Below are positions 1 through 64,000 of a DNA stretch of 64,000 bases, in pieces. The stretch is from assembly GCF_002979515.1 (NCBI RefSeq), contig NZ_PCPA01000005.1, positions 124,001 to 188,000 on the forward strand, given 5' to 3'. A program made the translations under genes and the position numbers. A model generated the notes under the pieces. That model did not search any database and was not told the DNA's origin. It saw nothing but the letters and a program-made list of their open reading frames with translations. Positions within the stretch are counted from its first letter, which is position 1. The number at the start of each line of letters is the position of its first letter. The DNA comes from Microbacterium sp. MYb54 (GTDB lineage: Bacteria; Actinomycetota; Actinomycetes; Actinomycetales; Microbacteriaceae).

Positions 1-1
1 G

Positions 2-1309
2 CTGAAGGCCGAGCGCAAGTTCGACGTCTCGATCGATCTCTTCGAGCAGCTCCCGGCGCCGTACGGGCTGGTGCGCTACGGCGTCGCGCCCGACCACCCC
101 CGCATCAAGGGCATCATCACGGCTCTGCGTGACGTGCTCGACCGTGGTGACATCCGCCTGTTCGGCAACGTCCGCTTCGGCGAGGACATCACCCTCGACG
201 ATCTGAAGAAGCACTACAACGCGGTGATCTTCTCGACCGGAGCGATCCGCGACACGTCGATGGACATCCCCGGGATCGATGCCGTCGCGTCCTACGGCGC
301 TGCCGACTACGTCAGCTGGTTCGACGGGCACCCTGACGTCCCGCGTGAGTGGCCGCTGGATGCCGCGTCCGTCGGCGTCCTCGGCAACGGCAACGTCGCG
401 CTCGACGTCGCACGCATGCTCGCCAAGCACGCGGAAGACCTGCTCGTCACCGAGGTGCCTGCCAACGTCTATGAGGGACTGAAGGCCAGCGAAGTCACCG
501 ATGTGCACATCTTCGGACGCCGTGGTCCTGCACAGGTGAAGTTCACCCCTCTCGAGCTGCGTGAGCTCGGTGAGCTCCGCGATGTGGACATGGTCGTGTA
601 CGACGAGGACTTCGACTACGACGACGCTGCGAAGGATGCCGTCGCGAGCAACAAGCAGGTCATGGTCATCGATCGCATCCTGCAGTCCTGGCGCAAGCGC
701 GACTCGGTCAACAACGCAGGGGGCACGGCGTCTCGCCGCCTGCACCTGCACTTCTGGGCGAAGCCGGTCGAGATCCGCAAGGATGACGCCGGACGCGTCG
801 CCGCACTCGTGTACGAGCGCACTCAGCCTGATGGGCAGGGTGGCGCCGTGGGTACCGGTGAGATGCGCGAGGTGCCGATCCAGTCGCTCTATCGCGCGAT
901 CGGATACTTCGGTTCGCCGCTGCCCGGTGTGCCGTTCGACAAGAAGCACGGCGTGATCCCGAACCGCGAGGGGCAGGTTCTCGCGAAGGACTCCAATGAG
1001 CGCGTCCCCGGCATCTACGCGACCGGGTGGATCAAGCGCGGCCCGGTGGGTCTGATCGGACACACGAAGTCCGACGCCATGGAGACCGTGCGGCACATCA
1101 TCAACGACCAGGGCTCGTGGTGGCATGCGGAGGATCCCTCGGAGGAGGCCATCCCGGCGCTCCTGCAGGAGCGTGGCGTGCGCTGGACCGACCTCGACGG
1201 CTGGCACCGTCTCGACGAGCACGAGATCGCTCTCGGCGCCCCCGAGGAGCGCGCTCGCGTCAAGGTCGTCCCTCGTGAAGAGATGGTCCGCGTCTCGCGC
1301 GGGGAGTAG
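2..1309 (+). CDS. FprA-type ferredoxin/adrenodoxin-like NADP+ reductase (5' end outside window)
   Basis: Flavoprotein that moves electrons between NADPH and ferredoxin. The frame is open from base 2, so the N-terminal FAD-binding Rossmann motif lies upstream of the window; 435 residues are visible. The visible N-terminus reads LPAPYGLVRYGVAPDHP, a hallmark of the FprA/adrenodoxin reductase family. An NADPH-binding GNGNVALDVARML motif lies near visible residue 125. The C-terminal ATGWIKRGPVGLIGHTKSDA segment is the family's FAD/NADPH contact. The stop is TAG at 1307-1309. Family assignment is secure; the physiological ferredoxin partner is not visible. Confidence 0.93.
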   Translation: MKAERKFDVSIDLFEQLPAPYGLVRYGVAPDHPRIKGIITALRDVLDRGDIRLFGNVRFGEDITLDDLKKHYNAVIFSTGAIRDTSMDIPGIDAVASYGAADYVSWFDGHPDVPREWPLDAASVGVLGNGNVALDVARMLAKHAEDLLVTEVPANVYEGLKASEVTDVHIFGRRGPAQVKFTPLELRELGELRDVDMVVYDEDFDYDDAAKDAVASNKQVMVIDRILQSWRKRDSVNNAGGTASRRLHLHFWAKPVEIRKDDAGRVAALVYERTQPDGQGGAVGTGEMREVPIQSLYRAIGYFGSPLPGVPFDKKHGVIPNREGQVLAKDSNERVPGIYATGWIKRGPVGLIGHTKSDAMETVRHIINDQGSWWHAEDPSEEAIPALLQERGVRWTDLDGWHRLDEHEIALGAPEERARVKVVPREEMVRVSRGE

Positions 1310-1380
1310 CACCACCACGGTCCGGCCTCCCTCACCAGGTCGCGCGCTCGGCTAGCCTGGCGACGACGGGGGAGGAACGC

Positions 1381-2388
1381 ATGGCCGATTGGGTGCCCGA
1401 TGTTCTCGGCGACGAGTTCAAGCAGCTCACGCTCGACCTCGGCGCGGACGAACAGGGCCCTGTCGTGGCGACGCTGGTGCGTGCGCTGCCAAGAGAGCCG
1501 AGTCTGTGGGACCGGATACGCGGTCACCGACCCCTCCTCGACGGCGTCGACGTGCTGTACGTGCACGGCTGGTCCGACTACTTCTTCCAGAAGCGCCTTG
1601 CCCGCTTCTGGACTTCTCGTGGCGCCCGCTTCTTCGCTCTCGACCTGCGCAAGTACGGTCGCAGCCTCCGCGATGGGCAGACGCCGGGTTACATCGCCGA
1701 CCTCGCCACCTACGACGAAGACATCGGTGCGGCGCTGGATGCGATGGGTCGAGGCGAGGGCGGGGCCGAATCCGCCCGGCGCCTCATCCTGCTCGGGCAT
1801 TCCACCGGAGGCCTGACGTTGAGCCTGTGGGCATCCCGACACCCGGATGCCGCCGACGCCGTGATCCTCAACAGCCCTTGGCTGGAGTTTCAGTTCGCCC
1901 CGGCCAGAGCGGCGATCGCGCCGATGGTCGAGCTGCAGGCGAGGATCTGGCCGATGGAGGCTGCGCCGCAGGTCGATCTCGGCTTCTACACCCGCGCGCA
2001 ACAGGAAGTCGCCGATCCGGACGACCCGATGGAGGTGAACCTCCAGTGGCGCCCTGCGCAGACGATGGCCGTGTACGCGGGATGGCTGCACGCGATCCTC
2101 TCCGGGCACAAGGCTGTCGCTGCGGGGCTGTCGATCACGGCGCCGGTGTGCGTGCTGCTGTCAGCGCGGTTCGCGCCGCCGACGCGATGGTCGCCGGATC
2201 TCACCTCCGCAGACTCCGTGCTCGTGGTCGACGACATCGCCCGGGCCGCGCTGCGGCTGGGACCGACCGTGACCGTCGAGCGCATCGACGGCGCTCTGCA
2301 CGATGTCTTCCTGTCGCGCCATGAAGCCCGGGAAGACGCCTATCAACGGTTGGATCGATGGGTCAAGGGGTGGCGTGCGGGTGGCTGA
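1381..2388 (+). CDS. alpha/beta hydrolase (serine hydrolase, lysophospholipase-like)
   Basis: Predicted cytosolic hydrolase of 335 residues with no signal peptide. The nucleophile elbow is GHSTGG at residues 139-144 (Ser141). The oxyanion-hole HGW lies near residue 62, and a catalytic His is likely in DGALHDVFLSR near residue 308. The ATG at 1381 follows a GGGGGAGGAA ribosome site, and TAGCCT (about 1353-1358) is a possible -10 box. It ends only 6 bases from the convergent GntR gene with no terminator between. The substrate cannot be read from sequence. Confidence 0.88.
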   Translation: MADWVPDVLGDEFKQLTLDLGADEQGPVVATLVRALPREPSLWDRIRGHRPLLDGVDVLYVHGWSDYFFQKRLARFWTSRGARFFALDLRKYGRSLRDGQTPGYIADLATYDEDIGAALDAMGRGEGGAESARRLILLGHSTGGLTLSLWASRHPDAADAVILNSPWLEFQFAPARAAIAPMVELQARIWPMEAAPQVDLGFYTRAQQEVADPDDPMEVNLQWRPAQTMAVYAGWLHAILSGHKAVAAGLSITAPVCVLLSARFAPPTRWSPDLTSADSVLVVDDIARAALRLGPTVTVERIDGALHDVFLSRHEAREDAYQRLDRWVKGWRAGG

Positions 2389-2394
2389 TCCCGC

Positions 2395-3027
2395 TCATAG
2401 GTAATACATCGCCCTGACGAGGCGTTCCGCCTTCTCGCCGTCGCTTCTGCGCACGGCGTCATGGAAGTCGGCGTACACCCGCCGCATCCGTCCGCGGTCC
2501 GCGGCGGGGACCACCCAGTCGCGGAGATTGCGGAAGAGCACCATGCTCGCATCGTCCATCAGGGTCCGGTGCTGCGTGTTGCCACTGTGGTCGCCGAGGT
2601 AGGAGAACACCGCCCACCGCGTGTTCGACGTGCGCGGGCTGTCTTCCAATGACGCGCTCATCGCAGCCACCAGCTTGAAGACATGTTCACGCTGTGCAGC
2701 GGTGATCCGCGGTACCGCCAGTCGCGCGGCGATCCCCGCCTGGTAGCCGGCGAACTCGAGCGACTGCGCCATGGTCTCAGGTGTCACCGCCGTGACCTCG
2801 GTGTACCTGCTCGGATACATCGTCACCATGCCCAGTCGTTCCAGCCGCTGGAGCGCCTCGCGAACCGGTGTCCGCGACACGTGCAGCTCTTCGGCGACGT
2901 CGACATCGCGGATGCGCTCGCCTGCGGCCAGCGTGCCGTCGATGATCTGTCTTCCGATGTAGTGGAAGACCTCCTCGGCCAGGAGTTGCTTGCTCTCGCC
3001 GATGTTCGTCGATCCGATACTGCTCAT
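2395..3027 (-). CDS. GntR-family transcriptional regulator (FadR/FCD type)
   Basis: DNA-binding regulator of about 210 residues. A winged helix at residues 12-80 includes VSRTPVREALQRLERLGMV, the GntR recognition region. The all-helical C-terminal part (about 85-205) resembles the FCD ligand-binding domain, including a YLGDHSGN stretch. The frame stays open up to 3084. I prefer the ATG at 3027 because the protein then begins just before the HTH and a G-rich site (GGGGGCGG) precedes it. The regulated gene is not obvious, since the neighbours are convergent or far away. Confidence 0.87.
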   Translation of the reverse strand: MSSIGSTNIGESKQLLAEEVFHYIGRQIIDGTLAAGERIRDVDVAEELHVSRTPVREALQRLERLGMVTMYPSRYTEVTAVTPETMAQSLEFAGYQAGIAARLAVPRITAAQREHVFKLVAAMSASLEDSPRTSNTRWAVFSYLGDHSGNTQHRTLMDDASMVLFRNLRDWVVPAADRGRMRRVYADFHDAVRRSDGEKAERLVRAMYYL

Positions 3028-3191
3028 GGATCCGCCCCCAGTTGCCTTCTGTCCCGAGCGCCCCATGATCGCCCGGGAGGGCAACTACATCATGAAGTCG
3101 CATCGGATGCCAATAACCCCCACCTGACTTCGCATCCCGCGTGGGGGCGCGCAGTGCGAATCAGATGGGCTCTTCTATTGTCCGTGGTTCC

Positions 3192-3224
3192 GTGGCCGGC
3201 GGATGCATGGCATCCGCCGGCCAC
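3192..3224. other. 15-bp perfect hairpin (GGATGC core)
   Basis: The arms GTGGCCGGCGGATGC (3192-3206) and GCATCCGCCGGCCAC (3210-3224) are fully complementary with a 3-base loop. No U-tract follows on either strand and no gene ends beside it. It could be a small-RNA terminator, a protein-binding palindrome or an extragenic repeat. The inner GGATGC/GCATCC core also occurs in the yajQ terminator about 200 bases away. Confidence 0.6.
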
Positions 3225-3404
3225 CGAAGACGCGAGCGCATGGAACTGCCGCGGCCTCGTCCCCACGAGGGCAAGCTCGCAATCCCGAAAATCACTTAGC
3301 CCTACGACGGCAGTGCGTCACGCGGCGTTCGCGTCATCGGTCGCATCGAGTCGACCGCTTCCAGTCTTGGGCACTGCGACCCATATATCGGTATGCAATC
3401 CGAT

Positions 3405-3455
3405 GAGAACGGGAGAGGGGCCGGATGCGCATGGCATCCGACCCCTCTCGTTCTC
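3405..3455 (-). terminator. probable rho-independent terminator of yajQ
   Basis: Long stem just beyond the yajQ stop. The segments GAGAACG, AGAGGGG and CGGATGC on the left pair with GCATCCG, CCCCTCT and CGTTCTC on the right. There is one 2-base bulge, one mismatch and a 5-base loop. The U-tract is weak, as is common in high-GC genomes. Confidence 0.65.
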
Positions 3456-3466
3456 GCTCCAGCTGC

Positions 3467-3955
3467 TCAGCGGTAGTTGATGAACTGCAGGTCGAGGTCG
3501 AGATCGGAGCCCTTCAGGAGGGCGATCACCTGCTGCAGGTCGTCGCGGCTCTTGGACTGCACGCGCAGCTCGTCGCCCTGGATCTGGCTCTTGACGCCCT
3601 TGGGGCCCTCGTCGCGGATGATCTTGTTGATCTTCTTCGCGTTCTCCGAGGAGATGCCGTCCTTGATCGTCGAGGAGATGCGGAACTCCTTGCCGCTGGC
3701 GAACGGATCGCCCGATTCGAGGCTCTTCAGCGAGATGCCGCGCTTGATGAGCTTGGACTGGAACACGTCGAGGACGGCCTTCGCCCGCTCCTCGGTGTTC
3801 GCGATGATCAGGATGCTCTCGCCACTCCAGGCGATCGATGCTCCGGTGCCCTTGAAGTCGTAGCGCTGCTCGATCTCCTTGCGGGCCTGGTTCAGAGCGT
3901 TCTCGGCCTCCTGGTGATCGACCTTCGAGACGATGTCAAATGAGCTGTCAGCCAT
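3467..3955 (-). CDS. YajQ-family cyclic-di-GMP/nucleotide-binding protein
   Basis: 162-residue YajQ (UPF0234) protein of normal family length. It starts [16 protein letters not shown], typical of the family, and ends with the conserved [10 protein letters not shown]. YajQ proteins bind nucleotides and, in some bacteria, cyclic di-GMP; the role in actinobacteria is unclear. The gene looks leaderless: on the minus strand a TAGGAT box ends 6 bases before the ATG. It stands alone, with a hairpin terminator downstream. Confidence 0.95.
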
Positions 3956-3961
3956 GCGTTC

Positions 3962-3990
3962 ATCCTACTCGGGGGCGCAGTGAGGGTACA
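3962..3990 (-). promoter_or_regulatory. sigma-A-type promoter of yajQ (leaderless)
   Basis: On the minus strand, TGTACC (3985-3990) and TAGGAT (3962-3967) are 17 bases apart. Only 6 bases separate the -10 box from the ATG, so transcription probably starts at or next to the start codon. Confidence 0.65.
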
Positions 3991-4052
3991 TGTCTGACAC
4001 CGGTTCCCCGCTCGGCCCCAAGCGTAGGAGGACTCCATACCTGCCCGCCTCG

Positions 4053-4066
4053 TGGAAGCGTTTTCA
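4053..4066. promoter_or_regulatory. LacI-family operator-like palindrome upstream of malE (distal)
   Basis: TGGAAGCGTTTTCA is an imperfect palindrome around a central CG (10 of 14 positions symmetric). It matches the general LacI/GalR/MalR operator pattern. It lies about 70 bases upstream of the malE promoter. Confidence 0.6.
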
Positions 4067-4120
4067 CTGAATGGCGACGCCCTCTTCTCGGTCACGGGTT
4101 GATATCGACGGCCTCTCTCA

Positions 4121-4150
4121 TTGCAAAAGCCGCCGTTTTCGATGCATACT
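4121..4150 (+). promoter_or_regulatory. malE promoter
   Basis: TTGCAA at 4121-4126 and CATACT at 4145-4150 are separated by 18 bases. The -10 box overlaps the proximal LacI-type operator, so a repressor bound there would block initiation. Confidence 0.65.
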
Positions 4151-4164
4151 GTAAGCGCTTGCAG
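4149..4164. promoter_or_regulatory. LacI-family operator at the malE transcription start
   Basis: CTGTAAGCGCTTGCAG is palindromic at all but one base pair, with the GCGC centre usual for LacI-family sites. It sits over the -10/start region of the malE promoter. No lacI-type gene is in the window, so the repressor is encoded elsewhere. The arrangement predicts sugar induction. Confidence 0.72.
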
Positions 4165-4202
4165 TCCTTGCAGGTGATCAGCACTGAGAGAGGCACACAC
4201 CA

Positions 4203-5411
4203 ATGAAGGTGAACAAGAGGGGCATCGTCGCCGCGGGCGCGATCGCCATCGTTTCGACTCTGACGCTTGCCGGCTGCTCCACGGGGACCAGCAGCGACGA
4301 CACCTCCGGCTCCGACGACAGCGGGAAGCTGGTCGTCTGGGTCGATGCCGAACGCGTCGACGCACTGCAGAGCGCTGCGGACGCCTACCAGGACAAGACC
4401 GGCGTCAAGGTCGAGCTCACGGGCAAGTCGGTCGACGACATGAAGGACGACTTCATCCAGCAGGTTCCGACCGGCAAGGGTCCCGACATCGTCATGGGCG
4501 CCCACGACTGGCTGGGTGAGCTCTCCACGAACGGCGTGGTCGCCCCGATCGAGCTCGGCGACAGCTCGGAAGACTACCTTCCCGTCGCTCTCCAGGCCGC
4601 CACGTACGAGGGCACCGTCTACATGCTCCCGTACGCCGTCGAGAACATCGCGGTGCTGCGCAACGCCGACCTCGTCCCGACCGCTGCGACCAGCTTCGAC
4701 GACATGGTCGCCAAGGGCACGTTCGTCGTGGAGCAGGGCGCCGAGGGCAACCCGTACCACCTCTACCCGTTCCAGACGGCCTTCGGAGCCCCGGTCTTCG
4801 GTACGGATGACACCGGCAGCTACGACCCCACCGACCTTCAGCTCGGCAGCGAGGGCGGCTTCGCCTTCGCCGACTGGCTGGGTGCGCAGGGCGCAGCGGG
4901 CGTTCTGAACACCGACGTCGACGGCGAGATCGCCAAGCAGCAGTTCCTCGACGGCACCGCGGCCTTCTGGCTCACGGGTCCGTGGAACGTGGGCGCGGCC
5001 ACTGACGCCGGTATCAACGTCGCGATCGACCCGATCCCGAGCCCGACCGGTGAGACCGCTTCGCCGTTCGCCGGTGTGAAGGGCTTCTTCGTGAGCTCGG
5101 AGTCGAAGAACAAGGTCGCCGCGAACGACTTCCTCGTCAACTACATCGGCACCGAAGACGTGCAGCTCGAGCTGTTCAAGGCCGGCAACATCCTGCCCGC
5201 CCTGACCGCTGCCGCCGACACCGCCGCGGCCGACCCGATCATCGCCGGCTTCCAGGCCGTCGGCGCCGACGCTGTGCCGATGCCGGCCATTCCGGCCATG
5301 GGCGCGGTCTGGCAGTACTGGGGCGTGGCCGAGGCCGCGATCATCAACGGCGAGGACCCGGCGACGACGTGGCAGAAGCTCGTCGACGACGTGACCGCCG
5401 CGATCAAGTAA
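4203..5411 (+). CDS. malE: maltose/maltodextrin-type ABC transporter substrate-binding lipoprotein
   Basis: 402-residue extracellular sugar-binding lipoprotein. It has a short positive N-terminus, a hydrophobic stretch and a lipobox LAGC with Cys25 as the lipidated residue, followed by a Ser/Thr/Asp-rich linker. The mature part aligns by eye with E. coli MalE: KLVVWVDAERVDAL at the start, GPDIVMGAHDWLGEL near residue 95, AAFWLTGPWNVG near residue 257, and IPAMGAVWQYWG near the end. A GAGAGAGG site precedes the ATG. It is first in malE-malF-malG behind a LacI-type operator. Malto-oligosaccharides are the likely substrate, but other oligosaccharides cannot be excluded. No ATPase gene is nearby, so a shared MsiK-like ATPase is inferred. 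Confidence 0.93.
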   Translation: MKVNKRGIVAAGAIAIVSTLTLAGCSTGTSSDDTSGSDDSGKLVVWVDAERVDALQSAADAYQDKTGVKVELTGKSVDDMKDDFIQQVPTGKGPDIVMGAHDWLGELSTNGVVAPIELGDSSEDYLPVALQAATYEGTVYMLPYAVENIAVLRNADLVPTAATSFDDMVAKGTFVVEQGAEGNPYHLYPFQTAFGAPVFGTDDTGSYDPTDLQLGSEGGFAFADWLGAQGAAGVLNTDVDGEIAKQQFLDGTAAFWLTGPWNVGAATDAGINVAIDPIPSPTGETASPFAGVKGFFVSSESKNKVAANDFLVNYIGTEDVQLELFKAGNILPALTAAADTAAADPIIAGFQAVGADAVPMPAIPAMGAVWQYWGVAEAAIINGEDPATTWQKLVDDVTAAIK

Positions 5412-5427
5412 CAGCCAGCACACTGAC

Positions 5428-5463
5428 CCTGCCGGGGTGGGCGTCTTCGCCCGCCCCGGCAGG
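5428..5463 (+). terminator. malE-malF intergenic hairpin (attenuator or mRNA-stabiliser)
   Basis: The arms CCTGCCGGGGTGGGCG (5428-5443) and CGCCCGCCCCGGCAGG (5448-5463) form a 16-bp stem with one G-U pair and a TCTT loop. It has no U-tract and lies only 18 bases before malF. It more likely limits read-through, or protects malE mRNA, than fully stops transcription. Confidence 0.75.
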
Positions 5464-5480
5464 ATCATGACGAGGACGAC

Positions 5481-7085
5481 ATGACTGACACCGACGAGCG
5501 CACAGCTCCTCCGACCAGACGCCAGCGCCAGGCCGCGAAGATCGCGGAGGCCGCATCCGGACCGATCGGGTGGATGCTGCTGAAGATCCTCCTGCTGGCC
5601 GTCGTCGACGCGATCGCGCTCTATGCCGCGTTCGTGCTCTTCGCCCACCAGGAGTGGTTGATCCTCGGCATCGTCGTGGTGGTGGCGGTCCTCGTCAACT
5701 ACATCTACTTCTCCCGCAAGCGCATCGCGGCGAAGTACCTCACACCGGGCATCATCTTCCTGATCGTGTTCCAGGTGTTCACCCTGCTCTACACGGGGTA
5801 CATCGGCTTCACCAACTACGGAACCGGCCACAACGGAACCAAGGATCAGGCGATCTCCTCACTCCTGGCCTCGGCGCAGGAGCGGGTCGAGGACTCGCCG
5901 ACCTACCCGGTGACGGTGGTGGAGCAGTTCGGCACCTATGGTCTGCTCGCGACCGACCCGGATTCGGGCGACGCGCTCCTGGGCACTTCGGAGCAGCCGC
6001 TCGAAGAGGTCGACGCCCAGTTCGAGGGCGGCAAGGCCGTTGCCGTCGACGGGTGGACGACCCTTCCGCTGGCGACCGTCTTCACGCTCTCCGAAGAGCT
6101 CGAGAAGCTGTCGGTCCCGTTCAGCGACGACCCGAACGACGGAAGCCTGCGCGCTCCCGACGGCCAGAAGGGTTACCTGTACGTCTCGACGCTCGAGTAC
6201 GACGAGACCGCAGACACCATCACCGACACCACCACGGGCACGGTGTACTCCGACACGGGCGACGGAGCCTTCACAGCCGAAGGCGGAGAGCAGCTGCTCC
6301 CCGGATGGCAGACCACGGTGGGCTTCGACAACTTCGTCCGCGCGGTCACCGACTCCTCGATCCGCGGGCCGCTCATCTCGGTCACGCTGTGGACCTTCGC
6401 GTTCGCACTGATCTCGGTCGCGACGACGTTCTTCCTCGGACTCCTGCTCGCGCTCGTCTTCAACAACACCCGCATGCGCTTCCGCAACGGCTACCGGATC
6501 ATCCTGATCCTCCCGTACGCGTTCCCCGCCTTCCTCTCGGCTCTGGTCTGGGCCGGCATGATGAACGAGAGCTTCGGCTTCATCAACCAGGTGATCTTCG
6601 GCGGCGCGGACATCCCATGGCTGACCGACCCCGTGCTCGCCAAGGTGTCGGTGCTGCTGGTGAACCTGTGGCTCGGGTTCCCCTACATGTTCCTCGTCTG
6701 CATGGGCGCCCTTCAGGGCATCCCCGAGGATGTGAACGAAGCGGCCGTGATGGACGGCGCGAACCCGTGGCAGGTCTTCCGGCGGATCAAGCTGCCGCTG
6801 CTGCTGGTCACCGTCGCGCCGCTGCTGATCTCGTCGTTCGCGTTCAACTTCAACAACTTCAACCTGATCTACATGCTCACCAAGGGTGGTCCGCGCTTCA
6901 GCGATGTCTCGATCCCGGTCGGGCATACCGACATCCTGATCTCGATGGTCTACAAGGTCGCCTTCACGGGCCAGACCCGCGACTACGGCCTGGCGTCGGC
7001 GTTCACGATCCTGATCTTCATCGTGGTCGCGACGATCTCGATCATCAGCTTCCGCAAGACCAAGGCCCTCGAGGAGCTGAACTGA
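5481..7085 (+). CDS. malF: maltose-type ABC transporter permease MalF
   Basis: 534-residue inner-membrane permease. About three helices lie within residues 30-100. A large soluble insertion follows (about 110-280, corresponding to the MalF P2 region that contacts the binding protein). The conserved binding-protein-dependent transport domain occupies about 290-525. The EAA loop that docks the ATPase is EAAVMDGANPWQVFRRIKLP at about residues 420-439. The extra loop is diagnostic for MalF over generic sugar permeases. It lies 69 bases after malE, across a strong hairpin, and 1 base before malG. Confidence 0.93.
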   Translation: MTDTDERTAPPTRRQRQAAKIAEAASGPIGWMLLKILLLAVVDAIALYAAFVLFAHQEWLILGIVVVVAVLVNYIYFSRKRIAAKYLTPGIIFLIVFQVFTLLYTGYIGFTNYGTGHNGTKDQAISSLLASAQERVEDSPTYPVTVVEQFGTYGLLATDPDSGDALLGTSEQPLEEVDAQFEGGKAVAVDGWTTLPLATVFTLSEELEKLSVPFSDDPNDGSLRAPDGQKGYLYVSTLEYDETADTITDTTTGTVYSDTGDGAFTAEGGEQLLPGWQTTVGFDNFVRAVTDSSIRGPLISVTLWTFAFALISVATTFFLGLLLALVFNNTRMRFRNGYRIILILPYAFPAFLSALVWAGMMNESFGFINQVIFGGADIPWLTDPVLAKVSVLLVNLWLGFPYMFLVCMGALQGIPEDVNEAAVMDGANPWQVFRRIKLPLLLVTVAPLLISSFAFNFNNFNLIYMLTKGGPRFSDVSIPVGHTDILISMVYKVAFTGQTRDYGLASAFTILIFIVVATISIISFRKTKALEELN

Positions 7086-7086
7086 C

Positions 7087-8025
7087 ATGAGCACCGCAAG
7101 CCGCGCCACCACCCGCTCCGCCACCACTCGCTCCACCAACGACGCGCAGAGCCTCGCCCCGCGTCGCCGCAGCTTCGGCGCCTGGTTCGCCGACACCGGA
7201 TGGCGGCACCTCGTCGCGATCGTGGTGAGTGCGTTCGCGCTGTTCCCGCTGCTGTACGTGGTCTCCGCCTCGCTGAACCCGAAGGGGACGCTGACGGGCT
7301 CGAACCAGCTGTTCTCCGCGATCGGGATCGACAGCTACGTGCGTATCCTGAGCGACCCGCAGAACCCCTACGGCACGTGGTTCCTCAACACGCTTCTGAT
7401 CGCTGTCGTCACCGGAGCGGTCACCGTGTTCATCGGAGCCTGCGCCGCATATGCCTTCTCGCGTATGCGCTTCGCGGGGCGCCGTGTGGGACTCGTGACG
7501 ATCGTGGTCGTGCAGATGTTCCCGCAGCTGCTCGCCGTGGTCGCGATCTTCCTGCTCATGTCGACGCTGGGGGACTGGTTCCCCGCCATCGGCCTGAACA
7601 CGCACACGGGGCTGATCCTGGTCTATCTCGGTGGAGCGCTCGGCGTGAACACCTACCTGATGTACGGGTTCTTCAACACGATCCCGAAAGAGATCGACGA
7701 GGCGGCGCGCATCGACGGCGCCGGCCACGCACGGATCTTCTTCACGATCATCCTGCGTCTGGTCGCACCCATCCTCGCGGTGGTCGGACTGCTGTCCTTC
7801 ATCGGCACGGTCAACGAGTACGTCATCGCCAGCGTCATGCTCGTCGACGTCGAACAGCAGACGCTCGTCGTCGGACTCACCAAGCTCGTCGCGAACCCGC
7901 GCTACGCGGACTGGTCGGCGTTCTCCGCCGGCGCGGTGATGGCTGCGATCCCGGTGATGATCCTGTTCCTCTTCCTGCAGAAGTACATCGTCGGCGGGCT
8001 GACCGCCGGTGCGACGAAGGGCTGA
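7087..8025 (+). CDS. malG: maltose-type ABC transporter permease MalG
   Basis: 312-residue permease partner of MalF. After a Ser/Thr/Arg-rich cytoplasmic tail come about six membrane helices. The EAA motif EAARIDGAGHARIFFTIILR starts at about residue 205. The C-terminus IVGGLTAGATKG matches MalG, where this tail inserts into the ATPase dimer. The ATG comes 1 base after the malF stop, so the two are co-translated. Confidence 0.93.
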   Translation: MSTASRATTRSATTRSTNDAQSLAPRRRSFGAWFADTGWRHLVAIVVSAFALFPLLYVVSASLNPKGTLTGSNQLFSAIGIDSYVRILSDPQNPYGTWFLNTLLIAVVTGAVTVFIGACAAYAFSRMRFAGRRVGLVTIVVVQMFPQLLAVVAIFLLMSTLGDWFPAIGLNTHTGLILVYLGGALGVNTYLMYGFFNTIPKEIDEAARIDGAGHARIFFTIILRLVAPILAVVGLLSFIGTVNEYVIASVMLVDVEQQTLVVGLTKLVANPRYADWSAFSAGAVMAAIPVMILFLFLQKYIVGGLTAGATKG

Positions 8026-8058
8026 GCGGCGCGGTCGGGCGTTGTCTACGATGCGTAG

Positions 8059-8907
8059 ATGACCGCTCCGATCTCCCCGTCCGTGCGACGCCGCCGTCCA
8101 GCCGTGCTGCTCGTGCTCCTCGCCGTCGTGGTGCTGGCCGCGGTCGGTGCTGCGGTCTGGCTGGCGGCACGCGGGACGGCGACCGGAGCCCTCACGCTGC
8201 GCGATCCCGTCAAGCGCGAGATCGCGATGGAGATGGTGGCTTCGGCCGAGAACTCGACACTCGCCTGGTACGACCGCTACGACTACATCGAGGACATCGG
8301 CGACGAGCGCGGCTACACCGGCGGACTCGTGGGTTTCACCTCCGGCACACACGACATGCTGATGCTGATCGAGCACTACACGGATCAGGTGCCGGGCAAC
8401 GCGCTCGCTGAATTCCTGCCGGCATTGCGTGCGGTGGACGGCACCGACTCGCACGAGGGTCTCGGCGAGGCGTTCGAGGACGCGTGGCGGGCGGAGGCTG
8501 CACGATCGGCGTTCCAGCAGGCGCAGCGTGACGAGGTGGATCGGCTGTACTTCGAGCCGGCCATCGACCGGGCGATCGCCGATGGCCTGGGGGTGCTCGG
8601 GCAGTTCATCTACTTCGACGCGATGGTCATGCACGGCGATTCCGGATTCGCCGCGATCCGGGAAGAGGCGCTGCGCGCGAAGGCGATCCCGGCCGAGGGA
8701 GGCGATCAGGCCGGCTACCTCGAGGCGTTCCTCGACGCGCGAGTCGTCGAGATGCGCACGGAAGCGGCTCACGAGGACACGAGTCGGGTCGACACCGCCC
8801 AGCGGGTGTTCCTCGATGCAGGGAACCTCGGGCTCGAGCCGCCGTTGCGCTGGTCGGTGTACGGCGACTCGTATGAGATCACGGGAGAACCTGCATCCCA
8901 CTGGTGA
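8059..8907 (+). CDS. csn: GH46 chitosanase (secreted or membrane-anchored)
   Basis: 282-residue endo-chitosanase that cleaves beta-1,4-linked glucosamine polymers. An Arg-rich N-terminus and a hydrophobic segment (about residues 15-36) form a signal peptide or anchor. The catalytic pair of the Streptomyces N174 enzyme is conserved: Glu in SAENS (residue 64) and Asp in DIGDERGYT (residue 82), with the same 18-residue spacing. The family's GFTSGTHDM follows at about residues 92-100. It lies 33 bases after malG. A TACGAT box ends 6 bases before the ATG, suggesting a separate leaderless promoter. Whether malEFG imports its products is open. Confidence 0.92.
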   Translation: MTAPISPSVRRRRPAVLLVLLAVVVLAAVGAAVWLAARGTATGALTLRDPVKREIAMEMVASAENSTLAWYDRYDYIEDIGDERGYTGGLVGFTSGTHDMLMLIEHYTDQVPGNALAEFLPALRAVDGTDSHEGLGEAFEDAWRAEAARSAFQQAQRDEVDRLYFEPAIDRAIADGLGVLGQFIYFDAMVMHGDSGFAAIREEALRAKAIPAEGGDQAGYLEAFLDARVVEMRTEAAHEDTSRVDTAQRVFLDAGNLGLEPPLRWSVYGDSYEITGEPASHW

Positions 8908-8938
8908 CACCCCGGCTAACTTGCCTCGCATGCTAGCT

Positions 8939-8952
8939 TGTCATGCATGACA
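8939..8952. promoter_or_regulatory. perfect palindrome over the padR start codon (probable operator)
   Basis: TGTCATGCATGACA is a perfect 14-bp palindrome containing the ATG of the PadR gene. Just upstream, CTAACTTG (8916-8923) and CTAGCTTG (8933-8940) form a direct repeat 17 bases apart. Autoregulation by PadR would explain this; it is an inference. Confidence 0.55.
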
Positions 8953-9273
8953 GCCGAAGTCGGCGCCCAGATGCGCAAAGGAGTGGTCGAGTACTGCGTG
9001 CTCGGCCTGCTCTCGCGCGAGCCGATGTACGGGTGGCAGCTGGCTGATGCGCTCACGAGCGCCGGCCTGATCGCCAGCATCGGCACGCTCTACCCGCTGC
9101 TCGGGCGGCTGCGAGACAACGGCTGGGTCACGACGTTCGACCAGCCGTCGGAGAGCGGGCCGGTGCGCAAGTACTACCGCCTCACCGCGGACGGCATCGA
9201 TCAGCTCGAGCACTTCCGCGCCCAATGGACACCGTTCGCCCGTGTGGTCACGGGCATCGTCGGAGAGGGATGA
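8947..9273 (+). CDS. PadR-family transcriptional regulator
   Basis: 108-residue winged-helix regulator. KGVVEYCVLGLLSREPMYGW and the SIGTLYPLLGRLRDNGWV recognition segment are typical of PadR proteins. A TTG at 8938 would add three residues. I prefer the ATG at 8947, which lies inside a palindrome and 7 bases after a TAGCTT -10-like box. The stop overlaps the start of the next gene by 4 bases, so the two are coupled. Confidence 0.92.
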   Translation: MTAEVGAQMRKGVVEYCVLGLLSREPMYGWQLADALTSAGLIASIGTLYPLLGRLRDNGWVTTFDQPSESGPVRKYYRLTADGIDQLEHFRAQWTPFARVVTGIVGEG

Positions 9274-9923
9274 CAATGACACAGGCCACCGCAGACGTCC
9301 TACGCGAGGAGTACCTCGCCCGACTCGACGAGGCGATGCGCGCCGTGCCGCACGGCGTCGCCTCGGAGATCCGGGCCGGCATCCTCGAGGAGCTCCAAGG
9401 GCTCGACGCCGACGTGACAGCCGAACGGATCGCCCACCTCGGCGACCCGGGGGAGATCGCTCGCGAAGCCCAGAGCGAGACGTCAGCGGTGTCGCCGATC
9501 GAGCGCCCTGCGTCGGAGCCCGAGCTGCCAGGGTCCTCGCCGTCGACGACCTCCACCCGCGGGTTCGCGATCGTGGCTGCACTGACGCTGAGCTTCGGTG
9601 GCATCGTCGTGCCCGTGGTGGGGTGGTTCGTCGGCGCCGTCCTGGTCATCATGAGCCCGCTCTGGAAGACGTGGGAGAAGGTCGTGGCGATCGTCGTGCC
9701 CTTTGTGGTGGGCGGCCTGTCGATCCTGCTCCTCTCGACCATGGTCACGGTGTCGACGTGGGAATCCAGCAGCAGCTCGTCCGGAGTCGAGCTTCCCGCG
9801 AACAACCCCCTCGTCCCCGCCTGGTACGACATGATCTGGGTGGGAGTGATGGGTATCGGAATACTCCTCATCCCGATATCCGGGCTCTGGTTGCTGTGGC
9901 GGCTTCGGGGGCGCGCCGGCTGA
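9270..9923 (+). CDS. PadR-partner membrane protein with HAAS-like N-terminal region
   Basis: 217-residue protein coupled to padR by an ATGA overlap. Residues 5-70 are a charged helical domain (YLARLDEAMRAVPHG and onward, ending LGDPGEIAREAQSE) that resembles the HAAS domain often encoded beside PadR regulators. A Pro/Ser linker and about four membrane helices follow. Such pairs usually act in envelope-stress or membrane-protein control. The HAAS assignment is from memory of the motif and is tentative; function is unknown. Confidence 0.8.
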   Translation: MTMTQATADVLREEYLARLDEAMRAVPHGVASEIRAGILEELQGLDADVTAERIAHLGDPGEIAREAQSETSAVSPIERPASEPELPGSSPSTTSTRGFAIVAALTLSFGGIVVPVVGWFVGAVLVIMSPLWKTWEKVVAIVVPFVVGGLSILLLSTMVTVSTWESSSSSSGVELPANNPLVPAWYDMIWVGVMGIGILLIPISGLWLLWRLRGRAG

Positions 9924-9971
9924 TCGGCGTTGCTCACGAGCACTCGACCCCTTCGGTCGTAGCGTTGAGGT

Positions 9972-10124
9972 ATGGCACGGGTGGGTGGGCGCAACCTCGG
10001 GATGAGCTGGTTCGCGGGCATCGTCTGCGTCGCGGTCATCGGTGCTCTGCTGTGGTTGTCGCTGCCGATGCTCCCCGTGCTCGCGCAGTTCGCCGGGGAC
10101 GCGCTGCGGAACGTCCTTCCCTGA
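9972..10124 (+). CDS. small single-pass membrane protein, 50 residues
   Basis: ATG at 9972, TGA at 10122-10124. The protein begins MARVGGRNLGMSWFAG, has one hydrophobic helix of about 20 residues and ends AQFAGDALRNVLP. A TAGCGT box ends 7 bases before the ATG, in line with other leaderless genes here. Codon choice is GC3-rich like its neighbours. No function is recognisable. Confidence 0.6.
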   Translation: MARVGGRNLGMSWFAGIVCVAVIGALLWLSLPMLPVLAQFAGDALRNVLP

Positions 10125-10236
10125 CCTCCTCCGGTCGCTTCCGGTCGCGTATGCCGACACGTCGGCACGCCTGCGCGAGCGGCCGAGCGCACAGAGGTAC
10201 CCTCGCAATGCACGTATCCGATGAGAGGCGCACCCC

Positions 10237-11256
10237 ATGAGTGACCCCGACGTTCCCCAGCCCGAGAAGCCGGCTGACGTCGACGACGTCGTCGGCAGCG
10301 CGAACGCCGGACTCGACGCCGCCGCCGCGGCCGGTGCGGATGTTCCCGTCACGAACGACGGCGTCGATGAGAAGCCTGCCGTCGCGCCCGTCGACCCCGA
10401 CCTCGCCGCGTTCGAAGAAGCTGAGCGCAGCCACCCCGGCACGTTCGCCTCCCCGCCGCCCGCGGTGTCGCCGGTCCCGGCGGCAGAGCAGAGCGAGTAC
10501 GCCCGCGAAGTCAGGGCAGAGGCCGACGCCGAGACGACATCCTTCTACCCCGAGCCGGTCGTGGGCGCTACCATCCCGTTCGGTCATGAGCAGTCCGGCA
10601 TGGCGGGTGCCGCCTACGCCCAGTACGGCGACGAGGTCGACACTCGCATCGTCCCGTCCGAGCCTCTCGTCGCCGCGGCCGCAGCGCAGCCGCAGCCCAT
10701 CTTCGTGCAGGCCCCTGAGCCGCCGCGTGACCGTGGCAACCGCGGCACCGCAGGCGCCATCGGACTCCTCGCGACGCTCGTGTTCGCTGTGCTGTACCTC
10801 GGCGCAGCATTGGGCCTCGGCGCGATCGCCGGCGACGTGACCGGTGAGAACATCGGCCAGACGGCGATCGCCCCGCTGACGACCTGGGGATACTGGACGC
10901 CTGTCGTCGTGTTCTTCCTCGGCTTCTGGCTGCTCGGCGCGATCATCAACCGTGGCCGTTGGGGCCTCTGGGTGGTCTTCGGCATCATCGTCGGCGTGAT
11001 CGCCTATGCGGGGCACATCCTCGGGCAGCTGTTCGAGGCTCCGTTCTGGAAGCTCACCGCGGCCCAGGGGCTCGACCTCGTCGGCGAGCAGCTGCTCGCC
11101 CCGCTGGCCATCGCCGCCTTCGTGTTCGCCCGCGAGTTGACCATCTGGTTCGGAGCCTGGGTCGCCCGCAGCGGTGCACGCAAGACCGAGCTGAACGCCG
11201 AGGCGCAGCGCGAGTACGAGCGCACGCTCGAAGCCGGCCCGACGCTGTCGAGGTAA
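10237..11256 (+). CDS. unknown membrane protein with long disordered N-terminus
   Basis: 339 residues. The first ~165 are rich in Pro, Ala, Glu and Asp and look unstructured. They are followed by about four membrane helices (about 168-300) and a charged C-terminal tail. No catalytic motif is seen. The ATG follows a GAGAGG site. A perfect GC-rich hairpin follows the stop by 20 bases. Proline/acid-rich tails joined to small membrane domains are common in Microbacteriaceae, but I cannot assign a role. Confidence 0.82.
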   Translation: MSDPDVPQPEKPADVDDVVGSANAGLDAAAAAGADVPVTNDGVDEKPAVAPVDPDLAAFEEAERSHPGTFASPPPAVSPVPAAEQSEYAREVRAEADAETTSFYPEPVVGATIPFGHEQSGMAGAAYAQYGDEVDTRIVPSEPLVAAAAAQPQPIFVQAPEPPRDRGNRGTAGAIGLLATLVFAVLYLGAALGLGAIAGDVTGENIGQTAIAPLTTWGYWTPVVVFFLGFWLLGAIINRGRWGLWVVFGIIVGVIAYAGHILGQLFEAPFWKLTAAQGLDLVGEQLLAPLAIAAFVFARELTIWFGAWVARSGARKTELNAEAQREYERTLEAGPTLSR

Positions 11257-11276
11257 TCACGAACTCCACCACGCCG

Positions 11277-11306
11277 AACCCCCGCGGACCCGAGTCCGCG
11301 GGGGTT
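11277..11306 (+). terminator. intrinsic terminator after the 10237-11256 gene
   Basis: AACCCCCGCGGAC (11277-11289) pairs perfectly with GTCCGCGGGGGTT (11294-11306) over a CCGA loop, and one more T follows. It also lies inside the reading frame of the next gene if that frame is used from its earliest point. Confidence 0.75.
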
Positions 11307-11375
11307 TCGGCTGTCCTGGCGGTCGTTCTCGCCACCATCAGCTTCTTCGCGCTCGCCGTCTTCGGGCTCGGGGCC

Positions 11376-11756
11376 GTGAGCATCGCCACCGACACGGACA
11401 TCATCGCGGTGCCGGATCTCGGCCAGACGCCGGGCGTGGTCGGGATGATCGCGGCGGTGGTCTCGTTCGCGCTCATGCTGTGGTCGACTCTGCGTCGACC
11501 GCATCCGTCGTACGTCGCGACGATCGCGATCGCGTTGGTCGCAGGTATCGTCCATCTGGTCGCGGTGTGGGCTGCAGTGCTCGTCGGCGCAGGAAACGTC
11601 GTGCTCGCGACAGCGGTCGCCGGCGATCTCGTGCGCGGTGGAGCGAGTGCGGTCCTCGTGCTCGCGGCGCTGATCGCTGCATGGGGTGGGATCGCACTGC
11701 GTCGAACGCGCGCCGAGCATCCCCGCTGGCCGTGGGAGCGCGACGAAGAGGAGTGA
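11376..11756 (+). CDS. unknown small membrane protein (start uncertain)
   Basis: The frame to TGA 11754-11756 encodes a hydrophobic protein with three further membrane helices and a charged tail ending RWPWERDEEE. The first ordinary start is GTG at 11376 (126 residues). Upstream the frame still looks coding: a full helix beginning SAVLAVVLATISFF and a polar leader run back to ATC at 11256. That ATC overlaps the previous stop exactly where an ATG would be expected. Either the gene starts at GTG 11376 or it uses a non-standard AUC start. Function unknown. Confidence 0.6.
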   Translation: MSIATDTDIIAVPDLGQTPGVVGMIAAVVSFALMLWSTLRRPHPSYVATIAIALVAGIVHLVAVWAAVLVGAGNVVLATAVAGDLVRGGASAVLVLAALIAAWGGIALRRTRAEHPRWPWERDEEE

Positions 11757-11831
11757 GCTCCACGCGGGTCTCGCCCCGCCGTCGCGGGGGAAATCGCGGC
11801 GGTGGCGGACGACGCGCCGTACGCTGGTGGG

Positions 11832-12479
11832 GTGGAGCGCTCGTTGGAGACGCAGGTGGACCAGGCCGTCGAGGCCTGGTTGCGCTGGGTGCCGCGCTGG
11901 GAGCCGGCGACCCACCGCGGTCGTGTCGCGCCGTGCCGCCGCTGTCTCGGTTCCCCGATCCTCTCGGCCGCCGGTATCGGAGCGAACACTCCGCACGGCG
12001 TGCAGCACGGACTCTCCACGCGGATCAAGACCATCGTCGACCACGCCGTCGCCGAGTACACGGCGCGGAACCTGCCGATGCTGCAGCGCGAACTCGATCA
12101 GCAAGCCGCACGAAATCGCGCCCGCAGCTACCGCCCGGCCGAAGACCTCGACCCCGAGTTCGATGGCCTGCCGCTCGACCCCGAGCCCGTGCCGGGAGCG
12201 CCGTTCCTGTTCACGATCGCGGGACTCGCGGATGATTCCGCCGCCGATCTGCCCGCCCTGCCCCCGCTCACGGACGAGGCGAAGGCCGCGCTCCGGCAGG
12301 AGGTCGCCCTCGCCGACGAATACGCGAACATGGTCGGCCGTGAGATCTGCGGCATCCTGCTCCGTCACCGCATCTACATCCAGGCGGCCATCTCGCAGCA
12401 TGTCGAGCCGCAGATCGAGGCGCTGCTGGCGGAGCTGACCGAGTCGCTGGACTCTCCGTTCGACCCCGATCTGCCCTGA
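11832..12479 (+). CDS. unknown conserved-looking protein with one CxxC pair
   Basis: 215 residues from GTG 11832; the frame also allows GTG 11802. I prefer 11832 because a TACGCT box ends 6 bases before it. The protein is soluble and acidic, with Trp-rich start, a single CRRC motif near residue 37, and a C-terminal helical part (EICGILLRHRIYIQAAISQH). One CxxC alone is not enough for a zinc finger unless it pairs between subunits. It lies directly upstream of the str operon promoter on the same strand. No family is recognised. Confidence 0.75.
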   Translation: MERSLETQVDQAVEAWLRWVPRWEPATHRGRVAPCRRCLGSPILSAAGIGANTPHGVQHGLSTRIKTIVDHAVAEYTARNLPMLQRELDQQAARNRARSYRPAEDLDPEFDGLPLDPEPVPGAPFLFTIAGLADDSAADLPALPPLTDEAKAALRQEVALADEYANMVGREICGILLRHRIYIQAAISQHVEPQIEALLAELTESLDSPFDPDLP

Positions 12480-12537
12480 GTCGGGCGTCGGCTGCTGACT
12501 TCGCTCGGCTGCCTACTGCGGCAGGATTTGCGCTCAT

Positions 12538-12566
12538 TTGACCGCTAGGTTACGCGGCATTACACT
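12538..12566 (+). promoter_or_regulatory. str operon promoter (rpsL P)
   Basis: TTGACC at 12538-12543 and TACACT at 12561-12566 are separated by 17 bases, the best sigma-A promoter match in the window. It predicts a leader of about 160 bases before rpsL. Confidence 0.85.
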
Positions 12567-12575
12567 TGACCAGGT

Positions 12576-12599
12576 GTGTGCACGTCTTGACGTGCGCAC
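12576..12599 (+). promoter_or_regulatory. hairpin at the 5' end of the rpsL leader
   Basis: GTGTGCACGTC (12576-12586) pairs with GACGTGCGCAC (12589-12599) with one G-U pair. It begins within a few bases of the predicted transcription start. It could stabilise the mRNA or take part in ribosomal-protein feedback; the sequence alone does not say which. Confidence 0.5.
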
Positions 12600-12732
12600 T
12601 GGGCGTCGGCACCATGCCGGTCCGCCCCCACGGCATACCCACCACACCAAAAGCACGTCGATTCCGGCGTGCCGGTGGGGCATGATGTGAAACCCATCAC
12701 GCTGTCACCGTGCAGCACTATGAGGAGAGAAC

Positions 12733-13101
12733 GTGCCAACCATTCAGCAGTTGGTTCGCAAGGGTCGCTCGCCGAAGGTCACCAAGACCAAGACGCCAGC
12801 CCTGAAGTCGAACCCGCAGCAGGCCGGGGTCTGCACCCGCGTCTACACCACCACCCCGAAGAAGCCGAACTCGGCGATGCGCAAGGTCGCTCGTGTGAAG
12901 CTCCGCAACGGCACCGAGGTCACCGCGTACATCCCCGGTGAGGGCCACAACCTGCAGGAGCACTCGCTGGTGCTCGTGCGTGGCGGTCGTGTGAAGGACC
13001 TCCCCGGTGTGCGTTACAAGATCGTCCGTGGCGCCCTGGACACCCAGGCAGTCAAGAACCGTAAGCAGGCTCGTTCCCGCTACGGCGCGAAGAAGGGTTG
13101 A
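12733..13101 (+). CDS. rpsL: 30S ribosomal protein S12
   Basis: 122 residues, full length, part of the decoding centre. It contains [18 protein letters not shown] and [12 protein letters not shown]. The lysines where streptomycin-resistance changes usually occur (in PKKPNSA and RVKDLPG) are wild-type, so this allele should be streptomycin sensitive at this protein. First gene of the str operon, with rpsG 5 bases downstream. Confidence 0.99.
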
Positions 13102-13106
13102 GTTAG

Positions 13107-13580
13107 ATGCCTCGTAAGGGTCCCGCCCCTAAGCGCCCCGTCGTCAACGACCCGGTATACGGCGCTCCGATCGTCACCTCGCTGGTGAACAAGATCCTCG
13201 TCGACGGCAAGAAGTCGCTGGCCGAGTCGATCGTCTACGGCGCCCTCCGCGGCGTCGAGGCGAAGAACGGCGGCCAGGATGCCGTCGCCACCCTCAAGAA
13301 GGCGCTCGACAACGTGCGCCCGACCCTCGAGGTCCGCAGCCGCCGCGTCGGTGGCTCGACCTACCAGGTGCCGATCGAGGTCAAGCCGCACCGTGCGAAC
13401 ACCCTCGCACTGCGCTGGCTCGTCAGCTACGCCAAGGGTCGTCGTGAGAAGACGATGACCGAGCGTCTCCAGAACGAGATCCTGGACGCGTCGAACGGCC
13501 TGGGTGCCGCGGTCAAGCGCCGCGAGGACACGCACAAGATGGCCGAGTCGAACCGCGCGTTCGCTCACTACCGCTGGTAA
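13107..13580 (+). CDS. rpsG: 30S ribosomal protein S7
   Basis: 157 residues, normal length; binds the 3' major domain of 16S rRNA and organises the 30S head. Typical motifs are [10 protein letters not shown] at the start, [20 protein letters not shown], and [15 protein letters not shown] at the end. It follows rpsL by 5 bases and is separated from fusA by an 87-base gap holding a GC hairpin. Confidence 0.99.
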
Positions 13581-13588
13581 ACAGCTTC

Positions 13589-13620
13589 GCCCGCCCCTCG
13601 GCCATCCGCCGGGGGCGGGC
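13589..13620 (+). other. rpsG-fusA intergenic hairpin
   Basis: GCCCGCCCC (13589-13597) pairs with GGGGCGGGC (13612-13620), with partial inner pairing. There is no U-tract. It is probably an attenuator or mRNA processing/stability element rather than a full stop, since fusA has no clear promoter of its own. Confidence 0.55.
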
Positions 13621-13667
13621 ACCCCACTCTTCGCAGTACGACTGCTCGAAACGATAAGGACACTCCT

Positions 13668-15782
13668 GTGGCACAAGACGTGCTCACGGACCTGAGCAAG
13701 GTCCGCAACATCGGCATCATGGCGCACATCGATGCCGGCAAGACCACGACGACCGAGCGCATCCTGTTCTACACGGGCGTCAACCACAAGCTCGGCGAGA
13801 CGCACGATGGCGCCTCGACCACCGACTGGATGGAGCAGGAGAAGGAGCGCGGCATCACGATCACGTCTGCCGCCGTGACCTGCTTCTGGAACAACAACCA
13901 GATCAACATCATCGACACCCCCGGTCACGTGGACTTCACGGTCGAGGTGGAGCGTTCGCTCCGCGTCCTCGACGGTGCGGTCGCCGTGTTCGACGGCAAG
14001 GAGGGCGTCGAGCCCCAGTCCGAGACCGTCTGGCGCCAGGCCGACAAGTACAACGTCCCGCGTATCTGCTTCGTCAACAAGATGGACAAGCTCGGCGCGG
14101 ACTTCTACTTCACCGTCGACACGATCATCAACCGCCTGGGTGCCAAGCCCCTCGTCATCCAGCTGCCGATCGGCGCGGAGAACGACTTCGTCGGTGTCAT
14201 CGACCTGGTCGAGATGCGCGCGCTGGTCTGGGCCGGTGACTCCAAGGGTGACGTCACCATGGGCGCCTCCTACGAGATCCAGGAGATCCCGGAAGACCTC
14301 AAGGAGAAGGCGGCCGACTACCGTCAGCAGCTCCTCGAGACCGTCGCCGAGACCGACGACGCGCTGCTCGAGAAGTTCTTCGGTGGCGAGGAGCTCACGG
14401 TCGCCGAGATCAAGGGCGCGATCCGCAAGCTGACCGTCGCCTCTGAGATCTACCCGGTGCTGTGTGGTTCCGCGTTCAAGAACCGCGGTGTCCAGCCGAT
14501 GCTCGACGCGGTCGTCGACTACCTCCCGAACCCGCTCGACGTGGGCTCGATCGAGGCGCACGACCCCAAGGACTACGACACGATCATCGAGCGTCACCCC
14601 GACGCGAATGACCCGTTCGCAGCTCTCGCGTTCAAGGTCGCCGTGCACCCGTTCTTCGGTCGCCTCACCTACGTTCGCGTCTACTCGGGTCACCTCGACT
14701 CCGGTTCTCCGGTCATCAACTCGACCAAGAACAAGAAGGAGCGCATCGGGAAGATCTTCCAGATGCACGCCAACAAGGAGATCCCGGTTCCCTCGGTCAC
14801 CGCCGGCAACATCTACGCGGTCATCGGTCTGAAGGACACCACCACGGGTGACACGCTCACCGACCCGGCGGCTCCGGTCGTCCTCGAGTCGATGACGTTC
14901 CCCGAGCCCGTCATCGAGGTCGCGATCGAGCCGAAGACCAAGGCCGACCAGGAGAAGCTGGGTGTCGCCATCCAGAAGCTCGCTGAAGAGGACCCGACCT
15001 TCCGCACGGAGCTCAACCCCGAGACCGGTCAGACGACCATCAAGGGCATGGGCGAGCTGCACCTCGACATCCTCGTCGACCGCATGAAGCGCGAGTTCAA
15101 CGTCGAGGCCAACGTCGGCAAGCCGCAGGTGGCGTACCGCGAGACGATCAAGAAGATCGTCGAGAAGCACGACTACACGCACAAGAAGCAGACCGGTGGC
15201 TCCGGCCAGTTCGCGAAGATCCAGTTCACCATCGAGCCGATGGACCTGGACTCCGAGAAGACCTACGAGTTCGTGAACGCCGTCACCGGTGGTCGCATCC
15301 CTCGTGAGTACATCGGCTCGATCGATGCTGGTTTCCAGGACGCGATGAACGTCGGAGTCCTCGCGGGCTACCCGATGGTCGGCGTCAAGGCGACGATCAC
15401 CGATGGTGCTGCGCACGACGTCGACTCCTCGGAGATGGCGTTCAAGATCGCGGGCTCCATGGGCTTCAAGGAGGCCGCTCGTCGTGCCAACGCCGTGCTG
15501 CTCGAGCCGCTGATGGCCGTCGAGGTCCGTACTCCTGAGGAGTACATGGGCGACGTCATCGGCGACCTGAACTCGCGTCGTGGCCAGATCCAGTCGATGG
15601 AAGACGCCGCAGGCGTCAAGGTCGTCCGCGCTCAGGTTCCGCTGTCCGAGATGTTCGGCTACATCGGCGACCTGCGCTCGAAGACCTCGGGTCGTGCCGT
15701 CTACTCCATGGAGTTCCACAGCTACGCTGAGGTTCCCCGCGCTGTGGCCGACGAGATCGTCCAGAAGACCAAGGGCGAGTAA
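13668..15782 (+). CDS. fusA: translation elongation factor G
   Basis: 704-residue GTPase that drives translocation of tRNA and mRNA on the ribosome. The G1 loop is [20 protein letters not shown]3 is DTPGHVDF and G4 is NKMD. All domains to the C-terminal [19 protein letters not shown] are present. The GTG start at 13668 follows an AAGGACACTCCT spacer. It is third in the str operon. A long minus-strand open frame lies antisense to it and is a codon-bias shadow. Confidence 0.99.
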
Positions 15783-15790
15783 TCACCCTT

Positions 15791-15839
15791 CTGGGTTCCC
15801 CGCGGCGCCGAGCACGGCGAAGCGCCGCGGGGTTCCCAG
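15791..15839 (+). terminator. fusA-tuf intergenic hairpin (attenuator/terminator)
   Basis: CTGGG-TT-CCCCGCGGCGC (15791-15808) mirrors GCGCCGCGGGG-TT-CCCAG (15822-15839): 16 base pairs with a symmetric TT/TT internal loop and a 13-base apical loop. It separates fusA from tuf. A TAAACT box at 15870-15875 downstream may allow independent tuf transcription, though its -35 is weak. Confidence 0.65.
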
Positions 15840-15951
15840 GCCCCCTACAACTTCACATTCCCTCTCTACTAAACTGAGAACCTAACCCGTAGAGAACCGG
15901 TCGCAAACCAGTGCCCGGTCACCTTTACAACGACGTCCTGAGGAGGACCCA

Positions 15952-17142
<1,191 letters not shown>

Positions 17143-17158
17143 GCATCTGCTTCCTCGC

Positions 17159-17190
17159 AAAGGGGTCGGACCTTCGGGTCCGGCCCCTTT
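17159..17190 (+). terminator. terminator of the str operon
   Basis: AAAGGGGTCGGACC pairs with GGTCCGGCCCCTTT over a TTCG tetraloop (14 bp, one G-U). It starts 16 bases after the tuf stop and ends in TTT. Confidence 0.9.
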
Positions 17191-17259
17191 GTCGTTAACA
17201 CCGGGGTGTCCCCGGCGCTTTCCCGGGGAGCGGCGAGAGGCCAGCGATAGCATCGACGG

Positions 17260-17913
17260 GTGACGGACATCGACATCGGGCGAAAGCCTCCTCGCAGCCA
17301 TGCTCGGCTCTGGGTATCGACCCTGCTGCTGATCGTCTACGCATCCTTCGTTCTGCTCGTGACGATGTGGCCCCAACCGCAGCAACTCGAGTTCGATGGG
17401 ATCGCGTCCCGACTGCTCAGAGCGCTGCACAACATCGGTGTGCCCGCGTGGTTCGGGTACGACAAGCTCGAGTTCGTCGCCAACGTCGGGATGTTCGTGC
17501 CTCTCGGGTTCCTGCTCGGACTCGCCCTCGCGCGGCAGGCGTGGTGGGTGGCGATCTTCCTGCTTCCCGCATTTTCAAGTGCGATCGAGTTCACGCAGGG
17601 TGTTGCTCTAGACGAGCGTGTTTCCACGGTGTTCGACGTTCTCGCCAACACAATCGGCGGCTACATCGGATTGCTGCTTGCGATGATGTTGCGCGCGATG
17701 ATCCACGCCAGAGATCGCACGAAGATTGAGCGTGAGCTGTGGGATCGACGAGCTATCGCCGCGCGATTGCAGAGCGAGAACGCTGCTGGTGCCGTAGTCC
17801 GCGCCTCTTCGCCCGCCGCTCAGCGAGCCATCGATCTCGACCCGGCGACGAGAGTGCTGGACCCGGACTTCTGGGAGACTGGGGATGCTCCGACGATGAG
17901 GCTTCACAGCTGA
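17260..17913 (+). CDS. VanZ-like membrane protein
   Basis: 217 residues with about four membrane helices and the VanZ pattern: [21 protein letters not shown] at about residues 64-84 and SAIEFTQG near 107. The ~75-residue cytoplasmic tail is charged and may be disordered. VanZ-family proteins affect cell-envelope or teicoplanin phenotypes in some bacteria; the biochemical role is unknown. The GTG start lies 7 bases after a TAGCAT box, so it is probably leaderless. First gene after the str terminator, at the edge of the polysaccharide region. Confidence 0.85.
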
Positions 17914-17931
17914 CTCCGACCCGCCGGGTGC

Positions 17932-19203
17932 GTGGAGCACCGATCGAATAGGGCGGAAACGACGATCCCCCCGCACGCCGTGAAGGACACTGAGATTCAC
18001 AGAAGTACGCGAACGTCTGATGATGCCCGTCTGGTTGCCGAGTCGCTCAGACAGGGTGACCACATCGGTCTCGACAAGAAGCCGATTCGGGGCGCGCTCG
18101 GCGTTCTCTTCCTTGGTCTGGGGTGCCTGACGTCGGGTGCGTCGACTGCTCGGTCCGCGCCGCTGCGCTTCGTGATCGCGAATCCCGTCGCCCACGGTGC
18201 GCGGCTAGGTGCAGCGGTGATGGAGGCGCTGCCGCCGGGCTCGACGGTGCTCAGCGACCACCGTCTCGCAGCGGCGCCGCTCTCGACGGGAGAGGAGTTT
18301 CCGTCTCTGGCGCCACGCTCGATGGTTCATCTCGTCACTTGGCGACGGCTGCGAACTGCGTTGCGTCTCCGTCGTTCGCTCCCCGGAGGGCCAGGAGGGG
18401 CCTCCCGCCTCTACGGCGAGTATCTCTTCCTCGCTCAGGCGGTCCGATTCGCCGCAGCACACGATGCGCTGATCGATGGCGGAACCCGACTGATTCTGGT
18501 GGACTTCGACCGACATGCGTATGCCGCACCCTGGATATATGCGGCGAAGAACCAGGGCGTCGCTACCGTGACACTCGTGCATGGAATGCCGAACGCCTGG
18601 AACTATCTTCCCGTGCTCGCCGACGATGTTCTGGTGTGGGGAGAGGCCCAGCGCGAATGGATGCGCGAGAACGGTGTGGAGGCCGGAGTGCACGTCGTCG
18701 GGCGGCCCGATATCTCGGCTGAACCACTCAAGCTCCGCGAGACCGCCCGCCTGCTCATCTCGCACTCCGCAGAGAGTCTGAGCCCATCGGAAGTTGAGCG
18801 GCTTCTCGCACGCATGACCGCCGGGCGGCGCACGCAGCAAGAAATCGTCCTGAGGCTCCATCCGAGCGTTCCATTCGAGCGGTTGGACGAGAGCTGGGCA
18901 CGCATCGCGGAGGCCGCGGATCGCGTTGTCAGCGGCGGGGGCTCACTGTCGGATGACCTGGGCGTTGGTGATGTCGTGGTCGTCGTCAGGTCGAGCTCCG
19001 CGATGGACGCTCTTGCGCGAGGTGTGCGGGCGGAAGTGCTAGCGGATCGGGATCGAAGACTTCCAGCCGACTTGGAGGAACTTGCGCGGAGGAGCGGCTC
19101 TGCGGAAAGCGTCGATCCGGCGCATCACGTCGCAGCGGTCGGTGGCGAGGCCACGCAGCGGATTCGTGCATGGCTCTCCGCCAGACTCGACTCCCTCGGC
19201 TGA
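17932..19203 (+). CDS. probable GT-B-like glycosyltransferase/surface polysaccharide protein
   Basis: Up to 423 residues; the start is uncertain (GTG 17932 or GTG 17980) because the first ~70 residues look poorly structured. The central part contains VTLVHGMPNAWNYLPVLADDVLVW and EWMRENGVEAGVHVVGRPDI, as in GT-B-fold capsule enzymes and CDP-glycerol or polysialyl-type transferases, where the second domain binds the nucleotide sugar. A later VRSSSAMDAL segment fits the phosphate-binding turn. Location beside polysaccharide genes supports the call. Donor and acceptor are unknown. It ends 13 bases from the convergent wzy-like gene. Confidence 0.6.
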   Translation: MEHRSNRAETTIPPHAVKDTEIHRSTRTSDDARLVAESLRQGDHIGLDKKPIRGALGVLFLGLGCLTSGASTARSAPLRFVIANPVAHGARLGAAVMEALPPGSTVLSDHRLAAAPLSTGEEFPSLAPRSMVHLVTWRRLRTALRLRRSLPGGPGGASRLYGEYLFLAQAVRFAAAHDALIDGGTRLILVDFDRHAYAAPWIYAAKNQGVATVTLVHGMPNAWNYLPVLADDVLVWGEAQREWMRENGVEAGVHVVGRPDISAEPLKLRETARLLISHSAESLSPSEVERLLARMTAGRRTQQEIVLRLHPSVPFERLDESWARIAEAADRVVSGGGSLSDDLGVGDVVVVVRSSSAMDALARGVRAEVLADRDRRLPADLEELARRSGSAESVDPAHHVAAVGGEATQRIRAWLSARLDSLG

Positions 19204-19216
19204 TGCACCGTCGGCG

Positions 19217-21856
19217 TCAGCCTCTGTATGTTCGGCGGCCGAGCACGGAGGCCATGCGCCGGGCGGACTGGAGCGCGGAACCGGCAGCCGCCAGCGCGAC
19301 CGAATGCGCCCATCCATAGGTGGGGCGGCCCACGGACGACACTTCTCGCCGAACGGCCGGTGATGCGGCGTCCCACGGCGTCGCGTCGAGATAGCTCCGC
19401 CCGTGATGCGCATCCGGCTCGAGATAGGCACCCTCTGCCCACTCGTTCCACGCGTTCACGAAGACGAGACCGTCGTCGCCGCGCAGGCGCTGCTCGGTCA
19501 CCCGTGCATGTGTCAGCCAGTCGTGATAACGGGCAGGGGTGGAGCCGACGTAGATCGTCGCGTTGGCGCCGCGGCGAGCTGTGTTGTCCCAGCCGGGAAC
19601 GACGCCTCGATAGCGCGTGAACGGCGGGACCGGGCGGCGTCTGAAACGGCGTGTGAGGCGTGCATACGACATGAGGCGCCCTCGGAAATCGGCCGCGACA
19701 CCCTTCACCGGAATCAGCTGGGCCGCGCTGAGAGTGTTCGCACCGACAGGCGGGAACTCGGCTGCCGCGTCGAACCCGCTGACTGTCGGATCGATGCCGG
19801 GATGAGTCTCGGCGGCGACAAGATGGAGGGGGCCGATGCCGGCTGCGTCCGCGAGGCGGCGCCATGTCTCGGCGTACTGCGTGCCGGCGGGCAGGTGATC
19901 CGAGCGGTGCACCAGCAGCACCGCCGCACCGTTCACGCGCAGATAGCGAGGATCCCGGAGCAGGGGGAGGAAGTCTTCGAAAACCCTCTCGGGCGTGAGT
20001 TCGGTGTACTCCTGCGTGATGAGTGCTTCGTGCTCTTTGCCATCCCACCGCCTAGACCAGCTCTCGTTCGCCCATGAGATGCAGAAGGGCATGTCAGGTC
20101 CCGCGGAGAGGTACTGCTCGAGAGGGCGTTCGAGCAGACGCTTGCCGTCGAACCAGTAGAAGTAGAAGCAGAACGCGTCGATCCCGTTCGCCTGGGCCAT
20201 CGCAGCTTGCTCGTGCATGACCGCTACATCACCCAAGTCGTACTCGCCGAGCTCTCCCGCCGCACGCGGGTGGACGTGCCCCGAATGCTGTGGCACAGCG
20301 CGACGGACGTTCACCCACTCCGTGAAGCCCTCACCCCACCACTGATCGTTCTCCGGGATCGTGTGGAACTGCGGGAGATAGAAGGCGACGGTCCGCGGAC
20401 GAGGGGCGAGTGCGGCGGTGCGCTTCGCGGCCGCGCCGGACAGCGACGTCCAACGCAGGGCGATCACGACAGCGAATGTGAACAGCGCGTAACCGAGAAC
20501 CTCGTAGAGCGAGCCGCGAAGGATGATGAGCAGCAATGCCGCGATCGGAGCATCGATGATCAGGGCTGTCGGGTAGCGGCGCAGCATCGGTGTGCCCGCG
20601 GGAGGGCGGATCATCCCGATGACCATACCGAGAACGGCGAACGCGACGATGACGCCGACGACGCCGCCGACGACGTACGCCTCTCCCCACAGCGGCATGG
20701 ACAGGTTGTGGTAGCTGGCTCCGGTCGCCTCTGCGACGATCCTGCCAGTGGCCATGTCGGAGACGAGGGGAGAAAGGAATGGCACCCAGCGAATGAACGG
20801 TGCGATGAGGAGCAGGAGGGGGCCCGGGCCGCCGACCGGCAGGTCGCCTGCGACTGACACCGCGCGCAGGAGCATTTCAAATGCATCGAAGTCGAATCCG
20901 ACGAGCGATTCGGACGGCAAGGAGAGAGCGATGCCCACCGAGCCGGTGCCATCGCCGCGGGCGAGGTCGAGCGATGGGAAGATGCTGATGAGAGCGACGC
21001 CGATCCCGAGGGGCATCAGCCTCGAGATCGAGCGGCCCACGACGAGCGCACCGATGGTCGCGACGAGGAATCCTCCGGTCAAGAACCTCGATCCCGTGAG
21101 GGGGTTGGTCGCGATCGCCGCACTCGCCGTCACGAGCGCGATGAGCCAAACGGGTATCCGAATGCCGTTCCGACGAGCCACGATCGCAATCGCAGGCAGC
21201 ACGATACCGCCCGCCGTTCCGATGAAGAAGAGGGTGCCGGCGCCGGGAATGTCGGCGTTCTCCAAGAGCTGCTGCTGGAGCGCCTGCTTCCCCTGGAACA
21301 GCGCGGTGCCGGTGATCGTGATGAACAGTGCGGCGACTATCACATATCCGGCGAGAATGCCGACAAGGACTCCCCGCATCCGGCTGATTCCGAGAGGCGT
21401 CGGCTCGAGGCCCACATCCGAGAGCTGCGAGCCACTCTTGTGTCTCGACGTGAACAGCTCTGCCGCGGCGGCGACAGCGACCCCGAGCAGCACGACGCAC
21501 AGCCCGACCAGCACCGTCTGTTCGGAGAAGACGCCGTGCCAGGGGAACGTCCCGAACGCGATCTGGTGCACCGGGGCCAGTCCGAGGAAGATGTACGACC
21601 ACAGCCAGAACATCGCCCAAGCCAGGCTGAACTGTCGTGTCGTGGAGGCGCGGAACAATCCCGCGGCCAACACGATCGGAGTGGTGACCGCGAGGGCTTT
21701 GACACCCCACGCCGCCTCGGTGGAGAATCCGAGACGGATGGCGGCCGGAGGCAGGGTCAACGCGATGAACGCGGCATACGACCAGGCACTCCAGCGGAAT
21801 CCACGGACCACGGTGCGAGTGGGGGATGGCATAGATATCTCCGAAGTCGCGGTCAT
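19217..21856 (-). CDS. fusion of O-antigen/polysaccharide polymerase-like membrane domain with WbsX-type domain
   Basis: 879 residues. Residues 1 to about 470 hold 10-12 hydrophobic helices with large loops, as in Wzy-type oligosaccharide repeat polymerases. From about residue 484 a WbsX-like domain begins with TVAFYLPQFHTIPENDQWWG and continues GFTEWVNVRRA, DAFCFYFYWFDGKRLLERPL, CISWANESWSRRWDG and FVNAWNEWAEGAYLEPD. WbsX proteins are usually separate and act in O-antigen assembly. The frame is continuous with no sign of a sequencing join. On the minus strand TAGGAT ends 9 bases before the ATG. Confidence 0.82.
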   Translation of the reverse strand: MTATSEISMPSPTRTVVRGFRWSAWSYAAFIALTLPPAAIRLGFSTEAAWGVKALAVTTPIVLAAGLFRASTTRQFSLAWAMFWLWSYIFLGLAPVHQIAFGTFPWHGVFSEQTVLVGLCVVLLGVAVAAAAELFTSRHKSGSQLSDVGLEPTPLGISRMRGVLVGILAGYVIVAALFITITGTALFQGKQALQQQLLENADIPGAGTLFFIGTAGGIVLPAIAIVARRNGIRIPVWLIALVTASAAIATNPLTGSRFLTGGFLVATIGALVVGRSISRLMPLGIGVALISIFPSLDLARGDGTGSVGIALSLPSESLVGFDFDAFEMLLRAVSVAGDLPVGGPGPLLLLIAPFIRWVPFLSPLVSDMATGRIVAEATGASYHNLSMPLWGEAYVVGGVVGVIVAFAVLGMVIGMIRPPAGTPMLRRYPTALIIDAPIAALLLIILRGSLYEVLGYALFTFAVVIALRWTSLSGAAAKRTAALAPRPRTVAFYLPQFHTIPENDQWWGEGFTEWVNVRRAVPQHSGHVHPRAAGELGEYDLGDVAVMHEQAAMAQANGIDAFCFYFYWFDGKRLLERPLEQYLSAGPDMPFCISWANESWSRRWDGKEHEALITQEYTELTPERVFEDFLPLLRDPRYLRVNGAAVLLVHRSDHLPAGTQYAETWRRLADAAGIGPLHLVAAETHPGIDPTVSGFDAAAEFPPVGANTLSAAQLIPVKGVAADFRGRLMSYARLTRRFRRRPVPPFTRYRGVVPGWDNTARRGANATIYVGSTPARYHDWLTHARVTEQRLRGDDGLVFVNAWNEWAEGAYLEPDAHHGRSYLDATPWDAASPAVRREVSSVGRPTYGWAHSVALAAAGSALQSARRMASVLGRRTYRG

Positions 21857-21895
21857 GGTGCTTCGATCCTATTTGCTCCACGCGCGGTCGCGTGG

Positions 21896-23311
21896 TCAGC
21901 GGAGCTCGCGGATCGCCCGCCAGTTCACCGCGACAGCGCCGGTGAGGATGATCAGGCAGCCCAGCGCGAGCACGAGGATCGGCGGCTGGAGCCAGAGGGT
22001 GAGTATCGGTAGGGTGAAAGCGATGGTCAGGAGCGGGAGCGATCGGGTGATCGATACGAGCGGATATCCCGTTCGTGTGCCCAGCCACCACGCCCAGAGC
22101 GCCTGGCAGCCGTGGAAGACGGGGAGCCCGAGAGCGAAGATCGACGGCTCTCCGACGAGATCGAACACCCACAGAGCGGCGCCGATGCCGACTGCTCCGG
22201 ACAAGGGGGTGGTAGCGGCCAGCGCCAGGGTGCGTCCTCGCAGGAAGACGAGATGGATGTTTACGAGGTAGAGGGCCATGAGCGGAGTCGCCGCACAGGT
22301 GATCAGCGCGGCGGTGCTCAGGCTCTGGTCGTAGACGTGGGGGCCGGCGATGAAACGTGCGACGGGCTCGATCAGAGTGCAGAAGAACGCGACGAGACCG
22401 AGAACCAGCACGGAGATCGCCTGCATCGAACGCGAGAGGAATCTCGCGCGGGTGGCGTCGGGCTCGCGGTAGACCATCGGCGCCCAGGAGTTGTTGAACG
22501 CGCCGAGGATCAGCATCGGCGCTGTGCCGAGGAACAGCGCCAGCTGCAGGCGGCCTCCGGCGGCCACTCCATCGACCTGCGTCGCGAATGCGACAAGCAC
22601 GATGGTCACGAGCGCCCCTGTGATCGAATGCGGGACGGTGGGCAGGCCGATGGCCAATCCGGAACGGAGTTCCGTCAGGGAGAACGCACTGAGCGGTATC
22701 CGTGGCAACAGGAGCAGCGCGGCGAGCGCGGCGATCAGATGGCCGGCCGCGAGGCCGGTGAGATACGTTCCCGGCTCCGGGTGCCCGGATGCGACGGCGA
22801 TCAGACCGATCGTCGGGCCGGCAAGCGCTGAGAACATGCCGAGTCCGACGAACGTCTTCACTCTGCTGATGGCCCGGAACACCGACTGGCAGAGGGTCAG
22901 CACGCTGAGCGCCACGGCGGAGAGGGTGGGCCACACCAACGTTTCGACGTCGGAAGCGTCTCCGAGGAGCGCCGAGCCCCACACAGGCAGCAGGACGACG
23001 GCGACTCCGCCGCCGATGACCGCCAGCCCGGCGCCGGACCATACCAGCGCGGTTGCGCCGGAGACTCCCGTGCCGCCGATGATCGCGTGGCGGGTGATCG
23101 CGGTAGAGAGTCCCAGTCCGAGGCCGATGGATGCGAACTGGTAGAGCGTGATGCCGATACCCACGACGCCGTACCCTTCGGCGCCGAGCGTGCGCGTGAT
23201 GAAGGGGGTGATGAGCAGGCTGACGAGGACGGGGGCGACTGTGGCGAGGGAGTAGAGCGCTCCTGACCCGAGCAGTCCTTCTCGTCGGTCGGGTCCCGTC
23301 TTCCTACTCAC
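21896..23311 (-). CDS. Wzx-type polysaccharide flippase
   Basis: 471-residue membrane protein with about 12-14 helices, of the lipid-linked oligosaccharide flippase (MATE/MVF-like) superfamily. The N-terminus GALYSLATVAPVLVSLLITPFITRTLGAEGYGVVG is typical: an early helix followed by TRxLGxxxYG. It would move the undecaprenyl-linked repeat unit across the membrane for the Wzy-like polymerase encoded next on the same strand. The GTG start overlaps the end of the upstream glycosyltransferase by 8 bases, so translation is coupled. A small hairpin (21878-21895) follows the stop. Confidence 0.88.
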   Translation of the reverse strand: MSRKTGPDRREGLLGSGALYSLATVAPVLVSLLITPFITRTLGAEGYGVVGIGITLYQFASIGLGLGLSTAITRHAIIGGTGVSGATALVWSGAGLAVIGGGVAVVLLPVWGSALLGDASDVETLVWPTLSAVALSVLTLCQSVFRAISRVKTFVGLGMFSALAGPTIGLIAVASGHPEPGTYLTGLAAGHLIAALAALLLLPRIPLSAFSLTELRSGLAIGLPTVPHSITGALVTIVLVAFATQVDGVAAGGRLQLALFLGTAPMLILGAFNNSWAPMVYREPDATRARFLSRSMQAISVLVLGLVAFFCTLIEPVARFIAGPHVYDQSLSTAALITCAATPLMALYLVNIHLVFLRGRTLALAATTPLSGAVGIGAALWVFDLVGEPSIFALGLPVFHGCQALWAWWLGTRTGYPLVSITRSLPLLTIAFTLPILTLWLQPPILVLALGCLIILTGAVAVNWRAIRELR

Positions 23312-24110
23312 TGTCGACGAGCTTCCCCGACTGCGCAGAGGCGAGCGGATGCCGTCGCCTCACGAGCCTTCCGCCGAGGAGAAATTCGGGATAGAGAGAG
23401 TAGAAGCGGAAGAGCGAGTCGAGCTCTCGCACCCAGGGCATGAGCCGAAAATGCGTCGTCTCCCGTGCCCATCCGTGCGTCCACGTGAGGTCTCCGAGAA
23501 GAGTCACGGCATGGCCCTGGCGCCAGGCGCGGATACTGATGTCCTTGTCTTCGTAATAGAGGAAGAAGCGCTCGCTCCACCCGCCGAGGGCACGGATCGT
23601 CTCGGCGTCTCCCGCGACGACGGCACCGATGAGCCAGAAGACGCTTCTTCGCTCGGTCGGGGCCGCCAGCAGACGATAGCCGTTGCCTCGATCTTCAGAT
23701 GTCGCGCGGTTGAGGACTTTGTGCGCGAGCAATGGCGCACCGCGACCGTTCGGCTGCAGCGTGCCGTCGGTATTGAGAAGCTGGGGCGAGACGAGACCGC
23801 CGAGTTCCGCGATGGCGTTCGAGAGTTGCGCAAGGTCGGCGTAGTCGACCCGGACATCGGGATTGACGAAGGCGATGTCGTCTCCCGAGGCCGATGTCAG
23901 GCCGCGATTATTCGCCGCGCTGAAGCCGATGTTCTGCTCGACGCTGATGACAGTGGCTCCGAGGGACTTCGCAACCTGAACGCTGTCGTCGGTCGAGCCG
24001 TTGTCGACGACGATCCACTCCACGTGCGCCGGTCGCTCAGCGGCCCAGTACTCACGAAGGGGCGCGGCACTGTTGTATGTCACAGTTATGAGTGACCACG
24101 TTCTCGGCAT
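23304..24110 (-). CDS. glycosyltransferase family 2 (rhamnosyltransferase-like)
   Basis: 268-residue cytosolic GT-A enzyme. It has TVTYNSAAPLREYW at the start, VDNGSTDDSVQVAKS near residue 36, GFSAANNRG near 60, and FVNPDVRV as the metal/nucleotide DxD-like site. The EDKDISIRAWRQGH segment near residue 195 is typical of dTDP-rhamnosyl-type GT2 proteins. On the minus strand a TAATCT box ends 7 bases before the ATG, suggesting a leaderless transcript. It heads the leftward group GT2-wzx-wzy and diverges from another GT2. Confidence 0.88.
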   Translation of the reverse strand: MPRTWSLITVTYNSAAPLREYWAAERPAHVEWIVVDNGSTDDSVQVAKSLGATVISVEQNIGFSAANNRGLTSASGDDIAFVNPDVRVDYADLAQLSNAIAELGGLVSPQLLNTDGTLQPNGRGAPLLAHKVLNRATSEDRGNGYRLLAAPTERRSVFWLIGAVVAGDAETIRALGGWSERFFLYYEDKDISIRAWRQGHAVTLLGDLTWTHGWARETTHFRLMPWVRELDSLFRFYSLYPEFLLGGRLVRRRHPLASAQSGKLVDSE

Positions 24111-24175
24111 GATGTCGAGATTACCGAACCCGGCCTGCCGTCCCGCGCCGACCGACTTCTGGAACGAGACGACAC

Positions 24176-25123
24176 ATGAGCGGAACCGTGTGCCTTGCCG
24201 TGTACCGGCCGAGGGTGGATCTGCTCCGCACCCAGATCGACAGCATCAGATCGCAGACTCTCACGTCCTGGGACTGCATCGTGGGAATCGACGGTGCGGA
24301 CGCCCATACCCGGGCCGCGATCGAGGGGATGGTCGCCGGCGACGAGCGATTCCGAATCGTCGAATACGAATCGAACGTCGGGTTCTACCGGAACTTCGAG
24401 CGTCTGCTCGAGGAGGTGCTTCCGAGTTCGGAGTGGGTCGCGCTCGCGGACCAGGATGACGCCTGGTATCCGGAGAAGCTGGCGCTGCTGGTCCCGCTTC
24501 TCGACAATGCGGATCTCGCGTTCGGGCAGGCCCTCGTCGTCGACGCCGGCGAGGCGCGCGTGCCGGAGAAGGCCACGAGCCGTCGTTCCACCTCGTTGGC
24601 TGCGGCGTTTATCGACAATCAGGTGACCGGGAGCATCTCGGTGTTCCGACGAGCGCTGCTCGACACCGCCTTGCCCTTGCCTGACGCGACGGATTCCGCC
24701 TTCCATGATCACTGGCTCGGTGTGTGTGCTCTCGCGGGACAGGGGATCGCTGTGCTGCCGGACGTGGTTCAGGACTACATCCAGCACGGCGAGAACGTCA
24801 TCGGCGAGGAGCAGGGGCGAAGAGTCGCCGATCGCTTGTCGGCTCTGTCGGGACGTTCAGGGGGTGGCGTCGGGCAGAATCTCGACTACATCAGTGCTCA
24901 TCGCTGGCGCTGGCGCGTCAACATGGCGACGGCTCTTCTGGAACGCGCGCCGGGAGCGGCGGACAGCGAATTTCTCCGATCCGTGGCGGCCGACCGGCTT
25001 TCGTTCGGTTTGATCTCCCGTTTCGTTCCGGAGATCATCGGCGGACGAGTTCCGCCGCTCCGCGCTCTCGCACTCCTTGCGGGATCCTGGCGGTCTCCTC
25101 GGCTCCGACGCGCGCGAAAGTAG
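24176..25123 (+). CDS. glycosyltransferase family 2
   Basis: 315-residue GT-A enzyme. The N-terminus MSGTVCLAVYRPRVDLLRTQ begins the fold, and WVALADQDDAWYPEKL near residue 88 supplies the DxD-like aspartates. FHDHWLGVCALAG near 178 resembles the acceptor-side motif of rhamnosyl/galactosyl transferases such as those in O-antigen clusters. It diverges from the GT2 on the other strand across 65 bases. Donor sugar is unknown. Confidence 0.87.
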   Translation: MSGTVCLAVYRPRVDLLRTQIDSIRSQTLTSWDCIVGIDGADAHTRAAIEGMVAGDERFRIVEYESNVGFYRNFERLLEEVLPSSEWVALADQDDAWYPEKLALLVPLLDNADLAFGQALVVDAGEARVPEKATSRRSTSLAAAFIDNQVTGSISVFRRALLDTALPLPDATDSAFHDHWLGVCALAGQGIAVLPDVVQDYIQHGENVIGEEQGRRVADRLSALSGRSGGGVGQNLDYISAHRWRWRVNMATALLERAPGAADSEFLRSVAADRLSFGLISRFVPEIIGGRVPPLRALALLAGSWRSPRLRRARK

Positions 25124-25263
25124 GGTGCGGGCACGAGGATGGCCGGAGGCTCGGTAATCTGATCTGGATCGCAGCACGGGGTGCCCCGCACTGTTCGATG
25201 ATCACCCATGAGATCCAGCCCGGATGGAAAGCGCACAGAGACAAGGCCAATGAGGAGCGATCG

Positions 25264-26208
25264 ATGACCGGATGGCTCGTGACGGGCGGCACAGGGCTCC
25301 TGGGAGCGAACGCGCTCCTCGACCTTCAGCGGGACGGGCGCGCGCTCGGAGTGGCACGCAACGTCCCTGCTGACGCTTCGGGGGGTCTCTTCGTGCGGGC
25401 GGATCTATCCTCCCGCGCGGCTCGCAGCGGACTGGTGGCGAAGATGGGCGTCGATCACGTGCTCCACACGGCCGCGATCGCGACCATCGAAGGCTGTGAA
25501 AGCGACCCCGAGGGGGCTTTCGAGCTCAACGTCCGAGCATCAGAGGATCTCGCTGCGCAGGCGTATGCGGAAGACGCGCGATTCATCTTCATCTCGACTG
25601 ACGCTGTATTCGACGGAGAATCGGGAGATTACGCCGAGGAGGACCCCACGTCTCCGATCTCGGAGTACGGGCGCGGAAAGGTGGAGGCGGAGAGGAGGGT
25701 GCTCGCCGCCAACCCCGATGCCGTCGTCGCGCGAGTCAACTTCTATGGCTGGAGCCCGACCGGCACGCGCAGTCTCGCCGAGTTCTTCTATAATCGGCTC
25801 TCCACCGATGCCGACGTCGGGGGATTCACTGACGTCAAGGTCAGCACGACGTACGTCGGTCATCTCGTCCGTGCGATTCGCGAGCTCGCGGCCACGGACG
25901 CATCCGGCATCTTCCACGTGGCCGCGTCGCATGGCGTATCGAAGTACGAGTTCGGGCGAGCGCTCGCTGAACGTTTCGGCTTCGATCCGGGTCGGGTGAA
26001 TTCCGTCCTCTCCACGGACGTCCTCGACGCTCCTCGCGGGGCGGATCTCCGACTTCGAACCGATCGGTTGAGAGCCGCCATCGGTCACGATCTCCCCAGC
26101 ACGATCGCCGGGCTGCGAGACCTGCAGGCGGATCGGCACGCGGGCCGCCCTGAACTGCTGAAGAAATTCGACCACAACGAGGAGACTCATGGAACTTTCG
26201 ATCGCTGA
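25264..26208 (+). CDS. RmlD-like sugar-nucleotide reductase/epimerase (SDR family)
   Basis: 314 residues from ATG 25264, which follows a GAGGAG site; the frame is open much further upstream but only as a shadow. A Rossmann start VTGGTGLLGANALLDL binds NAD(P), and the catalytic Tyr-x3-Lys is SEYGRGKVEAE near residue 135-142. The overall pattern (VNFYGWSPTGTRSL, later GIFHVAASHGVSKYEFG) matches dTDP-4-dehydrorhamnose reductase-like proteins. It overlaps the NeuB-family gene by 20 bases, so it probably makes or modifies the same sugar rather than rhamnose itself. This last point is inference. Confidence 0.82.
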   Translation: MTGWLVTGGTGLLGANALLDLQRDGRALGVARNVPADASGGLFVRADLSSRAARSGLVAKMGVDHVLHTAAIATIEGCESDPEGAFELNVRASEDLAAQAYAEDARFIFISTDAVFDGESGDYAEEDPTSPISEYGRGKVEAERRVLAANPDAVVARVNFYGWSPTGTRSLAEFFYNRLSTDADVGGFTDVKVSTTYVGHLVRAIRELAATDASGIFHVAASHGVSKYEFGRALAERFGFDPGRVNSVLSTDVLDAPRGADLRLRTDRLRAAIGHDLPSTIAGLRDLQADRHAGRPELLKKFDHNEETHGTFDR

Positions 26209-27262
26209 TCGCCGGATCGGTCCGGAACACCCGACCTACTTCATCGCGGACATCGCCGCGAGTCATGACGGGGAACTCGACCGCGCGATCGATCTCATCC
26301 ACCTCGCTGCCGAGGCTGGTGCAGATGCGGCGAAGTTCCAGAACTTCACCGCGCCGGAGATCGTCTCGGACCGCGGGTTCGCCGAGTTGGGAGGGAAGCT
26401 CGGGCATCAGTCGTCGTGGACCAAGCCGGTCACCCAGGTCTACGCCGAAGCATCCATCCCGTATGGCTGGACGCCCCGGCTCAAAGCGGCGTGTGACGAG
26501 GCGGGGATCCACTACTTCTCCTCCGCGTACGACTTCGCCTCGGTCGACATGCTCGAGCCGCATGTTCCCGCGTACAAGATCGGCAGCGGCGACGTGACGT
26601 GGATCGAAGCGATCGAGTACACGGCGTCGAAGGGCAAGCCGATGCTGGTGGCCACGGGCGCGTCGTCGATTCAGGACGTCGTGGCCGCCGTCGACGCCGT
26701 GCGTCGTCACACGGACCAGCTCGTGCTGATGCAGTGCAACACGAACTACACCGGCAGCGATGACAACTTCCGATTCATCTCCCTCAATGTGCTTCACACT
26801 TATGCTGCGATGTTCCCCGACGTGGTGATGGGTCTCTCCGACCACACTCCGGGGCATGCGACGACGCTCGGCGCCATCGCGCTAGGGGCTCGTGTGATCG
26901 AGAAGCACTTCACCGACGACACGGGTCGAGAAGGCCCGGATCATGTCTTCTCCATGGACCCGCGCACGTGGCGGGAAATGGTCGATCGTGCGCGCGAGCT
27001 CGAGGCATCCTTCGGTCAGACAGTGAAGCGGATCGAGGAGAACGAGGTCGAGACCGTGATCGTCCAGCGGCGAGCGGTGCGCGCGCGGCGACCGATCGCC
27101 GCAGGTTCCATCATCACGCGCGAGGACCTGGCGGTGCTGCGCCCGGCGTCGCCGCACCTCGTTCCCGCGAACGAGCTGGAACGCGTCGTCGGGGCGCTCG
27201 CCTCTCGTGACCTGAGCGCTGACGAGGGCGTCGCCTGGGGCGACTTCTCCCCCGCCCCATGA
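26189..27262 (+). CDS. NeuB-family nonulosonic acid synthase with SAF domain
   Basis: 357 residues. The TIM-barrel domain (about 1-270) carries YFIADIAASHDGELDRAIDL, DAAKFQNFTAPEIVS, PAYKIGSGDVTWIEA, VLMQCNTNYTG and VIEKHFTDD. These correspond to the phosphoenolpyruvate and metal sites of sialic/legionaminic/pseudaminic acid synthases. A C-terminal antifreeze-like SAF domain (RPIAAGSIITREDLAVLRP) completes the fold. It would condense a six-carbon amino sugar with PEP to give a nine-carbon acid. Which acid is made cannot be decided. Overlaps on both sides indicate an operon. Confidence 0.88.
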   Translation: MELSIADRRIGPEHPTYFIADIAASHDGELDRAIDLIHLAAEAGADAAKFQNFTAPEIVSDRGFAELGGKLGHQSSWTKPVTQVYAEASIPYGWTPRLKAACDEAGIHYFSSAYDFASVDMLEPHVPAYKIGSGDVTWIEAIEYTASKGKPMLVATGASSIQDVVAAVDAVRRHTDQLVLMQCNTNYTGSDDNFRFISLNVLHTYAAMFPDVVMGLSDHTPGHATTLGAIALGARVIEKHFTDDTGREGPDHVFSMDPRTWREMVDRARELEASFGQTVKRIEENEVETVIVQRRAVRARRPIAAGSIITREDLAVLRPASPHLVPANELERVVGALASRDLSADEGVAWGDFSPAP

Positions 27263-28296
27263 CGCGAGTTCTGTACGTGTCCGCGACGAGCGGCGTCCAT
27301 GACCGGAGAATGATCACAGCGTGGGCAGAGGGGGGCGTCGAAGTGACGAGCCTGGTGCTCGACGGCTCATCGCGATCCTCGGATCTCGTCGCCGAAGCGG
27401 TGTCTCAGTTCTCGCCGGATGTCGTGCAGGCGGGTCCTGTGCCTGACATCGCTTTCGCCGTCGCACAGTCCTGGCAGGGTCCGCTGATCGCGACGTCCTG
27501 GGGCTTCGACCTTCTAGCGGACATTGATGCCGATGACGCTGCGCGTGAGCGCGCGGCGTCGACATTGACCCGAGCCGAGGTGGTGATGGTCGACAGTGAC
27601 GCGGTGCGGGATCGTGCGCGAGCGCTGGGCGCTTCCGAAGAGGCGGTCGTCCAGTTCCCGTGGGGCATCGACCATGAGCTGTTCCGCCAGGAGGGCGCAG
27701 ATATGCGCGAGGCATTGGGGTTGGACAACGGCGTGACGTGCATCCTCAGCGTGCGCCGACACGAATCGCTTTACGACGTCGCCACGCTGGTGCGTGCGTT
27801 CGCCCTGGCGGCCCCGGTCTCACACGACACGGTGCTGCTCATCGGTGGGGAGGGTCGTCTGACTCCGATGTTGCGCGAGCTCGTCGACGAGGCAGGCCTC
27901 GCTGATCGGGTGCGTTTCCTCGCAGAGTTGCGGGGAGAGCAGCTCGCCGCTCTCTACCGCACCGCAGATGTGTACGTCAGCACATCGACCGTCGACGGGA
28001 GTTCGATCTCGCTCCTCGAGGCGATGGCGAGTGGAGCGGTACCCCTCGTGACGGATATCGCCGGCAACCGGCAGTGGGTTCCCTCGGACGTGGGACTGCG
28101 TTTCCCGGTCGGCGACCATGAGGCGCTGGCCCGTGCTCTCGTCGAGCTCGCTGCGGACGCGTCGCGGCGTCGCCGTCTGGCGCATACGGCCCAGCAACTG
28201 GTCCGGGAGCGGGCGGACTGGAATGATGGGCCCAAGAAGCTGCGCGGTGCGGCCGATCTCGCTATCACCCGTCACGACGCCAAGGGCGCATCGTGA
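27259..28296 (+). CDS. glycosyltransferase (GT-B fold, GT4-like)
   Basis: 345 residues. The C-terminal nucleotide-sugar domain is clear: LLIGGEGRLTPMLRELVDEA, RVRFLAELRGEQLAALYRTA, VYVSTSTVDGSSISLLEAMA (with the Glu of the retaining E-x7-E motif) and GAVPLVTDIAGNRQWV. The N-terminal domain is shorter and less conserved. It starts by an ATGA overlap with the NeuB-family gene and overlaps the SpsF-like gene by 4 bases. It may transfer the CMP-activated sugar or another residue of the repeat unit. Confidence 0.87.
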   Translation: MTRVLYVSATSGVHDRRMITAWAEGGVEVTSLVLDGSSRSSDLVAEAVSQFSPDVVQAGPVPDIAFAVAQSWQGPLIATSWGFDLLADIDADDAARERAASTLTRAEVVMVDSDAVRDRARALGASEEAVVQFPWGIDHELFRQEGADMREALGLDNGVTCILSVRRHESLYDVATLVRAFALAAPVSHDTVLLIGGEGRLTPMLRELVDEAGLADRVRFLAELRGEQLAALYRTADVYVSTSTVDGSSISLLEAMASGAVPLVTDIAGNRQWVPSDVGLRFPVGDHEALARALVELAADASRRRRLAHTAQQLVRERADWNDGPKKLRGAADLAITRHDAKGAS

Positions 28297-29057
28297 TTCT
28301 CGGTGTCGTCCAGGCGCGGATGGGCTCGTCGCGGCTGCCGGCGAAGGTGCTCGCCGACCTCGGTGGTCGGCCGGTCGTCGATCGCGTCCTAACACGACTC
28401 GGGGCCTCGCACCTGATCGACGAGGTCGTGATCGCCACCTCGACGGGCGCGGAGGACGATGCGTTGGCGGAATGGGCGGACAGCCACGGGTATCCGGTCG
28501 TCAGGGGCGATGAGTTCGATGTCCTCGATCGGTTCCATTCCGTCTTGGGCGAGTTTCCCGCAGCGAAGCACTTCGTGAGGGTCACGGGGGACTGTCCGCT
28601 AGTTGATCCCCGACTCGTCGACGAAGTGATCCGGCTCCATCTGGAGTCGGACGCGGACTTCTCGGCGAACCGGCTGCCTCCTCCTTCGCGGCGGACGACG
28701 CCCATAGGCCTTGACGTCGAGGTGGCCCGTCGCGACGCCCTCGAAGCGGCCCGGCAGTCGGCAGACGAACCTGCGGACCGCGAACACGTTATGCCGTTCC
28801 TCTATCGCGTACCCGGACGCTTCCACGTCGAGATCGCCGATATGTCGGAAGACCTCTCCCACTACCGGTGGACGATCGACACACCAGAAGACCTGGAGGC
28901 CGTTCGCGCGATCTGGGCGTACCTCAGCGGTCCGCATGCCGGTTGGGAGGAAGTGCTCGCCGTGGTCCGTGCCCATCCGGACATCGACCTGATCAACGCG
29001 GGGGTTTCGCAGAAGCTCCTCGGCGCCGTCGATGAGCGCTGGATGCGCGGCGACTGA
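28293..29057 (+). CDS. SpsF-like cytidylyltransferase (CMP-nonulosonate activation)
   Basis: 254 residues. QARMGSSRLPAKVLADLGGRP is the nucleotidyltransferase signature of the CMP-sialate/KDO/SpsF group, and RVTGDCPLVDP near residue 95 gives the metal-binding aspartate. The later HYRWTIDTPEDLE is typical of SpsF proteins. In context it would activate the product of the NeuB-family enzyme with CTP. The start is GTG, overlapping the upstream stop. It is convergent with the PseB-like gene 16 bases away. Confidence 0.86.
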   Translation: MILGVVQARMGSSRLPAKVLADLGGRPVVDRVLTRLGASHLIDEVVIATSTGAEDDALAEWADSHGYPVVRGDEFDVLDRFHSVLGEFPAAKHFVRVTGDCPLVDPRLVDEVIRLHLESDADFSANRLPPPSRRTTPIGLDVEVARRDALEAARQSADEPADREHVMPFLYRVPGRFHVEIADMSEDLSHYRWTIDTPEDLEAVRAIWAYLSGPHAGWEEVLAVVRAHPDIDLINAGVSQKLLGAVDERWMRGD

Positions 29058-29073
29058 GCGCCCTGCGTTTGGG

Positions 29074-30063
29074 CTAGAGACCCGCCCGGATGATCTCCGC
29101 GATCTCTTCGCGGCTGTACCAGAGGTCGTTCTTGTCCGATCGGAACGCGAAGCCCTCTTCGACGGGCGTTGATCCCGCTGGCGTCTGATAGCCCCAAGAG
29201 GCGATATCCGGCTGGATGATGAAGTACTTGCCGTCCTGGATGGTCACCGCCCGACGACCTTCTTCCGGACTGATCATCTCCTCGTGCAGCTTCTCGCCGG
29301 GACGCAGCCCCACATCGACCAGCTCGGCACCGGGAACGACCGCATGTGCCAGATCGGTTACCTTCATCGACGGGATGTTAGGAACGAGAAGTTCGCCGCC
29401 CTGCATGAAGTCGAATGTCTCGACGACCATCTCGACCGCCTGCGGCAGGCTGATGAAGAACCGTGTGCACCTCAGGTCAGTGATCGGCAGGGGTTCGCCT
29501 CTTGCGCCGAGCGTCTCGAAGAACGGAATGACCGAGCCGCGCGAGCCCATCACGTTTCCGTAGCGCACGACGGCGAATCGTGTGGGGTACGCCGCGGCAT
29601 AGTGGTTGCCGGTGATGAACAGCTTGTCAGCGGTTAGCTTGGTCGCACCATAGAGGTTGATTGGGCTCGACGCCTTGTCGGTCGAGAGAGCGACGACCTT
29701 CTTAACCCCCGCGTCGATGGAGGCCTCGATGACGTTCTGGCTTCCGAGGACATTGGTCTTGACGAACTCGAAGGGGTTGTATTCGGCAGTGTCGACCTGC
29801 TTGAGTGCCGCGGCATGCACGACGTAGTCGGCACCGTGCAGGGCGCGTGCGAGACGTCGCTCGTCGCGGATGTCCCCGATGAACCAGCGCAATCGCGGGT
29901 CGTTCTGGAATTGCTGGCGAACTTCGTACTGCTTCAGCTCGTCTCTCGAGAAGATGACGAGCCGGCGCGGGTTCAGGTTGTCGAGGGCGTAGCGGATGAA
30001 CGCCTTCCCGAAGGAGCCGGTCCCGCCGGTGATGAGAATGCTGGATTCACGGAGAACTGACAC
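29074..30063 (-). CDS. PseB-like UDP-N-acetylglucosamine 4,6-dehydratase (inverting)
   Basis: 329-residue SDR enzyme. The NADP-binding loop is ILITGGTGSFGKAFIRYAL and the catalytic Tyr/Lys is NLYGATKLTADKL. The LRWFIGDIRDERRL and FFISLPQAVEMVVETF segments match PseB/FlaA1, the first step towards pseudaminic acid or related sugars. The GTG start at 30063 has a GAGGAA site 8 bases upstream. It is on the opposite strand from the NeuB- and SpsF-like genes. No PseC, PseH or PseG homologue is seen in the window, so the pathway is incomplete locally. Confidence 0.9.
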   Translation of the reverse strand: MSVLRESSILITGGTGSFGKAFIRYALDNLNPRRLVIFSRDELKQYEVRQQFQNDPRLRWFIGDIRDERRLARALHGADYVVHAAALKQVDTAEYNPFEFVKTNVLGSQNVIEASIDAGVKKVVALSTDKASSPINLYGATKLTADKLFITGNHYAAAYPTRFAVVRYGNVMGSRGSVIPFFETLGARGEPLPITDLRCTRFFISLPQAVEMVVETFDFMQGGELLVPNIPSMKVTDLAHAVVPGAELVDVGLRPGEKLHEEMISPEEGRRAVTIQDGKYFIIQPDIASWGYQTPAGSTPVEEGFAFRSDKNDLWYSREEIAEIIRAGL

Positions 30064-30223
30064 GTAGGGATTCCTCGAAGGCGGGGGCCATGTACTCCAC
30101 GCTCGACAGAGGAGCGCGACCGTACTCGGACTCCATCATCCTATTGAACAGATACCGCCACGCGCTCCACGACGAGGCGGCATCGGCGGGCTCAGGCGGC
30201 TCATGCATCGACGGCTCCGCCAT
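30047..30223 (-). CDS. possible 58-residue protein upstream of the PseB-like gene
   Basis: Short frame whose stop overlaps the PseB-like start by 17 bases on the same strand. From ATG 30223 it reads MAEPSMHEPPEPADAASSWS, then an aromatic, amphipathic stretch (AWRYLFNRMMESEYGR) and an acidic end. Composition is unlike the Arg-rich shadow frames around it. No clear ribosome site. It could be a real small protein or a translated leader of the dehydratase gene. Confidence 0.35.
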   Translation of the reverse strand: MAEPSMHEPPEPADAASSWSAWRYLFNRMMESEYGRAPLSSVEYMAPAFEESLRVSSP

Positions 30224-30271
30224 CCGTCGATGAATTCTGCTGACCGGAATACCGGAACCCGGTGACAGGAG

Positions 30272-30297
30272 TAGGCTGTTCGGCGATTCAGTGAATC
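30272..30297 (+). promoter_or_regulatory. promoter and inverted repeat upstream of the glycosylphosphotransferase gene
   Basis: TAGGCT at 30272-30277 is a good -10 box; the -35 is weak. Just downstream, GATTCA-G-TGAATC (30285-30297) is a perfect inverted repeat near the predicted start. It may be an operator for the polysaccharide genes. Confidence 0.5.
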
Positions 30298-30333
30298 TGC
30301 GGCGACCTGAACGCGGATACACCAGCGAAGGGG

Positions 30334-31872
30334 GTGGTCGGCATCGTCGGTGATGCTGCGTCGATGCGATCGGAGCCTTCAGGGCGATCGCTTGGTCTGG
30401 CCTCCGCACGGATGACCGGGTCTGTTCGCGTCGCAAGTTCAGCGAGACGTCGCCGTGGCGATTGGCCGCGCCGCTACGCGCATCGACTGTTCTACAGCGA
30501 CGTGCTCGTCCTTGCCGTCACGATCGTTTCCGCGTGGCTGCTCGCCAGCCCGAGCATGAACGACGACGTCACGTGGCCGGATGGGCCGACCGTCAGCTAC
30601 GTCGTCGTCCTCGCCGTCATCGGCATCGTCTGGTTGGCCGGACTCGACGCCATCGACACTCGTGACCACCACATCGTGGGACATGGGGTCCTCGAGTACC
30701 GTCGAATCGTCGATTCCACCATCGCCGTCTTCGCGTTCACCGTCGCCATGGCGTTCTTCCTCGGCGTCGAGGTTTCACGTCTGCTGCTCGCGGTGATCTT
30801 CCCCGTGGGGCTCCTTCTTCTCCTCACCTCGCGCTGGATGTGGCGGCAGTGGCTGCGCCGACGCCAGCGCGAGGGCCTCTACACCCATCGTGCGGTCATC
30901 ATCGGCGAGCGTCAGAAGGTGCGGCACGTCGCCCAGCAGATCCGCAGCAGCGTCGACAGCGGCTACACGATCGTGGGAGTCATCACCGACGGTGTCCCGT
31001 CGGAAGGCATGCCGCAGCTCGACGTGCTCGGAGAGATCGGGAGCGCCGAGCGCGCTCTGGACGACGCGAGTCTCGACGCGGTCATCATCGCCGGTGCCGA
31101 CGAGCTCGGTCCTGAGATGATGCGCAGGCTCGGATACGCTATCGCCGACCGTGACCTCCAGATGATCATGGCTCCGTCTCTGACCGACGTCGCCGGCCCT
31201 CGGCTTCACTCCCGACCGGTTGCAGGGCTCCCCCTCGTCCACGTCGACTTCCCGCGCATGGAAGGCGCCAGCCGCTTCCTCAAGCGCGTCTTCGATCTCA
31301 TCGGCTCCGTGCTCCTGCTGCTGCTCCTCTCTCCGGTGTTCCTCATCACGGCGATCGCCATTCGGGTAGATGGGCCAGGATCGATCTTCTATCGGCAGGA
31401 GCGGATCGGGAGAGGCGGTCACACCTTCGGAATGCGGAAATTCCGCTCGATGGTCGCAGACGCCGACGACCAGCTGGCCAGCCTTCTTGACCTGCAGGGG
31501 TCCAGCGGGATACCCCTCTTCAAAGTCACGGACGACCCGCGCATCACGAAGATCGGACGATTCCTCCGCAAACATTCGATTGATGAGCTCCCACAGCTCA
31601 TCAACGTGCTCCAGGGAGAGATGAGCCTGGTGGGCCCGCGGCCGCAGCGAGCCGCCGAGGTCGCGCTCTACGACGACATCGCTCTGCGGCGACTGGCGGT
31701 GAAGCCGGGTATGAGCGGCCTCTGGCAGGTGAGCGGTCGATCGAGCCTCTCTTGGGAGGAGACGATTCGACTCGATCTGTATTACGTCGAGAACTGGTCC
31801 CTCACGCAGGACATCGTGATCCTCTTCCGCACGGTGCGTGCGGTGGCCGCCCCCGGCGTCAGTGCGCACTGA
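30334..31872 (+). CDS. polyprenyl glycosylphosphotransferase (exopolysaccharide initiating enzyme)
   Basis: 512-residue membrane enzyme that moves a sugar-1-phosphate from a nucleotide sugar to undecaprenyl phosphate. Four N-terminal helices (about 50-170) and a Rossmann-like CoA-binding middle region lead to the C-terminal catalytic domain. That domain has KRVFDLIGSVLLLLLLSPVF, IFYRQERIGRGGHTFGMRKF, HSIDELPQLINVLQGEMSLV, GPRPQ and KPGMSGLWQVSGRS. The start may be GTG 30334 or ATG 30364. It would begin the repeat unit later flipped by the Wzx and polymerised by the Wzy-like protein. Confidence 0.93.
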   Translation: MVGIVGDAASMRSEPSGRSLGLASARMTGSVRVASSARRRRGDWPRRYAHRLFYSDVLVLAVTIVSAWLLASPSMNDDVTWPDGPTVSYVVVLAVIGIVWLAGLDAIDTRDHHIVGHGVLEYRRIVDSTIAVFAFTVAMAFFLGVEVSRLLLAVIFPVGLLLLLTSRWMWRQWLRRRQREGLYTHRAVIIGERQKVRHVAQQIRSSVDSGYTIVGVITDGVPSEGMPQLDVLGEIGSAERALDDASLDAVIIAGADELGPEMMRRLGYAIADRDLQMIMAPSLTDVAGPRLHSRPVAGLPLVHVDFPRMEGASRFLKRVFDLIGSVLLLLLLSPVFLITAIAIRVDGPGSIFYRQERIGRGGHTFGMRKFRSMVADADDQLASLLDLQGSSGIPLFKVTDDPRITKIGRFLRKHSIDELPQLINVLQGEMSLVGPRPQRAAEVALYDDIALRRLAVKPGMSGLWQVSGRSSLSWEETIRLDLYYVENWSLTQDIVILFRTVRAVAAPGVSAH

Positions 31873-31982
31873 TTAGGACTCCACTGGCGGCGGATTCGCT
31901 GGTCTTCCCTGTGTCGACCGTTGCGTGCAGAATGAACGTGTGCCGGGTTCCGGTGCACACTGATCGCACGAAGGGGGCCCTC

Positions 31983-32207
31983 ATGGGTATCGAGGAGAAC
32001 GTCGGCAACGCCGTCAACAAGGGCAAGGAGCTCTACGAGCAGAACAAGGACAAGATTGCCGAGGCCGTGAAGAGCGAGCAGGCCGAGGACATCAGCGACA
32101 AGGTGCTGGACGGCGTCGCCGACTTCGCCAAGAAGATCGCCCCCGGTGCTGCCGACAAGATCGACGAGATCCGGGACGGCGCCGACAAGGCCGTCGGCAA
32201 CGAGTAA
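31983..32207 (+). CDS. small charged helical protein, MT0933-antitoxin-like
   Basis: 74 residues, nearly all amphipathic helix rich in Lys, Asp, Glu and Ala (GKELYEQNKDKIAEAVKSEQ; KVLDGVADFAKKIAPGAADK). It resembles the Rv0909/MT0933-type 'antitoxin' family, whose toxin partner is often not adjacent; none is seen here. An AGGGGG site precedes the ATG. A strong terminator follows, so it is a single-gene transcript. A stress-protein role is equally possible. Confidence 0.75.
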   Translation: MGIEENVGNAVNKGKELYEQNKDKIAEAVKSEQAEDISDKVLDGVADFAKKIAPGAADKIDEIRDGADKAVGNE

Positions 32208-32222
32208 GCAGCAGCGCTAGTC

Positions 32223-32259
32223 AAGAGCGGCGATCCACCACCGGTGGGTCGCCGCTCTT
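32223..32259 (+). terminator. terminator of the small-protein gene
   Basis: AAGAGCGGCGATCC (32223-32236) pairs with GGGTCGCCGCTCTT (32246-32259): 14 pairs counting one G-U, with a 9-base loop. Confidence 0.85.
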
Positions 32260-32327
32260 ACGTCTGCGGGGGCACCGCGTCCGCACCGGAATGTCGTCGA
32301 ATGTGGCGCATTCACTCGTGTATCCAG

Positions 32328-32333
32328 TAGGAT
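32328..32333 (+). promoter_or_regulatory. TAGGAT -10 box ahead of the hairpin-rich region
   Basis: TAGGAT is the same -10 form used by yajQ, the wzy-like gene and the DUF4012 gene here. Predicted transcription start is at about 32340, where the first hairpin of the candidate RNA begins. The -35 region is weak. Confidence 0.6.
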
Positions 32334-32338
32334 CATCT

Positions 32339-32622
32339 CGACCACCTGGGGATCTTGTGGTCGGGGAAGCCGAAGGGGTTCGGTTTCCCGAAGCACGCGG
32401 TTCTTCCGCGTTCAAACTGGGGATATGCGATCTTGGGGATCATCGTGCGACGCGCGCACTCTGTGCGCCTGAGCGTCTCCCTGCCTGCGCGGCGGGTCTA
32501 CCGCCGCGCCCTCGGTCGAGGAGTTCGGCGTCCCTTCACGCCGAACTACTCGCGTTCGGTGTGCCCCCTCGCACCGAACGCCCTCCCCAAGCGGGGCGAG
32601 GCATGGGGATGCCTCGCCCCGC
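32339..32622 (+). ncRNA. candidate structured non-coding RNA with eight or nine consecutive hairpins
   Basis: Hairpin arms: 32339-32345/32357-32363 (7 bp); 32364-32374/32379-32389 (11 bp, GGGG loop); 32395-32400/32406-32411 (6 bp); 32454-32459/32463-32468 (6 bp); 32487-32495/32501-32509 (9 bp); 32523-32531/32538-32546 (9 bp, CCCTTC loop); 32553-32563/32570-32580 (11 bp, CCCCCT loop); 32591-32604/32609-32622 (14 bp perfect, GGGG loop). A weaker one lies near 32430-32446. A TAGGAT box ends just upstream, and the last hairpin looks like a terminator. No credible protein is encoded. C-rich loops recall the actinobacterial 6C RNA, and the length recalls Ms1, but I cannot match either. A long cis-leader of the DUF4012 gene is the alternative. 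Bases 32623-32909 hold nothing I can identify. Confidence 0.6.
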
Positions 32623-32909
32623 TATCTCCTGCGATCTGACGGCAGACGCACGCCGGATCATTAGGAGAACCGGCGATCCACCCCTGCAGTCGCGATCCGC
32701 CCGCGCCCAGGGTCCCGTCATCGGCGGCCCATAAGATGAATCCCGCATGAGATCCGGGGATCGCCTTTCGGAAGAGTAGGCGGGCCGACGGCCGTCGATA
32801 GAAATGAGCGCCGCGGAGAGCTGCCCGCCGCACGCGTGGCGGCGTCCAGTCGTATGGGCCTCGACGACGGCGCTTCGGAACCACGCCAGTCGAGCCGCGG
32901 CCGGGACGG

Positions 32910-32932
32910 TAGGATCGGGCGAATCTAAGGAG
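32910..32932 (+). promoter_or_regulatory. promoter and Shine-Dalgarno ahead of the DUF4012 gene
   Basis: TAGGAT at 32910-32915 is followed by AAGGAG at 32927-32932. The Shine-Dalgarno is 6 bases from an in-frame ATC (32939) but 48 bases from the first in-frame ATG (32981). The -35 is weak. Confidence 0.55.
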
Positions 32933-32980
32933 CACATCATCACCAGTCATCACCGTCCTCGGACCCGACGGGAAGCTCGC

Positions 32981-34855
32981 ATGGCGGCTGCTGCGGCGGA
33001 AGCGAGCGAAGGGCCCACGGAACCGAAAACGGCTCGCGCGGCACGTGGCGGCTCGCCAGCACGCAAGCGGCGGTGGCCGTGGATTGTCTTCCCCATTCTC
33101 GGTCTCCTCCTCATCTTGGCGGTGGTGGGCGGGATCTTCGTCCTGCAGGCGCTGACGGTGCGCGACAATCTCCAGGAGGCGAAGGGGCAGATCTCTCAGG
33201 TCGTGCCGCTGGTCAAGGCCGGCGACACCGCCGGCGTGCAGAAGGTCGCGGATGAAGTGCTCACTCTCACGACCGAGGCGAACGACATCGTCGGCAACCC
33301 GCTGTGGCAGGTCGCCGGTGCCGTGCCCTTCGTCGGCGAGAATGTCTCCGCGGTGAGCGAGACCACCATGGCGACCCATGTGCTGGTGCGCGACGCGATG
33401 CCGATCGCGCTCGACCTGCTCGCCAAGACGGACGTGAAGAACCTGATGGTCGAGGGCGGAGGGATCAATCTCCAGCCGTTCCGCGACATGCAGCCACAGC
33501 TCCCGGCACTGCGGGCCGCGTTCGACGAGGCGAAGGCTCACGTCGATCAGATCGATCGTGATGCGATCCTGCCGTTCGTCGACGAGAACATCGGTCAGCT
33601 GGTCGACATCGTCGATCAGGCGGTGCCGATGCTCGGCCTTGCGGAGAAGTACCTTCCGAACGTGCTCAGCGTGCTCGGCGACGGAGGAGTGCGCACCTAT
33701 GCGATCCTCTTCCAGAACAACGCCGAGAGCCGCGCGACCGGTGGCAACCCCGGCGCCGCGGCGATCCTGACCGTAGCCGACGGTCGGGTGCAGATGCGGG
33801 TGGACGCCGATGTCGCCCGATTCCTGCTGGAAGGGCGTGGTGGCGACTTCAGCCAGGAGATCGAGCCCCCCGAGAAGGCCCAGCTGTTCGAGAAGGACAC
33901 CTGGCGCTACACGCAGAACTTCACGCGCACCCCCGACTTCAGCGACACCGCGGCGATGGTGTCCGGGCTCTGGAACGACACGACCGGGGGGACGCTCGAC
34001 GGTGTCTTCTCGCTCGACCCGGTCATCCTGTCTTACATGCTCTCCGTCGCGGGCCCGGTCACGCTCGCCGGCGAGACTGAGCCGATCACGGCGGAGAACG
34101 CCGTCTCGCTACTGCTGTTCGACACGTACGAGCGGTTCGGGACCGATGCCGTGGCATCGGACGCGTACTTCGCCAAGGCGACCGCCGGGATCTTCTCGCG
34201 CATCATGGGCGGCGGTTGGGATCCGATCGCGATGATCGACCAGGTCCGCAAGGGGATAGACGAACAGCGCCTCTACCTCTGGTTCGCCGACGCGAATCAG
34301 CAGGCCATGGCGGCAGAGTTCGGTCTCGAGGGAACCGTCACAGCCTCAAACGAAGCGACGACGCAGCTCGGGATCTATCTCAACAACGCCTCGTACTCGA
34401 AGCTGGAGTACTTCCTGTCCACGTCCATGGCGGTCACCTGCAATGCAGAGGACCGTACGGTTACCACGTCGATCACCATGAACAACGCCGTGCCGACCCC
34501 CGACCTGAACGGGTGGACGCTCGCATGGCGGAACCAGAGCCTCGGCTACCCCCGGACGACGATGCTGTTCGATGTCCTCTCCTTTGCGCTCCCAGGCGGC
34601 ACGCTCGTCGCGACGGACCCCGCCGCGGGTGACCGTGACGACCAGTGGGACCGCAGCGGTGTCTACAACGGTCGCGAGGGCAGGAGCCTGTTCATCGCGG
34701 TCCCGATGGGGGAGTCGCGCACGGTGTCGTTCACCTCGACCGTGCCCGACGACGCGACGGCGCCCCTCTCGGTCCGCCACACGCCGACGGTAACCCAGAC
34801 TCCGGTGACCATCGATCCGGGCTGCGAGGGCATGTTCCCGGCCGCCGCGGATTGA
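32981..34855 (+). CDS. DUF4012 domain-containing cell-surface protein
   Basis: 624 residues from ATG 32981. An Arg/Lys-rich cytoplasmic tail and one membrane helix (about 30-55, IVFPILGLLLILAVVGGIFV) anchor a large extracellular part. Family features include YAILFQNNAESRATGGNPGA near residue 240 and GVFSLDPVILSYMLSVAGPV further on. DUF4012 proteins occur in actinobacterial polysaccharide clusters; the function is not established. The frame remains open to ATC 32939, which sits ideally behind an AAGGAG site, so the true start may be 14 residues earlier. Confidence 0.88.
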   Translation: MAAAAAEASEGPTEPKTARAARGGSPARKRRWPWIVFPILGLLLILAVVGGIFVLQALTVRDNLQEAKGQISQVVPLVKAGDTAGVQKVADEVLTLTTEANDIVGNPLWQVAGAVPFVGENVSAVSETTMATHVLVRDAMPIALDLLAKTDVKNLMVEGGGINLQPFRDMQPQLPALRAAFDEAKAHVDQIDRDAILPFVDENIGQLVDIVDQAVPMLGLAEKYLPNVLSVLGDGGVRTYAILFQNNAESRATGGNPGAAAILTVADGRVQMRVDADVARFLLEGRGGDFSQEIEPPEKAQLFEKDTWRYTQNFTRTPDFSDTAAMVSGLWNDTTGGTLDGVFSLDPVILSYMLSVAGPVTLAGETEPITAENAVSLLLFDTYERFGTDAVASDAYFAKATAGIFSRIMGGGWDPIAMIDQVRKGIDEQRLYLWFADANQQAMAAEFGLEGTVTASNEATTQLGIYLNNASYSKLEYFLSTSMAVTCNAEDRTVTTSITMNNAVPTPDLNGWTLAWRNQSLGYPRTTMLFDVLSFALPGGTLVATDPAAGDRDDQWDRSGVYNGREGRSLFIAVPMGESRTVSFTSTVPDDATAPLSVRHTPTVTQTPVTIDPGCEGMFPAAAD

Positions 34856-34883
34856 GCTCCCGACGGTCGCGACACGCCCGGGT

Positions 34884-34913
34884 TTGCGGAAGTGAAATCC
34901 GCCGTGGCAGAAT
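34884..34913 (+). promoter_or_regulatory. S10 operon promoter
   Basis: TTGCGG (34884-34889) and CAGAAT (34908-34913) are 18 bases apart. It predicts a leader of about 325 bases before rpsJ. Confidence 0.65.
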
Positions 34914-34955
34914 AGACAGGTTCGATATTCCGTCGCCGCTGTGCGTGCGCCGGAT

Positions 34956-35074
34956 CACTGCCAGGGCAGTGCATAGACGGCGCCTCCTCCGGGACGGTGC
35001 AGGGTTCTAGGCCGCGGGTAGCAGAACACATCCCCGACACCCTTCCTCGCGAAGGGTTCTGCCGTGCGCGGCAG
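34956..35074 (+). promoter_or_regulatory. S10 operon leader with three hairpins
   Basis: CACTGC/GCAGTG (34956-34971), CCCTTC/GAAGGG (35040-35056) and CTGCCG/CGGCAG with a TGCG loop (35059-35074) lie in the 392-base gene-free stretch before rpsJ. In many bacteria this leader mediates feedback by L4. I see no conserved L4 target that I can prove. Confidence 0.5.
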
Positions 35075-35247
35075 GAGGTCGGCATCCGTTCGCCTCACGG
35101 CGTCCGGCTGACAGAAGAACAGTGGTGCAGCAGATCGACTCGCAAGAGCCGTTCTCGTGCCGAGGCGCGAACAGCGCCGACGTGCGTCCAATGCCCCGAG
35201 ACCACCCGGTCCCGGACGGTATGACGCCTAAAGAGAGAGAGCAGACA

Positions 35248-35556
35248 ATGGCGGGACAGAAGATCCGCATTCGCCTGAAGTCGTATGACCACGAGGTCAT
35301 CGACACATCCGCACGCAAGATCGTCGACACCGTGACCCGTGCGGGCGCGACCGTCGTCGGACCCGTGCCGCTTCCGACCGAGAAGAACGTCGTGTGCGTC
35401 ATCCGGTCGCCGCACAAGTACAAGGACAGCCGCGAGCACTTCGAGATGCGCACCCACAAGCGTCTGATCGACATCGTCGACCCGACGCCCAAGGCTGTCG
35501 ACTCGCTGATGCGCCTCGACCTGCCGGCCGATGTCAACATCGAGATCAAGCTCTGA
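35248..35556 (+). CDS. rpsJ: 30S ribosomal protein S10
   Basis: 102 residues, complete; binds 16S rRNA in the 30S head and also serves as NusE in antitermination. [19 protein letters not shown] and [20 protein letters not shown] are diagnostic. The start is ATG 35248; upstream in-frame codons do not match the family. First gene of the S10 operon. Confidence 0.99.
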
Positions 35557-35564
35557 GGTTCGAC

Positions 35565-36224
35565 ATGGCTGACATCAACTCCAAGATTTCCAAGGGCATG
35601 CTGGGCACGAAGCTCGGCATGACCCAGGTGTGGAACGAGAGCGGCAAGCTCATTCCCGTCACCGTCATCGAGCTGGCGCCCAACGTGGTCACCCAGGTCC
35701 GCACGCCCGAGAAGGACGGCTACAACGCCGTTCAGATCGCGTACGGCCAGATCGATCCCCGCAAGGTGAACAAGCCGCTCTCGGCTCACTTCGAGGCAGC
35801 CGGCGTCACGCCGCGTCGTCACGTCACCGAGATCCGCACCGCGGACGCCGGCGACTACACCCTGGGCCAGGAGCTCACGGTCGACGGCACCTTCGATGCA
35901 GGCCAGCTCGTCGACGTCGTCGGCACGAGCAAGGGCAAGGGCTTCGCCGGTGTCATGAAGCGTCACAACTTCAAGGGCGTCTCGGCATCGCACGGTTCGC
36001 ACCGCAACCACCGCAAGCCCGGCTCCATCGGCGCATCGTCGACCCCGAGCCGCGTCTTCAAGGGCATGCGCATGGCCGGCCGTATGGGTGGCGAGCGCGT
36101 GACCGTCCTCAACCTCACGGTGCACGCCGTCGACATCGAGAAGGGTCTGCTGCTCGTCAAGGGCGCCGTCCCCGGTGCTCGTGGCCGCATCGTCTATGTC
36201 CGCAACGCAGTGAAGGGTGCCTGA
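35565..36224 (+). CDS. rplC: 50S ribosomal protein L3
   Basis: 219 residues; binds near the 3' end of 23S rRNA and reaches the peptidyl transferase centre. The [11 protein letters not shown] start, [16 protein letters not shown] and [20 protein letters not shown] motifs are intact. It starts 8 bases after rpsJ and ends 2 bases before rplD. Confidence 0.99.
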
Positions 36225-36226
36225 AC

Positions 36227-36889
36227 ATGGCTGACTCCACTCTCGCGCTCGACGTCCTCAAGGCAGACGGCAAGAAGGCAGGCTCGATCGAGCTTCCCGC
36301 CGCACTGTTCGACGCCAAGACGAACATCCCGCTCATCCACCAGGTCGTCGTCGCGCAGCTCGCGGCGGCTCGCCAGGGCACGCACTCGACCAAGCGTCGT
36401 GGCGAGGTCTCCGGTGCCGGTCGCAAGCCCTTCAAGCAGAAGGGCACGGGTAACGCCCGTCAGGGTTCCATCCGCGCGCCGCACATGACCGGCGGTGGCA
36501 TCGTCCACGGCCCGAAGCCGCGTGACTACTCGCAGCGCACCCCCAAGAAGATGATCGCCGCCGCCCTGCTGGGCGCGCTCAGCGACCGTTTCCGCGGTGA
36601 CCGCATCCACGCCATCGAGTCCTTCGGGATCGACGGCACGCCCTCGACCAAGACCGCGGTGAACTTCCTCACCAACGTCGTCTCGTCGAAGAACGTGCTC
36701 GTCGTGATCGAGCGCAACGACGACGTGACGCTGAAGAGCATCCGCAACCTGTCGAACCTGCACGTGCTGACGTTCGACCAGCTCAACGCATACGACGTTC
36801 TCGTCTCCGACGACATCGTCTTCACCCAGGCCGCGCTCGAGGGCTTCATCGCCTCCAAGTCCGGCGCCAACCAGGAGGTCTCCGCATGA
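36227..36889 (+). CDS. rplD: 50S ribosomal protein L4
   Basis: 220 residues; lines the exit tunnel. The tunnel loop region [20 protein letters not shown] followed by [20 protein letters not shown] is complete. L4 commonly represses its own operon in other bacteria, which is relevant to the leader upstream of rpsJ. Its end overlaps rplW by 4 bases. Confidence 0.99.
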
Positions 36890-37209
36890 GCGAGCAGGCA
36901 GCTGTTCTCCAGACGGCCCTGAACAAGGACCCGCGCGACATCATCCTGAAGCCGGTCGTGTCCGAGAAGAGCTACGGGCTCATCGATGAGGGTAAGTACA
37001 CCTTCCTCGTCGACCCGCGCGCTTCGAAGACCGAGATCAAGCTCGCCATCGAGAAGATCTTCGGCGTCAAGGTCGCTGGGGTCAACACCCTCAACCGCGT
37101 CGGCAAGGCTCGTCGCACCCGCTTCGGCACCGGCAAGCGCAAGGACACCAAGCGCGCCATCGTCACCCTGAAGTCGGGCACCATCGACATCTTCACGGCA
37201 ATCGGCTGA
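36886..37209 (+). CDS. rplW: 50S ribosomal protein L23
   Basis: 107 residues; sits at the tunnel exit and is a docking point for trigger factor and SRP. The conserved [20 protein letters not shown] and [16 protein letters not shown] segments are present. It has a ~12-residue N-terminal extension relative to E. coli. An ATGA overlap couples it to rplD. Confidence 0.99.
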
Positions 37210-37229
37210 TCCGGGGGATAAGGACAATA

Positions 37230-38069
37230 ATGGCTATTCGCAAGTACAAGCCCACGACCCCGGGCCGTCGCGGCTCGTCGGTGGCTGACTTCGCCGAGAT
37301 CACCCGATCGACGCCGGAGAAGTCGCTGCTGCGCCCGCTCTCGAAGACCGGTGGTCGTAACAACCAGGGCCGCATCACGACCCGTCACATCGGTGGTGGC
37401 CACAAGCGCCAGTACCGCGTCATCGACTTCCGTCGTAACGACAAGGACGGCGTCAACGCCAAGGTCGCTCACATCGAGTACGACCCCAACCGCACCGCGC
37501 GCATCGCGCTGCTGCACTACTTCGACGGTGAGAAGCGCTACATCCTCGCGCCGGCGAAGCTGAAGCAGGGCGACGTCATCGAGTCCGGTGCCGGGGCTGA
37601 CATCAAGCCGGGTAACAACCTCCCGCTGAAGAACATCCCCACCGGTACCGTCATCCACGCGATCGAGCTCCGCCCCGGCGGCGGCGCGAAGATGGCACGT
37701 TCGGCCGGAGCTTCCGTCCGTCTCGTCGCCAAGGATGGCAACTTCGCTCAGCTGCGTCTCCCCTCGGGCGAGATCCGCAACGTCGATGCGCGCTGCCGCG
37801 CGACCATCGGCGAGGTCGGCAACGCCGAGCAGTCGAACATCAACTGGGGTAAGGCCGGCCGCATGCGCTGGAAGGGCGTCCGCCCGACCGTGCGTGGTGT
37901 CGCCATGAACCCGGTCGATCACCCGCACGGTGGTGGTGAGGGTAAGACCTCTGGTGGTCGTCACCCCGTCTCCCCGTGGGGCCAGGCTGAGGGTCGTACC
38001 CGTCACGCCAACAAGGAAAGCGACAAGTACATCGTGCGTCGTCGTAACGCCGGCAAGAAGCGTAAGTAG
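37230..38069 (+). CDS. rplB: 50S ribosomal protein L2
   Basis: 279 residues; one of the oldest 50S proteins, needed for subunit joining and peptidyl transfer. [38 protein letters not shown] and the essential [18 protein letters not shown] region (with the catalytic-site-adjacent His) are all seen. Separated from rplW by 20 bases. Confidence 0.99.
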
Positions 38070-38081
38070 GAGTAAGAGAAG

Positions 38082-38363
38082 ATGCCTCGCAGTCTTAAGA
38101 AGGGCCCCTTCGTCGACGATCACCTGCTTCGCAAGGTGGTCGTGCAGAACGAAGCCGGCACCAAGAACGTCATCAAGACCTGGTCCCGTCGGTCCATGAT
38201 CATCCCGGCGATGCTGGGTCACACGATCGCGGTCCACGACGGACGCAAGCACATTCCTGTGTTCGTGTCCGAGACCATGGTCGGTCACAAGCTGGGCGAG
38301 TTCGCGCCCACCCGCACCTTCCGCGGCCACGAGAAGGACGACAAGAAGGGGCGGCGCCGCTAA
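38082..38363 (+). CDS. rpsS: 30S ribosomal protein S19
   Basis: 93 residues, standard length; contacts the A-site finger of the 50S through the 30S head. [16 protein letters not shown] and the PEFAPTRTF-type end ([20 protein letters not shown]) identify it. The stop overlaps the rplV ATG by one base. Confidence 0.99.
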
Positions 38364-38761
38364 TGGTCGAATCGATCGCACGCGTGCGACACATCCGCGT
38401 GACCCCTCAGAAGGCTCGTCGTGTCATCGCGCTCATCAAGGGCAAGCAGGCCCAGGAGGCTCTGGCGATCCTGAAGTTCGCACAGCAGAGCGCCAGCGAG
38501 CCGATCTACAAGCTTGTCGCGTCGGCCATGGCCAACGCGCAGGTCAAGGCAGATCGTGACGGCGAGTTCCTCGACGAGCAGGACCTCTACGTGTCCAGCA
38601 TCTACGTCGACGAGGGCTCGACGCTCAAGCGTTTCCGCCCCCGTGCACAGGGTCGCGCTTTCCAGATCAAGAAGCGCACGAGCCACATCACGGTCGTGCT
38701 CTCGACGCCTGAGGCGGCTCCGGCCGCCACGGGCGACAGCAACAAGAAGGCGAGCAAGTAA
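38363..38761 (+). CDS. rplV: 50S ribosomal protein L22
   Basis: 132 residues; its beta-hairpin lines the exit tunnel near the macrolide site. [20 protein letters not shown] and [20 protein letters not shown] are the signature. An Ala/Lys-rich tail (SNKKASK end) extends past the E. coli length. One-base overlaps on both sides show tight coupling. Confidence 0.99.
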
Positions 38762-39516
38762 TGGGACAGAAGGTAAACCCGTACGGCTTCCGTCTCGGCA
38801 TCACGACGGACCACGTCTCGCGTTGGTTCTCTGACTCGACGAAGCCGGGTCAGCGTTACGCCGACTACGTCGCCGAGGACATCAAGATCCGCAACCTGCT
38901 CAAGACGCAGCTCGACCGCGCCGGTGTCTCGAACATCGAGATCGAGCGCACCCGTGACCGCGTCCGCGTCGACATCCACACCGCCCGTCCGGGCATCGTG
39001 ATCGGTCGTCGTGGAGCCGAGGCCGAGCGCATCCGCGGCGACCTCGAGAAGCTCTCGGGCAAGCAGATCCAGCTGAACATCCTCGAGGTCAAGAACCCCG
39101 AGGCCGATGCTCAGCTCGTCGCACAGGGCATCGCCGAGCAGCTCTCTGCTCGCGTGGCGTTCCGTCGTGCGATGCGCAAGGGTCTGCAGGGCGCTCAGCG
39201 CGCCGGCGCCAAGGGCATCCGCATCCAGGTCTCCGGCCGCCTCGGCGGCGCCGAGATGAGCCGTTCGGAGTTCTACCGCGAAGGTCGTGTGCCGCTGCAC
39301 ACGCTTCGCGCGAACATCGACTACGGCTTCTACGAGGCGAAGACCACGTTCGGCCGCATCGGCGTGAAGGTCTGGATCTACAAGGGCGACCTGACGGCAA
39401 AGGAGCTCGCTCGCGAGCAGGCCAATGCACCCAAGGCTCGTCGTGACGACCGTGGTGGCGACCGCCGCCGTGCCCCGCGCAACGAGGCACCTGTTGCAGA
39501 AGGAGCGTCGGCATAA
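38761..39516 (+). CDS. rpsC: 30S ribosomal protein S3
   Basis: 251 residues; forms the mRNA entry site. [18 protein letters not shown], a KH-type RNA-binding segment with [20 protein letters not shown], and KVWIYKGDL are conserved. The C-terminal ~35 residues are an Arg/Asp/Ala-rich tail typical of actinobacteria. Starts on the last base of the rplV stop. Confidence 0.99.
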
Positions 39517-39935
39517 TGCTCATCCCCCGTAAGGTCAAGTTCCGCAAGCAGCACCACCCGGGTCGCTCGGGTCAGGCAACCGGTGGCACGAAGGTCTCCT
39601 TCGGCGAGTACGGTATCCAGGCCCTCACGCCCGCGTACGTGACGAACCGTCAGATCGAGTCCGCTCGTATCGCGATGACCCGTCACATCAAGCGTGGTGG
39701 CAAGGTGTGGATCAACATCTACCCCGACCGTCCGCTCACGAAGAAGCCTGCCGAAACCCGCATGGGTTCCGGTAAGGGTTCCCCCGAGTGGTGGGTCGCA
39801 AACGTCAAGCCGGGCCGTGTCCTCTTCGAGGTCGCGGGAGTCGACGAGGAGCTCGCTCGCGAAGCTCTGACCCGTGCAATTCACAAGCTGCCGCTCAAGG
39901 CACGCATCATCAAGCGCGAGGAGGGCGACGCGTAA
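39516..39935 (+). CDS. rplP: 50S ribosomal protein L16
   Basis: 139 residues; helps place the aminoacyl-tRNA in the A site and carries the oxazolidinone/evernimicin-relevant loop. [20 protein letters not shown] and [20 protein letters not shown] are diagnostic. One-base overlaps link it to rpsC and rpmC. Confidence 0.99.
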
Positions 39936-40252
39936 TGGCGATCGGCACCAAGGAGCTCGCTCCTACAGAGCTCGACACGTTCGAAGACCAGCGCCTCGTC
40001 GAGGAGCTGCGTAAGGCCAAGGAGGAGCTGTTCAACCTCCGTTTCCAGTCGGCCACCGGCCAGCTGGAGAGCCACGGCCGCATCCGCGCCGTCAAGCGCG
40101 ACATCGCGCGTCTCTACACGGTGATCCGCGAACGCGAGCTGGGCATCCGTGCGACGCCCGCTCCGGTCGAGGTTCCCGCGAAGAAGGCGACCAAGTCGAA
40201 GGCGAAGAAGGCGGACTCCGCTGACGACGCCGTGAAGGAAGAGGCTGAGTGA
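39935..40252 (+). CDS. rpmC: 50S ribosomal protein L29 with extended C-terminus
   Basis: 105 residues, longer than the usual ~65. Residues 1-75 are the two-helix L29 fold ([32 protein letters not shown]). The remaining ~30 are an Ala/Lys then acidic tail ([17 protein letters not shown]). Such tails are common in this group. Overlaps rplP and rpsQ by one base each. Confidence 0.97.
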
Positions 40253-40584
40253 TGGCCACGAAGAAGGAAGCGACTGCGGAGACGCAGGTCGTCGGACACG
40301 AGTCGTCCGAGCGCGATGTCCGCGACTCCGCTGCCCGCGGTTACCGCAAGGCACGCCGCGGCTACGTCGTCAGCGACAAGATGGACAAGACCATCGTGGT
40401 CGAGGTCGAGGACCGCGTGAAGCACCCGCTTTACGGCAAGGTCATCCGCCGCACCTCGAAGGTCAAGGCGCACGATGAGGCGAACTCCGCCGGCATCGGC
40501 GACCTGGTCCTGATCAACGAGACCCGCCCGCTGAGCGCCACGAAGCGCTGGCGCCTGGTGGAGATTCTGGAGAAGGCCAAGTGA
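40252..40584 (+). CDS. rpsQ: 30S ribosomal protein S17
   Basis: 110 residues; an early-assembling OB-fold protein of the 30S body. The core [20 protein letters not shown] and [20 protein letters not shown] are clear. It has an N-terminal extension of about 30 polar residues. ATG 40252 overlaps the rpmC stop; a GTG at 40249 is possible but less likely. Confidence 0.98.
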
Positions 40585-40949
40585 TTCAGCAGGAATCCCG
40601 ACTCAAGGTCGCCGACAACACCGGCGCCAAGGAGCTGCTCACCATCCGCGTGCTCGGTGGCTCGAAGCGCCGTTACGCGGGCCTCGGCGACACCATCGTC
40701 GCGACCGTCAAGGACGCGATCCCCGGTGGCAACGTCAAGAAGGGCGACGTCGTCAAGGCGGTCATCGTCCGCACCAAGAAGGAGGTCCGTCGTCCGGACG
40801 GCTCCTACATCAAGTTCGACGAGAACGCCGCAGTGATCCTGAAGAACGACGGGGAGCCCCGCGGCACCCGTATCTTCGGGCCGGTCGGTCGTGAGCTTCG
40901 TGACAAGAAGTTCATGAAGATCGTCTCGCTGGCGCCGGAGGTCATCTAA
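40581..40949 (+). CDS. rplN: 50S ribosomal protein L14
   Basis: 122 residues, standard; forms intersubunit bridges. [20 protein letters not shown] and [20 protein letters not shown] are the signature. It begins with GTG in a 4-base overlap with rpsQ. First gene of the classical spc operon, here continuous with S10. Confidence 0.99.
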
Positions 40950-40951
40950 TC

Positions 40952-41311
40952 ATGGCGAAGATCAAGAAGGGTGACCTGGTTCAGGTCATCACCGGTGCCA
41001 CGCAGGAGCGTGGCGGCGACCGCGGTAAGCAGGGCAAGGTGCTCGACATCCTTGCTGAGAAGAACCGCGTCATCGTCGAAGGCGTGAACTACGTCACCAA
41101 GCACACCCGCGTCGGACAGACGCAGCGTGGCACGAAGACCGGAGGCATCGAGACCGTCGAAGCCTCCATCCACATCTCGAACGTCGCACTTGTCGACCCT
41201 TCGACCAAGAAGCCGACCAAGGTCGGCCACCGGGTCGAGGAGCAGACGAAGGACGGCGTCAAGCGCACCGTCCGCGTGCGTTACGCGAAGAAGAGCGGTA
41301 AGGACCTCTGA
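40952..41311 (+). CDS. rplX: 50S ribosomal protein L24
   Basis: 119 residues; initiates 50S assembly. It has the KOW motif [20 protein letters not shown] and [20 protein letters not shown]. Starts 2 bases after rplN and overlaps rplE by one base. Confidence 0.99.
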
Positions 41312-41901
41312 TGAGCACCGACACTGCCGCGCCGGCTGGCAAGATCCAGCCGCGCCTGAAGCAGAAGTACAACACCGAGATCAAGAAGGCGATGCAGGAA
41401 GAGTTCGGTTACGCGAACGTCATGCAGATCCCCGGACTGGTCAAGGTCGTCGTGAACACCGGTGTCGGCGAGGCAGCTCGCGACAGCAAGGTGATCGATG
41501 GCGCGGTCGAAGACCTCACCAAGATCACCGGCCAGAAGCCGATCGTCACGAAGGCCCGTAAGTCCATCGCGCAGTTCAAGCTGCGTGAGGGCCAGGCCAT
41601 CGGTGCGCACGTCACCCTCCGTGGCGACCGTGCGTGGGAGTTCGTCGACCGCCTCGTGTCGCTCGCACTGCCCCGTATCCGCGACTTCCGCGGTCTCTCG
41701 GGCAAGCAGTTCGATGGCAACGGCAACTACACCTTCGGTCTCCAGGAGCAGAGCGTGTTCCACGAGATCGATCAGGACAAGATCGACCGGGTTCGCGGTT
41801 TCGACATCACTGTCGTCACCACCGCGAAGACGGATGACGAGGGCCGGGCACTGCTCCGTCACCTCGGCTTCCCGTTCCGCTCGGAAGACGCACAGGCGTA
41901 A
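41311..41901 (+). CDS. rplE: 50S ribosomal protein L5
   Basis: 196 residues; binds 5S rRNA and contacts the 30S head. [40 protein letters not shown] and [20 protein letters not shown] are conserved. The next gene is expected to be rpsN (S14), but a hairpin and a promoter follow instead, then rpsH. Confidence 0.99.
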
Positions 41902-41908
41902 CACCCTT

Positions 41909-41963
41909 GACGGGCTCAGTACACCTCTTGCCGTCATAAGCCAGGTGTGTCACTGAGCCCGTC
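41909..41963 (+). terminator. strong hairpin after rplE
   Basis: GACGGGCTCAGT (41909-41920) pairs perfectly with ACTGAGCCCGTC (41952-41963), and ACACCT pairs inside with AGGTGT across a small bulge. It could end or attenuate transcription before rpsH. Confidence 0.75.
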
Positions 41964-41973
41964 GATGTGCACG

Positions 41974-41979
41974 TACAAT
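41974..41979 (+). promoter_or_regulatory. probable internal promoter before rpsH
   Basis: TACAAT is a near-ideal -10 box placed directly after the rplE hairpin, with a weak -35. An inverted repeat CAATT-GAA-AATTG overlaps it (41976-41988). It would restart transcription of the rpsH-rplO block. Confidence 0.6.
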
Positions 41980-42053
41980 TGAAAATTGCGTGTCATCGCA
42001 GGCCGTCTGTCGTGTAACGGCAGCCGGAACCTCATGAACAAAGGAAATCAACA

Positions 42054-42452
42054 ATGACAATGACAGACCCGGTCGCAGATCTGCTGACCCGTCTGCGCAA
42101 CGCGAACTCGGCGCACCACGATTCCGTGACCCTGCCGTCGAGCAAGCTCAAGACGCACATCGCCCAGATCCTCCAGCAGGAGGGCTACATCGCCGGCTGG
42201 GAGACCTCTGACGCTCGCGTCGGACAGAACCTCACACTGACGCTGAAGTACGGTCCGAACCGTGAGCGCTCGATCGCTGGCATCAAGCGCGTCTCGAAGC
42301 CCGGCCTCCGCGTCTACGCGAAGTCCACCGAGCTCCCCACGGTTCTCGGCGGCCTCGGCGTGGCCATCCTGTCCACCTCCTCCGGTCTCCTCACCGACCG
42401 TCAGGCTGAGCAGAAGGGCGTGGGCGGAGAAGTTCTCGCCTACGTGTGGTAA
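42054..42452 (+). CDS. rpsH: 30S ribosomal protein S8
   Basis: 132 residues; primary binder of the 16S central domain and the spc-operon repressor in E. coli. It starts [20 protein letters not shown] (ATG 42054, with 42060 as an alternative) and ends [11 protein letters not shown]. The gene lies after a 152-base gap instead of following rpsN. Confidence 0.99.
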
Positions 42453-42458
42453 TTCGAA

Positions 42459-42995
42459 ATGTCGCGTATTGGACGACTTCCCATCGACGTTCCTGCGGGC
42501 GTGACCATTACGGTCGACGGCCGTCAGGTCGCGGTGAAGGGCCCCAAGGGTGAGCTCACCCTGACGGTTGCCAATCCCATCGAGGTCGCGGTCGAGGAGA
42601 ACCAGGTTCTGGTCTCCCGTCCCGACGACGAGCGCGAGTCGCGGTCGCTTCACGGCCTGACCCGCACGCTCATCAACAACAACATCATCGGCGTGACCCA
42701 GGGCTACACCAAGGGTCTCGAGGTTGTCGGTACCGGTTACCGCGTGCAGCAGAAGGGCAGCTCGGTCGAGTTCGCCCTCGGCTTCTCGCACCCGGTCCTG
42801 ATCGACCCGCCTGCCGGAATCACGCTCACGGTCGAGGGCACCACCAAGCTCACCGTCAGCGGAATCGACAAGCAGGCTGTCGGCGAGGCAGCTGCCAACA
42901 TCCGCAAGATCCGCAAGCCCGAGCCGTACAAGGGCAAGGGTGTGCGCTACGCCGGCGAGATCGTGCGTCGCAAGGCCGGAAAGAGTGGTAAGTAA
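42459..42995 (+). CDS. rplF: 50S ribosomal protein L6
   Basis: 178 residues; near the factor-binding site. [20 protein letters not shown] and [20 protein letters not shown] are diagnostic. Starts 6 bases after rpsH and ends 2 bases before rplR. Confidence 0.99.
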
Positions 42996-42997
42996 CC

Positions 42998-43357
42998 ATG
43001 GCTCTCAAGTCAAAGTCTGACGCCCGCGCGCGTCGTCACGCCCGCCTTCGCAAGAAGGTCGTCGGCACCGAGGCGCGTCCGCGTCTCGTCGTCAACCGTT
43101 CGGCCCGCCACGTCTTCGTGCAGCTGGTCGACGACAGCAAGGGTCACACCGTCGCGTCGGCATCGACGCTCGAGACCGACCTGCGCTCGCTCGAGGGTGA
43201 CAAGACCGCCAAGGCCCGCAAGGTCGGCGAGATCCTCGCCGAGCGTGCGAAGGCTGCCGGCGTTTCCGAGGCAGTGTTCGACCGTGGCGGCAACCGCTAC
43301 GCCGGTCGTGTCGCCGCCATCGCCGACGGCGCCCGCGAGGGGGGTCTGGCACTGTGA
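42998..43357 (+). CDS. rplR: 50S ribosomal protein L18
   Basis: 119 residues; binds 5S rRNA together with L5. [37 protein letters not shown] and [20 protein letters not shown] are conserved. Overlaps the GTG of rpsE by 4 bases. Confidence 0.99.
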
Positions 43358-44070
43358 GTGACAACAAGGAGAACGAAGTGACCGAAACGGCTGCTGCCGC
43401 TCCCGAGGCGGCTGCTGTCGTCTCTGAGACGGCCGCCGGCACGACCCAGGCCGAGCCTGCTCGCGAGGGCCGCCGCGGCGGCGGTCGCGATCGGAACCAG
43501 GGTGGCGGTCGTGACCGCAACTCGCGCGACCGTGGCGACAACCAGTTCCTGGAGCGCGTCGTCACGATCAACCGCGTCTCGAAGGTCGTGAAGGGTGGTC
43601 GTCGCTTCAGCTTCACCGCTCTCGTGGTCGTCGGCGACGGCAACGGTCTGGTCGGCGTCGGCTACGGCAAGGCCCGAGAGGTCCCCCTGGCGATCTCGAA
43701 GGGTGTCGAAGAGGCCAAGCGCAACTTCTTCCGCGTTCCGCGCGTCGGCAGCACCATCCCGCACCCGGTGCAGGGTGAGGCGGCCGCCGGTGTGGTCCTG
43801 CTTCGTCCGGCCGCTGCCGGTACCGGTGTCATCGCCGGTGGTCCGGTCCGCGCCGTGCTCGAGTGCGCCGGTATCCACGACGTGCTGTCGAAGTCGCTCG
43901 GTTCCTCGAACACGATCAACATCGTCCACGCGACGGTCACCGCCCTGAAGCAGCTCGAGGAGCCTCGTGCGGTCGCCGCGCGTCGTGGCCTCGAGTTCGA
44001 CCAGGTCGCCCCTGCGCGTCTCGTGCGCGCCGAGGCTGAGGCAATCGCCGCACAGAAGGTAGGTTCCTGA
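43354..44070 (+). CDS. rpsE: 30S ribosomal protein S5 with long N-terminal extension
   Basis: 238 residues compared with about 165 in E. coli. The first ~62 residues are an Ala/Glu stretch followed by [20 protein letters not shown], an RGG-like basic segment. The S5 core then begins with [20 protein letters not shown] and includes the spectinomycin-site loop region. S5 maintains decoding accuracy and helicase activity at the mRNA entry. GTG start in an overlap with rplR. Confidence 0.98.
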
Positions 44071-44255
44071 TGGCCGCGCGACTGAAGGTCACGCAGATCA
44101 AGTCCAAGGTGAGCGAGAAGCAGAACCAGCGCGACACGCTGCGCAGCCTCGGTCTGAAGCGGATCGGTGACACCACCGTCCGCCCCGACGACGCGCAGAC
44201 GCGCGGTTACGTCAAGACCGTCGCACACCTCGTCAAGGTTGAGGAGATCGACTAA
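44070..44255 (+). CDS. rpmD: 50S ribosomal protein L30
   Basis: 61 residues, standard; a small 50S surface protein. [20 protein letters not shown] followed by [14 protein letters not shown] is typical. One-base overlaps with rpsE and rplO. Confidence 0.98.
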
Positions 44256-44887
44256 TGGCTGAGAAGAACGAAGCCGTCGAGGCTGAGAAGGCCACGAAGA
44301 AGGCTGCAGCTCCCAAGGCTGCCGCCGAGAAGAAGCCGGCAGCGAAGAAGGCTCCGGCCAAGGCCGCTGCCAACGCCAAGGCTGAGGCTCCGGCCAAGAA
44401 GCCTGCTGCCAAGAAGGCAACGCCTGCGAAGGATGCTCCGGCATCCCGCCCCGGCGTGCTGAAGGTGCACCACCTGCGTCCCGTCCCCGGGTCCAACACC
44501 GCCAAGACTCGCGTCGGCCGTGGTGAGGGCTCGAAGGGTAAGACCGCTGGTCGTGGAACCAAGGGCACCAAGGCGCGCAACACCGTTCGCGTCGGCTTCG
44601 AGGGTGGGCAGATGCCGCTGCACATGCGCACCCCGAAGCTGCGCGGGTTCAAGAACCCGTTCCGCGTGGAGTACCAGGTCGTGAACCTGGAGAAGCTCGC
44701 GGAGCTGTACCCCAAGGGTGGCGATGTCACCATCGGCGACCTGGTCGCCAAGGGTGCCGTTCGCAAGAACGAGAAGGTCAAGGTTCTCGGAAACGGCGAC
44801 ATCGCCGTGAAGCTCACCGTTTCGGTCGACAAGGTCTCGGGTTCTGCCGAGCAGAAGATCGTCGCGGCAGGCGGATCCGTCAAGTAG
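44255..44887 (+). CDS. rplO: 50S ribosomal protein L15 with AKKA-rich N-terminus
   Basis: 210 residues, about 65 longer than E. coli L15. Residues 1-65 are Ala/Lys/Pro repeats ([18 protein letters not shown] and similar), like the tails of histone H1. The L15 core starts at about 66 with [20 protein letters not shown] and [20 protein letters not shown]. Last ribosomal gene before the secY hairpin. Confidence 0.98.
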
Positions 44888-44895
44888 CCGCATTG

Positions 44896-44928
44896 CAAGA
44901 GGGGCCGGAGATTCTCCGGCCCCTCTTG
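44896..44928 (+). terminator. hairpin between rplO and secY
   Basis: CAAGAGGGGCCGGAG and CTCCGGCCCCTCTTG form a perfect 15-bp stem with an ATT loop, 9 bases after the rplO stop. It is a terminator or attenuator. A possible weak promoter (TACCCT near 45013) lies before secY. Confidence 0.85.
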
Positions 44929-45070
44929 TGGTTTCACACTCCGAGACCTCGCTCTGGGGCCGCATCCGGCGGGCCTGGTATCGGTGGCGAATTCCGGGAA
45001 GCCCGGTTTGCGTTACCCTGGTCTTTCAGCCGTCCTTCGGGAGCCGGCAACCTTTTCAGGAGGAACGTCC

Positions 45071-46393
45071 TTGTTTAGCGCCATCGCGCGGATCTTCCGC
45101 ACCCCCGACCTGCGTCGGAAGATCGGTTTCACTCTCGCCATCGTTGCGATCTACCGTCTCGGGTCCAACGTTCCGGCACCGTTCGTGAACTTCCCGAACG
45201 TCGAAGAGTGTCTCGCCGCCAACGCGGGCACCGATGGGCTGCTCGGACTGGTCAACCTCTTCTCCGGCGGCGCGCTGCTGCAGCTGTCGATCTTCGCGCT
45301 CGGCGTCATGCCATACATCACCGCGACGATCATCACGCAGCTCCTGCGCGTCGTCATCCCACACTTCGAGGCGCTGCACAAGGAAGGACAGGCCGGACAG
45401 GCCCGTCTGACCCAGTACACGCGTTACCTCACGATCGCCCTCGCGCTGCTCCAGTCGACGACTCTCGTCACGGTCGCGCGCAGCGGTCAGCTCTTCGGTA
45501 CCACCGACCTCGCAGCGTGCCAGCAGCTGCTGACGAACGACGTGTGGTGGGCACAGCTGCTCATCATCATGGCGATGACGGCCGGCACCGGTCTCATCAT
45601 GTGGTTCGCAGAGCTCGTCACCGAGCGCGGCATCGGCAACGGAATGTCGCTGCTCATCTTCACCTCGATCGCTGCGACCTTCCCCGGTGCGATGTGGACG
45701 ATCTGGGAGAGCAAGGGCTTCGAGGTCTTCTTGTTGGTCCTGCTGGTGGGAATCATCGTCATGGGGCTCGTCGTCTTCGTCGAGCAATCCCAACGTCGAA
45801 TCCCGGTGCAATACGCCAAGCGCATGGTGGGCCGCCGCACCTACGGCGGTACGAACACCTACATCCCGATCAAGGTGAACATGGCGGGTGTGATCCCGGT
45901 GATCTTCGCCTCGTCGCTGCTGTACATCCCGGCGCTCATCGCGCAGTTCAACACCCCGCAGGACGGATCGACTCCGGCAGCCTGGGTGACCTGGATCAGC
46001 GCGAACTTCACGACCGGCAACAGCCCGGTCTACATGGCCGCATACTTCCTGCTGATTATCGGGTTCACCTACTTCTACGTGGCGATCACGTTCAACCCGG
46101 TCGAGGTCGCGGACAACATGAAGAAGTACGGCGGGTTCATCCCGGGTATCCGTGCCGGGCGCCCGACGGCCGAGTACCTCGACTACGTGCTCACCCGCAT
46201 CACGCTTCCCGGCTCCCTGTACCTCGGCCTGATCGCGCTCATCCCGCTCATCGCTCTGGCCACCGTCGGCGCCAACCAGAACTTCCCGTTCGGCGGCGCG
46301 TCGATCCTCATCATCGTCGGTGTGGGTCTCGAGACGGTCAAGCAGATCGACGCGCAGCTGCAGCAGCGACACTACGAAGGGCTCCTCCGATGA
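45071..46393 (+). CDS. secY: SecY, protein translocase channel subunit
   Basis: 440-residue, 10-helix pore of the Sec translocon. TPDLRRKIGFTLAIVAIYRL starts helix 1, and SGGALLQLSIFALGVMPYIT and YIPIKVNMAGVIPVIFASSL are family signatures. I chose TTG 45071 as start because AGGAGG lies 7 bases upstream and the protein then begins like other SecY proteins. An upstream in-frame extension to 44984 is a shadow. Overlaps adk by 4 bases. Confidence 0.97.
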   Translation: MFSAIARIFRTPDLRRKIGFTLAIVAIYRLGSNVPAPFVNFPNVEECLAANAGTDGLLGLVNLFSGGALLQLSIFALGVMPYITATIITQLLRVVIPHFEALHKEGQAGQARLTQYTRYLTIALALLQSTTLVTVARSGQLFGTTDLAACQQLLTNDVWWAQLLIIMAMTAGTGLIMWFAELVTERGIGNGMSLLIFTSIAATFPGAMWTIWESKGFEVFLLVLLVGIIVMGLVVFVEQSQRRIPVQYAKRMVGRRTYGGTNTYIPIKVNMAGVIPVIFASSLLYIPALIAQFNTPQDGSTPAAWVTWISANFTTGNSPVYMAAYFLLIIGFTYFYVAITFNPVEVADNMKKYGGFIPGIRAGRPTAEYLDYVLTRITLPGSLYLGLIALIPLIALATVGANQNFPFGGASILIIVGVGLETVKQIDAQLQQRHYEGLLR

Positions 46394-46995
46394 CAGCATC
46401 CGCACGTCTTCTCATCGTCGGCCCGCAGGGTTCCGGCAAGGGCACGCAGGGCGTGCGCATCGCCGAGTCCTACGGCATCCCGGTCGTGTCGACCGGCGAC
46501 ATCTTCCGCGCGAACATCAAGGAGGGGACGCCCCTCGGCCAGCAGGTCACGGCGATCCTCGACAAGGGTGACCTCGTCCCGGATGAGCTGACGAGCGAGA
46601 TCGTGCGCGACCGGCTGTCACAGGATGACGCCGCCCAGGGGTTCCTGCTCGACGGGTACCCGCGCAACACCGCGCAGGTCGCCCACCTCGAGTCGTTCCT
46701 CTCCGAGCGGGGAGAGGCGCTTGACGCCGTCATCCTCCTCGATGTGCCGCGGGAGGAGAGCCTGGAGCGTCTGACGCTCCGTGCGACCGAACAGGGGCGC
46801 TCTGACGACACCCCTGAGGCCATCGGTCACCGCCTCGACATCTACGAGCGTGAGACCGCCCCGATCATCGAGGTCTACGGCCCCAAGGGCATCGTGGATC
46901 GCATCGACGGCGTCGGCTCGCTCGACGAGATCACCGAGCGTATCTCCGAGGCACTGGCCGCGCGAGGCCTGCGCCTCGCGGCCTCAGCGTCCTGA
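46390..46995 (+). CDS. adk: adenylate kinase
   Basis: 201 residues; converts AMP plus ATP to two ADP. P-loop LLIVGPQGSGKGTQGVRIAE, STGDIFRANIKEGTPLGQQV, and FLLDGYPRNTAQVAHLESFL are present. It is the short form lacking the LID insertion. Note P-loop GPQGSGKGT where GAPGAGKGT is more usual. ATGA overlap with secY and 1 base before map. Confidence 0.97.
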   Translation: MTASARLLIVGPQGSGKGTQGVRIAESYGIPVVSTGDIFRANIKEGTPLGQQVTAILDKGDLVPDELTSEIVRDRLSQDDAAQGFLLDGYPRNTAQVAHLESFLSERGEALDAVILLDVPREESLERLTLRATEQGRSDDTPEAIGHRLDIYERETAPIIEVYGPKGIVDRIDGVGSLDEITERISEALAARGLRLAASAS

Positions 46996-46996
46996 G

Positions 46997-47848
46997 ATGT
47001 TCCGCCGGTCGATTTACAAGACCCCGGCTCAGCTGCGAGCCATGGTGGAGCCTGGGCTCATCACGGCTGCGGCGCTCGATGCCGTCCGCCCGTTGATCAA
47101 GGCCGGCGTCACGACGCTGGAGCTGGACGCGGTCGCGAACCGCACGATCCTGGCCCGTGGCGCGGAGTCGAACTTCCAGCTGGTGCGCGGCTACAGCCAC
47201 ACGACCTGCATCTCGGTCAACGAGCAGGTCGTCCACGGCATCCCGGGGGAGCGGGTGCTGCAGCCGGGCGACATCGTGTCGGTCGACTGCGGAGCGCAGT
47301 TCCAGGGGTGGAACGGCGACAGCGCCATCACGGTGGTCGTTCCCGACCCGGAGCGACCGGAGCTGGTCGCCCGCCGCGAGGAGCTCTCCCGCGTCACCGA
47401 GGGCTCCATGTGGGCCGGTATTGCCGCGATGGCATCCGTCTCATCGATCGATGAGATCGGTGCAGCCATCCAGGAGTACATCGAGGCACAGGGCTCCTCA
47501 GCGGTCTCCGGCGAGACCTACGGGATCCTGCGCGAGTATGTGGGCCACGGCATCGGTCGCAAGATGCACGAGGCGCCCAGCGTCTTCAACTACCGCACGC
47601 CCGACCGCGGCGAAGACGTGAAGCCCGGTCTGGTGCTCGCGATCGAGCCGATGGTCACCGCCGGCGGCGATGCGACCTTCATCGAGGAAGACGACTGGAC
47701 GGTCACCACGGTCGACGGCACGGACGGCTCCCATTGGGAACATAGTGTCGCACTGCATGATGGTGGTATCTGGGTGCTGACTGCGCCCGATGGTGGAAGA
47801 GCCGGACTCGCCCCGTTCGGGGTAGAGCCTCGAGAGATCGGAAAGTAA
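46997..47848 (+). CDS. map: methionine aminopeptidase type I
   Basis: 283 residues; removes the N-terminal Met from new proteins. Metal ligands are visible in VSVDCGAQFQGWNGDSA (two Asp), YVGHGIGRKMHE (His), VLAIEPMVT (Glu) and SHWEHSVAL (Glu). The substrate His lies in GYSHTTCISVN. It ends with a TAATG overlap into the DsbA-like gene. Confidence 0.97.
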   Translation: MFRRSIYKTPAQLRAMVEPGLITAAALDAVRPLIKAGVTTLELDAVANRTILARGAESNFQLVRGYSHTTCISVNEQVVHGIPGERVLQPGDIVSVDCGAQFQGWNGDSAITVVVPDPERPELVARREELSRVTEGSMWAGIAAMASVSSIDEIGAAIQEYIEAQGSSAVSGETYGILREYVGHGIGRKMHEAPSVFNYRTPDRGEDVKPGLVLAIEPMVTAGGDATFIEEDDWTVTTVDGTDGSHWEHSVALHDGGIWVLTAPDGGRAGLAPFGVEPREIGK

Positions 47849-48507
47849 TGGCAGCGGCGAAGAGCAACACCAACTGGTTCGCGATCGGCGTCTCGATCGC
47901 CGTGGTCGTTGTACTGGTGGCGATCGGTGGACTCGTGGTGTTCCTCAACAACCAGGCCACTGCGCCCGGTGCGGCGCCGAAGGGTGACATCATCAACCAG
48001 GAGACTGGCGCGATCGTGATTGGTGACGGAGAGGACACGGTCGATACCTACATCGACTTCATGTGCCCGATCTGCGGTCAGTTTGAGCAGCAGTACGGTG
48101 AGCAGCTTCAGGCTGCCGCCAACGACGGCAAGATCACGCTCAACATCCACCCGATCGCCATTCTGGACTTCCGATCGACCTCGGAGTATTCGTCGAGAGC
48201 TGCCGCGGCGATGTATTGCGTCGCAGAGAACGATCCCGACGTGGCTGTGGACTACATGAAGACGCTGTTCGACAATCAGCCGGCCGAAGGTTCCGCGGGT
48301 CTCGACGATGAGCAGCTGATCGCGTACGCGAAGCAGGTGGGTGCGGATGCGTCCGTCGACTGCATCACGGATAAGACGTACATCAAGTTCCCCGCGGCTC
48401 AGGCGAAGGCCCATGAGATCAAGGGCACGCCGACCATCGAGGTCAACGGCAAGCGTCTCGATCTCCAGGCTGGCGACATTGCCCAGATGGAGAAGCTCCT
48501 GGGCTGA
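47848..48507 (+). CDS. membrane-anchored DsbA/thioredoxin-fold protein
   Basis: 219 residues. A membrane helix at about 11-33 places the rest outside the cell. The active site is DFMCPICGQF (Cys73, Cys76), with a cis-Pro loop GTPTIEVNG near the C-terminus. Two further Cys (MYCVAEN, VDCITDK) could form a structural disulfide. It resembles the DsbA-family proteins of actinobacteria that oxidise secreted proteins. It is coupled to map by a one-base overlap. The next gene encodes a secreted four-Cys peptide, a possible client. Confidence 0.9.
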   Translation: MAAAKSNTNWFAIGVSIAVVVVLVAIGGLVVFLNNQATAPGAAPKGDIINQETGAIVIGDGEDTVDTYIDFMCPICGQFEQQYGEQLQAAANDGKITLNIHPIAILDFRSTSEYSSRAAAAMYCVAENDPDVAVDYMKTLFDNQPAEGSAGLDDEQLIAYAKQVGADASVDCITDKTYIKFPAAQAKAHEIKGTPTIEVNGKRLDLQAGDIAQMEKLLG

Positions 48508-48650
48508 CTTTCGTTGCCGGCGTCGAGCGACTTTGGTTCAAAGTTCTCCGTCGCGTCGGGTGTTGTGTGTGCCTGCGCGTGCATTAGACCTACGCTCTCG
48601 ATGAACCGCATGGCCGCTTGTATGGCGGGCAGTGGTAATCGATCGGAGAG

Positions 48651-48944
48651 ATGATGAAGTCTAAGAAGCTTGGAACGATCCTCGCGTCGCTTGCGCTGGC
48701 GGGAGGAATGCTGATCGCTGGAGGGGCGCCAGCCTACGCAGGGTCATGTAGTGCCGTAAAGGGTGGCACACCCGACGGGACCATTGCCGCATCATGCACC
48801 GGAACGGTCACCATCTGGTGGAAGTGTTCCAGCGATCTCACCGGGTATGAGAACAAGAAGAAGATCAACTTCGGCACCGGGTCATCGCAGGTATTCAAGG
48901 GATGCGACAGAGGATTCGCCCGACAGGTCTACTACTCCAATTGA
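48651..48944 (+). CDS. small secreted four-cysteine protein of unknown family
   Basis: 97 residues with a clear Sec signal: Lys-rich start, hydrophobic core and an APAYA cleavage site after residue 30. The mature ~67 residues hold Cys33, 49, 59 and 85, enough for two disulfides, plus a Trp-Trp pair and an aromatic C-terminus. Start is ATG 48651 or 48654 behind GGAGAG. Codon use is less GC3-biased than in the ribosomal genes around it, a hint of recent origin or transfer. It has its own terminator. I recognise no family; toxin, inhibitor or surface ligand are open guesses. Confidence 0.75.
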   Translation: MMKSKKLGTILASLALAGGMLIAGGAPAYAGSCSAVKGGTPDGTIAASCTGTVTIWWKCSSDLTGYENKKKINFGTGSSQVFKGCDRGFARQVYYSN

Positions 48945-48963
48945 TATCTCCAACGGGTAGACG

Positions 48964-48996
48964 CAGCGGCGGGATCGTTCCACGGTCCCGCCGCTG
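48964..48996 (+). terminator. terminator after the secreted-peptide gene
   Basis: CAGCGGCGGGA and TCCCGCCGCTG (11 bp, perfect) with an 11-base loop, 19 bases after the stop. Confidence 0.8.
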
Positions 48997-49168
48997 TCCG
49001 TCCTAGCGTTCGTGTGCTTCGTGCCGTCGCTCTTCGGGTTGTCGGTGAGCACCTGGCACAACGCCGTTGACGCACGAAAGATGAGCAAGACTCCTGACCC
49101 GTGTGGCGCTGCTCTCATCTTCGAGTTGCGACGGGTCGAAAAACGGTGCCTTGATCGGGGATCTCAAG

Positions 49169-49197
49169 TTGCCGGATGGCCCCAGAGCGTCTAACAT
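49169..49197 (+). promoter_or_regulatory. infA promoter (alpha operon)
   Basis: TTGCCG (49169-49174) and TAACAT (49192-49197) are spaced by 17 bases. It lies in the 358-base gap between the secreted-peptide gene and infA. Apart from this promoter and the terminator, that gap shows nothing else. Confidence 0.75.
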
Positions 49198-49302
49198 AGA
49201 TCTTTGGTGCTTTGTGCCTTGATTCGGCGTGTCCGGCGGCGCAGTACCACAATCCAATCACCCACCGCAGATCGACCGATCTGCAGAAGCGTCAGCGAGG
49301 CT

Positions 49303-49524
49303 ATGGCTAAGAAAGACGGTGTCATCGAGATCGAGGGCGTGATCTCCGAGGCTCTGCCCAACGCGATGTTCCGCGTTGAGCTCAGCAACGGACACAAGGT
49401 CCTTGCAACGATCTCCGGCAAGATGCGGCAGAACTACATCCGCATCATCCCCGAGGACCGTGTGGTCGTGGAGCTCAGCCCCTACGACCTGACCCGCGGC
49501 CGTATCGTCTACCGCTACCGCTGA
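49303..49524 (+). CDS. infA: translation initiation factor IF-1
   Basis: 73 residues, OB fold, occupies the A site during initiation. [20 protein letters not shown] and [20 protein letters not shown] are characteristic. ATG 49303; the frame upstream is a shadow. It is the first gene of the infA-rpmJ-rpsM-rpsK-rpoA-rplQ block. Confidence 0.99.
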
Positions 49525-49588
49525 TCGGTCGAGAAGTAACGGCCTGCCTCTGCTCGAGGCGGTACGAAGACAGCGAACAGGAAACATC

Positions 49589-49705
49589 ATGAAGGTCAAC
49601 CCCAGCGTCAAGCCCATCTGCGATCACTGCAAGGTGATCCGCCGTCACGGCCGCGTCATGGTGATCTGCAAGAGCAACCCGCGTCACAAGCAGCGCCAGG
49701 GCTGA
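49589..49705 (+). CDS. rpmJ: 50S ribosomal protein L36
   Basis: 38 residues from ATG 49589 to TGA 49703-49705. The zinc-binding C-type pattern is intact ([17 protein letters not shown], then a final His in NPRHKQRQG). Zinc-type L36 pairs with zinc-free paralogues elsewhere in many actinobacteria. It has an ACAGGAAAC site upstream. Confidence 0.97.
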
Positions 49706-49711
49706 GCCCTG

Positions 49712-49740
49712 GCGGGCCGCCGATCTGATCGACGGCCCGC
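49712..49740 (+). other. hairpin after rpmJ
   Basis: GCGGGCCG and the downstream CGGCCCGC pair with further inner complementarity. There is no U-tract; it may attenuate before rpsM, which starts 140 bases later. Confidence 0.5.
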
Positions 49741-49879
49741 GCTGCGCGGCATCGCTCGTGCACATCTCACAACTGAATACACAACGGCAGGGTCAGAACT
49801 CGCGGAAGCGGGGGACACCTCGGGCGGAGGCCCGGGCACCGATCCTGTTCCACACCTCCACAAAACCCAGGAGAACCGC

Positions 49880-50254
<375 letters not shown>

Positions 50255-50285
50255 GCGCGGCCCCAGGGACTAGGAGAACACTTTC

Positions 50286-50684
50286 ATGGCTGCACCCAAG
50301 GCCGCCGCGCGCAAGCCGCGCCGCAAGGAAAAGAAGAACATCGCGCTGGGCCATGCCCACATCAAGTCGACGTTCAACAACACCATCGTTTCGATCACCG
50401 ACCCGTCCGGCGCTGTCATCAGCTGGGCCTCGTCGGGTGGCGTGGGCTTCAAGGGCTCGCGCAAGTCGACGCCGTACGCCGCAGGGCTTGCTGCCGAGTC
50501 TGCTGCGCGTCAGGCGCAGGAGCACGGCGTCAAGAAGGTCGACGTCTTCGTGAAGGGTCCGGGCTCCGGCCGCGAGACCGCGATCCGCTCGCTGCAGGCC
50601 GCTGGCCTCGAGGTCGGTTCGATCCAGGACGTCACCCCGCAGGCGCACAACGGCTGCCGCCCGCCGAAGCGCCGCCGCGTCTGA
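50286..50684 (+). CDS. rpsK: 30S ribosomal protein S11
   Basis: 132 residues; platform protein near the Shine-Dalgarno helix. [33 protein letters not shown] and [11 protein letters not shown] identify it. Starts 31 bases after rpsM. Confidence 0.99.
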
Positions 50685-50692
50685 CGTGCGTT

Positions 50693-50728
50693 CGAGCCGC
50701 TCGGCCCTTTCGGGGTCCGGGCGGCTCG
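50693..50728 (+). terminator. hairpin between rpsK and rpoA
   Basis: CGAGCCGC (50693-50700) pairs with GCGGCTCG (50721-50728), with additional G/C pairing around a TTTC loop. It starts 8 bases after the rpsK stop and may set the ratio of rpoA to ribosomal protein mRNA. Confidence 0.7.
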
Positions 50729-50817
50729 ACGCCCGCCAGCGGGCATCGACTTTAAAAACTCAAGACCTCACCCCACCACATGTCATATAGCGGGCATGTG
50801 ATCGAAAGGAACACAGA

Positions 50818-51807
50818 GTGCTTATTGCACAGCGTCCCACACTGACCGAGGAAAAGATCGTCGAGAACCGTAGCCGGTTCATCATCGAGCCTCTGGAGCC
50901 CGGCTTCGGTTACACGATCGGCAACGCGCTGCGTCGCAGCCTGCTGTCGTCGATCCCCGGTGCTGCTGTCACCAGCGTTCGCATCGACGGCGTGCTGCAC
51001 GAGTTCAGCACCATCCCCGGCGTGAAGGAGGATGTCACCGAGATCATCCTCAACATCAAGCAGCTCGTCGTCTCGTCAGAGCGCGATGAGCCCATCACCG
51101 CGTACCTGCGCAAGACGGGTGCCGGCGAAGTCACCGCCGCTGACATCTCGGCTCCGGCCGGTGTCGAGGTGCAGAACCCCGAGCTCGTCATCGCGACGCT
51201 GAACGACACCGCGAAGTTCGAGCTCGAGCTCACCATCGAGCGTGGCCGTGGCTACGTCTCGGCGACGCAGAACCGTAACGAGTATGCCGAGGCCGGTCAG
51301 ATTCCGATCGACTCGATCTACTCGCCGGTCCTCAAGGTCAGCTACCGCGTCGACGCGACCCGTGCCGGGGAGCGCACCGACTTCGACAAGCTCGTCCTCG
51401 ACGTCGAGACCAAGTCGGCCATCAGCCCCCGCGACGCTGTCGCATCGGCTGCGAAGACGCTCACCGAGCTGTTCGGTCTCGCTCGCGAGCTGAACGTCGA
51501 GGCCGAGGGCATCGAGATCGGCCCGGCGCCGGTGGAGGCTGTGAACTCCAGCGAGCTGTCGATGCCGATCGAAGACCTCGACCTGTCGGTCCGCTCGTAC
51601 AACTGCCTGAAGCGTGAGGGCATCAACACCGTTTCTGAGCTCGTCGCCCTTTCGGAGACGCAGCTCATGAACATCCGCAATTTCGGCCAGAAGTCGGTCG
51701 ACGAGGTGCGCGACAAGCTCATCTCGCTCGGTCTGTCGCTCAAGGATTCGGTGCCCGGTTTCGACGGCGCCCACTTCTACGGCGGCAGCGAAGACGAGTC
51801 CTTCTGA
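50818..51807 (+). CDS. rpoA: RNA polymerase alpha subunit
   Basis: 329 residues. The N-terminal dimerisation domain ([20 protein letters not shown] near residue 28) assembles beta and beta'. The C-terminal domain has [20 protein letters not shown] and [20 protein letters not shown], which contacts UP elements and activators. The GTG start follows an AAAGGAAC site. Lies 133 bases after rpsK with a hairpin in between. Confidence 0.99.
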
Positions 51808-51840
51808 TACCCGACCTTTCTGACCAGGAGCTAGACGATT

Positions 51841-52404
51841 ATGCCCAAGCCCACTAAGGGTCCCCGCCTCGGAGGCGGCCCCGCACACGAGCGCCTCATG
51901 CTTGCAAACCTTGCAGCGGCGCTCTACACCCACAAGTCGATCAAGACGACCGAGACCAAGGCCAAGCGCCTTCGTCCGCTCGCTGAGCGTCTGATCACCT
52001 TCGCCAAGCGTGGCGACCTGCACGCGCGCCGTCGCGTGCTCGCCGTCATCGGCGACAAGAGCGTCGTTCACACGCTCTTCGCCGAGATCGCACCGCTGGT
52101 CGCTGACCGTGAGGGTGGCTACACCCGCATCACGAAGGTCGGCAACCGCAAGGGCGACAACGCGCCCATGGCCGTGATCGAGCTCGTTCTCGAGCCCGTC
52201 ACGCCGAAGAAGAAGGCTGCCGCGAAGGCTGCTCCGAAGGCTGAGAAGGCCGCCAAGGCGGAGAAGCCCGCCGAGGTCGTCGAGGAGGCTCCCGTCGAGG
52301 AGGCTCCCGTCGAGGACGCCGCCGACGCCGGTGCCGAGTCGCAGGCCGAGGGCGAAGCAGCCGAGGCTGCCGCCGAGGACGCTGTCGAGAAGAAGTCCGA
52401 GTAA
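51841..52404 (+). CDS. rplQ: 50S ribosomal protein L17 with acidic C-terminal tail
   Basis: 187 residues; the L17 core ([20 protein letters not shown] through [20 protein letters not shown]) fills the first ~120. The rest is a low-complexity Ala/Lys and then Glu/Ala tail with an [13 protein letters not shown] repeat. The tail is likely flexible on the ribosome surface near the exit. Last gene of the alpha operon. Confidence 0.98.
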
Positions 52405-52414
52405 GGACCTCGCT

Positions 52415-52462
52415 CATAGAAGAAGCCCGTCGCCCCTTGTGGGGCGGCGGGCTTCTTCTATG
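52415..52462. terminator. bidirectional terminator (rplQ and the ligase gene)
   Basis: Arms at 52415-52436 and 52441-52462 form a 22-bp stem with one G-U pair and a TTGT loop. AT-rich outer ends (CATAGAAGAAG / CTTCTTCTATG) supply U-tracts on both strands. It separates convergent transcription units. Confidence 0.93.
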
Positions 52463-52483
52463 TGGAAGTGAAGGCGTTGTTCG

Positions 52484-54058
52484 TCAGCGGGCGCGCAGGT
52501 CTTTGCGGAGGATCTTCCCCGAGCTCGACTTCGGGATCACCTCGATGAACTCCACCTGCCGCACCTTCTCATGCGGTGCGACGTGCGAGGCGACGTGAGC
52601 CATCACGACATCGGCATCGAGGTCGGCTCCGGGCTGCCGCACCACGAAGGCCTTCGGCACCTCCTGGCCGTCTTCATCGAACGCACCGATCACGGCGGCA
52701 TCCGCGATGGCCGGGTGCTCGAGCAGCACCGCCTCCAGCACGGCAGGGGCGACCTGATACCCCTTGTACTTGATGAGCTCCTTGAGTCGATCGACGATCC
52801 GATAGATCCCGTCATGGGTCACGGTCGCGACGTCGCCGGTGTGCAGCCAGCCGTCGGCATCGAGCATCTCGGCTGTGGCATCCGGGCGGTTGAGGTATCC
52901 GACCATCACCTGCGGCCCGCGCACCCACAACTCACCAGGCTCGCTGGCACCATCGGTCGGGACGGCGACATCTTCACCCGAGTCGGGGTCGACGAGTCGT
53001 GCCTCGGTGTTCGGAACGAGCGGCCCGATGCTCGAGCGGTCGATGTCGTTGCGAGTCTCGGAGATCAGGTTCACGGCAGGACTCGTCTCGGTCATGCCGT
53101 AACCCTGCGTGACGATGCAGCCGAGCCGGTTCGCGACGGCTGAGGCCAGAGCGCCGTCGAGAGGGGCGGCACCCGAGAAGATCACCTTCACCGCGGAGAG
53201 GTCGTACTGATCGATGATCGGATGCTTCGCGAGTGCGACCGCGATCGGCGGCGCGACGAACACCCAGGTGGTGCGGTGCTCGGCGATGATGCGCAGGAAC
53301 TCGGGGAGGTCGAACTTCGGCATCGTGACGAGCCCCGCCCGCTGGCGCAGAGCGAAGTTCAGAAGCACGGTCATGCCGTAGATGTGGAAGAAGGGCAGCA
53401 CGGCCAGCACGCGGTCGCTCGCGTCGACGCCGAGGACCGGGCGGCACTGCGACACGTTGGCCACGAGGTTCCGATGCGTGAGCATGACCCCCTTCGGGCG
53501 TCCGGTGGTTCCCGAGGAGTAGGGCAGGACGGCGAGATGGGTGGCTGGATCGAACGAGACCTCGGGGGCCGGATGTCCCTCGCCGAGGAGTGCCGGAAGC
53601 GAGGGGTGTCCTTCCGCGCCGTCGAGCACGATGACGTGATCGGCGGCGAATCCGAGCTTCTCAGCGGCCGCCTGCGCCCCGGGGAGGAGAGGTGACACGG
53701 TGACGAGCCAGGTCGCGCCGGCATCGGTGAGCTGGTTCGCTATCTCGTCTGCGGTGTAGAGGGAGTTGATGGTGGTCGCCGTGGCCCCTGCCCGGAGAAT
53801 CCCGTGGAACACGGTGGCGAACGCGGGGATGTTCGGGCACAGCACGCCGACCGTCGTTCCGACGCCGACCCCGCGAGCAGCGAGGGCTCCGGCGAACAGA
53901 TCGATCTGTCCGACCAGCTGTCGGTAGGTCGTGGTCGCCCCGCTCATCCCGTCGACGAGGGCGATCGTGTCGAGCTCGGCTTCGCCGAGTCCTCCGAAGA
54001 GGAATTCGTGGATGGAGACCTCGGGGATCTCCACATCGGGATAGGTGCTGCGAACCAT
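52484..54058 (-). CDS. AMP-dependent acyl-CoA ligase (4-coumarate-CoA ligase-like)
   Basis: 524-residue adenylating enzyme. The phosphate-binding loop is LPYSSGTTGRPKGVMLTHRN (about 175-194). QGYGMTETSP, then DGWLHTGDVATVTHDGIYRI, and KELIKYKGYQVAPAVLEAVL (A8/hinge) follow, with the catalytic Lys in SSGKILRKDLR at the end. The layout suits 4CL-like or medium-chain acyl ligases; the acid substrate is unknown. A GAAGGAGA site precedes the ATG. It follows the fused regulator gene on the same strand with its own promoter. Confidence 0.9.
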   Translation of the reverse strand: MVRSTYPDVEIPEVSIHEFLFGGLGEAELDTIALVDGMSGATTTYRQLVGQIDLFAGALAARGVGVGTTVGVLCPNIPAFATVFHGILRAGATATTINSLYTADEIANQLTDAGATWLVTVSPLLPGAQAAAEKLGFAADHVIVLDGAEGHPSLPALLGEGHPAPEVSFDPATHLAVLPYSSGTTGRPKGVMLTHRNLVANVSQCRPVLGVDASDRVLAVLPFFHIYGMTVLLNFALRQRAGLVTMPKFDLPEFLRIIAEHRTTWVFVAPPIAVALAKHPIIDQYDLSAVKVIFSGAAPLDGALASAVANRLGCIVTQGYGMTETSPAVNLISETRNDIDRSSIGPLVPNTEARLVDPDSGEDVAVPTDGASEPGELWVRGPQVMVGYLNRPDATAEMLDADGWLHTGDVATVTHDGIYRIVDRLKELIKYKGYQVAPAVLEAVLLEHPAIADAAVIGAFDEDGQEVPKAFVVRQPGADLDADVVMAHVASHVAPHEKVRQVEFIEVIPKSSSGKILRKDLRAR

Positions 54059-54115
54059 GAGATCTCCTTCGATCCGGGGGAGCCGACGGCGTCGTCGAAT
54101 GCGATCCAGTGTCGC

Positions 54116-54143
54116 ACACTACGGCACTGCGTCCCAGTGTCGA
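54116..54143 (-). promoter_or_regulatory. probable promoter of the ligase gene, with CCAGTGTCG repeats
   Basis: On the minus strand TCGACA (54138-54143) and TAGTGT (54116-54121) are 16 bases apart. On the plus strand CCAGTGTCG occurs twice, at 54106-54114 and 54134-54142, flanking the -10 box 28 bases apart. The repeats may be operator sites. Confidence 0.5.
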
Positions 54144-54151
54144 GGTGATGT

Positions 54152-55372
54152 TCAGACGGCATCTCTGATGCGGTAGCGGGTGCTCGGTCGGCCTTTGGTC
54201 GAGTAGTCGAGCGCGCGCGTCGCTCGTCCGGACCCGGCGAGGTGTTCGAGGTAGCGGCGCGCGCTGACCCGAGAGATGTCGAGGTCATCTCCGATCTCGC
54301 TCGCCGAGGCGTCGGAGCGGGCGGCGAGTGCCGTGGAGACTCGGCCGAGTGTCTCGGCGCTGAGCCCCTTGGGCAGCCCGAGGCGCTGGCGGAACGCGAT
54401 GATGGCATCCGCTGCCTCGACACGTCGGACCACGTCGTGGAGCTCGGTGTGATCGCGAAGCAGCAGTGTCGCGCCGATACCGCCGCCGTCGGCATCGCTG
54501 CCGGTGCTGCGGGCGACGAGCACGTGCGACCCGACGATCACCGGTCGCCCGGCCGACTCGCCTTCGCGGAGCACGGTCGCCAACTCTTCGCCCAGCACCT
54601 CCGCGGCAGGTTCGCCGTCGAGATCGGCGGCGTCCCTGTCGAGGAAACGTGCGGCGGCATCGTTCACGAGTGTGATCCGCCCGGTGCCGTCGACGGTGAT
54701 CACCCCTTCGCTGAGACCGTGCAGCGTCGTCTCCTGGTTCTTCACGAGCGCCGCGATCTGATGGGGCTCGAGTCGATAGATCCGGCGGCGGATGATCGAG
54801 GTCACCCAGGCGGATCCGAACACCCCGAGCACGGCCGCGGCGAGCATCGCCGAGATCAGCCAGACGAGGTTCGCGCTGAACTCCTCACTGAGCTCCGACT
54901 CGAGGATGCCGACCGACGCTGTGCCGATCACATCGCCGTCGTCGTCGCGGATGGGCACCTTGACCCGCCAGGACGTACCGAGCGTGCCGGTCTGGGTGCC
55001 GACGTAGATCTCGCCGGAGAGCGGGATCGACGGGTCGGTGGAGACCTTCTCTCCGATGCGAGCCGGGTTCGGATGCGAATAGCGGATGCCGTCTTCGTTG
55101 GCCACGACGACATAGGCGAGATCGGAGGCCTCCCGGATGACCTCCGCGATGGGCTGGATCGTGATCGACGGCTCGGCATCGTCGAAGGCCGAGTGCACGA
55201 CGGGCAGGGCGGCGATCGATTGGGCCACAGCCTGCATCCGGTCCTTGTAGGCCTCGCGGAGCGCTTGCTCCTGGAATGCTCCGGCGAGGATGCCGGTCGC
55301 GAGGGTCACCAGGAACACGATCAGCGCCTGCAGCACGAGCAACTGCACGCGCAGCGTCATCTTTGAGGCCAC
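54152..55372 (-). CDS. membrane-bound one-component regulator: CitA/DcuS-like sensor fused to CitB/DpiA-like HTH
   Basis: 402 residues from ATG 55360 (GTG 55372 possible). A helix at about 5-28 and another at about 164-190 flank an extracellular CitA/DcuS-type sensor domain, with IRYSHPNPARIGEKVSTDPS near 92-111 and VGTQTGTLGTSWRVKVPI near 120-137. A cytoplasmic PAS domain follows (about 198-305, GLSEGVITVDGTGRITLVND). It then runs straight into LPKGLSAETLGRVSTALAAR and DISRVSARRYLEHLAGSGRA, the DNA-binding tail of CitB-type response regulators. No H-box, no ATPase boxes and no receiver aspartate exist. It diverges from tctCBA, its likely target; the ligand is probably a di/tricarboxylate. 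Confidence 0.85.
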   Translation of the reverse strand: MASKMTLRVQLLVLQALIVFLVTLATGILAGAFQEQALREAYKDRMQAVAQSIAALPVVHSAFDDAEPSITIQPIAEVIREASDLAYVVVANEDGIRYSHPNPARIGEKVSTDPSIPLSGEIYVGTQTGTLGTSWRVKVPIRDDDGDVIGTASVGILESELSEEFSANLVWLISAMLAAAVLGVFGSAWVTSIIRRRIYRLEPHQIAALVKNQETTLHGLSEGVITVDGTGRITLVNDAAARFLDRDAADLDGEPAAEVLGEELATVLREGESAGRPVIVGSHVLVARSTGSDADGGGIGATLLLRDHTELHDVVRRVEAADAIIAFRQRLGLPKGLSAETLGRVSTALAARSDASASEIGDDLDISRVSARRYLEHLAGSGRATRALDYSTKGRPSTRYRIRDAV

Positions 55373-55427
55373 CTGCTCATTCTGGCCGCTCCGCTCCGGC
55401 GGTGCGAGCGGGGGAGGACACCGCTCG

Positions 55428-55466
55428 CGACCAATAGTTCCGAAACTCCGACCAATGGTTTCCGAA
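55428..55466. promoter_or_regulatory. paired direct repeats between the fused regulator and tctC (probable operators)
   Basis: CGACCAATAGTTCCGAA (55428-55444) and CGACCAATGGTTTCCGAA (55449-55466) are direct repeats starting 21 bases apart, two DNA turns, so both face the same side. They lie midway in the divergent region, the expected place for binding by the HTH of the adjacent regulator. Confidence 0.7.
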
Positions 55467-55537
55467 GGTTGAGCGCAGAAGCCGGAGCTTCCACTGTGGA
55501 TCCACACAGCATCACGAACGCTCAAGGAGGAGCGCAC

Positions 55538-56557
55538 ATGAAGAATGCACGCATCGGAACCCTGGTCGCATTGGCGGCTGCGGCCGCACTCACACTGACG
55601 TCGTGTGCCGGAGGCAGCGCAGCGACCGACGAAGGCGACGCTCAGGAGGAGACCGCCAAGATCACCGACGTCTCGATCGTCGTGCCCGCTGATCCCGGTG
55701 GGGGCTGGGACCAGACCGGGCGCGCCCTGTCGCAGGTGCTCACCGAGGACGACATCGTGAGGTCCGCCCCGGTGACGAACGTGGGAGGCGCCGGCGGCAC
55801 CGTCGGTCTCGCACAGCTCGCCAATGAGAAGGACCCGAACACGCTCATGGTGATGGGGCTCGTCATGGTCGGGGCGGTCGAGACGAACGCCTCGGCCGTG
55901 CGGATCGAGGACACCACCCCGATCGCGCGCCTCACCGACGAGCCGCTCGTGGTGGTCGTGCCGGCCGACTCGAAGTACGACACCCTCGAAGACCTCGTGG
56001 AGGACATCGTCGACAACGGCCAGTCGGTCACGATCACGGGTGGTTCGGCGGGAGGCGCCGACCACATCCTCGCCGGGCTCATGCTCGAAGAGGCGGGTCT
56101 GGATGGGGCCGAGATCGCCGAGAAGCTGAACTACACCCCGAACTCCGGCGGCGGCGAGGCCGTGCCGCTGCTCATCGGGGGCAAGGTCGCCGCCGGCATC
56201 TCCGGTGTCGGAGAGTTCGCGCAGCACATCGAGAGCGGCGCGCTCAAGGCACTGGCGGTGTCGAGCGAGGAGCCCGTCTCACAGCTCCCCGACGTGCCGA
56301 CCATCACCGAAGAGGGCTACGACGTCGTCCTCACCAACTGGCGCGGCGTGATCGCGCCCGGCGACATCTCCGACGGCGAGAAAGACGAACTGGTGCGGGT
56401 GATCACCGAGCTGCACGAGTCCGAGGCGTGGACCGAGCAGCTGGAGACCAAGGGCTGGACCGACGCGTTCCTCGTCGGGGCGGAGTTCGACGAATTCCTC
56501 ACCGGCAACATCGAAGAGGTCACGGCGACGCTGAAGAACATCGGTCTGGTGCAGTGA
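55538..56557 (+). CDS. tctC: tripartite tricarboxylate transporter substrate-binding lipoprotein TctC
   Basis: 339 residues from ATG 55538 behind AAGGAGG. A lipobox LTSC (Cys near 22) anchors it. The mature protein follows the TctC/BugT pattern: [38 protein letters not shown], and [18 protein letters not shown] near residue 168. It captures a carboxylate (citrate or similar) for the TctAB permease. First gene of tctC-tctB-tctA. Confidence 0.93.
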
Positions 56558-56558
56558 C

Positions 56559-57128
56559 ATGACGGTCCCCGCATCATCGGGGACCGAGGAGCAGGGGGTG
56601 CGGGTCGACCACGACGGTCGGCCCGCACGCCGCTCTCCCTCCGTCCCCATCGGCGAGCTCGTGTTCGCCGGCATCATGGTCGTGCTCGGCGTCTTCGCCG
56701 TCGTCGGCATCTTCCTGATCCATGTCCCCGTCGGCATGAAAGCGGGTCCCACGGTCTTCCCGATCTTCGTCTCGGTCATCCTTCTCGCCTCCGCGGTCGC
56801 TGTGCTGATCGGTGTGCTGCGCGGTGAGCGCGGCGGAGCGGAGGAGGCGGAGGACATCGATGAGAGCCTCCCGACCGACTGGGTCACCCTGGCCAAGCTC
56901 GCAGGGCTGGTCGTCGCGCACCTGCTCCTGATCGAGCCCCTCGGCTGGGCGCCCGCCGCCGCGCTGCTGTTCGGCGGGGTCGCATGGTCGCTCGCCGCCA
57001 AGCGCTGGTGGATGGCGTTCCTGATCGGCATCGTGGTCGCTCTCGTGATCCAGGTCGTCTTCGGCGGTCTGCTCGGCCTGTCGCTGCCCTGGGGCCCTGC
57101 CCTCGGCTGGCTCGGAAGGATGTTCTGA
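56559..57128 (+). CDS. tctB: tripartite tricarboxylate transporter small permease TctB
   Basis: 189 residues with four membrane helices, as usual for the small subunit: [40 protein letters not shown], a third over [17 protein letters not shown] and a fourth near the end. Between helices 2 and 3 an acidic loop ([17 protein letters not shown]) is exposed. It starts 1 base after tctC and overlaps tctA. Confidence 0.9.
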
Positions 57129-58675
57129 TGGACAGCTGGACCCTGTTGATGGAGGGCTTCGCGACGGCGCTGCAGCCGCAGTACCTCGCGTTCGCCTTCC
57201 TCGGCGTCTTCGTCGGCACCGCGGTCGGTGTGCTGCCGGGCATCGGGCCCGCCATGACGGTGGCGCTGCTTCTTCCCCTCACCTACACGCTCGACCCTGC
57301 AGCCGCGCTCATCACCTTCGCCGGCATCTACTACGGCGGCATGTACGGCGGCTCGACGACGAGCATCCTGCTCAACACCCCGGGAGAGTCGGCCTCCATA
57401 GTCACGGCGATCGAGGGGAACAAGATGGCGAAGATCGGGCGCGGTGCTGCCGCGCTCGCCACCGCCGCCATCGGCTCGTTCGTGGCCGGCACGCTGGCGA
57501 CACTGGGCCTGACGCTGTTGGCTCCGCTGCTCGCGCAGTTCGCGGTCAACCTCGGGCCCGCCGACTACGTGGCCCTCATCGTCATCGCGTTCATCACGGT
57601 CGGCGCGCTGATCGGCAGCTCGATCTCGCGAGGGATGCTCTCGCTCGGCGTCGGCCTGTTCCTCGGGCTCGTGGGCACCGACTGGCTGTCGGGGCAGCAG
57701 CGCTACACGCTGGGGCTCCCCGCGCTCTCGGATGGCGTGGACATCGTCCTGGTCGCGGTCGGGCTCTTCGCGGTAGGAGAGACCTTCTACATCGCCGCCC
57801 GGCTGCGGCACGGCGCCGCGGACGTCATCCCCGTCACCCGTGGATGGCGCTCGTGGATGACGAAGTCGGACTGGCGGAGGTCGTGGAAGCCCTGGCTGCG
57901 AGGAACCGCGATCGGCTTCCCGATCGGCACGATCCCCGCCGGCGGCGCTGACGTCGCGACCTTCCTGTCGTATGCGACCGAGCGCAAGCTCTCGAAGCAC
58001 CGCGGCGAGTTCGGACACGGTGCGATCGAGGGTGTGGCAGGCCCGGAATCGGCGAACAACGCGGCGGCCGCCGGCGTGCTGGTGCCGTTGCTCACGCTCG
58101 GACTGCCGACGACCGCGACCGCGGCGATCATCCTCACGGCGTTCCAGTCGTACGGCATCCAGCCGGGACCGCTGCTGTTCGAGAGCCAGTCGAACCTGGT
58201 GTGGGCGCTGATCGCGAGCCTCTACATCGGCAACGTCATCCTGATCGTGCTGAACCTGCCGCTCGTGGGCATGTGGGTGAAGCTGCTGCAGATCCCGCGG
58301 CCGTACCTCTACGCCGGCATCCTGCTGTTCGCGGTCTTCGGCGCTTATGCGCTGCACGGTTCGCCGTCTGACATCGTGATCCTGCTGATCGTCGGCATCC
58401 TCGGCTACTTCATGCGGAGGTACGGCTATCCGGTGGCGCCGCTCGTGGTCGGGATGATCCTCGGGCCGATGGCGGAGGAGCAGCTGCGCAAGGCGCTACA
58501 GCTGAGTCAGGGAGATCTGAGCACGCTGGTCATGCAGCCCTTCGCAGCGATCGCGTACGGGGTGCTCGCACTCCTGATCGTCGGCGGACTGTGGCTGCGC
58601 CGGCGGCAGCGTCGGTACGAGCAGGCATTGACCGAGTCGATCGCGGTGCCGATCAAGGCCGACTCGGAGGTCTGA
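57128..58675 (+). CDS. tctA: tripartite tricarboxylate transporter large permease TctA
   Basis: 515 residues with 11-12 helices. Family signatures: [60 protein letters not shown], and [20 protein letters not shown] near residue 300. The proton- or sodium-coupled uptake of tricarboxylates is known for the family. The ATG overlaps the tctB stop by 1 base. Confidence 0.95.
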
Positions 58676-58712
58676 GTTCGGGAGGGGAGGAGGTCACGAG
58701 TAGGCTGATCCG

Positions 58713-59510
58713 GTGAGTGACGTACAGGCCCCGGCAAGAGGGCCTCGTGCCTACACGGCGTTCATCGGGATCGGCCTTCTCGCCGGCCTCCTCTCCGGCC
58801 TCTTCGGCGTCGGCGGCGGCACGGTCATCGTCCCGCTGCTGGTGCTCCTGCTCCACTTCGATCAGCGCCTCGCCGCCGGGACCTCGCTCGCGGCGATCGT
58901 GCCCACGGCCAGCGTGGGCGTCATCTCCTACGCCACGACCGGGTCGGTGGCCTGGATCCCGGCGATCATCCTCGCGGCCGGCGCCGTCGTGGGTGCGCAG
59001 ATCGGCACGCGCCTGTTGCCTCGCATCTCGCAGACGGCCCTGCGCTGGGGCTTCGTCGGCTTCCTGGTGGTCGTGATCATCAGCCTCTTCCTGGTGATCC
59101 CCTCGCGCGACGCCGCGTTCGAACTCTCCTGGCTCACCGGCATCGCGCTCGTCGGGGTCGGCGTCGGCACCGGGATCCTCGCCGGTCTCATCGGCGTCGG
59201 CGGCGGAGTCATCGTCGTCCCCGTGCTGATGCTGGCCTTCGGCACGAGCGATCTGGTCGCCAAGGGCACGTCGCTCCTCATGATGATCCCGACGGCGATC
59301 TCCGGCACGGTGGGCAACCTCCGCAACCGCAACGTCGATCTTCTCGCTGCCGCGCTGATCGGAGTCTCGGCCTGCACGACGACAGCTCTCGGGGCGTGGC
59401 TGGCGACGATCGTCGATCCGACGCTGGGCAACATGCTGTTCGCGGCATACCTCGTCGTGATCGCCGTGCAGATGGCGATCAAGGCGGTCAGAGGACGCAA
59501 GCGCAGCTGA
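58713..59510 (+). CDS. TauE/SafE-family permease
   Basis: 265 residues with eight helices arranged as two repeats, each with the GxGGG turn: LFGVGGGTVIVPLLVLLL near 24-41 and LIGVGGGVIVVPVLMLAF near 153. Family members export sulfite/sulfonates or organic acids. The GTG start lies 6 bases after a TAGGCT box, so it is probably leaderless. Downstream hairpin at 59517-59544. The link to carboxylate transport is only by location. Confidence 0.9.
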   Translation: MSDVQAPARGPRAYTAFIGIGLLAGLLSGLFGVGGGTVIVPLLVLLLHFDQRLAAGTSLAAIVPTASVGVISYATTGSVAWIPAIILAAGAVVGAQIGTRLLPRISQTALRWGFVGFLVVVIISLFLVIPSRDAAFELSWLTGIALVGVGVGTGILAGLIGVGGGVIVVPVLMLAFGTSDLVAKGTSLLMMIPTAISGTVGNLRNRNVDLLAAALIGVSACTTTALGAWLATIVDPTLGNMLFAAYLVVIAVQMAIKAVRGRKRS

Positions 59511-59516
59511 GCTGGA

Positions 59517-59544
59517 TCGTGGATGAAGAGATCTTCATCCACGA
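59517..59544 (+). terminator. terminator after the TauE/SafE gene
   Basis: TCGTGGATGAAG (59517-59528) pairs perfectly with CTTCATCCACGA (59533-59544) over an AGAT loop. Confidence 0.8.
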
Positions 59545-59582
59545 CTCATCTGCACATCATGATCGCCGGGCATCATGGGGAC

Positions 59583-59867
59583 ATGACCACCCCACGACGC
59601 CTCCTCATCACCGGCGCGCTGATCGCGATCCCCGTCGCCTTCGCGATCGGGAGCGTCGTGCTGGCGCAGATGCCTCCCTCACCACAGATCCCCACCGAAC
59701 CCGTATCGGTGCAACTCGCCCCGCCGGCGCCGACCGAGGAACCAGCCCCCGCACCGGCTCCCGTGGTTCCGGTTCCCGCTCCAGCGCCCGCACCGCCCCC
59801 TGCCCCGGCGCCCGCGCCTGCACCACCTGCCGGTGACGACGACGATGACGGCGGCGACGATGACTGA
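59583..59867 (+). CDS. short exported/anchored Pro-Ala-rich protein upstream of the sensor kinase
   Basis: 94 residues from ATG 59583. A membrane helix (RLLITGALIAIPVAFAIGSV) is followed by about 50 residues of Pro/Ala repeats with valines and a terminal Asp/Gly run (DDDDDGGDDD). Such a tail would extend into the cell wall and could bind cations. Its end overlaps the kinase start, implying joint translation. It may be an accessory of the sensor, but that is inference. Confidence 0.65.
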   Translation: MTTPRRLLITGALIAIPVAFAIGSVVLAQMPPSPQIPTEPVSVQLAPPAPTEEPAPAPAPVVPVPAPAPAPPPAPAPAPAPPAGDDDDDGGDDD

Positions 59868-61419
59868 CGCACCCACCCTGCCCCTCGACCTCGGCGAGGC
59901 CGCTCCGGCACGCCCCGAGACGCGCGCGGTGCCGCAGGGCTCCGCCCCCGCCGGTGCGCCGCTTCGCACGCTGCGTCGCCGCACGCTGCCCGCCCGCTGG
60001 CGCATCACACTGTGGATCATCCTGAGCACGGCGATCACGCTTCTCGCCGTCGGGATGATCGGCCGCAGCATCTTCCTCGCCGGCGTCGAGCAGTCGGCCA
60101 ACGCCGAGATCGAGCAGGAGGCCGCAGAGTTCTCCCGGTTCGCGGAGGATGCAGCCGCCAGCGGTCACACCACGGCCGAGGAGCTGGTCGCCGAGTATGT
60201 CGCCCGGCAGTCCGTGCATGAGAACGAGGTCGTCGTGGCCGCGGTCGAGGGCATGGTCATCGCGGTCGCGAACGGCCGCGTGGAGGCGACCGATGCGTCC
60301 ACACTGTCGGCTGTTCCGGGAGGCGAGTCGCTGGTGACCCGACTGCTCGGCGAATCCGTGGCATCCGGTGCGATGGACTCGCCCGAAGCCGGACCCCTGC
60401 GCTGGGGGCGGCTGGACTTCACCACGGGCGACCGCGACGGGGCCGTCCTCATCGTGCAGTACACGCAGGAGGCCAGAGCGCAGGTCGACGCAGGTTTCGC
60501 CACCATCGCGTGGGTCGCCCTGATCGGGATCGTGCTCAGCTCCGGCGTCGCGTGGCTGGTGGCCGGACAGATCCTCGCACCGGTGCGAGAGGTCTACCGC
60601 GTGGCCCGCGACATCGGCGAGCATGACCTCTCCGCCAGGGTCCCGGTCGAGGGGACCGACGACATCGCCGCCGTGGCGACGACCTTCAACCAGATGCTCG
60701 ACCGCCTCGAGGCCGTGCACGCCACGCAGCAACGGTTCGTCGACGACGCGGGGCATGAGCTGCGTACCCCGATCACGATCGTTCGCGGGCAACTGGAACT
60801 GCTCAGCGAAGACCCCGAGGAGCGCGCGGCGACCCTGCGGCTGGTGAGCGACGAGCTCGACCGGATGAGCCGCATCGTCACCGACCTGCTCGTGCTGGCG
60901 CGGGCCGAGCAGCCCGACTTCGTGCGGGTCGCGAACTGCGACATCGCCGCCCTCACCCTCGACATCGAAGCCAAGGCCCAGAACCTCGGTGATCGTCGCT
61001 GGCAGCTCATGGAGGTGGCGGAAGGGACCGCGGCGCTGGACCCTCAGCGGGTCACCCAAGCCGTGCTCCAGCTCGCAGCCAACGCGGTACAGGTCACCGA
61101 GACGGGCGACCGCATCCTCATCGGATCGCGCTTCGACGGCGACGGCGAGGAACGGCGCCTGCGGCTGTGGGTGCGCGACTCCGGTCCAGGCGTCGCGGCT
61201 GCCGATGCCGAGCGCATCTTCGAGCGCTTCGCCCGTGGCGACAGCTCCGGCGTGCGCCGCGGGTCGGGGCTCGGGCTCGCGATCGTGCGGGCGATCACCG
61301 ACGGGCACGGCGGTTCAGCCTGGGTCGACAGTGTGCTCGGCGACGGCGCCACATTCGGCATCGACCTCCCGGCACCCGCCACAACGCGGTTCGACGCCGC
61401 GGCAGAGAGGAGCGAGTGA
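59860..61419 (+). CDS. sensor histidine kinase (HAMP, HisKA, HATPase)
   Basis: 519 residues from ATG 59860 (GTG 59833 also possible). Two helices (about 47-75 and 213-237) flank an extracellular sensor of ~135 residues. Then come a HAMP linker, the H-box DDAGHELRTPITIVRGQLEL (phospho-His299), N-box QLAANAVQVT, G1 VRDSGPGVAA, and G2 RGSGLGLAIVRAI. It pairs with the response regulator 1 base downstream. The signal is unknown; downstream transport genes suggest a carboxylate or glycerate-related cue. Confidence 0.94.
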   Translation: MTDAPTLPLDLGEAAPARPETRAVPQGSAPAGAPLRTLRRRTLPARWRITLWIILSTAITLLAVGMIGRSIFLAGVEQSANAEIEQEAAEFSRFAEDAAASGHTTAEELVAEYVARQSVHENEVVVAAVEGMVIAVANGRVEATDASTLSAVPGGESLVTRLLGESVASGAMDSPEAGPLRWGRLDFTTGDRDGAVLIVQYTQEARAQVDAGFATIAWVALIGIVLSSGVAWLVAGQILAPVREVYRVARDIGEHDLSARVPVEGTDDIAAVATTFNQMLDRLEAVHATQQRFVDDAGHELRTPITIVRGQLELLSEDPEERAATLRLVSDELDRMSRIVTDLLVLARAEQPDFVRVANCDIAALTLDIEAKAQNLGDRRWQLMEVAEGTAALDPQRVTQAVLQLAANAVQVTETGDRILIGSRFDGDGEERRLRLWVRDSGPGVAAADAERIFERFARGDSSGVRRGSGLGLAIVRAITDGHGGSAWVDSVLGDGATFGIDLPAPATTRFDAAAERSE

Positions 61420-61420
61420 G

Positions 61421-62080
61421 ATGCGCAGCATCCTGATCGCCGAAGACGACCCGCACATCACCTCGTTCGTCCGCCGCGGCCTGCGGGCGGCCGGGTACGA
61501 GACCGCCGAGGCGGCCGACGGACACACCGCCCTGCTGATGGCTCGCAGCGGCATGTTCGATCTGGTCCTGCTCGACATCGGTCTCGGCGGCATGGACGGG
61601 TTCGACGTGTTGGCGAACCTTCGCGGTGAAGGCGTCACGACACCCGTGATCATCCTCACCGCGCGCGACTCGGTCATCGACACCGTGCGGGGCCTGGAGA
61701 GCGGAGCCAACGACTACGTCACCAAGCCGTTCCAGTTCGCCGAGCTCATCGCCCGTGTGCGGCTGCGGATCGGCGACGGGGAGGGGCGTGCGGCCGGCCC
61801 CGTCCTCACCCATGACGACGTGCGGGTCGATGTGCGGGCCCGCACGGTCACGGTCGACGGAGACATGCGCGAACTCACCTCGCGGGAGTTCGCACTGCTC
61901 GAGGTGTTCCTGCAGAACGCAGGTCAGGTGCTGTCCCGGGACCAGCTGATCGGGCACGTCTGGGGGATGGATTTCGACCCGGCCTCCAACGTGGTCGACG
62001 TGTACGTGCGAGCGCTGCGCGGAAAGATCGGGGTCGACCGCATCGAGACGGTGCGCGGGGCGGGATACCGATTCCGATGA
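61421..62080 (+). CDS. OmpR/PhoB-family response regulator
   Basis: 219 residues. Receiver domain with acidic pair AEDDPHI, phospho-acceptor Asp52 in LVLLDIGLGG, Thr in ILTARDS and Lys in YVTKPFQFAEL. The C-terminal winged helix has LTSREFALLEVFLQNAGQVL and NVVDVYVRALRGKI. It is the partner of the upstream kinase, and its stop overlaps the DASS-type transporter start, so the pair probably controls that operon. Confidence 0.96.
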   Translation: MRSILIAEDDPHITSFVRRGLRAAGYETAEAADGHTALLMARSGMFDLVLLDIGLGGMDGFDVLANLRGEGVTTPVIILTARDSVIDTVRGLESGANDYVTKPFQFAELIARVRLRIGDGEGRAAGPVLTHDDVRVDVRARTVTVDGDMRELTSREFALLEVFLQNAGQVLSRDQLIGHVWGMDFDPASNVVDVYVRALRGKIGVDRIETVRGAGYRFR

Positions 62081-63675
62081 GCGATCGCACCCATACCGAG
62101 ACCGAGACCGAGAGCGAGCCGTCGGTGATCGAGCGCACGCGATTCTCGACCATGCCGCCGCAGCGTCCGGCCCCGTTCACCCGTCGCAGCTCGGCCGGAT
62201 CGGGCTTCGCGGTGCGCCGGCTCGGGCGCGGGCGCATCCTCAGCCTCAGCGCCCTCGGACTCGTGCTGGTCGCGGGGCTCGCCATGGCGGTGTCGTCGCT
62301 GTCTCAGGGCGCCGGCCCCGGCCAGGTGACCATGCCGATCGCCGTGACGCTCACCGTCTTCCTGCTCGCGGTGTGGGCCTGGACTTCGACGCGGCTCGAC
62401 GACACTCTCGTCGCCTTCCTCGCCGCGATCGCCCTGATCGTCACCGGCGTGCTGCCGGCGAGCGACTTCTTCGCCTCGCTCGGCGACGAGACCATCTGGC
62501 TGCTCATCGGAGCGTTCGTGATCGCCGCCGCAGTGTCGTCGTCGGGCCTCGCCCTGCGTGGCGCCTCGCATCTGCTTCGGTTCGCACGAGGACCGCGGAG
62601 CCTCTTCCATCTGACGACCGTCGCCCTCACGCTCACCGCCTTCGCCGTTCCTGCGACTTCCGGGCGCGCGGCGCTGGCCGTTCCGGTATACGCAGCTGTC
62701 GCCGCGACTCTTCCCGGACGTGAGCGGGTGATCCGCGCCCTCGCCTTGCTGATGCCGACCGTGGTGTTGCTCTCGGCCGTCGGCTCGCTGCTCGGCGCAG
62801 GAGCGCACATCGTCACGGACCAGCTTCTGCGCGCCGCCGGCGAAGAGGGCTTCACGTTCCTGAGCTGGCTCTGGCTCGGGCTGCCGCTGGCGGTGGTCTC
62901 CTCGCACCTGGCCTGCGAGATCATCCTCTGGCGCTTCACCCGCCGAGCCGACCGCGCGACGCCCCTGACGATGGATGCTGCGGAGATCGGCCGTTCCGCA
63001 TCGACCGCCGTGACCGGGCCGCTCAGCACCATGGAGCGGCGGGCTGCCGTGCTGCTGGGCGGTGTGATCCTCCTCTGGGCCACCGAACCGCTGCACCACC
63101 TGTCGCCGGCCCTGGTCGCCCTCATCGGAGCCGTCGCCGCCGTGACGCCGGGCATCGGCTGCCTGACGTTCCCCGCAGCGATCAAGCGTGTGCCGTGGTC
63201 GCTGCTGCTGTTCCTCGCCGCGACTCTCGCGCTGGCATCCGCGCTCACCACGACCGGGGCCGCGGCCTGGCTGAGCTCGTCGGCGCTCGCTCCGCTGCAT
63301 GGACTCGGCGCTGCAGGAGCCGTCGCGTTCGTGCTCGTGGTCATCGCGATCTCGACCGCTGCGCACCTGCTGATCCCGTCGCGGTCGGCGCGCTCCGCCG
63401 CGATCATCCCGGTCGTGATCGCTCTCGCTCCTGCGCTCGGCGTCTCCCCGATGGCCGCGGCGTTCGCCTCGACCGCCGCGGCGGGCTTCTGCCACACGCT
63501 GCCCAGCTCTGCGAAGCCGGTCGCGATGTTCGCCGACCCCGACATCGTCAGCGGAGGATTCACCCCGCACGATCTGCGTCGGCTCTCGGCGCTGCTCGCT
63601 CCCGCGATGTTCGTGCTGGTCGCGGTCTTCGCCCTGTGGGTCTGGCCGCTGATGGGGCTGCCGCTGCTGCTCTGA
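62077..63675 (+). CDS. DASS/SLC13-type anion transporter (di/tricarboxylate or arsenite-like)
   Basis: 532 residues. A ~50-residue polar N-terminal tail leads to about 11 helices. GDETIWLLIGAFVIAAAVSS near residue 138 and the inverted second half with FVLVVIAISTAAHLLIPSRS, then SSAKPVAMF, match the ArsB/NhaD/DASS ion-transporter fold. Substrate may be succinate, citrate, sulfate or glycerate; the following glycerate kinase favours an organic acid. ATGA overlap with the response regulator. Confidence 0.85.
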   Translation: MSDRTHTETETESEPSVIERTRFSTMPPQRPAPFTRRSSAGSGFAVRRLGRGRILSLSALGLVLVAGLAMAVSSLSQGAGPGQVTMPIAVTLTVFLLAVWAWTSTRLDDTLVAFLAAIALIVTGVLPASDFFASLGDETIWLLIGAFVIAAAVSSSGLALRGASHLLRFARGPRSLFHLTTVALTLTAFAVPATSGRAALAVPVYAAVAATLPGRERVIRALALLMPTVVLLSAVGSLLGAGAHIVTDQLLRAAGEEGFTFLSWLWLGLPLAVVSSHLACEIILWRFTRRADRATPLTMDAAEIGRSASTAVTGPLSTMERRAAVLLGGVILLWATEPLHHLSPALVALIGAVAAVTPGIGCLTFPAAIKRVPWSLLLFLAATLALASALTTTGAAAWLSSSALAPLHGLGAAGAVAFVLVVIAISTAAHLLIPSRSARSAAIIPVVIALAPALGVSPMAAAFASTAAAGFCHTLPSSAKPVAMFADPDIVSGGFTPHDLRRLSALLAPAMFVLVAVFALWVWPLMGLPLLL

Positions 63676-63793
63676 TCCGCAGCGCTCCCGCCCCTCACAT
63701 CCGCTTCACTCCGCGTGCGCCGCCGGTGCACCGGTGCTCGTCGTGCCCGCACACCGGGCATTCGTCGCCCGTTCGGGCGCAGAAGGAGGAACC

Positions 63794-64000
63794 ATGTCGA
63801 TCCACACCCCGCAGCGCATCCTGGTCGCACCGAGCGGATTCAAGGAGAGTCTGAGTGCCGAGGCCGTGGCGCAGGCGATCGCCGCCGGCGTGCGTCGGGT
63901 CATCCCCGGCGTGCAGGTCGATGAGTACCCGGTGCCGGACGGCGGAGAGGGCACCGCCGCCGCGCTCGCCGCGGCCACCGGCGGCGAGCTCGTCCCCGTG
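63794..64000 (+). CDS. glycerate kinase (3' end outside window)
   Basis: The first 69 residues are visible. RILVAPSGFKESLSAEAVAQ and VDEYPVPDGGEGTAAALAAA are the start of the GarK/GlxK glycerate kinase family, which phosphorylates glycerate with ATP. An AGAAGGAGG site precedes ATG 63794. It follows the transporter gene by 118 bases. The reading frame is open at the window edge. Confidence 0.93.
   Translation, partial: MSIHTPQRILVAPSGFKESLSAEAVAQAIAAGVRRVIPGVQVDEYPVPDGGEGTAAALAAATGGELVPV

Follow-up and report, generated by a model that had tools for sequence, protein, structure and literature searches.

Corynebacterium glutamicum CitA-CitB is a two-component system that controls tctCBA and citH. 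According to a 2012 review, CitAB is required for the citrate induction of tctCBA and CitB binds to the tctCBA promoter, with the CitB motif unidentified as of that review (PMC3353115). For the sensing step, a structural study of Geobacillus CitA describes how citrate forms a helix before TM2 and pulls TM2 in a piston-like manner, while the PAS dimer changes from an antiparallel to a parallel arrangement that brings the PAS C-termini to about 11 Å; the R93A mutant was used for the citrate-free state (PMC11754779). The study leaves open how the change in the PAS dimer acts on the next module (PMC11754779).

Membrane-bound one-component regulators are already known, and the ToxR type has an N-terminal HTH, one transmembrane helix, and a C-terminal periplasmic sensor, which is the opposite order to that reported here (PMC5936718). 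A census based on UniProt 2012_06 counted a transcription-factor output in 3 of 2,499 sCache_3_2 proteins (PMC4822843, section 7). Their domain pairing is alike in outline to that of the protein analyzed here, although the census table names neither the proteins nor a mechanism (PMC4822843). The hybrid two-component systems of Bacteroides also combine a membrane sensor and a DNA-binding domain in one chain; they keep the kinase and receiver (PMC11253607), neither of which is present in the regulator described below.

Here, we analyzed a window of DNA, namely the whole stretch of 64,000 nucleotides from Microbacterium sp. MYb54, in which one gene encodes a CitA-type sensor fused to a CitB-type DNA-binding domain. 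The fused regulator shares the CitA-type Cache-TM-PAS arrangement, the CitB-type HTH, and the tctCBA target (predicted in the case of the fused regulator) with C. glutamicum CitA-CitB, but it is one protein and possesses neither a His kinase core nor a receiver. DcuS/DcuR and the CitA proteins of Klebsiella and Geobacillus have homologous Cache and PAS domains, whereas the output of the fused protein is the HTH of the former partner. As in ToxR and CadC, the sensor is outside, the winged HTH is inside, phosphorylation is absent, and the DNA would be reached from the membrane; in contrast to the ToxR type, the fused regulator has two transmembrane helices, a PAS relay, and a C-terminal CitB-type HTH. 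The comparison with CadC and ToxR drawn in an earlier note on this DNA is thus apt for the possible working mode but not for membership in that group, given the C-terminal HTH and the PAS domain in between. In the engineered EMeRALD receptors, a single chain likewise links a sensing domain across the membrane with a DNA-binding domain. These receptors are man-made (PMC8410942), whereas the fused regulator is natural and conserved. Among the matches listed in a search of the open-licence PMC literature, limited to titles and the starts of abstracts, neither the fused protein nor a natural two- to one-component conversion of CitAB is described, a negative result that carries little weight.

The common view, reportedly that of Ulrich, Koonin and Zhulin in 2005, is that two-component systems derived from one-component ones. 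One-component systems are called evolutionarily more ancient in PMC5936718. The locus presented here represents the reverse step, from two components to one. Relatives still show both states along with the junction and the operator, which provides a rare chance to observe the shrinkage of a two-protein sensing system to a single membrane protein.

Domain architecture of the fused regulator

The 402-aa protein is encoded by a single open frame at positions 54152-55360 on the minus strand. The earlier note had claimed a frame of 54152-55372; its continuity holds, but position 55372 corresponds to an upstream GTG and the ATG lies at 55360. Residue numbers refer to the 402-aa protein (the P0001 numbering runs four higher). 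The gene and its parts are as follows.

54152-55360, minus strand: fused CitA-CitB one-component regulator, 402 aa (ATG at 55360, stop at 54152; full-length in 54 of 366 genus genomes)
55274-55342, minus strand: TM1, about residues 7-29 (hydropathy; helix 3-50 in the structure model)
54872-55270, minus strand: extracytoplasmic sCache_3_2 (CitA/DcuS) sensor, residues 31-163 (Pfam, alignment, and fold match)
54791-54871, minus strand: TM2, about residues 164-190 (hydropathy; low dN/dS for 167-205)
54440-54730, minus strand: cytoplasmic PAS domain, residues 211-307, ending in DHTEL (Pfam and alignment)
54377-54439, minus strand: junction segment, residues 308-328, HDVVRRVEAADAIIAFRQRLG (spacing of 21 residues shared by all 54 fused and all 42 intact proteins)
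54167-54376, minus strand: CitB/DcuR-type winged HTH arm, residues 329-398, with SRVSARRYLEHLA (profiles, identity to CitB arms, and model)

Pfam assigned sCache_3_2 to residues 31-163 with an E-value of 1.3e-34 and PAS families to residues 211-307, and the hydropathy profile brackets the Cache domain with two hydrophobic segments, yielding the domain order TM-Cache-TM-PAS-HTH. The protein thus displays both the CitA/DcuS trait, a Cache domain between two transmembrane segments followed by a cytoplasmic PAS domain, and the CitB/DcuR trait, a C-terminal CitB-type winged HTH. The C-terminal match of the window protein to Pfam HTH_11 is weak (E = 0.003, under the curated cut-off), and 29 of 40 fused members matched HTH_64, the 'DpiA-like' family of Pfam. 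The match to the NCBIfam DcuS/MalK kinase model is confined to positions 3-324 of 529 (E = 9.9e-55); of the DcuR regulator model, nothing but the DNA-binding part, positions 151-227 of 239, is matched (E = 1.3e-9). The matches to other NCBIfam kinase models (AtoS, WalK, etc.) are confined to the sensor or PAS stretch. Pfam and NCBIfam therefore agree with the original reading of one frame in which a CitA/DcuS-like sensor and PAS domain are joined to a CitB/DpiA-type HTH.

This reading also held that the H-box, ATPase boxes, and receiver Asp are missing. Pfam detected no HisKA, HATPase, or Response_reg domain in the window protein at E ≤ 1 or in any of 40 fused members at E ≤ 0.01, and a motif search found the H-box, N-box, G1-box, and receiver motifs kept in 0 of the 54 fused proteins. 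The domain-database search that had been proposed as a check revealed no hidden kinase or receiver, and the sensor-HTH fusion lacking both modules is confirmed as a real observation. It meets the layout of a membrane-integrated one-component system in the broad sense, which comprises a sensor, a transmembrane segment, and a DNA-binding domain without a phosphotransfer domain. The candidate explanation of a hidden kinase or receiver was rejected, as the Pfam, NCBIfam, and motif searches found none.

Distribution in Microbacterium and beyond

A survey of 366 genomes of the genus (E ≤ 1e-60) yielded 98 matching genomes with one match each. These comprise 54 full-length fusions with 71-100% identity to the window protein, two broken fused copies, and 42 intact CitA proteins, whose matches are confined to residues 1 to about 320. 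The listing of genomes with an equal architecture, which the first analysis had suggested, thus gives 54 of 366 in the genus. A scan of named genome contigs located 34 loci, 29 of which are named Microbacterium, including M. maritypicum, oxydans, algeriense, hydrocarbonoxydans, arabinogalactanolyticum, azadirachtae, and others. In two Agromyces loci from the same scan, the sensor match and a CitB-type HTH lie in different frames, with the HTH about 2 kb farther along. Outside the genus, sampling of 398 genomes from the family, 396 from the order, and 396 from the phylum (E cut-offs of 1e-60, 1e-40, and 1e-25) yielded no full-length fusion, the matches ending at residue 371 at the latest. In a smaller survey of 58 genomes (E ≤ 1e-10), the outside-genus matches that include the sensor end at residue 359 at the latest. 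The family, order, and phylum samples were drawn from larger groups, and about four top candidates were scored in each genome. Fusions that are rare or more distant may have escaped this sampling.

The idea that an intact citA-citB pair suffered a local deletion during assembly or sequencing would be compatible with the intact pairs present in related species genomes, but its probability is negligible, since the same junction occurs in 54 of 366 genus genomes, at identities down to 71% and in many separate named assemblies. The 54 conserved full-length copies contradict it, and with it the sequencing deletion that had been named as a refutation. The other named refutation, intact citA and citB in close relatives, is met only in part: such pairs exist, but in genomes of different species, and conservation extends to the fused form as well. 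As judged from the sequences alone, the fusion is an old event kept in 54 species genomes and not a local deletion.

The two broken copies differ in form. In G287 (L082, 2501-3696), the regulator is split over two frames meeting near residue 116, which reflects either a recent break or a sequencing error. In G160 (L083, 2504-3127), the first 189 residues are missing and the remainder abuts a partial tctA match, while tctC and tctB gave no match at this copy. Because the truncated regulator adjoins the partial tctA and tctC and tctB are unmatched, half of the regulator and the transporter were probably lost together in this small genome (2.5 Mb).

Origin from a two-component pair

All 42 intact loci encode a CitA with the H-box, followed by a CitB with the receiver Asp and Lys motifs. 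The N-box pattern is present in 35 and the G1-box pattern in 38 of the 42 intact CitA proteins. Some CitB starts are wrong, with frames running far upstream, and only the presence of motifs and the C-terminal arms were used. In a tree of the sensor part, the 54 fused rows occupy one side of a branch with an SH-aLRT value of 100; this tree included 16 outgroup rows from 18 loci, as one locus had no suitable hit and one was too short. A second sensor-part tree, containing 29 of the 54 fused rows, the 42 intact rows of the genus, other genera, and paralogs, was rooted on distant paralogs and recovered the fused branch with 100/100 support and in 100% of 200 bootstrap trees. The sister of this branch consists of three intact rows of other Microbacteriaceae (99/97), two of which show zero distance and probably represent one genome, and additional intact pairs branch outside the group formed by the fused and sister rows. 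Since the fused branch is nested inside intact pairs, the direction of change is from two proteins to one. A single origin fits this topology, so that the fusion apparently arose once. Sequence comparison assigns the sensor, both transmembrane segments, and the PAS domain to a CitA ancestor and the winged HTH to CitB; the HTH arm of the fused proteins has a median identity of 60.3% to the sister CitB arms.

Junction register and purifying selection

The distance from the end of DHTEL to the HTH arm (L-PKGL) is exactly 21 residues in all 54 fused proteins, and the distance from the end of DHTEL to the phospho-accepting His is likewise exactly 21 residues in all 42 intact CitA proteins. Because the two spacings are equal, the HTH arm begins where the phospho-accepting His stood. 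The sequence of the 21-residue junction has diverged from that of CitA and is nearly invariant among the fused proteins. Owing to this divergence from the CitA helix, the dimer geometry at the junction may differ from that of CitA.

The median dN/dS values, obtained from 120 random pairs at 84-97% identity (116 pairs for residues 308-327), are 0.112 for the whole protein, 0.115 for TM1 and the Cache domain, 0.036 for TM2 (residues 167-205), 0.154 for the PAS domain, 0.039 for residues 308-327, and 0.097 for the HTH arm. These values are rough because dS is about 0.7. Purifying selection is evident in every part, including the HTH and the joint. Among the five parts, constraint is strongest in TM2 and the joint, a pattern that would be expected from a signal passing mechanically along them. 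The selection pattern bears on the idea that the protein is merely what remains of a degraded citAB locus, as a relic or in a dominant-negative form, without a regulatory function. Two of 56 fused copies are indeed broken (two frames in G287, and the first 189 residues missing in G160), but all parts are under purifying selection, 54 copies are full-length, and the operator described below is retained and doubled. In addition, at the truncated G160 copy, tctC and tctB are unmatched and tctA is only partial. We consider a relic very unlikely.

Predicted structure and sensor pocket

The AlphaFold2 model of the full-length protein, calculated as a monomer only from a 40-row alignment, has a mean pLDDT of 78.4 and a pTM of 0.41. 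The Cache domain and winged HTH are confident and the PAS domain is fair, while the joint is poorly defined, with mean pLDDT values of 49 for residues 311-320 and 57 for residues 321-330. Given the low confidence at the joint and the pTM of 0.41, a rigid coupling between the PAS domain and the HTH is unproven. A comparison of the full-length model with the PDB returned mainly sensor and PAS matches among the matches listed (the best 50). Since this search was dominated by such matches, the HTH arm was modeled separately, from 13 rows, and adopted a winged HTH fold with a mean pLDDT of 83.5. Its PDB matches are mostly winged-HTH regulators but weak, with a best E-value of 1.8e-3 and none at E ≤ 0.001.

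Among the matches listed, the closest solved fold for the sensor is citrate-bound CitA from Geobacillus thermodenitrificans (8bgb), with 40% identity over about 125 columns. R93, H96, R132, and K134 are invariant in the 40 aligned members of the 54 fused proteins, and R93, H96, and the R-x-K motif of the fused proteins line up with Geobacillus CitA. Citrate is the most likely ligand, as inferred from the relatives and the conservation of the pocket.

The segments 207-216 and 308-314 show pLDDT values under 50 and may be flexible. This raises the alternative that the same fusion acts by proteolysis, in which ligand-triggered cleavage near TM2 or in the PAS-HTH linker would release a soluble fragment that activates tctCBA. 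Regulated proteolysis of membrane regulators is known (PMC7593790). However, a linker that only needs to be cleavable would not be expected to show the near-invariance of residues 308-327 (dN/dS 0.039), and we regard this alternative as quite improbable.

The tct locus and the predicted operator

The regulator gene and the transporter genes are separated by an intergenic region that contains the predicted control elements.

55538-56557, plus strand: tctC, tripartite tricarboxylate transporter binding protein (predicted target)
56559-57128, plus strand: tctB
57128-58675, plus strand: tctA
55429-55444, plus strand: operator repeat 1 (predicted), GACCAATAGTTCCGAA
55450-55466, plus strand: operator repeat 2 (predicted), GACCAATGGTTTCCGAA, 21 bp from repeat 1
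55469-55497, plus strand: predicted tctC promoter, TTGAGC at 55469-55474, 17 bp, and CACTGT at 55492-55497 (read by eye)
52484-54058 and 51841-52404: acyl-CoA-ligase-like gene and rplQ beside the fused tct cassette

The gene was previously stated to face tctCBA, and tctC is divergent from the regulator in all 54 fused loci as well as in 35 of the 42 intact loci. The stretch 55428-55466, which the earlier note had named as the operator, contains a direct repeat with a 21-bp period, and GACCAATAGTTnCnGAA - GACCAATGGTTTCCGAA, or a sequence close to it, is present between the genes in the fused loci. Of the 54 fused loci, 53 contain the motif CCAATRSTT, as do all 20 sister intact loci and all 10 intact loci in other genera of the family; none of the 22 more distant intact loci of the genus has it. 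Its presence in the fused and sister loci and its absence from the distant intact loci indicate that the operator belongs to the CitB branch that donated the HTH. The operator is thus inferred to be inherited from the intact sister systems, and its function is predicted.

The second full site accompanies the fusion. A pair of CCAAT sequences with a spacing of 20 or 21 bp is present in 48 of the 54 fused loci and in none of the 42 intact loci, whereas the strict operator pattern is met twice in 40 of the 54. Among the six fused loci without the CCAAT pair, four have one base changed in copy 1 with the spacing kept, one (L066) has one base changed in each copy with the spacing kept, and one (L070) has a single copy. 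In the 20 sister intact loci, the second copy is a shorter TTAGTT-like box located 19-20 bp on. The 4.25-Mb host genome contains CCAATRSTT at 10 places, and only before tctC do two of them lie within 21 bp. The longer version of repeat 2 occurs once in this genome; because repeat 1 differs, CCAATRSTTYCNGAA finds only repeat 2. The fused system thus has a candidate repeat, whereas the CitB motif is given as unidentified in the 2012 C. glutamicum review (PMC3353115). The repeat provides a candidate operator motif for CitB-type regulators of Microbacteriaceae.

The -10 column [CT]AnnGT is conserved in the intergenic alignment. By eye, the repeats are inferred to center near -67 and -46 from the predicted start. 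These positions precede the -35 and -10 elements, an arrangement seen with activators, and argue against a repressor that would leave the operator upon ligand binding. The homologous CitAB of C. glutamicum also activates tctCBA (PMC3353115). Nothing in the sequence fixes the sign of regulation, and without a phosphorylation step a one-component regulator could work as easily by release; we regard repression by the same fusion as unlikely but retain it as an alternative to activation.

Concerning the chromosomal context, rplQ or its neighbor, the acyl-CoA-ligase-like gene, adjoins 52 of the 54 fused loci but none of the 42 intact ones. The flanks were unequal (1.5 kb for 30 fused loci and 2.5 kb for 24; a median of about 1.2 kb beyond citB for the intact loci, with a minimum of 67 bases), and this contrast is therefore only suggestive. 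In its fused form, the tct cassette seems to occupy one chromosomal site.

Proposed mechanism

The phylogeny, junction register, synteny, and shared operator agree with the earlier proposal that a citA-citB pair lost everything between the PAS domain and the HTH. The collapse interpretation is supported overall, while the ligand, the binding of DNA by a membrane-anchored protein, and an influence on tct expression are inferences. We consider it likely that the protein is a membrane-anchored one-component regulator formed by an internal CitA-CitB collapse, in which a carboxylate, probably citrate, moves the TM2/PAS dimer so that two HTHs bind the repeats and activate tctCBA; in this proposal, the ligand, the sign of regulation, and the tethered binding are inferred. 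Specifically, an external tri- or dicarboxylate, most likely citrate, would bind to the Cache domain and pull TM2, and the PAS dimer would rearrange in the way reported for CitA. Through the short junction segment, this change would be relayed straight to the two HTH domains. These would bind the direct repeats, which are spaced at 20-21 bp and immediately precede the tctC -35 element, and thereby activate tctCBA. The SRVSARRYLEHL helix of the fused regulator and the Cache pocket residues R93 and R132 are placed on this putative signal path. Since the PAS C-termini carry HTHs instead of kinase helices, the PAS movement could position the HTHs on same-face sites. Activation by citrate is the best guess, because C. 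glutamicum CitAB is needed for the citrate induction of tctCBA. A one-operon divergent regulon fits a membrane-bound protein, which would mainly search nearby DNA.

A more specific version, which we favor with less assurance, is that the winged HTH took the exact place of the phospho-accepting His in its own kinase. The PAS-dimer switch would then directly set the spacing of the two DNA-binding domains, and the operator would have changed from one full and one partial site to two full sites 20-21 bp apart. If the proposed mechanism is true, the movement of the CitA sensor, transmembrane segments, and PAS domain alone suffices to control a transcription factor, and the question of how PAS acts on the next module becomes testable with a transcription readout. 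The fused regulator would also offer a design for a compact transmembrane carboxylate sensor.

Other CitAB loci and neighboring genes

In the 22 distant intact loci (L097, L104-L123, and L125), the CitB arms have a median identity of 51.5% to the fused arm, and tctC is divergent in 15 of them. The absence of CCAATRSTT together with the less similar CitB arms suggests a second CitAB lineage with another operator in the genus. The host genome contains two further CitAB-like loci, L128 and L129 (G000, contig C1), whose sensor parts are 25-35% identical to the window sensor; tctC gave no match beside either of them. Because of these two loci, cross-talk in the host cannot be excluded.

A frame at 58713-59510, directly 3' of tctA, encodes what we take to be a TauE/SafE-like permease. 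This frame also matches in L126 and L131-L134, five other fused loci with longer flanks, and beside the broken copy L083. Slightly downstream, a frame at 59833-61419 on the plus strand resembles a sensor histidine kinase, an assignment based only on a reading of the sequence.
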